The notes under the pieces are model-generated. The model saw only the letters and a list, made by a program, of their open reading frames with translations, did no database searches and was not told where the DNA came from. From a virus, in IMG/VR virus record IMGVR_UViG_3300013006_000121, positions 1-25,189 of that record: a stretch of DNA of 25,189 nucleotides. One strand, 5' to 3'. Shown here in pieces: positions 1 to 25,189 of this stretch. The first letter of the stretch is position 1. Each line of letters starts with the position of its first letter. The position numbers were made by a program, and so were the translations under genes.

Positions 1-126
1 ACCGGTTTTGAGAAGGTCATCTGGCACATCATGGACGGCGAATTCGTGGTTGATGCCTGTGACCTGAAACGGGACGCCAAGTACTACTGTGACAAGTGGA
101 ACGCTGAACAAAACGGTGTACAATAA
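1..126 (+). CDS. C-terminal fragment of unknown protein
   Basis: The window opens inside a reading frame that runs from base 1 to a TAA at 124-126 and ends in NGVQ. The 41 visible residues (for example WHIMDGEF, KYYCDKW) match no family I recognise. The last codons are also the -35 box of the next promoter (117-122), so its C-terminal tail is set by promoter sequence. The start is outside the window. Confidence 0.6.
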   Translation, partial: TGFEKVIWHIMDGEFVVDACDLKRDAKYYCDKWNAEQNGVQ

Positions 127-145
127 TTAGACGTTATGGTATAAT
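117..145 (+). promoter_or_regulatory. Early-type phage promoter P1
   Basis: TGTACA (117-122), 17-base spacer, TATAAT (140-145) with TG one base before the -10. It overlaps the end of the upstream gene and precedes the gene at 172. Confidence 0.85.
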
Positions 146-171
146 AGATCTATCAACACAAAGGAACTAGC

Positions 172-438
172 ATGAACAAGACAATCGAATCCTCTACCGG
201 TGGCACTACCACTTTCACCTCCACTGGCTTGGTACACAAGGCTGGATCCGGTGCCTACTCTGGCCGGATTGCCGAGCTAGGTATCGAGTGCAAGGTCGTG
301 GATGCTCCTAAACGTGGCCGCGGACGCCCTAAGCTGGTCACCTCGACCAACGGGTTCTATGACTTCTCTGCCTTTCAGACTACTGTCAAGCTGCAGAAGT
401 TCGAAGGTAACGTTCGTATCGTGAAGGCAACTGTATGA
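172..438 (+). CDS. Small protein with an AT-hook motif
   Basis: 88 residues. The start is fixed by AAGGA about seven bases upstream and by promoter P1. Residues 47-54 read KRGRGRPK, a good match to the AT-hook, a short basic segment around a GRP core that binds the minor groove of AT-rich DNA. The rest is rich in Ser, Thr and Gly and shows no known fold. It is the first gene after P1 and overlaps the next gene by four bases (ATGA), so the two are probably translated together. A role in binding phage or host DNA is inferred from the motif only. Confidence 0.75.
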   Translation: MNKTIESSTGGTTTFTSTGLVHKAGSGAYSGRIAELGIECKVVDAPKRGRGRPKLVTSTNGFYDFSAFQTTVKLQKFEGNVRIVKATV

Positions 439-590
439 GCGCAATGAGTAACCTGCACCAGTCGATCTCAGAGCTTCTGGAGCAGGACTACAACCCTGTG
501 ACTATTGCCTACATGCTGGACATTCCTGTAACTTTGGTCTATCAAGTTACAGGAAATTCAGTAACTGAGTTACAGGAAATAGTTGACTAA
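435..590 (+). CDS. Small HTH-like protein, 51 aa
   Basis: Starts at the ATG overlapping the previous stop (ATGA at 435) and ends at TAA 588-590. Residues 19-38 (YNPVTIAYMLDIPVTLVYQV) resemble a helix-turn-helix of the kind in which a short helix, a turn and a recognition helix follow each other, but the match is by eye. Its 3' third contains a perfect inverted repeat (525-553) and a second smaller one, so the DNA here may be a binding site as well as coding. No specific family recognised. Confidence 0.6.
   Translation: MSAMSNLHQSISELLEQDYNPVTIAYMLDIPVTLVYQVTGNSVTELQEIVD
525..573. repeat. Inverted repeats within a coding region
   Basis: CCTGTAACTT (525-534) and AAGTTACAGG (544-553) are perfect 10-base inverted arms around a 9-base loop. 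A second pair, GTAACT (561-566) and AGTTAC (568-573), follows. The sequence AGTTACAGGAAAT occurs twice as a direct repeat. No T-tract follows, so it is not a typical terminator. Confidence 0.6.
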
Positions 591-606
591 AACAGTGGCC
601 TATTGG

Positions 607-635
607 TGTACGGTAATTAGACGTTATGGTATAAT
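607..635 (+). promoter_or_regulatory. Early-type phage promoter P2
   Basis: TGTACG (607-612), 17-base spacer, TATAAT (630-635), TG before the -10. One mismatch from the family -35. Serves the gene at 665. Confidence 0.8.
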
Positions 636-664
636 AGATCTATCAAAACCAAACAGGATAGATT

Positions 665-889
665 ATGAACTTAGAAATCGGCACCAAGATCCAGTACACA
701 TGTGCTCTCGGAACCCTCGTTGGAACCATCTCGAACATCCGAGTTGCTCCTACTGCTCGTAAGGGTTTCCTGAACACCTGGTTGACTCTGGATCTGCCGG
801 TCCAGAAAGGCATCTCTCGTGCTCACAAGACTCAGATCACTGGAGACGACTCCAGCTTGAAGATGTTCAAGGTAGCAGTAGTATACTAA
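665..889 (+). CDS. Hypothetical protein, 74 aa
   Basis: Single-gene unit between promoters P2 and P3, with AGGA seven bases before the ATG. The sequence begins MNLEIGTKIQYTCALGTLVG and is rich in beta-forming residues; it suggests a small beta-barrel or SH3-like fold but I recognise no family. The downstream segment ACTAAAACAGT before the promoter is shared with other promoter units of this phage. Confidence 0.7.
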   Translation: MNLEIGTKIQYTCALGTLVGTISNIRVAPTARKGFLNTWLTLDLPVQKGISRAHKTQITGDDSSLKMFKVAVVY

Positions 890-905
890 AACAGTATACT
901 ATTAG

Positions 906-934
906 TGTACAATAAATCGTCTATTTGATATAAT
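906..934 (+). promoter_or_regulatory. Early-type phage promoter P3
   Basis: TGTACA (906-911), 17-base spacer, TATAAT (929-934), TG before the -10. Serves the ATPase gene at 965. Confidence 0.85.
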
Positions 935-964
935 AGATCTATCAAAACCAAACAAGCAAAGCAA

Positions 965-1870
965 ATGAACACTAGCATCTCCTTCGACAAAGTCTCTTCT
1001 AAGTTTATCTGTAACATCGATGGCACTACCTTCAAGACTGCCAAGAAAGACTACATCGAGTACATGTACAAGAAAATCACCGGTGTGAAGAAGTCCTTCA
1101 ACGAAATCACCGGCGACGTCAAGGAAGTCAAGTCTGATCGCTTCTGTATCAACCAGCGTTTCTCCTTTGTCGAGAAGCTCATCAACATGGTTGCTTCTGG
1201 TGTACAACCCTCGGCTGTTATCACCGGTCAAGGTGGCCTCGGCAAGACCTACACAGTTACCAAGACTCTGATCAATGCAGGCTACAAAGATGCTTCCACA
1301 CTGGCTGACTTCCAAGTCGGTCAAGTTGTTCAGCGCTCCAAGTTGTTTGTGACTGTCAAAGGTTACTCTACCGCTAAGGGTTTGTTCCGGACTCTCTTCG
1401 AGAACAATGGTTCTGTTATCGTGTTTGATGACTGTGATTCAGTTCTGAAAGATCCAGTTGCTCTGAACCTGCTTAAAGGTGCACTGGATTCCTACGGCAA
1501 GCGTATCATCTCTTGGAATGCAGACATGAAGGATGAAGATCTGCCACGTAGCTTTGACTTCACCGGCAAGGTGGTGTTTATCTCTAACAAAGCTCAGAAC
1601 GACATCGATCAAGCAATCCGCTCACGTAGCATGATGATTGATCTCGCTATGACTCTGGACCAGAAGATCGATCGTATGGACTTCATTGCTAAGTCTGATG
1701 AGTTCATGCCTGAATATAGCATGGAAGTCAAGATGGACGCCATGAACCTGATCCGCGAACTGAAGGACGACGCTAAGGAAATCAGCCTTCGCACTCTGAT
1801 CTCGGTCTCTAAGATCCGTGCCTCTAACAAGGACTGGAAAGACCTGGCTGAATACATGTTGGTTGCATAA
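965..1870 (+). CDS. AAA+ family ATPase
   Basis: 301 residues with a clear P-loop: GQGGLGKT at 88-95 (Walker A), VIVFDD at 151-156 (Walker B), a sensor-1-like FISN at 205-208 and arginines at 219/221 in a position typical of an arginine finger. This order fits a single AAA+ module preceded by about 80 residues with a conserved-looking FCINQRFSFVEKL. Phages of this group often carry such stand-alone ATPases; the substrate is unknown and I see no helicase or protease domain. It is alone in its transcription unit (P3 to P4). The ribosome site is weak (AAGCAAAG). Its codons are visibly more G/C-ending than those of the right half of the window. Confidence 0.85.
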   Translation: MNTSISFDKVSSKFICNIDGTTFKTAKKDYIEYMYKKITGVKKSFNEITGDVKEVKSDRFCINQRFSFVEKLINMVASGVQPSAVITGQGGLGKTYTVTKTLINAGYKDASTLADFQVGQVVQRSKLFVTVKGYSTAKGLFRTLFENNGSVIVFDDCDSVLKDPVALNLLKGALDSYGKRIISWNADMKDEDLPRSFDFTGKVVFISNKAQNDIDQAIRSRSMMIDLAMTLDQKIDRMDFIAKSDEFMPEYSMEVKMDAMNLIRELKDDAKEISLRTLISVSKIRASNKDWKDLAEYMLVA

Positions 1871-1875
1871 AACGG

Positions 1876-1904
1876 TGTACAGTAATTAGATCTTTTGTTA
1901 TAAT
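1876..1904 (+). promoter_or_regulatory. Early-type phage promoter P4
   Basis: TGTACA (1876-1881), 17-base spacer, TATAAT (1899-1904), TG before the -10. Preceded by GCATAAAACGG, shared with P5, P7 and P10. Serves the block 1930-2897. Confidence 0.85.
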
Positions 1905-1929
1905 AGATCTAATCAAACAAGGAAACCAA

Positions 1930-2082
1930 ATGAACGAACTAGAAACACTTAAGGCAAAAGCTGCAGCTATCCTGAAATCCTGCGAACACTGGAAGTCGTC
2001 TCAGGATGGCTCCTACGAGATGGCACTCCATTACGCAGGATACGATGCACTGCTTAAGCAAATACGGGAATACAAAGAATGA
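1930..2082 (+). CDS. Hypothetical protein, 50 aa
   Basis: Begins at ATG 1930 after an AAGGA site and ends at TGA 2080-2082, overlapping the next start. Charged and helical (MNELETLKAKAAAILKSCEH at the N terminus). First gene of the four-gene block expressed from P4. No family recognised. Confidence 0.65.
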   Translation: MNELETLKAKAAAILKSCEHWKSSQDGSYEMALHYAGYDALLKQIREYKE

Positions 2083-2360
2083 AGCAAGATTACACTATGT
2101 ACATCTATAAGCGTGACGGTCGGTGCAAAACCGGCGAGCGACTCTATAGTACTACTGTCTGGACTAATCGTGATGAAGCAGGTATGCGGCGTGAAAGCAA
2201 CGAAGTGTATGACCTGTATCCTGCAACAAAGGGCTGGCGGTTCGAGTATCATCCTACCATGAAAACGGTTAAGAGCCTGATGACTGGCAAGGATGTACAG
2301 ATTCCCTCCGATACGCCTTGGTGCTGCAATCCAGCTTCTGAAACATATTGGAGCATGTGA
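2079..2360 (+). CDS. Hypothetical protein, 93 aa
   Basis: Overlaps the upstream stop by ATGA, which suggests coupled translation. The N terminus KQDYTMYIYKRDGRCKTGER and the later pattern YPATKGWRFEYHP suggest a compact beta-rich protein; Cys residues occur at 14 and 88. No recognised family. Confidence 0.65.
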   Translation: MKQDYTMYIYKRDGRCKTGERLYSTTVWTNRDEAGMRRESNEVYDLYPATKGWRFEYHPTMKTVKSLMTGKDVQIPSDTPWCCNPASETYWSM

Positions 2361-2379
2361 TAAACGAACTAATTAAAGA

Positions 2380-2475
2380 ATGACTTTCTTCTGGGGATTC
2401 CTGGCAGGCTATATAGTGGGAGTACTGTATATGGCGTACCGATCAAATGAAGATTCAAGGACAATGACAGAATGA
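2380..2475 (+). CDS. Small single-span membrane protein, 31 aa
   Basis: ATG at 2380 to TGA 2473-2475. Residues 3-20 are hydrophobic (FFWGFLAGYIVGVLYMAY) followed by a charged tail, which fits one membrane span with the tail in the cytoplasm. Its stop overlaps the next start (ATGA). The small size makes it provisional, but the coupling to its neighbour supports it. Confidence 0.55.
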   Translation: MTFFWGFLAGYIVGVLYMAYRSNEDSRTMTE

Positions 2476-2897
2476 AACTATTTTTAGACACAGAGTTTAA
2501 TGGCTTTGGTGGGCGGCTTATGTCTATGGCTCTAGTACCAGAGGACGCCAACCAGCATAGCTTCTATTGTGAGCTAGAGATGAAGGACCAGTTACATCCG
2601 TGGGTCAAGGAGAATGTAGTACCGCACATGATTCTGGTACCCTCCACTAGATCACAGTTTCAGGCTAGTTTGTCTTCATACCTTCTGCAGTTTCGAGAGA
2701 TCACCATCGTCGCTGACTGGCCAGATGACATACGGTACTTCTGCGAGTCACTGATCACTGGTCCTGGAGAACGGATCAGCATGCCAACAGTGATCAAGTT
2801 CGAACTAGACCTGAGCATCGAGTACGAATCCGCTGTACCACATAATGCACTCCACGATGCTATTGCTATACGGGAATACTACAGGAAGACTGCATAA
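2472..2897 (+). CDS. DEDDh 3'-5' exonuclease, RNase T/Rv2179c-like
   Basis: 141 residues. LFLDTEFNG gives D6 and E8 (Exo I); D82 in ADWPDD fits Exo II; PHNALHDA gives H124 and D129 (Exo III, DEDDh type). The whole two-metal active site is therefore visible. Short proteins of this type in phages resemble the 3'-5' exoribonuclease group represented by mycobacterial Rv2179c. It would remove nucleotides from RNA or single-stranded DNA 3' ends; the substrate cannot be told from sequence. Last gene of the P4 block. Confidence 0.8.
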   Translation: MKLFLDTEFNGFGGRLMSMALVPEDANQHSFYCELEMKDQLHPWVKENVVPHMILVPSTRSQFQASLSSYLLQFREITIVADWPDDIRYFCESLITGPGERISMPTVIKFELDLSIEYESAVPHNALHDAIAIREYYRKTA

Positions 2898-2902
2898 AAC
2901 GG

Positions 2903-2931
2903 TGTACATTAATTAGACGTTATGGTATAAT
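2903..2931 (+). promoter_or_regulatory. Early-type phage promoter P5
   Basis: TGTACA (2903-2908), 17-base spacer, TATAAT (2926-2931), TG before the -10. Serves 2957-3333. Confidence 0.85.
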
Positions 2932-2956
2932 AGATCTATCAAAACAAGGACAGATC

Positions 2957-3181
2957 ATGATAGTATATTCACTGCTAGGTTTCAACGATTACGAGGGTTC
3001 AGATCTGGTGGGCGTGTTCCAGCGGATAGTAGACTTGCAGAAGGTAGTGCAGGAAAGCAAGTGGTACTACGACAACATGGGCTTTGTGGAATCTCGCTTA
3101 GGCGAGAAGATAGACGACGTGCTGGGAGTGGTGGAGTATGTGTCCTTCGTGCGGTACAATGGCAAGGTTGTGGAAGTATGA
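2957..3181 (+). CDS. Hypothetical protein, 74 aa
   Basis: Start set by AAGGA seven bases upstream. Contains a helical, mixed-charge middle (VFQRIVDLQKVVQESKWYYD) and a hydrophobic end (VVEYVSFVRYNGKVVEV). Overlaps the next gene by ATGA. No family recognised. Confidence 0.65.
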   Translation: MIVYSLLGFNDYEGSDLVGVFQRIVDLQKVVQESKWYYDNMGFVESRLGEKIDDVLGVVEYVSFVRYNGKVVEV

Positions 3182-3333
3182 AACTAACATTAGAGCAGAA
3201 GGTCCAAGAGATCATGCGTCTGGAGATCGAGATCAGCATGCTGGAGAAGGAGCAAGGTTGCCGTTATGGAGACCTCTTCCCGAAGATCCTGAAGCTGACT
3301 CGTAAGCTGCAAAAGATCCGTAATTCTTTGTAA
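3178..3333 (+). CDS. Small coiled-coil protein, 51 aa
   Basis: ATG 3178, within the stop region of the previous gene, to TAA 3331-3333. Residues 5-30 have a heptad-like Leu/Ile pattern with Glu and Lys, and the C terminus is basic (KLTRKLQKIRNSL), so a helical hairpin or coiled coil is likely. Function unknown. Confidence 0.6.
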   Translation: MKLTLEQKVQEIMRLEIEISMLEKEQGCRYGDLFPKILKLTRKLQKIRNSL

Positions 3334-3339
3334 TAACGG

Positions 3340-3368
3340 TGTACATTAATTAGACGTTGTGGTATAAT
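3340..3368 (+). promoter_or_regulatory. Early-type phage promoter P6
   Basis: TGTACA (3340-3345), 17-base spacer, TATAAT (3363-3368), TG before the -10. Serves the gene at 3393. Confidence 0.85.
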
Positions 3369-3392
3369 AGATCTATCAAACAAGGAATCAAA

Positions 3393-3599
3393 ATGGACAT
3401 AGTAAAGAAAGTCATTCCCAGTGTCGGCGAAGCTGGTATCGACACAGAGGCATCTCCTGGCAATGGTAGCTATTACGTGCGCATGTACGATGGCTCCTAT
3501 GATGCTTGTGGATTTGACACTCTTGAGGAAGCAGTTGCTGAGCTCGAGGACATGGCATACGACTGGGAACTAGATGCTGGCGAGAACTTTGCCGCATAA
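3393..3599 (+). CDS. Hypothetical acidic protein, 68 aa
   Basis: The ATG at 3393 is chosen because AAGGA lies seven bases before it and upstream in-frame codons run through the promoter -10. The protein is acidic, with a C-terminal half (TLEEAVAELEDMAYDWELD) that should form a helix, and it ends in AA. Small acidic phage proteins sometimes mimic DNA or bind host enzymes, but nothing here proves that. Confidence 0.65.
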   Translation: MDIVKKVIPSVGEAGIDTEASPGNGSYYVRMYDGSYDACGFDTLEEAVAELEDMAYDWELDAGENFAA

Positions 3600-3604
3600 A
3601 ACGG

Positions 3605-3633
3605 TGTACTTTAATTAGAGGCTATGGTATAAT
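3605..3633 (+). promoter_or_regulatory. Early-type phage promoter P7
   Basis: TGTACT (3605-3610), 17-base spacer, TATAAT (3628-3633), TG before the -10. Only six bases separate the -10 from the ATG at 3640, so the transcript should be leaderless. Confidence 0.8.
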
Positions 3634-3639
3634 AGACTC

Positions 3640-3825
3640 ATGATTAAATACACCTTTGTAATTCTCCTTCCCTATATTTCAGAAACTATTTCTGATCTTT
3701 ATACTTTCGGATTAGAAATCCTCGAAAATGAATCTGATCTAGAACTTGGATATTTTACGATCCAAGGAAATCCTTCAGACGTTAATGAATTTAAATCTTT
3801 TTTAAACGGTTCTAATTTTATATGA
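3640..3825 (+). CDS. Hypothetical protein, 61 aa, probably leaderless
   Basis: The ATG falls where transcription from P7 should begin, and no ribosome site can exist between them. Begins MIKYTFVILLPYISETISDL and continues with an acidic middle. Coupled to the next gene by ATGA. No family recognised. Confidence 0.6.
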   Translation: MIKYTFVILLPYISETISDLYTFGLEILENESDLELGYFTIQGNPSDVNEFKSFLNGSNFI

Positions 3826-3980
3826 ATTATTGGACTTTTCAAGAACTTCGTATTGGACGTTTATTCCACGTGAATGGATGTGACTATATGAAACAGTCGA
3901 CGCGCACAGCACGAATGCTTAGCAACGGACGGACCTTCTACTTCGGTAAGACTGATCGCGTACACACTATTGCGTACTAA
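3822..3980 (+). CDS. Hypothetical basic protein, 52 aa
   Basis: ATG 3822 overlaps the previous stop; TAA at 3978-3980. Begins MNYWTFQELRIGRLFHVNG and ends GRTFYFGKTDRVHTIAY; basic (several Arg) with scattered aromatics. No known family. Confidence 0.55.
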   Translation: MNYWTFQELRIGRLFHVNGCDYMKQSTRTARMLSNGRTFYFGKTDRVHTIAY

Positions 3981-3981
3981 A

Positions 3982-4140
3982 ATGACTAAAGAACACAGTG
4001 ACTATTTAATTTGGCTCCGAGATTCCGGTGTTACAAACATGTGGGGAGCAGCTTCCTATCTGGCATACAAATTTGGCATTTCTCATAAAGAGGCTAGTGC
4101 CATTCTGGTCGAATGGATCGAAAGTTTTAAAGGAAAATAA
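3982..4140 (+). CDS. Conserved small phage protein, 52 aa
   Basis: Starts one base after the previous stop. The pattern DYLIWLRDSGVTNMWGA followed by FGISHKEASAILVEWIESF is a composition I have seen repeatedly in small proteins of unrelated tailed phages; it looks like a compact three-helix unit. Function unknown. Part of the run of coupled genes 3640-4921. Confidence 0.7.
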   Translation: MTKEHSDYLIWLRDSGVTNMWGAASYLAYKFGISHKEASAILVEWIESFKGK

Positions 4141-4141
4141 A

Positions 4142-4300
4142 ATGTTAGATAATTTGTTATTGGGCGTGACTATAGTAGCACTGTTGTGCTTTGTCACATT
4201 GGCCTTTATGGGTACCACTGTTTCTGCGTGGTATGTAGTGATATTCATTGTTCCTGAGTTGTTCAATCAGGTTATGAAACGTATGTATGATATGACATGA
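4142..4300 (+). CDS. Small membrane protein, two spans, 52 aa
   Basis: ATG 4142 follows GGAAAAT. Two hydrophobic stretches (about 4-24 and 28-42) are followed by a short basic tail. A hydrophobic two-span protein of this size could be holin-like or could alter the host membrane, but it is not near the endolysin (13762), so that role is weak. Coupled to the next gene by ATGA. Confidence 0.65.
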   Translation: MLDNLLLGVTIVALLCFVTLAFMGTTVSAWYVVIFIVPELFNQVMKRMYDMT

Positions 4301-4452
4301 ACGATGTAGAAGCACAGGCGCTCTATGACAAGCTAGTGGAATACTATGGTGATAAGCTAGCGAATTTAGAACACTATCCAAAAACCTTTGAATTTCAAGT
4401 AAAGATGTATAAGTACTATACACAACCTCGAGAGGCTACCAATGAAAATTGA
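4297..4452 (+). CDS. Hypothetical protein, 51 aa
   Basis: ATG 4297 overlaps the upstream stop; TGA 4450-4452. Helical and tyrosine-rich (YDKLVEYYGDKLANLEHY). Overlaps the next gene by 11 bases. Confidence 0.6.
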   Translation: MNDVEAQALYDKLVEYYGDKLANLEHYPKTFEFQVKMYKYYTQPREATNEN

Positions 4453-4603
4453 AGAATACGTCAATAAGCTGGAGGCCATTTCGGATCCAGAACTAGTCGC
4501 GGATATTGCTGATTGGAGTACGGAGACTAAACTCTATATGTACCTACATCACATGCAGTTGTCTTATATGATGATGTACTTGGAGAAGCTCAATGACCGC
4601 TAG
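4442..4603 (+). CDS. Hypothetical protein, 53 aa
   Basis: ATG 4442 within the end of the previous gene, with AGAGG upstream at the right distance. Acidic N terminus (MKIEEYVNKLEAISDPELVA) and a methionine-rich end (HHMQLSYMMMYLEKL). Function unknown. Confidence 0.6.
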   Translation: MKIEEYVNKLEAISDPELVADIADWSTETKLYMYLHHMQLSYMMMYLEKLNDR

Positions 4604-4811
4604 TGGATGGCGTAAACGCCAGATCAGTACCCTGCATGCAGAGATCGACGAGTTCGAGGAAGTCATGTCCGAGCGTATCCTGATCGAGGAAGAGATCGAA
4701 ATGCTAGAAGCTATGCTCTTCAATGCTTCTGGATACGTCAATGGACAGATGGGTATAGATCTGGACGCTAGCCTAAAGTTGGCACGTGCTAAGTTACAAG
4801 AACTTAAATGA
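4593..4811 (+). CDS. Coiled-coil protein, 72 aa
   Basis: Overlaps both neighbours (start inside the upstream gene, ATGA with the next). Residues 10-43 form a Glu-rich helix with heptad spacing (EEVMSERILIEEEIEMLEAM), then a short loop and a second helix (LKLARAKLQELK). Likely a dimeric coiled coil. No family assigned. Confidence 0.65.
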   Translation: MTASGWRKRQISTLHAEIDEFEEVMSERILIEEEIEMLEAMLFNASGYVNGQMGIDLDASLKLARAKLQELK

Positions 4812-4921
4812 ATATGCTAGCACTCTTTGGCTTTTTCGTATGCTTGGGTTTAAAGGCTCCATGGTGGGTCTTCGTAATCGGGTTCTTATGTCTCCTGCTG
4901 GATAGAGGTATAGTATACTAA
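4808..4921 (+). CDS. Tiny membrane protein, 37 aa
   Basis: ATG 4808 to TAA 4919-4921. Nearly the entire protein is hydrophobic (LALFGFFVCLGLKAPWWVFV, then IGFLCLLL), giving one long or two short membrane spans. The end of the gene merges with the ACTAAAACAGT segment that precedes promoter P8. Confidence 0.55.
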   Translation: MNMLALFGFFVCLGLKAPWWVFVIGFLCLLLDRGIVY

Positions 4922-4937
4922 AACAGTCAACTACTGG

Positions 4938-4966
4938 TGTACATTAATTCGTTCTTTTGATATAAT
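4938..4966 (+). promoter_or_regulatory. Early-type phage promoter P8
   Basis: TGTACA (4938-4943), 17-base spacer, TATAAT (4961-4966), TG before the -10. Serves the block 4992-6087. Confidence 0.85.
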
Positions 4967-4991
4967 AGATCTATCAACACAAGGATACATT

Positions 4992-5084
4992 ATGAAATTT
5001 CTTAAAGACCTCTTCCAAGCTTCTGTAATAGCTTTTCTGATCGGCTTCCCTTTCGCGATCTACTTCTATAACATGACACCATGA
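4992..5084 (+). CDS. Tiny membrane protein, 30 aa
   Basis: ATG 4992 with AAGGA seven bases upstream; TGA at 5082-5084 overlaps the next start. Residues 10-26 (ASVIAFLIGFPFAIYFY) make one membrane span after a basic N terminus. The strong ribosome site and promoter argue that this very short gene is real. Confidence 0.6.
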   Translation: MKFLKDLFQASVIAFLIGFPFAIYFYNMTP

Positions 5085-5287
5085 GCAAGAAACTTCAAAT
5101 AGACGGTGACGTTGCCGATCGTATCACAGTACTAAATTTAATCGACTATCGTAAGTACCTGAAGGATGAACTAAAGGCTTACAAGAAAGGTGCACACTTG
5201 CATAATGATGATGTCGTGGGTAACATTAAGCGTATCGAAGCACTGACGCTTATCATCGGTGATTTTAAAACAGGAGACGAAGGATGA
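5081..5287 (+). CDS. Hypothetical helical protein, 68 aa
   Basis: Coupled by ATGA to the gene before and after it. The middle (LIDYRKYLKDELKAYKKG) is lysine-rich and helical, followed by a leucine/isoleucine helix. Similar small proteins are common in phages; function unknown. Confidence 0.65.
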   Translation: MSKKLQIDGDVADRITVLNLIDYRKYLKDELKAYKKGAHLHNDDVVGNIKRIEALTLIIGDFKTGDEG

Positions 5288-5454
5288 TTCAATACTGGCC
5301 ACAACTCACGTATCTAGCTTTGATCGTTTTCAGTCTTGGTATTACTCTAGAACAACATGGCAAGCCAAAGACTGGCAACGAGAACATCTGGGTTTCTCTG
5401 ACAGCGTGTGCTCTTACACTATGGTTGCTCTACATGGGAGGATTCTTCAAATGA
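5284..5454 (+). CDS. Conserved phage membrane protein, 56 aa
   Basis: ATG 5284 to TGA 5452-5454. Two hydrophobic segments (about 8-22 and 36-53) flank a polar loop containing LEQHGKPKTGNEN. This layout and loop are familiar from small inner-membrane proteins of many tailed phages. Function unknown. Its stop overlaps the next start. Confidence 0.75.
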   Translation: MIQYWPQLTYLALIVFSLGITLEQHGKPKTGNENIWVSLTACALTLWLLYMGGFFK

Positions 5455-5651
5455 ACGAAGTTAGTTTACATCGTGATGATCTCGAAACAATCTTGCAATT
5501 CATGAAGAAGTATCCTGAAGTGGAGTTTGTCACTATCTCGGTCGACTCCTCTTCTGGTATTGGTTCTATCGTAAAGGCCAGTATCAACACTGTAGTCAAT
5601 AGTGATGCTGTGACTATAACTAAAACAATTATGGACGAATCATCATGGTAA
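5451..5651 (+). CDS. Hypothetical protein, 66 aa
   Basis: The ATG at 5451 is preferred because it overlaps the previous stop and lies after GGAGG at 5436-5440. Alternating strand and helix (LETILQFMKKYPEVEFVTISV) suggest a small alpha/beta domain. No family assigned. Confidence 0.65.
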   Translation: MNEVSLHRDDLETILQFMKKYPEVEFVTISVDSSSGIGSIVKASINTVVNSDAVTITKTIMDESSW

Positions 5652-5869
5652 AAAATACAAAACGTCTTATTGAAAAGGCTGGTTTCGTTCTTTGGGGTCC
5701 TGAAACTTGGGGTCCCGGTGAGGGCGAGATCGACTGGGCTTGCGACTACAAAGAAGAACTTGAAAAGTACACAAAGCTTCTAATTCGTAAGTGCATAAAG
5801 ATCGATCGTGAGAATCCAGACGCTGCACCAGGTGATGCCATTGCTGAGCACTTTGGAATTAAGAAATGA
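5645..5869 (+). CDS. Conserved hypothetical phage protein, 74 aa
   Basis: Overlaps the gene before by seven bases and the next by four. The pattern RLIEKAGFVLWGPETWGPG, then a Cys/Asp/Tyr stretch and LEKYTKLLIRKCIK, is typical of a small protein widespread in tailed phages whose role is unknown. Ends with a helix rich in acidic residues and Ala. Confidence 0.7.
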   Translation: MVKNTKRLIEKAGFVLWGPETWGPGEGEIDWACDYKEELEKYTKLLIRKCIKIDRENPDAAPGDAIAEHFGIKK

Positions 5870-6087
5870 AAATGACATCTGCCAATGGTGTAACTGGCTG
5901 CCTGCTTCGAGTGGGCTTTGATGAATTTGTATTCCGCGTCTATGAAGATGGCGGAAGCTTCAAAGATTATGACTTGCATCACTCTGATATACAAATGACC
6001 ATTTGTGATCCTGACGCTACCTTCTACGAAGACGGTGATAGTTTGTCACTAGATCATAATCCTGAAACTCTTGGTATTGAAAAATAA
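5866..6087 (+). CDS. Conserved hypothetical phage protein, 73 aa
   Basis: ATG 5866 overlaps the preceding stop (a second ATG follows at 5872). FRVYEDGGSFKDYDLHHSDI is a motif I have seen in short phage proteins, probably a beta-sandwich-like fold. It closes the P8 block. Function unknown. Confidence 0.7.
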   Translation: MKMTSANGVTGCLLRVGFDEFVFRVYEDGGSFKDYDLHHSDIQMTICDPDATFYEDGDSLSLDHNPETLGIEK

Positions 6088-6090
6088 GAT

Positions 6091-6119
6091 TGTACAGCAA
6101 TTCATCTGTATGGTATAAT
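6091..6119 (+). promoter_or_regulatory. Early-type phage promoter P9
   Basis: TGTACA (6091-6096), 17-base spacer, TATAAT (6114-6119), TG before the -10. Seventeen bases separate the -10 from the ATG at 6137, giving a leader of about ten bases. Confidence 0.85.
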
Positions 6120-6136
6120 AAACTCTGAATTATATT

Positions 6137-6628
6137 ATGAAAGAATATATGAAAATTGCTTTAAGTATTTTGTTTCCAGAATTAGAAACAGCTTTTGTTT
6201 CTGGTTACACTGTAGACGAACATGGATACATTTGGTCTACCCGACAGGGTACGGCACGTAAGTTGACACTACAGTCGGCTGGTAGTAAGTCTTACACTTG
6301 TATTAATAAACCCGATGGTCGTCGATTCGGTAAGGCTATTACTGCGACTTACGCTATCAAGCGATCTGATATTGTTGATCGTCTTGCTAAGCATAATCTT
6401 TATAAAGAAAAACCATACTTTCCTGACTTTCAGTTAACAGCAAATGGTTATGTTATTGGTAGTGTCACTCCACAAGGTCTATCATTCTCTATGCATCCAA
6501 AGATTCACAAGAGTCTTGCAGATGTTCGAAGCGAAACTGAACGTCTTGCTAAGTCGAATCCAGGTTTGACATTTGTATATCTAGAAATTAAAGCTAACTG
6601 TACTGCAGGTGGAGTAACTTGGAACTAA
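6137..6628 (+). CDS. Phage protein with NUMOD-like N terminus
   Basis: 163 residues in two parts. The first half (YTVDEHGYIWSTRQGTARKL, then a segment with NKPDGRR) resembles the small beta-rich modules found at the front of HNH and other homing nucleases, but no nuclease motif follows. The second half (IHKSLADVRSETERLAKSNP followed by a hydrophobic strand and GGVTW) resembles a domain shared by proteins of unknown function in large phages. Start codon: ATG 6137 lies very near the transcript start and has no ribosome site; ATG 6149 is the alternative. Confidence 0.6.
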   Translation: MKEYMKIALSILFPELETAFVSGYTVDEHGYIWSTRQGTARKLTLQSAGSKSYTCINKPDGRRFGKAITATYAIKRSDIVDRLAKHNLYKEKPYFPDFQLTANGYVIGSVTPQGLSFSMHPKIHKSLADVRSETERLAKSNPGLTFVYLEIKANCTAGGVTWN

Positions 6629-6629
6629 T

Positions 6630-6800
6630 ATGCAAGATATTGTTGATAACCTACGCAAGCGAGCCGAAATTCGTCGACAAATCTCTACTAGGAAGTCAGT
6701 TCAAGAGGGAAAACCCGATCGTCTCTCTGATTTGCTAGAAGAAGCTGCAAATGCGATTGAAACATTACGTCTTGCGCTTAAAATACACACAAAAGACTAA
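6630..6800 (+). CDS. Conserved small phage protein, 56 aa
   Basis: ATG one base after the previous stop. The first half is basic (DNLRKRAEIRRQISTRKS) and is followed by a helical segment LLEEAANAIETLRLALK. This short helical protein is familiar from many phage genomes; it may bind nucleic acid through its Arg-rich part. Function unknown. Confidence 0.7.
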   Translation: MQDIVDNLRKRAEIRRQISTRKSVQEGKPDRLSDLLEEAANAIETLRLALKIHTKD

Positions 6801-6813
6801 CACAACGGTAAAA

Positions 6814-6832
6814 ATAGGCCTTTTTGGCCTAT
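6814..6832. terminator. Hairpin after 6630-6800; possible terminator
   Basis: ATAGGCC (6814-6820), TTTTT loop, GGCCTAT (6826-6832): 7-bp perfect stem. On the + strand no T-tract follows; read on the - strand the stem is followed by TTTTACC. It may end the + transcript weakly or shape the RNA. Confidence 0.4.
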
Positions 6833-6847
6833 ATGAATCAACAACTT

Positions 6848-6915
6848 AGACACCTCAAAGTGACGTACGTCCTTGTTCGCTGACAGGATGTATGGATACC
6901 TACTTTGAGGTGTTT
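6848..6915 (+). ncRNA. Long inverted repeat; possible structured RNA
   Basis: ACACCTCAAAGT (6850-6861) pairs perfectly with ACTTTGAGGTGT (6902-6913), extended by a G-U and an A-U pair to 14 bp. The 40-base loop begins with the 10-base palindrome GACGTACGTC (6862-6871). No coding frame covers it. It could be a small RNA, a processing signal, or an insulating structure upstream of promoter P10. RNA class unknown. Confidence 0.45.
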
Positions 6916-6942
6916 CATGTCACTCGACACTGCATAAAACGG

Positions 6943-6971
6943 TGTACATTAATTCGTAATTGATATATAAT
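6943..6971 (+). promoter_or_regulatory. Early-type phage promoter P10
   Basis: TGTACA (6943-6948), 17-base spacer, TATAAT (6966-6971). Lacks the TG before the -10. Preceded by GCATAAAACGG although no gene ends there, which suggests a copied promoter cassette. Serves 6998-7144. Confidence 0.8.
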
Positions 6972-6997
6972 AGACCCATAACAACAAGAGGTCTACC

Positions 6998-7144
6998 ATG
7001 AACTACACGTTGATTACTCGTACCGGTAAAATTTACACTTTTTACGTAAAATCCGTTGCTGAGACCTATCAAGCAGCGTACGGAGGTATCTTAGTGGACA
7101 ATCATGTGTTGAATGGTGTACAACAAATAGATGTTGTGGTATAA
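6998..7144 (+). CDS. Hypothetical protein, 48 aa, ends inside promoter
   Basis: ATG 6998 follows AAGAGG. Begins MNYTLITRTGKIYTFYVKSV and looks like a small beta-strand protein. The last ten residues, including NGVQQ, are encoded by promoter P11: its -35 (7117-7122), spacer and the TAA inside the -10 (7140-7145) form the gene end. Confidence 0.6.
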   Translation: MNYTLITRTGKIYTFYVKSVAETYQAAYGGILVDNHVLNGVQQIDVVV

Positions 7145-7145
7145 T
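7117..7145 (+). promoter_or_regulatory. Early-type phage promoter P11
   Basis: TGTACA (7117-7122), 17-base spacer, TATAAT (7140-7145), TG before the -10; fully within the end of the 48-aa gene. Serves the RNA ligase block. An ATG at 7151 sits near the transcript start but opens only a 24-codon frame ending at 7225. Confidence 0.85.
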
Positions 7146-7166
7146 TGATTATGTTTAAGGATCGTG

Positions 7167-8204
7167 ATGAGAAAATTAGCAACAATTCGGAAAATCGACG
7201 CACTTACTCCTATCGTTGGAGCTGATGCGATCGAGTGTGCCCACGTTGGTGGATGGAAAGTCGTAGTCAAGAAAGACGAGTTTGCTATCGGTGATCTAGC
7301 TGTCTATTGTGAGATCGATTCGTGGATTCCTCATGAGCTAGCACCATTCCTATCAAAGGGAAACTTCCCCCGTGTTTTCAATGATGTCAAAGGTGAACGC
7401 CTTCGTACGGTAAAACTGCGCGGCCAAGTTTCTCAAGGCCTATTGCTTAAGCCCGGCGTTATTGACAACGCAGCGCTATGTTATTCTGGAATTCAATTCC
7501 CGTGTATTGAAGGATTTGACGTTACTGACTATCTTGGCATCCAAAAGTGGGAACCTGCTCTTGAATTCATGTCTGCAGACGCACAAGGTGCTTTCCCTTC
7601 ACAAATTCCTAAGACTGATCAAGAACGTATTCAAAATCTGTCTAGCGAACTTGCACAATGGAAGACTGAAGGTCTTACTTGGGAAGTAACTGAAAAGCTC
7701 GAAGGTTCTTCAATGACTGCCTACTTAATCGATGGTGAGTTTGGAGTATGTTCTCGTAATCTGAACCTAAAGCCTAACCCAGATGCTACGTTCTGGAAGA
7801 CCGCTATTGATGCAAAGCTTGAAGAAGCACTGCGCGCTTATGGTAACAACATTGCTCTTCAAGGTGAACTGATCGGTGAAGGTATCCAAGGGAACATCTA
7901 CAAGATGAAGGGTACTCACTTCTACATCTATGATATCTATGATATTGCAGATGGACGTTACTGGTCACCATACGAACGCAGAATGTTTTGCAAGATGCAT
8001 CATCTAAACCATGTTCCAGATTTAGTGTATAACATTCAACTAGAAGGTATGGGAACTATGGATGATATCCTAGCGTTTGCCGAAGGTAAGTCTGTAATGG
8101 GAACTATTGGATGCGAGCGTGAAGGTCTTGTGTTCAAGTGTAATGAGAAGGAAGTTTCCTTCAAAGCGATCTCTAATCGCTATCTACTAAAGTCTAAGGA
8201 TTGA
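7167..8204 (+). CDS. RNA ligase, DRB0094 / Rnl5-like
   Basis: 345 residues from ATG 7167, chosen because AAGGA ends six bases before it (GTG 7164 is possible). The N-terminal third (IVGADAIECAHVGGWKVVVK, then FAIGDLAVYCEID) is the OB-like domain characteristic of the DRB0094 (Deinococcus RNA ligase) type. The nucleotidyltransferase core follows, with motif I EKLEGSS, where K177 would carry AMP, then LQGELIGEGIQGN (motif III region) and EGLVFK (motif IV) and a final VSFKAISNRYL (motif V). Such enzymes seal RNA nicks; in phages they may repair tRNAs cut by host defence nucleases. First gene of a block continuing to 9733. Confidence 0.9.
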   Translation: MRKLATIRKIDALTPIVGADAIECAHVGGWKVVVKKDEFAIGDLAVYCEIDSWIPHELAPFLSKGNFPRVFNDVKGERLRTVKLRGQVSQGLLLKPGVIDNAALCYSGIQFPCIEGFDVTDYLGIQKWEPALEFMSADAQGAFPSQIPKTDQERIQNLSSELAQWKTEGLTWEVTEKLEGSSMTAYLIDGEFGVCSRNLNLKPNPDATFWKTAIDAKLEEALRAYGNNIALQGELIGEGIQGNIYKMKGTHFYIYDIYDIADGRYWSPYERRMFCKMHHLNHVPDLVYNIQLEGMGTMDDILAFAEGKSVMGTIGCEREGLVFKCNEKEVSFKAISNRYLLKSKD

Positions 8205-8205
8205 A

Positions 8206-8877
8206 ATGAAAGTCTATTTTTCTGGTTATCGTAACCATTGGTTGTCCCCATACACTATTCTCAAAGCTATTTGCTTCTGGGAAAAAGACGACGATGTGTT
8301 TTATAACCTTCTCAATGAACCTAACCACAAGTATGAAAAGTGGACTAACCGCTTAATGCCGTTCTGCACTGCTTCGATGAAGTTCTTGGACTTTGTACAT
8401 CCTAAGATTGAATACGTGAAGATCGATCGTTATGACACATGGAGCATGGATCATACACTTGCACACATTGTATTGCCCATGCTCAAACAATTGAAGGCTA
8501 GCAAACATGGAGCACCTTTTACAGATGATGAAGATGTGCCAGAAGAACTAAAGTCTACATCTGCACCAGCTAAAGAAAACGAATGGGATACTGATGGCAA
8601 TCACTTCAAACGCTGGGATTGGGTTATGGATGAAATGATCTTTGCGTTTGAATGCAAACTAGATGATTCATGGGAAGATGCTTTCCGTGAAGGCGAGATT
8701 GATTGGAAGACAGTACCTAGTGCCTGGAATGAAAACGGTAAACCAACATTATATAGCATGGAAGATGGACCTAATCACACATACAAATGTGACTATGATG
8801 GAATGAAAGTAGTACAAGAAAGAATTCAAAATGGATTCCGTTTGTTTGGTAAGTACTATCAAGGTCTATGGGATTAA
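8206..8877 (+). CDS. Conserved large-phage protein, 223 aa
   Basis: Starts one base after the ligase stop. Begins MKVYFSGYRNHWLSPYTI and ends with FRLFGKYYQGLWD, both features I recognise from a conserved protein of T4-like and other large phages with no known role. Rich in Trp and acidic residues, with no signal peptide or membrane span. A short disordered Ser/Ala/Pro stretch lies near residues 115-123. The strict conservation across phages suggests a structural or enzymatic function, not yet defined as far as I know. Confidence 0.75.
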   Translation: MKVYFSGYRNHWLSPYTILKAICFWEKDDDVFYNLLNEPNHKYEKWTNRLMPFCTASMKFLDFVHPKIEYVKIDRYDTWSMDHTLAHIVLPMLKQLKASKHGAPFTDDEDVPEELKSTSAPAKENEWDTDGNHFKRWDWVMDEMIFAFECKLDDSWEDAFREGEIDWKTVPSAWNENGKPTLYSMEDGPNHTYKCDYDGMKVVQERIQNGFRLFGKYYQGLWD

Positions 8878-9140
8878 TTTTTAATTGGATTAAAGATGAC
8901 TACAGATCTAATCGTATTCGTTTTTGTGTTGAGCTTATTGCTTGGGCAATTAGTATTGCTTGCGCCATTACTATGGCAGCCACTGTCCCCGATCCTCCGC
9001 TTTTGCTTCTATATCCTATTTGGATTAGTGGGTGCGTCTTGTATAGTTGGGCTGCTTATTCTAGGCAATCTTTTGGCATGTTGGCTAACTACCTATTGTT
9101 AGTCAGTATTGATATTGTTGGATTAGTGAGAATGTTATGA
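8868..9140 (+). CDS. Conserved phage inner-membrane protein, 90 aa
   Basis: Overlaps the upstream gene by ten bases. Begins MGLIFNWIKDDYRSNRIRF, then three hydrophobic segments (about 18-40, 44-63, 70-89) with a conserved-looking AATVPDPPLLLLYPIW between the first two. This arrangement is a familiar small membrane protein of tailed phages. Function unknown; the overlap with the next gene (ATGA) implies co-translation with the DexA-like exonuclease. Confidence 0.8.
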   Translation: MGLIFNWIKDDYRSNRIRFCVELIAWAISIACAITMAATVPDPPLLLLYPIWISGCVLYSWAAYSRQSFGMLANYLLLVSIDIVGLVRML

Positions 9141-9733
9141 ATGAATGTGTGATTTACGACTTTGAAACATTAAGTCAAGATACTCAAAGAGGAGTAGTGA
9201 CATCATTTGCGCTATTGTCATTTAGCGAGAAGCGTTACATTAGTAACCCATACACTTATGAAGAACTGGTAGAAAGTTGTGCTTACATTAAGTTTGATGT
9301 TGAAGAACAAGTGCGTTCATTTAAACGCATAATGAGTAAGGAGACCATCGATTGGTGGGCCTCTCAAGGCGATGAAGCTAAGAAGCAAATCACTCCTTCG
9401 TCTGAAGATGTCTCTATTAAAGAACTTCATTCATTCCTATGCGACAACATTGATCTAAAGAATCATAAGAAGGCTTACACTCGTGGTAACACTTTTGATC
9501 CTATCTTCCTTGATAGTGTGTTGAAGGAATGTAACTTCTATAATCCCATGCACTGGCGTACGATTCGTGACACTCGCTCTATGATTGAAGGTATGTCCTT
9601 TGGCATGGATCTTATGAATGATTTTATGCCAGGTGATTTAGAAAAGAAGTTTGTAAAACATGATCCGTGCCATGACATTGCTATGGATGTTATGCGTATG
9701 CAACTTTTAGCCCAAGCGATTGGTGTACAATAA
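9137..9733 (+). CDS. dexA: DexA-like 3'-5' DNA exonuclease
   Basis: 198 residues, close in layout to the T4 exonuclease A family. YDFETL gives D8 and E10 (Exo I), the middle has the family pattern SKETIDWWASQGDEAKKQI, AYTRGNTFDPIFL supplies Exo II (Asp in TFDP), and KHDPCHDIAMD gives H175 and D180 (Exo III, DEDDh). T4 DexA degrades DNA 3'-5', acts on host DNA breakdown and is not essential. The last residues GVQ and the stop are formed by promoter P12, so the C terminus is shorter than that of T4 DexA. Confidence 0.85.
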   Translation: MNECVIYDFETLSQDTQRGVVTSFALLSFSEKRYISNPYTYEELVESCAYIKFDVEEQVRSFKRIMSKETIDWWASQGDEAKKQITPSSEDVSIKELHSFLCDNIDLKNHKKAYTRGNTFDPIFLDSVLKECNFYNPMHWRTIRDTRSMIEGMSFGMDLMNDFMPGDLEKKFVKHDPCHDIAMDVMRMQLLAQAIGVQ

Positions 9734-9752
9734 TTCGTATATGTGATATAAT
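9724..9752 (+). promoter_or_regulatory. Early-type phage promoter P12
   Basis: TGTACA (9724-9729), 17-base spacer, TATAAT (9747-9752), TG before the -10; -35 lies in the last codons of dexA. Five bases separate the -10 from ATG 9758: leaderless. Confidence 0.85.
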
Positions 9753-9757
9753 TAACT

Positions 9758-10657
9758 ATGAAAATAGCTCTTGCCTCTGACGTCCACCTTGAGTTTGGTC
9801 AACTCGAAATCGAAAACACCGAGAATGCCGATGTGCTTATTCTATCTGGTGACATCTGTGTTGCTAAAGATTTAAATGATCGCGCAGATGTTAACATCCT
9901 CGGCGAATCGCATAAGTCTAATAGATACCACGTGTTCTTTCAGCGTTGTGCTGAAGAATTTAAGCATGTGATCTACATTGCTGGTAACCACGAACACTAT
10001 CATGGTGACTACGCTAAGTCAATTCCACGTATTCGTGAGAAGCTTTCTTACTTGCCTAACATTCACTTCCTCGATAAAGAGTTTGTGACCTTTGATGACG
10101 TGACTTTTATTGGTGGAACTCTTTGGACAGACATGAACAAAGAAGATCCAAACACTTTGTACTCTATCAAAGGTTATATGAATGACTATCGCATCATTGA
10201 AAATAGCAATGAGTTGGTACATTACAAGACTCCTGTTTATGGCATCAATGAAGATGGTTCCAATGATTGGACTACTATAGTAAGTCAAGAATTTCATACA
10301 CGTAATGCTAAGTTTACGCCAGAGGATTCTGTGAAGGATCACAAGGCGCTGTTAAAATTCATTGATGAGACTATCGCTGATAAGCAAGAAAAGTTTGTGG
10401 TCGTAGGTCACCACTCTCCTTCGAAGCTTTCAACTAAGCCCCAGTACGAAAAAGACGTGATGGTCAATGGCGCTTACTCTTCTGATTTGTCGGACTTCAT
10501 TCTTGATCGTCCACAAATCAAAGCTTGGACACATGGTCATACTCATCATAAGTTTGACTATATGATTGGCTCTACTCGTATCATTTGCAATCCACGCGGT
10601 TACATTGATTACGAACCAGATGCTGAGTTTTTTGAACTACAATACTTTGAGGTATAA
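9758..10657 (+). CDS. Calcineurin-like metallophosphoesterase
   Basis: 299 residues with the complete two-metal set: D8/H10 (SDVH), D32 (SGDIC), GNHEH at 76-80, VGHHSPS (metal His), and HGHTHH near the C terminus. Such enzymes cleave phosphoester bonds in nucleotides, nucleic acids or proteins; the substrate is not clear here. Absence of signal peptide puts it in the cytoplasm. The start codon coincides with the predicted start of the P12 transcript, so translation is probably leaderless. The next three genes are co-transcribed up to 11292. Confidence 0.88.
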   Translation: MKIALASDVHLEFGQLEIENTENADVLILSGDICVAKDLNDRADVNILGESHKSNRYHVFFQRCAEEFKHVIYIAGNHEHYHGDYAKSIPRIREKLSYLPNIHFLDKEFVTFDDVTFIGGTLWTDMNKEDPNTLYSIKGYMNDYRIIENSNELVHYKTPVYGINEDGSNDWTTIVSQEFHTRNAKFTPEDSVKDHKALLKFIDETIADKQEKFVVVGHHSPSKLSTKPQYEKDVMVNGAYSSDLSDFILDRPQIKAWTHGHTHHKFDYMIGSTRIICNPRGYIDYEPDAEFFELQYFEV

Positions 10658-10658
10658 T

Positions 10659-11087
10659 ATGACTATAGTGACTCTTGAAGAAGATAAGGACGGCAATCTA
10701 ATTCTTCCTATCTCCGATGAAATGATGGCGGAGTTAGGATGGAAAATTGGCGATACTATTAACTGGAATGACAATAAAGATGGGACTTGGACTATGAGTA
10801 AAAGTGAAACTGAATTAGTGTTGGTAGAATGCGTATCGACATTTCGTATGCGATATGTAGTAGAAGTACCTAAGGGTAAAACTGAATGGTCTCTTGATAC
10901 AGTGACTATGAATGAAGCCGATGAGTTCTCGCAAGAACACCTTGGCGAACAAATCGTATCTCATCGTGTTGTAAGTGAAGATGAAGTGATTGCTCTATGT
11001 GATGTAGATAATGATTACTGTAGCACATGGACTCGTGAGAAGAAACTTGAAACTTTTGTAACTGAATGGAAAAAAGAAAATGAATAA
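10659..11087 (+). CDS. AbrB-like N terminus, conserved phage protein
   Basis: 142 residues from ATG 10659, one base after the previous stop. The N terminus DGNLILPISDEMMAELGWK then GDTINW matches the swapped-hairpin AbrB/MazE-type DNA-binding module. The rest (VLVECVSTFRMRYVVEVPKG, DTVTMNEADEFSQEHLGE, and IVSHRVVSEDE) is a conserved extension seen in proteins of many large phages. Could be a transcription regulator or a decoy antitoxin; only the N-terminal resemblance supports this. Overlaps the next gene by eight bases. Confidence 0.7.
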   Translation: MTIVTLEEDKDGNLILPISDEMMAELGWKIGDTINWNDNKDGTWTMSKSETELVLVECVSTFRMRYVVEVPKGKTEWSLDTVTMNEADEFSQEHLGEQIVSHRVVSEDEVIALCDVDNDYCSTWTREKKLETFVTEWKKENE

Positions 11088-11292
11088 ATTTACATTTCAT
11101 TGTGACCAAAATGGTCTTGAGAATACTATGACATTTGAGTGCGAGACTTGGGATGTTGCTGTTGAGAACTTTGAACTATTTCTTCGCGGAATAGGATACG
11201 TCTTTAATAAAGACGCAACTCTACAGATAGTAGAACCAGAAGAAGAAAGCATTCATTCGCCATTTTACTTCGACACTAATCGGAATCGCTGA
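11080..11292 (+). CDS. Conserved small phage protein, 70 aa
   Basis: Begins MNKFTFHCDQNGLENTMTFE and has a helical WDVAVENFELFLRGIGYVF; this combination is familiar from small proteins in unrelated phages. Possibly a compact alpha/beta domain. It ends just before promoter P13. Function unknown. Confidence 0.7.
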   Translation: MNKFTFHCDQNGLENTMTFECETWDVAVENFELFLRGIGYVFNKDATLQIVEPEEESIHSPFYFDTNRNR

Positions 11293-11293
11293 T

Positions 11294-11322
11294 TGTACAT
11301 TAATTCGTATTTGTGTTATAAT
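11294..11322 (+). promoter_or_regulatory. Early-type phage promoter P13
   Basis: TGTACA (11294-11299), 17-base spacer, TATAAT (11317-11322), TG before the -10. Five bases before ATG 11328: leaderless. Its -35 begins two bases after the previous stop. Confidence 0.85.
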
Positions 11323-11327
11323 TAATT

Positions 11328-11825
11328 ATGAAAATATATCTTGACATGGATGGAGTTCTAGCGAACTTCGATAAACAATACGAATTACTTTTCGGAACAC
11401 GACCAGTTGACGTTTCTAAACGTACTAAGCACTTTCACGAAAACTGGGATGCATTTGTTCTTGGTGAAAACTTCACCAAGTTAGAGTTGTTTCCAGGTGC
11501 TGAAAAACTTTTGGCATACGTTAAATCACTCGGAGTACCAGTTGAGATCTTAAGTTCTTCTGGTGGATCTAAATGGCATCAGCAAGTGACTGCGCAAAAA
11601 CATCAATGGTTGCGTGATCGTGGTATTGAACACTATCCGAACATTGTTCCGGGTGGTCATAAGAAAGCTGAATTTGCTGGACCATGGAATATTCTTGTTG
11701 ATGATACTTTGCGCGTAGTGGAAAACTATCGCAAAGCCGGAGGTACTGCTATTCTGCATACAGATGTAGATAAGACTATCGCTGAACTTAGTAAACTTAA
11801 TTTAGAATATCAAGGTGGACAATAG
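11328..11825 (+). CDS. HAD-type 5'(3')-deoxyribonucleotidase-like
   Basis: 165 residues. YLDMDGVLA supplies the HAD nucleophile D6 and acid/base D8. LELFPGAEKLLAYVKSLG then VEILSSSGG provides motif II, a Lys in the KK pair of GGHKKAEF provides motif III, and ILVDDTL motif IV. The layout resembles small 5'(3')-deoxyribonucleotidases (NT5C type) that dephosphorylate deoxynucleoside monophosphates, so a role in adjusting nucleotide pools is likely. It starts at the predicted P13 transcript start. The next gene overlaps by one base. Confidence 0.82.
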   Translation: MKIYLDMDGVLANFDKQYELLFGTRPVDVSKRTKHFHENWDAFVLGENFTKLELFPGAEKLLAYVKSLGVPVEILSSSGGSKWHQQVTAQKHQWLRDRGIEHYPNIVPGGHKKAEFAGPWNILVDDTLRVVENYRKAGGTAILHTDVDKTIAELSKLNLEYQGGQ

Positions 11826-12064
11826 TGAATCCAAATATGCCCGTTCCGTTGACGACTATGTCAATTCCGCTGTCACCGCTGTATGTTCCTACACCTGTAT
11901 CATATCAATTCCAAGTGATTGAATTTGTTACTGACAATAAGATTATGAAGGTTGAATTACAAGTTCAAACAACTACACATAAAGCAGATGGTAGCATAGA
12001 TCACAGTTCTGGATTTGTTGCAATCCCTCGTATCCAATTGCCTTTTGTTGAATACTCAAAATGA
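11825..12064 (+). CDS. Hypothetical proline-rich-start protein, 79 aa
   Basis: Begins at a GTG overlapping the upstream TAG (TAGTG), with AAGGTGG about eight bases before. The first 30 residues are Pro-rich and likely flexible (MPVPLTTMSIPLSPLYVPTP), followed by a beta-strand-rich part. Overlaps the next gene by ATGA. No family recognised. Confidence 0.6.
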   Translation: MNPNMPVPLTTMSIPLSPLYVPTPVSYQFQVIEFVTDNKIMKVELQVQTTTHKADGSIDHSSGFVAIPRIQLPFVEYSK

Positions 12065-12699
12065 ATATCTTCTATCTTCACCGTGATCCAAAGCAGTGTG
12101 CTCAAATGCACAATGATAAGCATGTTGTCAAAATGATACTCGAATATGCTCAATTACTTTCGACTGCGCATCGTATTCTTGATGGTACATTGATAGAAGG
12201 CATTTCAAAGTCAGGGCGTAAAGCAAAACGCTATCAACTTCCTGACGCGCGCGATGGTATTCTATATACTGCAACACACTCGAATCATCCTAGTGCTATT
12301 TGGGCTCGAGGAAGTGAATCAAACTATCGTTGGCTGTTTTCGCTATGGATTCAACTCATGGACGAATACACTTATCGTTATGGCAAAGTTCATGCATCGT
12401 CTCGTCTAATTGAATCGCTCAACAAAGATCCGGTCAATGTTAAACGTAATGTTGACTTTGTTGAACCAACGCCAGCTATGCCTGATCACTACAAGGTTCC
12501 AGGTAACTCTATTCAATCATATCATAACTATTATGTTGGTGATAAGCGTGAAATGTCTCGTTGGACTAACCGCGAAATGCCTTTATGGTTCGCAGATAGT
12601 ATAAATATATTGTACGACGATGCACTTTACATGTTTAATAATGTAAAACGTGGTCGTATTATATCAATGCCGATGAGTCAATATAATGCCAACATATAA
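12061..12699 (+). CDS. Conserved large-phage protein, 212 aa
   Basis: Features I recognise from a protein conserved in many tailed phages: DPKQCAQMHNDKHVVKMILE near the N terminus, LLSTAHRILDG, then HSNHPSAIWARGSESNY, EPTPAMPDHYKV and YYVGDKREMSRWTNRE. The clustered His residues (CAQMHNDKHV and SNHPS) could bind a metal or catalyse a reaction. Function unknown to me. It has no signal peptide or membrane span. Contains TATAAATA at 12600-12607, a match to the T4 late promoter, but inside the coding region. Confidence 0.75.
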   Translation: MNIFYLHRDPKQCAQMHNDKHVVKMILEYAQLLSTAHRILDGTLIEGISKSGRKAKRYQLPDARDGILYTATHSNHPSAIWARGSESNYRWLFSLWIQLMDEYTYRYGKVHASSRLIESLNKDPVNVKRNVDFVEPTPAMPDHYKVPGNSIQSYHNYYVGDKREMSRWTNREMPLWFADSINILYDDALYMFNNVKRGRIISMPMSQYNANI

Positions 12700-12931
12700 T
12701 TTTTACGATAAAACCACCTCTCTTGAATTTGAAAAATTCATGTCAATCTCAGCCCGAGATAATTATCTCATAGAAAATCCAAATGTAGAAGCCAGAATGA
12801 GTGGTGCACCTATGGTGTGTGATCCTGTTCGCGTTGGTGCTACAAAGAAGGATACAGGCTTTAAAGAAGTCTTACAAAAGATTCATGAAAAAACACCGGG
12901 GAGTATGATGCATCGAAATAATTCTTGGTAA
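12686..12931 (+). CDS. FmdB-like phage protein without zinc ribbon
   Basis: 81 residues. MPTYNFYDKTTSLEFEKFMS is the start typical of FmdB-family proteins, which normally continue with Cys-x-x-Cys pairs that bind zinc. The only Cys here is in MVCDP, so the zinc site is lost or replaced. The C terminus (DTGFKEVLQKIHEKTPGS) resembles the version found in T4-like phages of other proteobacteria and cyanobacteria. Role in phage unknown. Overlaps the upstream gene by 14 bases. Confidence 0.65.
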   Translation: MPTYNFYDKTTSLEFEKFMSISARDNYLIENPNVEARMSGAPMVCDPVRVGATKKDTGFKEVLQKIHEKTPGSMMHRNNSW

Positions 12932-12985
12932 GTTGTCTCACTTTTATTATGTACTTATTGATTGTTCAACTAAATTAGGAGTACT

Positions 12986-13762
12986 ATGGCTACAAAACCT
13001 GCGAGCAAAAGAACACCGGTCCAAAGAAGAGAAGATTCTCAGAATGATCAAGAGTTTGCCACAAGACATCAGCCAGTCGTAAGCAATTCGCTTAAGATAA
13101 AATTAGATCATTTAAAAACTTTTGATGCACTTACTGTAAATCAAAAGAAATTCTTTGATGCATATAAAAGTGGATCATATGCATTTATGTTAATGGGAAG
13201 TCCTGGAACTGGTAAAAGTTTCATTTCACTCTATCATGCAATTGCAGATGTATTAGTTAAGGATACTCCTTATAAAAAAGTTGTTATCGTACGCAGTTCC
13301 GTTTCAACACGTGATTCTGGTTTCTTGCCAGGATCGCTTGATGATAAGATGTCAATTTATGAAGAACCATATAAGCAAATTTGTTCTGACCTATTTGGTC
13401 GTTCTGATGCTTATGATAGATTGAAAGAACAGGGTTACATTGAATTCCTAAGCACAAGTTACCTACGTGGAACTACATTTAATGATGCCATCATTTTCTT
13501 TGATGAAATTCAAAATGCTAATTGGTCTGAAATGAAAACTGTTATTGGCCGTACTGGTACACGTTCTAAAGTGATTTTATCAGGTGACTATTCACAGAAT
13601 GACTTAACTAAGTCTAGTCGTGATCAGTCTGGGTTTAAAGAATTACACAGCGTTGTCGAACGAATGGACGAGTTCGACATCATTAATTTTACAACAGATG
13701 ATATTGTTCGTTCTTCGTTTACTAAGAACTTCATCATCGCATGCGAAGCATTGGATCTATAA
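12986..13762 (+). CDS. phoH: PhoH-like ATPase
   Basis: 258 residues. Walker A GSPGTGKS at 71-78 and Walker B IIFFDE ending at 173-174, followed by QNANWSEMKTVIGRTG and LSGDYSQND, are the signature of the PhoH P-loop family (RNA helicase-like core). The N-terminal 45 residues are basic and likely disordered. phoH is widespread in marine and other phages; despite the name its link to phosphate is uncertain and an RNA-related role is likely. The ribosome site is TAGGAG. I see no member of the promoter family before it. Confidence 0.92.
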   Translation: MATKPASKRTPVQRREDSQNDQEFATRHQPVVSNSLKIKLDHLKTFDALTVNQKKFFDAYKSGSYAFMLMGSPGTGKSFISLYHAIADVLVKDTPYKKVVIVRSSVSTRDSGFLPGSLDDKMSIYEEPYKQICSDLFGRSDAYDRLKEQGYIEFLSTSYLRGTTFNDAIIFFDEIQNANWSEMKTVIGRTGTRSKVILSGDYSQNDLTKSSRDQSGFKELHSVVERMDEFDIINFTTDDIVRSSFTKNFIIACEALDL

Positions 13763-14373
13763 TGACAATTACATTACAACAATTAAAACAGTGTTTGCCT
13801 CATAACAAAAATCCTCAAGAACTTCTTGAGGCATTGTTAGTTGTATTACCGAAATACGAAATTAATTCAGTTGAACGCATTGCTGCTTTTCTAGCGCAAT
13901 GTGGTCACGAATCTATGGACTTTACAGTACTTCGTGAAAATTTAAACTATGGTGCTGCTGGTCTTAAGACTACATTTAGCAAATATTTTAAAAGCGATGA
14001 TGTCGCATTACAATATCAACGTAAACCAGAAAAGATTGCTAACCGCGTTTATGCAAATAGAATGGGAAATAGCACTGAAGAATCAGGTGATGGCTATAAG
14101 TATCGCGGCCGTGGTGCTATTCAACTAACTGGTCATGATAATTACGCAGCATTTGCAACATCAATTGGAAAATCAATTGATGAAACTATAGCATATTGTG
14201 AAACTCTCGAAGGTGCTATTGAATCTGCTTGCTGGTTCTGGTCAAAGGCTAAGTGTAATATTATAGCAGACTCTAAAGATATGCTTGCATTGACTAAGAA
14301 GATTAATGGTGGTACTAATGGTTTAGCAGAACGAACTTCGCACTTCAATAGTAATCTAAAAATACTTGCTTAA
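13762..14373 (+). CDS. Endolysin, glycoside hydrolase family 19
   Basis: 203 residues from the ATG overlapping the PhoH stop (TAATG). Family 19 chitinase-like lysozyme: AAFLAQCGHES carries the catalytic E50, ENLNYGA follows with E59 in the place of the second acid, then YRGRGAIQLTGHDNY, ACWFW and TKKINGGTNGL of the sugar-binding cleft. It should cut bacterial peptidoglycan from inside. No signal peptide or membrane span, so a holin or a leaky membrane is needed; no adjacent holin is visible. Confidence 0.92.
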   Translation: MTITLQQLKQCLPHNKNPQELLEALLVVLPKYEINSVERIAAFLAQCGHESMDFTVLRENLNYGAAGLKTTFSKYFKSDDVALQYQRKPEKIANRVYANRMGNSTEESGDGYKYRGRGAIQLTGHDNYAAFATSIGKSIDETIAYCETLEGAIESACWFWSKAKCNIIADSKDMLALTKKINGGTNGLAERTSHFNSNLKILA

Positions 14374-14378
14374 AGAAA

Positions 14379-15158
14379 ATGAAATATAGATCAATCTTTA
14401 TAAGTGATGTGCATCTAGGCACTAGAGATTGTAAGGCAGAACAATTAAACAATTTCCTTAAACATAATACTTGTGAAACTCTATATCTTATTGGAGATAT
14501 CATCGATGCTTGGAGAATACAACAGAATAAATGGCGTTGGAAACAAAGTCACACAAATGTAGTACGTAGAGTATTAGGCCATGCTAAGCGTGGCACTCGT
14601 GTCGTTTATATTGCAGGAAATCATGATGAATTTTTACGACCAATGATTCCTTATGGATTTAGTTTCGGATTAGTAGAAATTCATAATCAAATAGAACACA
14701 TAGGTGCAGATGGTAAACACTATCTTGTTGTGCATGGTGATTTATTTGATGGTATAACACGATTAGCTCCGTGGTTGTCATTTTTAGGAGATAGAGCATA
14801 TGATGTTATTTTATCGCTCAATAGTAAATTCAATTGGATACGTCATCGCTTTGGTTTTGGGTACTTTAGTCTTAGTCAATATCTTAAAAGAAGAGTAAAG
14901 AAAGCTGTAGATTTTATATTTTATTTTGAAAAGAATCTTGCTTCTTATTGTAAGAAGCGTGGATTTGATGGTGTAATATGTGGTCATATACATCACGCTG
15001 AAATAAAATATATTGATGGTGTTGCATATATGAATGACGGCGATTGGGTTGAATCATGTACTGCTTTAGTTGAACATTATGATGGTCGCTGGGAAATTGT
15101 AACATGGACACAGGAGAATGATAATGAAAATTCAAAAAATAGTAAAGAAAATGCATAA
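14379..15158 (+). CDS. LpxH-like UDP-diacylglucosamine diphosphatase
   Basis: 259 residues with the calcineurin-like metal set and the family-specific pattern: FISDVHLGT (D10, H12), LIGDIIDAW (D40), AGNHDE (80-84), VVHGDLFDG (119-125), and GHIHHAE (202-208), then MNDGDWVES. This close layout matches the proteobacterial UDP-2,3-diacylglucosamine pyrophosphatase-like family associated with lipid A synthesis. A phage copy could act on lipid A precursors or another sugar-nucleotide. It is encoded between the endolysin and a glycosyltransferase. Which pyrophosphate substrate it uses is inferred. The C-terminal tail (ENDNENSKNSKENA) is low-complexity. Confidence 0.85.
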   Translation: MKYRSIFISDVHLGTRDCKAEQLNNFLKHNTCETLYLIGDIIDAWRIQQNKWRWKQSHTNVVRRVLGHAKRGTRVVYIAGNHDEFLRPMIPYGFSFGLVEIHNQIEHIGADGKHYLVVHGDLFDGITRLAPWLSFLGDRAYDVILSLNSKFNWIRHRFGFGYFSLSQYLKRRVKKAVDFIFYFEKNLASYCKKRGFDGVICGHIHHAEIKYIDGVAYMNDGDWVESCTALVEHYDGRWEIVTWTQENDNENSKNSKENA

Positions 15159-15255
15159 AGCCTGCATCAATCATGATAAAGTTAAAGAAAAGAAAATGTG
15201 GCTGAAGGCATTAAAGAAATCATTTAAGCATAAAAATACTCATCTTATTAGATGA
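15124..15255 (+). CDS. Small basic protein, 43 aa
   Basis: ATG 15124 (AGGAG seven bases upstream) inside the 3' end of the previous gene; TGA 15253-15255. Very lysine-rich (MKIQKIVKKMHKACINHDKV; KALKKSFKHKNT) and helical; this short Lys-rich type is common in phages. The stop lies inside a perfect 8-bp hairpin (15238-15257). Could bind nucleic acid or membrane, not determined. Confidence 0.65.
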   Translation: MKIQKIVKKMHKACINHDKVKEKKMWLKALKKSFKHKNTHLIR

Positions 15256-15257
15256 GT
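15238..15257. repeat. Perfect hairpin at a gene end
   Basis: ACTCATCT (15238-15245), TATT loop, AGATGAGT (15250-15257). It covers the stop of the Lys-rich gene and lies just before the next start. No T-tract follows. It may protect the RNA 3' region or limit read-through of ribosomes. Confidence 0.55.
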
Positions 15258-15258
15258 T

Positions 15259-15843
15259 ATGGTATCTATGAAATTTATTTCTGATATTGACATACTAGAT
15301 AATATAGATTCTTCTGATCTTTGGGTTATAGATAAATTTATTCTAGCAAAAAGACTAGGTTATTATTGCGGACCGGCAGGAGTGATGCCTAAAGTTTCTG
15401 ACAAATACATTGTCAGACCATGTGTAAATCTGCGAATGATGTCTAAAGGAGCTAGCTTTATGTATTTGGAATCGGATACAGATATAATTCCTGATGGATA
15501 CTTCTGGTGTGAAATATTTCAAGGCCGTCATAGAAGTTTTGATTTTCATTATGGAAAACAAGTCTTAGCGGTTGAAGGCTTTAGGAATGATCTAAATCGA
15601 TTAGATAGATTTAGCCAATGGAATAAAATTAATGATGTATTCGTAATGCCTAACGTATTACAAGAAATAGCGAATAGGTATGAGTGGTTTAATATTGAAA
15701 CTGTTGGTGATAATATAATAGAAGCACACTTTAGATATAATGATGATTTTGCAAATCATGATTCTGAAACAATAATTCCAATTTGGAAAGAAAACTTCTA
15801 CGATAGTCCGGTTGGCGATAGATTAGGATTTTTATTAAAATGA
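15259..15843 (+). CDS. Conserved phage protein beside glycosyltransferase
   Basis: 194 residues from ATG 15259; ATG 15268 (MKFISDIDILDNI) is equally likely because related phage proteins begin there in my memory. Features: DSSDLWVIDKFILAKRLGYY, CGPAGVMPKVS, YIVRPCVN, then ESDTDIIPDGYFWCEIFQG. It pairs with a glycosyltransferase by an ATGA overlap and may help modify glycans or be a nucleotide-binding enzyme; no catalytic motif is clear. Confidence 0.7.
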   Translation: MVSMKFISDIDILDNIDSSDLWVIDKFILAKRLGYYCGPAGVMPKVSDKYIVRPCVNLRMMSKGASFMYLESDTDIIPDGYFWCEIFQGRHRSFDFHYGKQVLAVEGFRNDLNRLDRFSQWNKINDVFVMPNVLQEIANRYEWFNIETVGDNIIEAHFRYNDDFANHDSETIIPIWKENFYDSPVGDRLGFLLK

Positions 15844-16556
15844 TACTAAGTGATAAAATTACAATAGTAGTTCCTTGCAAGAATGAGGAAAATTATATTT
15901 TGCATTTATTGCATCATCTAAAAAAACAAAACATCGGTGACACAAGAATTATTATTGCCGATTGCTCTACTGATGACACTAGAAAAATTATAGAGTTTTA
16001 TAGAGACGTTTTAAAGATGAATGTTGAGATTATTGATGGCGGTCCAGTTTCTATTGCAAAAAACAATGGTGCTAAGCTTGTCACTACTCCATATATTTTA
16101 TTCATTGATAGTGATGTAAGATTCTTTTGTGATACGGTTATATCTGATTGCGTAACTGAAATGGATTCTAATAATTTAGATCTAATTGGAATATACGCAA
16201 AATGCTATGATGATGACATTCGAGCACAGATTGGTTTTATGTTGTTTAATTTTGTGAATAGCATTATGAAATACAAAGTGCCATTCGCTGTTGGCGCATT
16301 TATGTTAACTAGGCGTGATAAATTTGAACAACTCGGCGGATTCGCTGAAAAGTATGCAGTGAGCGAAGATTTCTTTTTATCAAAACGATACGATGTAAAA
16401 AAGTTCAAACTAGTGAATCACTATTTTGGACAAGACAGTAGAAGGTTTGAGATAATGGGATACTTTGGCATGGCGTGGTATCTTATAAAAAATTTCTGGA
16501 ACAGAAATAACGAAAATTATTGGGATACAATAGATTACTCGAAATATTGGAAATGA
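15840..16556 (+). CDS. Glycosyltransferase family 2
   Basis: 238 residues of GT-A type. TIVVPCKNEENYI begins the nucleotide-binding fold, IIADCSTDDT carries the acidic binding residue, AKNNGAKLVTTPYI leads to FIDSDVRF, a DxD metal motif, and GAFMLTRRDKFEQLGGF with SEDFFLSKR gives the acceptor side (catalytic ED). It should transfer a sugar from a nucleotide-sugar; phages use such enzymes to modify their DNA, virion proteins or host surface. Overlaps both neighbours by ATGA, so it belongs with the gene before it. Confidence 0.88.
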   Translation: MILSDKITIVVPCKNEENYILHLLHHLKKQNIGDTRIIIADCSTDDTRKIIEFYRDVLKMNVEIIDGGPVSIAKNNGAKLVTTPYILFIDSDVRFFCDTVISDCVTEMDSNNLDLIGIYAKCYDDDIRAQIGFMLFNFVNSIMKYKVPFAVGAFMLTRRDKFEQLGGFAEKYAVSEDFFLSKRYDVKKFKLVNHYFGQDSRRFEIMGYFGMAWYLIKNFWNRNNENYWDTIDYSKYWK

Positions 16557-17206
16557 AAACACATATACATCATGACATCGCTAAGCTTCAACGAATTGAC
16601 GGACCCAACGGGAGAGTATACGAAACGCCTAATGGTAAAGCGTATCCTTCCGTTACCGCAGTTACCGGACTCCACGGCAAAGCAGAAATCATTGCTTGGA
16701 GAAAAAGAATTGGCGAAGAAGAAGCGAATAGAATCTCAAAACGAGCAACAACTCGAGGAACTCGTGTACACTCGCTTTGCGAAGATTATCTAAACAATAA
16801 GGAAGTTGTGGTCGACATGTTTGACCAGCATACCTTCAAATCTATAAAGTCTTCACTAGATCGTATTGACAATATTCATTGTCTTGAAACACAACTCTAT
16901 TCTGATCACTTGCGTGTAGCAGGCACTGTAGATTGTATTGCAGAATGGGATGGAAGAATATCAGTCATTGATTTTAAAACTTCATCAAGAGTAAAAACAC
17001 GTGATGAAATTCATAGTTACTTTCAACAGTGTGCTGCGTATGCAGTAATGTTTGAAGAGCGAACTGGAATTCCAGTGAGTAGATTAGTTATCCTCATGTC
17101 TGTTGATGGAGAGAATGAAGCATCTATCTTTATTGAAAAGCGAGATGATTGGATTGGAGAGTTTGTTGAAGCTCGTGAAGACTACTTCAAACTTAAAGGA
17201 AATTGA
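16553..17206 (+). CDS. PD-(D/E)XK exonuclease, RecB/MGME1-like
   Basis: 217 residues from the ATG overlapping the upstream stop. Domain order: GKAYPSVTAVTG, then RGTRVHSLCEDYL (first helix motif), LRVAGTVDCIAEWDG (catalytic D), VIDFKTS (x-D/E-x-K), and a QCAAYAVMFEERTG helix. That is the RecB-type nuclease core, as in small single-domain phage exonucleases and the mitochondrial MGME1 group. Likely trims DNA ends during replication or recombination, together with the 32/59 proteins encoded further right. Confidence 0.88.
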   Translation: MKTHIHHDIAKLQRIDGPNGRVYETPNGKAYPSVTAVTGLHGKAEIIAWRKRIGEEEANRISKRATTRGTRVHSLCEDYLNNKEVVVDMFDQHTFKSIKSSLDRIDNIHCLETQLYSDHLRVAGTVDCIAEWDGRISVIDFKTSSRVKTRDEIHSYFQQCAAYAVMFEERTGIPVSRLVILMSVDGENEASIFIEKRDDWIGEFVEAREDYFKLKGN

Positions 17207-17207
17207 T

Positions 17208-17236
17208 TGTACTTCAATTCATAGTTGTGGTATAAT
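17208..17236 (+). promoter_or_regulatory. Early-type phage promoter P14
   Basis: TGTACT (17208-17213), 17-base spacer, TATAAT (17231-17236), TG before the -10. Serves the acetyltransferase and, by read-through, perhaps the tmRNA. It stands alone in the 11.3-20.2 kb stretch. Confidence 0.82.
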
Positions 17237-17251
17237 AAACTAATTGTTGTA

Positions 17252-17740
17252 ATGCCCAAGAAAGTGAATATGAATAAATTGCATATGCTAATAAAAGAAG
17301 GAGTTACTTACAGTCTTGTTCCTACTATTGGTGGAACTTGTTTGGTTCCATTGTTTTATAAACATATAGCTGAGTTGATGGAAGCAGGACATTGTACTTT
17401 CCATACTTTTGAAGCAGTTACATGCAACACTTCTGCAATTATTGCAGAAATAGATAATAAAATAGTAGGTTTTGATTTCTTTGATCATGATAAAGCAAAA
17501 AGAGTAGCGTTTGATTTTTTTGTTTATGTCGATCCCGATTATAGACGAAGAGGTATATTTACAGAGATAGAAAATTGTCTGTACGTACTATACGCAAAAG
17601 CCAATAATATTAATTATATTAAATCACTTGTATCAATTAACAATGAAACATCTATACAAGCTTCTAAAAAACTAGGTTTTGAGTTGTTTATTTCTGAGCA
17701 CTCGCCTGGATACTATGAATGCATACATTCAACACAATAG
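17252..17740 (+). CDS. GNAT-family acetyltransferase
   Basis: 162 residues from ATG 17252 (alternative ATG 17270, which drops six residues). The core FDFFVYVDPDYRRRGIFTEI contains the acetyl-CoA pyrophosphate loop RRRGIF, and the end SLVSINNETSIQASKKLGFE is the usual GNAT C-terminal pattern. It would transfer an acetyl group from acetyl-CoA to an amine on an unknown protein or small molecule. Expressed from P14; the next feature downstream is the tmRNA. T4-like phages carry various host-modifying transferases, but a target cannot be named here. Confidence 0.85.
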   Translation: MPKKVNMNKLHMLIKEGVTYSLVPTIGGTCLVPLFYKHIAELMEAGHCTFHTFEAVTCNTSAIIAEIDNKIVGFDFFDHDKAKRVAFDFFVYVDPDYRRRGIFTEIENCLYVLYAKANNINYIKSLVSINNETSIQASKKLGFELFISEHSPGYYECIHSTQ

Positions 17741-17754
17741 ATAAACAATTGAAC

Positions 17755-17762
17755 GATAAATA
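17755..17762 (+). promoter_or_regulatory. Possible late-type promoter before tmRNA
   Basis: GATAAATA is one mismatch from the T4 late promoter TATAAATA and would start transcripts near 17768-17775, just before the first bases needed for the acceptor piece. Such an 8-mer also occurs by chance in AT-rich DNA. Confidence 0.3.
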
Positions 17763-17776
17763 AAAATCATGATTAT

Positions 17777-17838
17777 AGTTGTATGAAGTAAATCAAAAAT
17801 GGTTCTGGACAGGGGTGCAAATCCCCTCACCTCCACCA
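17777..17838 (+). ncRNA. ssrA: tmRNA acceptor piece (3' half)
   Basis: T-stem AGGGG (17811-17815) and CCCCT (17823-17827) enclose a seven-base loop TGCAAAT; then CACCTCC, discriminator A17835 and encoded CCA (17836-17838). TGGAC precedes the T-stem as in bacterial tmRNAs. AGTTGT (17777-17782) can pair with ACAACT of the coding piece (18057-18062), followed by ATG with CAT and ATC with GAT, as expected for helix P2 with interior loops. Odd: the loop has G where U55 is usual. The 5' limit is uncertain. Confidence 0.85.
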
Positions 17839-17850
17839 TAAGGAAATTTG

Positions 17851-18048
17851 ATGAAATCAGAAAAAGTAAAACAGTATTTTGTTGTAGTAGACAAAGACGA
17901 TACAATAAAAAGGGTGTGTTGGGCACCTTTACTTTGGGATATTCCTAATATGGGATATCGGTTTACAGGTTTCACAGGATTCAATTGTCGGATTCCAAAG
18001 TTTCTTTATGTTGGGGGTGTACTCAGTATTCGACAGGGCAACAAGTAG
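17851..18048 (+). CDS. Protein gene inside the tmRNA spacer, 65 aa
   Basis: ATG 17851 has AAGGA six bases upstream, which itself starts just after the CCA end of the acceptor piece. The frame reads MKSEKVKQYFVVVDKDDTIK, then CWAPLLWDIPNMGYRF and ends at TAG 18046-18048, so its last twelve codons overlap the 5' end of the tmRNA coding piece. The residues look protein-like (strands, aromatic pairs). If the RNA is processed to tmRNA this message is destroyed, and if it is translated the acceptor-stem bases are read as GGV codons, so the two products would compete. No family recognised; it could also be a chance frame. Confidence 0.5.
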   Translation: MKSEKVKQYFVVVDKDDTIKRVCWAPLLWDIPNMGYRFTGFTGFNCRIPKFLYVGGVLSIRQGNK

Positions 18049-18141
18049 ATGCATGGACAACTCGACATATCTCGTCGTTAACAGTAAAACAAAGTAAACG
18101 CAAACGACTCACAGTTCGCATTAGCAGCCTAAACACTGCTT
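18013..18141 (+). ncRNA. ssrA: tmRNA coding piece (5' half)
   Basis: Starts with GGGGGTG and then the conserved TTCGACAGGG (18029-18038). CGAC (18063-18066) and GTCG (18074-18077) may be part of PK1. GTAAAC precedes the resume codon GCA (18100), keeping the A four bases upstream that tmRNA needs. AGCAG (18123-18127) and CTGCT (18136-18140) form the P5 hairpin whose loop holds the stop codon, as in other tmRNAs. The real 3' end is not known. Confidence 0.85.
18100..18132 (+). other. tmRNA tag reading frame ANDSQFALAA
   Basis: GCA AAC GAC TCA CAG TTC GCA TTA GCA GCC TAA gives ANDSQFALAA. It starts with the usual AND and ends in the LAA sequence read by ClpXP-type proteases. Ten residues match beta/gammaproteobacterial tags better than the longer tags of alphaproteobacteria. 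The exact middle residues (SQF) are not a tag I recall. Confidence 0.9.
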
Positions 18142-18149
18142 AGGGTTTC

Positions 18150-18186
18150 GGTAGGTTTCCTCGTAACAGAATAACCTACCATTTTT
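18150..18186 (+). terminator. Hairpin terminator after tmRNA
   Basis: GGTAGGTT (18150-18157) pairs perfectly with AACCTACC (18173-18180); loop 15 bases; followed by ATTTTT. Part of an exact 45-base duplicate (18142-18186 and 18450-18494). Confidence 0.75.
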
Positions 18187-18219
18187 GTAAACACACACTC
18201 ACACACAAGGAGAAATCTT

Positions 18220-18441
18220 ATGAGTAAAACACCTTTTGAAATCCGTATGAACCTTTTGGAAATGGCAAAGGACTTGGTTATGCAAGACTTTTACATTAAG
18301 AAAGATATGTTAATGGAACAGTGGCACCGTAGTACAGAAATCGATAAATCGCTTCCTGTACCAACACTGGGTGCATATCCAACAGAAACGGATATTATTG
18401 CAAAAGCAAAAGCACTTAATGCTTTCGTTTCTAACGAATAA
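18220..18441 (+). CDS. Conserved T4-like phage protein, 73 aa
   Basis: Strong ribosome site AAGGAG before ATG 18220. Begins MSKTPFEIRMNLLEMAKDLV and continues with helical DFYIKKDMLMEQWHR, then PTETDIIAKAKALNAFVSN; I recognise this as a small protein shared by T4-like phages including cyanophages, of unknown function. It sits between two copies of the hairpin element, so its transcript would be isolated. No early promoter lies just upstream; the source of its transcription is unclear. Confidence 0.75.
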   Translation: MSKTPFEIRMNLLEMAKDLVMQDFYIKKDMLMEQWHRSTEIDKSLPVPTLGAYPTETDIIAKAKALNAFVSNE

Positions 18442-18457
18442 TCATTAAAAGGGTTTC

Positions 18458-18494
18458 GGTAGGTTTCCTCGTAACAGAATAACCTACCATTTTT
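18458..18494 (+). terminator. Hairpin terminator, second copy
   Basis: Identical to the copy at 18150-18186: stem 18458-18465 with 18481-18488, then ATTTTT. Follows the 73-aa gene by 16 bases. Confidence 0.75.
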
Positions 18495-18511
18495 ATTAAC
18501 TTGGAGAATTT

Positions 18512-18952
18512 ATGAAGAAATTAGTTATTGCCACAATGTTGGCTACTGTTGGTTTGATGGCATCTGCAGCTGAGGTTGGAGTATCTGGCATTCGCGACAT
18601 CACAGCAAATAAAGACGGAGTTAGCGTAACTGCTTCTGTTGGTTCATTTGCAGGATTCACTCCTCAACTAAGTGTATCTCGTATTGATACTGTCTACACT
18701 CGCTATGCAGTTGGCACTCAATACGCTATCACTAAAGTTGGACCAGTTGCTTTAGCAGTAACTGCTTCTGGCGTGTATCAAGACTCAGCCAATGGAAATG
18801 ATGGATTTGGCGTAACTGCCGGAGTAAAAGCAGCAGTTGCTTTGAATAAAAACATTGATGTTGTTGTTGGAGCAGGACGCTTCGTTGGCCAAGACAGTAT
18901 TAATGGATCTAATGGTAATGTTACATCTGTTGGATTGAACGTAAAGTTCTAA
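18512..18952 (+). CDS. Secreted barrel-like outer-membrane protein
   Basis: 146 residues. The N terminus MKKLVIATMLATVGLMASA is a classic Sec signal peptide, with predicted cleavage at A-A-E (about residue 20). The mature protein lacks Cys and alternates short strands rich in Val, Gly and Thr, ending in VGLNVKF; a C-terminal Phe is the usual Bam recognition residue of outer-membrane proteins. It has the size of a small eight-strand barrel. A phage-coded outer-membrane protein might hide the receptor or block other phages; this is inference. Ribosome site TGGAG. Followed by a strong terminator. Confidence 0.8.
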   Translation: MKKLVIATMLATVGLMASAAEVGVSGIRDITANKDGVSVTASVGSFAGFTPQLSVSRIDTVYTRYAVGTQYAITKVGPVALAVTASGVYQDSANGNDGFGVTAGVKAAVALNKNIDVVVGAGRFVGQDSINGSNGNVTSVGLNVKF

Positions 18953-18958
18953 AAATAG

Positions 18959-18966
18959 TATAAATA
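18959..18966 (+). promoter_or_regulatory. T4-type late promoter match TATAAATA
   Basis: Exact match to the T4 late promoter core, in an intergenic space 6 bases after the barrel gene and 110 before the SleB-like gene. The terminator hairpin (18973-18995) lies at the expected start site, so the transcript would begin with the hairpin. Confidence 0.4.
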
Positions 18967-18972
18967 CTAACC

Positions 18973-19000
18973 AAGGGCTCCTTTGTGGAGCCTTTGTTTT
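18973..19000 (+). terminator. Rho-independent terminator
   Basis: AAGGGCTCC (18973-18981) pairs with GGAGCCTTT (18987-18995), loop TTTGT, followed by GTTTT. Ends the barrel-protein transcript. Confidence 0.75.
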
Positions 19001-19013
19001 CTGCCCAAACTAA

Positions 19014-19059
19014 AAGGCTTATTGGCAAAAGCCTTCCTGGGAATGTAGAGGTAACTCTA
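19014..19059 (+). promoter_or_regulatory. Leader hairpins before the SleB-like gene
   Basis: AAGGCTT (19014-19020) pairs with AAGCCTT (19029-19035), and TAGAG (19046-19050) with CTCTA (19055-19059) around a GTAA loop of GNRA type. They lie in the leader ahead of AAGGAG and ATG 19077 and may shape or stabilise it. Confidence 0.4.
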
Positions 19060-19076
19060 ACAACTAAGGAGAAATA

Positions 19077-19598
19077 ATGCAAAAAGTATTATTCGCGTTT
19101 GCACTAGTATTCGCACTATTTGTACTACAATATAATGCATCACACTATGAACCAACTAAAGTATCATTAAATCTTCCAAGATACGAAGAACTTACTAAAG
19201 ATCAAAAAACAGAAGTTGATTGTCTTACTCAAAACATTTATCGTGAAGCTGGCATCGAACCAGAATCTGGAATGATAGCTGTTGGATTAGTAACAATGAA
19301 TAGAGTTAAAACTGTAGGTTTTCCAGAGACGGTGTGTAAAGTCGTTAAGCAAAAGACAAAGCACGTCTGCCAGTTCTCTTGGACTTGTATTAAGAAACTA
19401 CCACGCATTGATCAACAGATATATAGTTATAGCAGAAGTCTTGCAATCATGATTTTCTTCAATCACCGTATTATCGATGATCCGACATTTGGCGCGTTAT
19501 TTTATCATGCTGATTATGTTCGCCCTCGATGGACTAAGTTTGAAGTCACCACTAAAATTGGAAGACATATTTTTTATAAACCAATCGGAGAAGCGTAA
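19077..19598 (+). CDS. SleB-like cell wall hydrolase with membrane anchor
   Basis: 173 residues. Residues 1-20 (MQKVLFAFALVFALFVLQYN) form an uncleaved signal anchor or signal peptide; the enzyme is thus exported. The domain QNIYREAGIEPESGMIAVGL (catalytic E57), NRVKTVGFPETVCKVVKQK, CQFSWTC, and FYHADYVRPRW is the hydrolase-2 (SleB) fold that cuts peptidoglycan. It differs from the cytoplasmic GH19 enzyme at 13762, so the phage has two wall-degrading enzymes of different location. It may act on entry or lysis. AAGGAG ribosome site. Coupled to the ClpP gene by one-base overlap. Confidence 0.85.
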   Translation: MQKVLFAFALVFALFVLQYNASHYEPTKVSLNLPRYEELTKDQKTEVDCLTQNIYREAGIEPESGMIAVGLVTMNRVKTVGFPETVCKVVKQKTKHVCQFSWTCIKKLPRIDQQIYSYSRSLAIMIFFNHRIIDDPTFGALFYHADYVRPRWTKFEVTTKIGRHIFYKPIGEA

Positions 19599-20251
19599 TG
19601 GACATTTTAGAAATGATGAAGTCAAAAGCACATTCTAATGGATATTTTCCAAGTAAACCTGTTGCTCAAGTTCATGAGTTTTATCTCACTGGAACAATTG
19701 AAGAACCTGAGAATTATTTAGAATGGTTTGACACGATTCGTCATGCCGGAGAACATGATCTCGTTAAGATATACATCAATAGTTATGGTGGTGATCTATT
19801 CACTGCAATACAATTTATGCGTGTTTTAGCAGATACTGAAGCTACAGTCGTGTGTTCCGTTGAAGGTGCGTGTATGTCTGCCGCCACAATGATCTTTATG
19901 TGTGCTGATCAATTTGAAGTAACTCCTCACTCAGTGTTTATGTTTCACAATTATTCAGGTGGAGCTATCGGCAAAGGCGGAGAAATGATCGATCAACTAT
20001 TGCATGAACGCAAGTGGTCCGAGCGTCTTATGAACGAAGTTTACAAAGACTTTATGACAGAAGCCGAGATTAAAGCAATGCTTGAGAATAAAGATATGTG
20101 GATGGACGGTGAAGATGTAGTAGTCCGTATGAATACTAAAATTGCTAGACTTCAACAAGCACTTGAGGAAGTTGCTACTCCTCCAAAGAAACGAGTTGCT
20201 AAAAAACCAGTCGTAAAGAAAACACCGATTAAAAGAAAGCCTGTACAATAA
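19598..20251 (+). CDS. ClpP-like serine protease
   Basis: 217 residues. INSYGGDLFTAI supplies the oxyanion region, EGACMSAATMIF carries S94, FMFHNYSGGAIG H117 and ENKDMW D166: the ClpP Ser-His-Asp triad is complete. A lysine/proline-rich tail (196-217) is added to the usual core. Host ClpP needs ClpX/ClpA; a phage ClpP-like subunit could mix with host ones, act alone, or be a head-maturation protease (no head genes are seen near it). It lies 1.5 kb from a tmRNA whose tag ends in LAA. C terminus PVQ is formed by promoter P15. Confidence 0.85.
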   Translation: MDILEMMKSKAHSNGYFPSKPVAQVHEFYLTGTIEEPENYLEWFDTIRHAGEHDLVKIYINSYGGDLFTAIQFMRVLADTEATVVCSVEGACMSAATMIFMCADQFEVTPHSVFMFHNYSGGAIGKGGEMIDQLLHERKWSERLMNEVYKDFMTEAEIKAMLENKDMWMDGEDVVVRMNTKIARLQQALEEVATPPKKRVAKKPVVKKTPIKRKPVQ

Positions 20252-20270
20252 ATCGTACTTATGGTATAAT
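20242..20270 (+). promoter_or_regulatory. Early-type phage promoter P15 (for tRNA)
   Basis: TGTACA (20242-20247), 17-base spacer, TATAAT (20265-20270), TG before the -10; -35 overlaps the stop of the ClpP-like gene. Predicted start falls at 20277, one base before the tRNA. Confidence 0.85.
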
Positions 20271-20277
20271 AAATCAT

Positions 20278-20349
20278 CTGGCGTTAGTACAACGGATAGT
20301 ACAGGGGATTTCTACTCCCTAGATGGCGGTTCGATTCCGTCACGCCGGA
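20278..20349 (+). tRNA. tRNA-Arg (UCU)
   Basis: 72 bases. Acceptor CTGGCGT/ACGCCGG (20278-20284 and 20342-20348), D-stem GTAC/GTAC, anticodon stem GGGGA/TCCCT with loop TTTCTAC (anticodon TCT, reads AGA/AGG), variable AGAT, T-stem GGCGG/CCGTC with loop TTCGATT, discriminator A20349. CCA is not encoded (ACCC follows). AGA is rare in many proteobacteria but used in this AT-rich phage. Confidence 0.9.
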
Positions 20350-20379
20350 CCCTTCAGTCAAAGTCAAGACTCGAACTAT

Positions 20380-20387
20380 TATAAATA
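20380..20387 (+). promoter_or_regulatory. T4-type late promoter match TATAAATA
   Basis: Exact match to the T4 late core, 19 bases before the homing endonuclease ATG, with AGGAG between. Placement fits a late transcript starting near 20394. Confidence 0.6.
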
Positions 20388-20405
20388 GAACATAGGAGAA
20401 AATCT

Positions 20406-21038
20406 ATGTTCTACACAATTTATAAAATTTCAAACAAGATAGATGGCAAGATATACATTGGATCGCATAAGACCAAAAATCTAGATGACAATTACATGGG
20501 TTCAGGCAAGTATCTTAAGTACGCTCAAGAAAAACATGGTATAGAAAACTTTACCAAAGAAATCTTATTTGTATTTGATACTCCTGAAGAAATGTATCTT
20601 AAAGAAAAAGAATTAGTAAATGAAGAATTCATAGTTACACACAATACATATAACTTAAAAATTGGTGGTTTTGGAGGATTTGATTATATAAACTCAAAGG
20701 GATTTATTAGAAATAGCAGTCATTTTGATGTTAATAACATGCAATCTTCTATAGGTGGTCGCAATTCTTTTTTACAAAATAAAGGAATTCATTCTATAGA
20801 ATCTAAAGAAAAAGCTCAACGTAATATAAAAGAACAATTTCCGCTTGGAACTTTTTACGGTAAGACTCATTCTGAAGATGCTAAAAAATCCATTGGACTA
20901 AAAAATAGTAAACATCAAAGTCAAAATAATAGTCAATTGGGAACAATGTGGATTACAAATGATATTGAAACTATTAAAATAAAAAATACTTCACCTATAC
21001 CTGACGGGTGGAGAAAAGGCAGAAAATTAATTAACTAA
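20406..21038 (+). CDS. GIY-YIG homing endonuclease
   Basis: 210 residues. The core KISNKIDGKIYIGSHKTKNL contains the Y...YIG pair in the modified form seen in T4 Seg-type enzymes, then NYMGSGKYLKYAQEKHG, FTKEILFVFDTPEEM and a Glu (KEKELVNEEF). The long second half has repeated Asn/Ser-rich DNA-contact segments (GKTHSEDAKKSIGLKNSK). It would cut a related genome lacking the gene, spreading itself. It lies right after a tRNA, a usual homing-gene site, and has a late-type promoter. AT-richer than neighbours. Confidence 0.88.
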   Translation: MFYTIYKISNKIDGKIYIGSHKTKNLDDNYMGSGKYLKYAQEKHGIENFTKEILFVFDTPEEMYLKEKELVNEEFIVTHNTYNLKIGGFGGFDYINSKGFIRNSSHFDVNNMQSSIGGRNSFLQNKGIHSIESKEKAQRNIKEQFPLGTFYGKTHSEDAKKSIGLKNSKHQSQNNSQLGTMWITNDIETIKIKNTSPIPDGWRKGRKLIN

Positions 21039-21051
21039 TTAGGAATATATT

Positions 21052-21264
21052 ATGGCATATATAAGTGTTGATATCGAACTAGAAGAATTTGATGATGATG
21101 AACTCATTAAAGAAGTCAAATCCCGTGGCTTTCAAGTCGTTGAAGACAACTCTACAAGCATTGACGAAGACCTTGAACAGATCTACCTTCTACGCAGGCG
21201 CGGCCTCCCGTATGATCACCTGATGGACGCCTACATCTATAAAGTGTTAGGCAAAGTCATTTAA
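21052..21264 (+). CDS. Conserved acidic phage protein, 70 aa
   Basis: Starts at ATG 21052 after TAGGAATAT. The first part is very acidic (ISVDIELEEFDDDELIKEVK) and the second helical (LRRRGLPYDHLMDAYIYKVLG). This acidic-then-helical type is frequent in phages near replication genes. Function unknown. Confidence 0.7.
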   Translation: MAYISVDIELEEFDDDELIKEVKSRGFQVVEDNSTSIDEDLEQIYLLRRRGLPYDHLMDAYIYKVLGKVI

Positions 21265-21267
21265 ACC

Positions 21268-21296
21268 TGTACATTAAATCACACTTGTGGTATAAT
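21268..21296 (+). promoter_or_regulatory. Early-type phage promoter P16
   Basis: TGTACA (21268-21273), 17-base spacer, TATAAT (21291-21296), TG before the -10. Six bases before ATG 21303: leaderless. Confidence 0.85.
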
Positions 21297-21302
21297 AGGT
21301 CT

Positions 21303-21527
21303 ATGGCAAATATACACTTCCAACAAAAAATCGCTTCCGACGAACTTCGGGATACCATCTTCTTTGTTACCGGCAATCGAGCAGGCAAAGAAAAAGCCAA
21401 AGACTTTCTTACACTTCGAGTTCCAAACCTTGAAGTTAAGATTGCTAACTTTAAAAACATTACTGTAAATGGCGACAAGTGCCGTTCAGTCTATGAGGCA
21501 AAACTTGTCATCATGGAAATGCTATGA
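21303..21527 (+). CDS. Hypothetical protein, 74 aa, probably leaderless
   Basis: ATG 21303 at the predicted P16 transcript start; upstream in-frame codons would lie in the promoter. Contains QQKIASDELRDTIFFVTG and ANFKNITVNGDKC; probably a small alpha/beta protein. Coupled by ATGA to the next gene. No family recognised. Confidence 0.65.
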   Translation: MANIHFQQKIASDELRDTIFFVTGNRAGKEKAKDFLTLRVPNLEVKIANFKNITVNGDKCRSVYEAKLVIMEML

Positions 21528-21865
21528 TCTATACATCAATTCCAAAACGAAAACCAAAGAAACTTAATGCTGCACAACGTCAGTTGCAAGCAGAGTGGGA
21601 AGACATTAAGAAAAAGCATGCTCCTAAGAAAGCATTAATGCGCGCTGATACTTCTTTTAGTTACTCACTGCCTCCACCTCCCGGTCGTTCTACTTCTCAT
21701 CATATTCCTAGTCGCAGCACTGGTGAAGGTATTGCGTCATCTAAACCAACTATGCAATATACTGGTGATAAGATGCTTGGTATTGGCACACTACATAAAT
21801 CTAATGCGGTGCCAGTCTTCAGCAATAACGAAGCAAAAGAAATGGCGCGCATGCGCCGTGGTTGA
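21524..21865 (+). CDS. Conserved phage protein, 113 aa
   Basis: Basic N terminus (PKRKPKKLNAAQRQLQAEWE) and a Pro/Ser-rich middle (YSLPPPPGRSTSHHIPSRS) precede MQYTGDKMLGIGTLHKSNAV and a helical end. The last part is a segment I recognise in proteins of many tailed phages near gp33/32. Its extended, low-complexity middle suggests a linker or an RNA-polymerase-binding role; not established. Confidence 0.7.
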   Translation: MIYTSIPKRKPKKLNAAQRQLQAEWEDIKKKHAPKKALMRADTSFSYSLPPPPGRSTSHHIPSRSTGEGIASSKPTMQYTGDKMLGIGTLHKSNAVPVFSNNEAKEMARMRRG

Positions 21866-21866
21866 T

Positions 21867-21895
21867 TGTACATTTAATCCTAACTATAATATAAT
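21867..21895 (+). promoter_or_regulatory. Early-type phage promoter P17
   Basis: TGTACA (21867-21872), 17-base spacer, TATAAT (21890-21895); no TG before the -10, but a second TATAAT overlaps at 21885-21890. Five bases before ATG 21901: leaderless. Confidence 0.8.
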
Positions 21896-21900
21896 ACAGT

Positions 21901-22167
21901 ATGAACCGCAAACAAATTGAATCTAATCTTTCAGAAGCTTATCTATACAACCAACCACAAAAGATTGAAGAAATCTACATGGAGTTGATTAACACTAAGG
22001 GAAAGCTTGATCGATGGTTTACAAAATACATCGACATGTTTGATGAAAAAATGAATTCACTTCCCACTAGTCATCCTATTTGGAAACTGTATAACACAAA
22101 GTTTGATCAGTATAGTGACATCAACCAAACTATTAAGACTGCCGAATACTACATGAAGAAAGCTTAA
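21901..22167 (+). CDS. Hypothetical helical protein, 88 aa
   Basis: ATG 21901 at the start of the P17 transcript. Helical and Tyr-rich (LSEAYLYNQPQKIEEIYMEL; KYIDMFDEKMNSLP). It opens the block that leads to genes 33, 59 and 32. No recognised family; possibly a small replication/transcription accessory. Confidence 0.65.
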   Translation: MNRKQIESNLSEAYLYNQPQKIEEIYMELINTKGKLDRWFTKYIDMFDEKMNSLPTSHPIWKLYNTKFDQYSDINQTIKTAEYYMKKA

Positions 22168-22168
22168 T

Positions 22169-22384
22169 ATGTTCAAAGGTGCATCTGCATTTTCTCTTCA
22201 CATTGAAGAGATTGTAAAAAAGTCTAGAGTATCACACATGGACGCTGTCCTAAAATATTGTGCTGATAATTTTCTAGAACCAGACGACATTAAAAGTCTC
22301 GTAAATAAACCACTCAAAGATAAGATTGAACGCGATATGCGTGAAGCTAATCTTCTTCCTAAACAAGCAATGTTGGACGTATAA
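22169..22384 (+). CDS. 33: gp33-like late transcription co-activator
   Basis: 71 residues. Pattern IEEIVKKSRVSHMDAVLKYC, then FLEPDDIKSLVNKPLKDKI and EANLLPKQA follows T4 gp33 C-terminal half (MSYLEATTAFLEENSI...IIEKIQSEAIDENLL) in order and spacing. In T4, gp33 binds the RNA-polymerase beta-flap and the gp45 clamp to activate late promoters with gp55. It is shorter than T4 gp33 (112 residues), which lacks the N-terminal part here. Gene order 33-59-32 agrees with T4. Presence of gp33 predicts TATAAATA promoters, and matches are seen at 18959 and 20380. Confidence 0.75.
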   Translation: MFKGASAFSLHIEEIVKKSRVSHMDAVLKYCADNFLEPDDIKSLVNKPLKDKIERDMREANLLPKQAMLDV

Positions 22385-22656
22385 TGAGCACTGAACAAGA
22401 CAAACTTAAGCATAGTAAACGCATTCATCAAGATGAAGTTAAGATTGCGAAGAATGTAAGTGTTGCTAAAGCGTATGGAATTCCAGTAAAGAATGGTGAG
22501 GAACATCGTTTGCATAAAGTCAATGGAATTACATGTGGTAACCCAAAGTGTATCATGTGTATGAATCCACGCAAATCATTTAAAGAACTTACTATGCAAG
22601 AGAAGAAATTTATTCAAACGGAAAAATGGAATGAAGACACCGAACCCAACCTGTGA
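22384..22656 (+). CDS. Conserved phage protein with CxxC, 90 aa
   Basis: ATG overlaps the gp33 stop (TAATG). Basic N terminus, then VAKAYGIPVKNGEEHRLHKV and CGNPKCIMCMNPRKSFKELT with Cys at three close positions that could bind zinc. This Cys/NPRK segment is a motif I recognise in proteins of large phages near genes 33 and 59. Function unknown; overlaps the next gene by 26 bases. Confidence 0.7.
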   Translation: MSTEQDKLKHSKRIHQDEVKIAKNVSVAKAYGIPVKNGEEHRLHKVNGITCGNPKCIMCMNPRKSFKELTMQEKKFIQTEKWNEDTEPNL

Positions 22657-22849
22657 ACTTGATTGTAGATTCACCACCTCTTTTGGTATGACTACCGCTA
22701 TGTATTATACTCCAGTCTACGATAAGCATGGAGTGAATGTGAATCCAGATATGAACATTACTTCAACGACTGTCAATTGTTTAGTTTGCGGTAAGTCATG
22801 GAATAGTTCTACTCAAAATGGTGTAACAACCTTTAATGAAATATTGTGA
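22631..22849 (+). CDS. Small putative zinc-binding phage protein, 72 aa
   Basis: ATG 22631 in the end of the upstream gene. CELDC near the N terminus and CLVCGKSW near the C terminus provide four Cys in two pairs (C8, C12, C50, C53), spaced as in a zinc ribbon. The PNPTCELDCRFTTSFGMTTA start is common in phages. Function unknown. Confidence 0.7.
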   Translation: MKTPNPTCELDCRFTTSFGMTTAMYYTPVYDKHGVNVNPDMNITSTTVNCLVCGKSWNSSTQNGVTTFNEIL

Positions 22850-23448
22850 TTGAAGCTTTCGCAACATATAAATACTTCATGGCAATTAAGTTGCATTTCA
22901 CAACTGATCGTTATGATGTATTTCAAGCAAATGGAAAAGTATCTGGATCGCGTACTGCATTTGAAAAGCGCAACGATAGATTCTTATTTGACAAGATTGG
23001 ACGTAAGTTCGATCAACCGCGTGATCTAATTGATTACTTTGTCGCTAATTTTGCTTATGGTAACAAGAGTGTAATCTATTCAAGTGAATCGACAGACTAT
23101 CATGAAGTGTGGACTAAACGAAAAGAATCGCGTACTCATATGTTTAAGACGCAAATGTCTGGCATTCAACAGCATTTAGAAAAGAATAATCTCAAGTATG
23201 AAGATTTATTTCGTATAGATAATAATGTACCAGAACTTTTGAGTTTATATGTCGGTGGACATGTACATTTAGAAACTATGGTTATCTTAGACGAATTTGA
23301 AAACTTTCTCCCGCAATGGGAACCACTCGTTATGCTTTGGGGCGATCAACTCCGTATCATTAATAAGACAAAAAAGTTTGTCAAGTTCGATAAAACTAAG
23401 ATACAATTAATCTATCAACAATATAAAGAATCATTTGCAGAACTTTAA
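22846..23448 (+). CDS. 59: gp59-like helicase loader
   Basis: 200 residues, starting at GTG 22846 that overlaps the previous stop. Segments ATYKYFMAIKLHFTTDRYDV, FEKRNDRFLFDKIGRKF, YFVANFAYGN and GGHVHLETMVILDEFENFL follow T4 gp59 in order (YKLYLMIKQHM...DVIKY, YQKRRDKYFFQKLS, FISNLVANQ, ISFETFILLDSF). T4 gp59 loads gp41 helicase on forked DNA coated by gp32 and helps start replication forks. Gene sits next to 32 as in T4. TATAAATA at 22867 lies inside the gene. Confidence 0.85.
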   Translation: MIEAFATYKYFMAIKLHFTTDRYDVFQANGKVSGSRTAFEKRNDRFLFDKIGRKFDQPRDLIDYFVANFAYGNKSVIYSSESTDYHEVWTKRKESRTHMFKTQMSGIQQHLEKNNLKYEDLFRIDNNVPELLSLYVGGHVHLETMVILDEFENFLPQWEPLVMLWGDQLRIINKTKKFVKFDKTKIQLIYQQYKESFAEL

Positions 23449-23449
23449 C

Positions 23450-23653
23450 ATGGGCCGTACACTACAAAATTATGATGATCGTGATGATGATCGTCGAGCA
23501 GTAAAAAATAAATTTACTAAACCAGCAAAACATACAAGAAATATCCCTGGAAGTGGGATGCGCGTTATAAATAAATGGTCAGAGGAATTAGATGACTTAG
23601 ACATCGATGATGACTTTGACAATAACGCAAAATACTTCGCAAATCGTAAATAA
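23450..23653 (+). CDS. Conserved small phage protein near gene 32, 67 aa
   Basis: ATG 23450 one base after the gp59 stop. Charged DDRDDDRR and KNKFTKPAKHTRN then a short RVINKWSEELDDLDIDDD acidic part. The acidic tail resembles the gp32 C-terminal domain, so it may compete for or mimic it, which is only a guess. Contains TATAAATA at 23566, a possible late start for gene 32. Confidence 0.65.
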   Translation: MGRTLQNYDDRDDDRRAVKNKFTKPAKHTRNIPGSGMRVINKWSEELDDLDIDDDFDNNAKYFANRK

Positions 23654-23673
23654 ATCGTACATAAGGAAATATA

Positions 23674-24591
23674 ATGGACATCAATACACTTCGCAAAATG
23701 CGCAATACAGACTTCGGTAAAATCTCTACTGAGTTCAACAAGATCGCTAATCCTCAAAGCGAATCAAAGTCTTATCAAGACGACCGCTTCTGGAAACTAG
23801 AAGCGGACAAAGCCGGTAATGCTACCGCAACTATTCGATTCCTCCCACGTGCTGAAGGCGACGAACTCCCTTGGGTTCGAGTGTTCAACCACGGGTTTCA
23901 AGGACCTACTGGTAAGTGGTATATCGAAAACTCTCTTACGACAATTGGCGAGAACGATCCAGTTGGCGAGTTGAATTCTCGTCTATGGAATACTGGCAAT
24001 GATGCTGATAAAGAAGTCGCTCGTAAACAAAAGCGTCGTCTACAGTATATTGCTAACGTATTAGTCGTATCCGATCCTAAGCATCCAGAGAATGAAGGAC
24101 AAGTTCGCTTGTTTAAATTCGGTAAGAAAATCTTTGACAAGATCATGGATAAAGCACGTCCTACCTTTGAGGACGAAACTCCAGTCAACGTGTTTGACTT
24201 GTGGGAAGGCGCTGATTTTAAACTTCGTCAACGTAAAGTTGAAGGTTATCCTAACTACGATCAGTCAGTGTTCATGGCACCAGCTCCAGTTGCTGAAGAC
24301 GAAGATGCTATTCTTACTATCGTAAACTCTCAACATAAGTTGGCTGAGTTTATTGATAAGAAGAACTTTAAGACCTATGAAGAACTATCGCGCAAGTTAG
24401 TGTCTGTTTTAAATAGTGAAATGACTACTCCAACTGCAGCTAGCATGGGATCAACTGAGGATGAAGACGATGGTTATACACCACCAGTTCGTCAAACTGC
24501 AAAACCTGCAGTGAAGATCTCTAAGCCATCCGATGATGGTGACGACGACGAAGCAATGAGTTACTTCAAGAAGATCGCACAGGAAGATTAA
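23674..24591 (+). CDS. 32: gp32 single-stranded DNA-binding protein
   Basis: 305 residues. Basic N terminus LRKMRN (cooperativity), VFNHGFQGPTGKWYIENS and ENDPVGELNSRLWN of the core, then LFKFGKKIFDKIM and FDLWEGADFKLRQRKVEGYPNYDQS of the DNA-binding cleft, and an acidic tail (DDGDDDEAMSYFKKI) that binds partner proteins. Ordered as T4 gp32. Unusual: the protein has no Cys at all, so the zinc cluster of T4 gp32 (His64, Cys77, Cys87, Cys90) is absent; S87 stands where Cys77 would be. It coats single strands in replication and repair and brings gp59. Ribosome site AAGGA. Confidence 0.93.
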   Translation: MDINTLRKMRNTDFGKISTEFNKIANPQSESKSYQDDRFWKLEADKAGNATATIRFLPRAEGDELPWVRVFNHGFQGPTGKWYIENSLTTIGENDPVGELNSRLWNTGNDADKEVARKQKRRLQYIANVLVVSDPKHPENEGQVRLFKFGKKIFDKIMDKARPTFEDETPVNVFDLWEGADFKLRQRKVEGYPNYDQSVFMAPAPVAEDEDAILTIVNSQHKLAEFIDKKNFKTYEELSRKLVSVLNSEMTTPTAASMGSTEDEDDGYTPPVRQTAKPAVKISKPSDDGDDDEAMSYFKKIAQED

Positions 24592-24594
24592 ACT

Positions 24595-24639
24595 TCCTCG
24601 TAAGTGAGGATAGTTAGGGAGGCTTCGGCCTCCCTTTTT
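24595..24639 (+). terminator. Strong terminator after gene 32
   Basis: A small hairpin TCCTC/GAGGA (24595-24599, 24606-24610) precedes GGGAGGC (24617-24623), TTCG loop, GCCTCCC (24628-24634) and five Ts: a classic strong rho-independent terminator. It separates the + block from the opposing - gene. Confidence 0.9.
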
Positions 24640-24640
24640 G

Positions 24641-25189
24641 TTACATTACTACAGAGTGTCTAGCCATATATCGATTAAGCCCAGAATCATCATTGCGAAT
24701 AGGAGTTGGCATAGTGATATTCTGCTTAGATGTACTGTTATTAGTCGTCGGAGCGCTGACAATGATTGGAGCAGTTGACGCTGGTTTGCCAGCAGTTTCT
24801 ACGTTTGAAGCTGATTTATTGTATACAGCTTTGCCAGTAGAAACAGGTGGCTTTTCAACTTTAACTAGATCAACTGCTTTTGCAAATCCAGTATCAACTT
24901 TTAGTTTTTCGAAAAACCCAAGTTTCTGATAAGCTTCATCTTCTTTAATAATTTCTTTGATTTTATCAGAGCCTGCGCCTGCAGCAGATGCTTTCTTAAT
25001 TTGATTAAATCCACCTTTTGTTAATGGCGCGTCATACTTAAGATTATTTAGATCATCTTCATTCGTATAAGATGCTTTGCCAGTTTTAGGATCAAACTTA
25101 GCCATAGTAGTACTATATTTCGTACTAACTTTCCCATCTTTATCTATAGATTCTTTTGATTCCTTATTTAAAACTCTAGTTTTATCGTC
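24641..25189 (-). CDS. C-terminal part of a probable virion protein
   Basis: Read on the - strand, an open frame enters from the right edge and stops at TAA 24643-24641; at least 182 residues. The early part has KDGKVSTKYSTT and KFDPKTGKASYTNEDD, then KIKEIIKEDEAYQKLGFFEK, and a low-complexity end rich in Ser, Thr, Asn and Ala that finishes IRNDDSGLNRYMARHSVVM. Such a flexible end is common in tape-measure and tail lysozyme-type proteins. It converges on gene 32. Only this C-terminal part can be seen; the ATG at 25105 is internal. Confidence 0.6.
   Translation of the reverse strand, partial: DDKTRVLNKESKESIDKDGKVSTKYSTTMAKFDPKTGKASYTNEDDLNNLKYDAPLTKGGFNQIKKASAAGAGSDKIKEIIKEDEAYQKLGFFEKLKVDTGFAKAVDLVKVEKPPVSTGKAVYNKSASNVETAGKPASTAPIIVSAPTTNNSTSKQNITMPTPIRNDDSGLNRYMARHSVVM

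Follow-up and report, generated by a model that had tools for sequence, protein, structure and literature searches.

A complete two-piece tmRNA gene was located in a 25,189-base virus record (the window, which is the whole record and a 25-kb fragment of a phage genome), and its precursor very likely serves also as mRNA for a conserved small protein nested between the two RNA pieces. The gene anatomy, the covariation, the conservation of the tag and the purifying selection on the nested ORF were each established directly from the sequence. Phage two-piece tmRNAs are already known; a conserved small-protein gene as the intervening segment of one seems to be new.

The spacer of two-piece tmRNA genes is usually described as thrown away. 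In many aquatic-type phages it appears instead to be a conserved small-protein gene and, because the spacer codes for protein, one transcript would be both a messenger and a structured-RNA precursor that is cut across the gene. This raises the question of whether translation controls maturation, or the reverse. It also brings to light small, so far unstudied phage proteins that are encoded at one defined site, and one of them is carried by the cultured phage Melnitz.

The two-piece tmRNA gene and its conservation

The window was searched with the Rfam covariance models using cmscan. RF04321 (tmRNA_permuted) gave a full-model match at 17777-18132 (+) with 114.2 bits (gathering threshold 47, E 6e-22), covering both pieces. 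RF01849 (alpha_tmRNA) matched 17728-18180 with 50.4 bits, at its gathering threshold of 50, the best match of the clan alone being kept. Two close relatives (L002 and L004) scored 127-130 bits with beta_tmRNA (RF01850, gathering threshold 84), the window itself being listed as alpha_tmRNA. ARAGORN, run on the window, did not report a tmRNA. The presence of an intact circularly permuted (two-piece) gene is confirmed at the level of sequence, with the features collected in Table 1. GGGGGTG at the start of the coding piece pairs with CACCTCC of the acceptor piece, whose encoded CCA ends at 17838, and the tag is read as GCA AAC GAC TCA CAG TTC GCA TTA GCA GCC TAA, with GCA as the resume codon.

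Table 1. Features of the tmRNA locus in window coordinates
Feature	Position	Strand	Details	Basis
Acceptor piece	17777..17838	+	P2 strand, T arm loop TGCAAAT, acceptor 3' strand CACCTCC, ACCA	RF04321, covariation
Intervening segment	17839..18012	+	174 nt; not retained under the two-piece scheme	
Shine-Dalgarno-like AAGGA	17840..17844	+		sequence; association with long segments
Nested protein-coding ORF	17851..18048	+	65 aa, stop TAG	in-frame homologues, substitution pattern
Coding piece	18013..18180	+	GGGGGTG to 3' tail hairpin; 3' end approximate	model matches, covariation
Tag reading frame	18100..18132	+	ANDSQFALAA, stop TAA	
P5 hairpin surrounding stop codon	18123..18140	+	strands 18123-18127/18136-18140	covariation
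3' tail hairpin of coding piece	18150..18180	+	strands 18150-18157/18173-18180	conservation in relatives
73-aa ORF between tail copies	18220-18441			
Second exact 45-bp copy of tail	18450..18494	+	first copy 18142-18186	sequence

IMG/VR was scanned with a T-arm pattern and the coding-piece tail, which yielded at least 126 distinct complete permuted tmRNA genes, and the tail-sharing subset of 88 distinct phage relatives was aligned with the intervening segment left out. Pairing was found in 93-100% of the 88 relatives for the 7-bp acceptor stem (88/88), the T stem, P2 in both its parts and the 3' tail hairpin; for the acceptor and T stems these pairing figures are not evidence and only the changes are, because full pairing of the 7-bp acceptor stem and of the T stem was demanded when the set was collected. 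Compensatory changes were found at many pairs, in most of these elements (n = 88). The G3-U70 pair (18015/17832) is invariant in the 88 relatives, and P5 covaries, the pair 18126/18137 being AU in 60, UA in 7, CG in 7 and GC in 2. Related tags were found in more than 100 loci; they differ in sequence, mostly end in ALAA, are in frame in nearly all loci and show synonymous changes. ANDSQFALAA itself has the form of a proteolysis tag with an alanine resume codon and a hydrophobic end.

The initial annotation, made from the letters of the window, had proposed a phage-encoded permuted tmRNA, and this is borne out by the covariance search that it suggested, by covariation, by tag conservation and by the T4-like neighbours of the gene. 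Its reading of the CCA-bearing 3' half ahead of the coding piece (17777-17838 precedes 18013), of a seven-base acceptor stem with G3-U70, of a P5 hairpin around the stop codon and of the tag ANDSQFALAA agrees with the conservation described above, and no one-piece 3' half was found 3' of 18141. The piece ends that it gave at 17777/17838 and 18013 were retained; its end at 18141 is too early, the coding piece running to ∼18180 with the tail hairpin. The anatomy thus stood save for this 3' end, and the protein ORF in the intervening segment had been overlooked.

The window derives from a T4-like, Kyanoviridae-related phage, with genes for PhoH, gp32, RNA ligase and a Clp-like protease around the tmRNA. 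By gp32 the nearest isolates are Melnitz (52% identity) and Pelagibacter phage Mosig (50%), and a BLASTN comparison of the locus with 50,697 phage records returned no match at E 1e-5. The T loop TGCRAAT, in which G replaces U at position 55 (window 17808-17838), is common in these phage tmRNAs, being present in 45/126 distinct genes among the matches listed and in 41/60 tail-bearing loci where it was read. Neither the T arm with the TGCAAAT loop nor the exact 3' tail was matched exactly in the genomes of 84,980 cellular species, near matches being possible. Because T arm and tail lack an exact cellular match, the RNA is suggested to belong to a phage lineage rather than to be a recent copy from a sequenced host.

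Protein genes in the intervening segment

The intervening segment starts TAAGGAAATTTGATG, with AAGGA one nucleotide past the CCA and the ATG of the nested ORF at 17851. The ORF has 54 conserved codons, which end exactly with the segment, and 11 further codons that belong to the coding piece. When IMG/VR was searched with the peptide, blind to tmRNA, this found 8 loci with the nested protein, all 8 of them directly behind an acceptor-piece CCA; two of the 8 are contigs already in the collected tmRNA set. The RF04321 match spans the nested ORF in four loci (L371, L373, L374 and L375). The family sits in three tmRNA backbones: that of the window, that of L371 and L372 (T arm and acceptor stem both different, tag ANDELYSIAA) and a third combination in L373 and L374 (tag ANDSAYRLAA). 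Between the window and L371 the nested ORF has dS 0.36 and dN 0.06 (Fisher p 6e-4), with 3, 4 and 10 changes at codon positions 1, 2 and 3. The closest members of the family (L371, L373 and L374) differ by few changes, mostly nonsynonymous, and the selection signal of the family comes from comparisons with the window. Judged by this substitution pattern, the nested ORF of the window is under purifying selection and is a protein gene.

Unrelated small genes fill the intervening segment in other phage tmRNAs, Melnitz included. For a sample of 126 tmRNAs among the matches listed, chosen without regard to ORFs, 11 of the 14 segments of ≥125 nt were filled by an ORF whose start lies 5-17 nt past the CCA (over 200 shuffling runs, 0.3 on average and never more than 2). 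Segments of 50-90 nt showed no ORF excess (8/76 against 9.5 expected), and in many relatives the segment is short and has no ORF. From the filling of 11/14 long segments and the chance level in short ones, about a tenth of these phage tmRNA genes would carry a nested protein gene. AAGGA occurs within the first 12 nt of 7/14 long and 3/112 short segments.

The gene of the KLKELQE family (28 loci) is found either within the segment or just ahead of the tmRNA. Synonymous sites in this family are almost saturated, with dN 0.07-0.23, and an indel is a multiple of three (3 nt); between L376 and L381, 27/28 synonymous and 13/113 nonsynonymous sites are changed. In L380, L381/L382 and L403 the gene lies immediately 5' of the acceptor piece, outside the segment, and because of this upstream position its linkage to the tmRNA may reflect more than the room that the segment offers. 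The MKYKIVVK pair (L159 and L272) encodes a common protein (dN 0.25, dS saturated), and L315 and L331 share another nested protein. The 284-nt segment of L157 encodes a PF03692 domain (CxxCxxCC), above the Pfam cut-off; the L157 contig also has >25 tRNA genes in 14 kb beside its tmRNA.

In the cultured phage Melnitz (L410, MZ577097.1 45300-47300) an ORF starting MFKWLSKTRLVVITRDYF... with the Shine-Dalgarno site GGAG lies inside the intervening segment of the annotated SsrA gene. This ORF is absent from the GenBank annotation, and no mention of it was found in the accessible text of PMC9004378. Its family comprises 18 IMG/VR loci, 10/10 of those scanned lying within Rfam tmRNA matches, and Melnitz and L425 differ with dS 2.0 and dN 0.25. 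No homologues of the nested ORFs of the window, the KLKELQE family, L209 or L310 were found in the 50,697 phage records. AlphaFold2 predicted a small beta fold for the window ORF (pLDDT 67) and a two-helix hairpin for the KLKELQE family (pLDDT 80), both too weak for assigning function.

Proposed working and alternatives

We infer processing, charging, tagging and the use of host SmpB for the RNA, and translation and a role for the nested ORF, as follows. One precursor would be transcribed, from which tRNA-processing enzymes would free the acceptor piece with its CCA end and the coding piece starting at G18013; going by what is established for tmRNAs, the pieces would be released by RNase P and 3' trimming in the host. 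The freed pieces would pair through the acceptor stem and P2, and recognition of G3-U70 by alanyl-tRNA synthetase would lead to charging with alanine. The charged RNA would then associate with SmpB of the host, bind to ribosomes that have stalled on broken mRNA and add ANDSQFALAA for proteolysis. A search of 28 phage records (the 25-kb window fragment and 27 related records, several of 165-223 kb) found no SmpB, so that host SmpB is presumably used. Ribosomes would load at the AAGGA beside the CCA and translate the nested protein from the precursor, before or instead of its maturation. The nested stop lies inside the segment in the KLKELQE family, the MKYKIVVK pair, L209, L310 and others, and there the excised segment could be a complete mRNA. 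The frame enters the coding piece in the family of the window and in most Melnitz-family members, where RNase P cleavage would leave a stop-less message.

The nested gene probably encodes a small accessory protein and is lodged in a segment whose sequence can vary freely. A point against the proposal as a whole is that the window ORF has no stop in the segment and that its last 11 codons are tmRNA sequence. In the stop-less frames the segment ends on a codon boundary (after 54 codons in the window family, and after 41 or 49 in most of the Melnitz family), which allows a coupling of translation and maturation: ribosomes crossing the RNase P site at 18012/18013 would delay maturation, the stop-less product would itself be a substrate for trans-translation, and the phage would in this way gauge ribosome-rescue capacity. 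We consider such coupling unlikely, and a regulatory function of the stop-less message would be a guess.

That the locus is an ordinary phage two-piece tmRNA, with an open frame that arose by chance or is conserved only as RNA, would fit the chance level of ORFs in segments of 50-90 nt and the many relatives whose short segments have none. We regard it as very improbable in view of the large excess of synonymous over nonsynonymous changes in several independent families, the 3-nt indels, the Pfam domain in the L157 segment, the initial AAGGA tied to long segments and the 11/14 filled segments against 0.3 expected. The chance that the phage RNA, instead of being an active tmRNA, serves chiefly as a decoy for trans-translation in the host or as its inhibitor is slimmer again: a tag-less form from mycobacteriophage DS6A is said to inhibit E. 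coli tmRNA (cited in the accessible text of PMC11915505), but the loci studied here conserve the frame of the tag as well as its degradation-type end, and a decoy would need neither. Slimmest of all is the chance of a decaying or non-functional copy invaded by small genes. Phages gain and lose genes, duplications of the tail occur and an earlier reading made without tools was compatible with decay; against this, all helices are intact with compensatory changes, G3-U70 does not vary and the tags are in frame in nearly all loci. A complete tmRNA with a precursor that also encodes a small protein remains the preferred reading.

Related systems and neighbouring features

The novelty that the initial annotation implied for a two-piece phage tmRNA does not hold, such an RNA having been published in 2022 for the OM43 (Methylophilales) phage Melnitz (PMC9004378). 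According to the accessible text of that paper, two-piece forms make up 53 of 133 unique tmRNA structures of isolates, and permuted tmRNAs occur in 17/47 Melnitz-like contigs. Melnitz and Mosig (MZ577097.1 and MT647606.1; PMC9004378, accessible text) resemble the window as Kyanoviridae phages with a permuted tmRNA, and Melnitz shares the ORF with a Shine-Dalgarno site in the intervening segment, although the nested proteins differ. In Melnitz and its relatives an alpha-type tmRNA is followed by a glutamine riboswitch, whereas close relatives of the window score as beta-type and Rfam cmscan detected no riboswitch in the window.

Bacterial two-piece tmRNAs (RF04321/RF01850) likewise have this piece order, the tRNA-like domain, G3-U70, the tag, P5 and the 3' tail hairpin; the window differs in a segment that codes for protein and in a TGCAAAT arm and tail without an exact cellular match. 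The accessible text of PMC11915505 describes a tRNA gene and a repetitive element in the intervening sequences of two non-phage genes, and a protein gene in such a sequence was not found there. In the permuted tmRNA of a nominally archaeal MAG (same text), a tRNA-Ala gene lies inside the discarded segment, which is a second gene as here, but an RNA gene in one MAG compared with protein genes of several families in many phages. The intron-form tmRNAs of that text, with homing endonuclease genes in group I introns, also combine a protein gene with a tmRNA gene; the window has no intron or endonuclease there, and the site is the spacer between the permuted pieces. No description of a protein gene in the intervening segment of a permuted tmRNA was found in the openly searchable literature, and the arrangement seems to be new.

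Of 17 related records, 14 have one copy of the tail, one (L195) has three and two have none. The arrangement seen in the window, with two exact tail copies flanking the 73-aa ORF, recurs with homologous ORFs in L176 (4072/4374), with another tmRNA backbone, and in L195 with its three tail copies; these recurrences come with different tmRNA backbones or downstream genes. An integron- or att-like cassette was rejected, the tail being single-copy in nearly all phages and no integrase being seen. The 73-aa ORF had no homologues in the 50,697 phage records, and a relationship to the late-transcription coactivator of Melnitz was dismissed as no similarity was found. A likely gp33 homologue was picked out by eye at 22169-22384.

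A ClpP-like protease gene (19598-20251) lies 1.4 kb downstream of the tmRNA, the tag of which ends in ALAA. A tmRNA-ClpP partnership was discarded, since a ClpP-like motif occurs within 4.5 kb in 4/77 loci and the linkage is not conserved. A tRNA-Arg(TCT) gene (20277-20352) is directly followed by an ORF (20406-21038) that by eye is GIY-YIG homing endonuclease-like. Upstream of the acceptor piece, the late-promoter-like sequence GATAAATA was noted as a pattern at 17755-17762.
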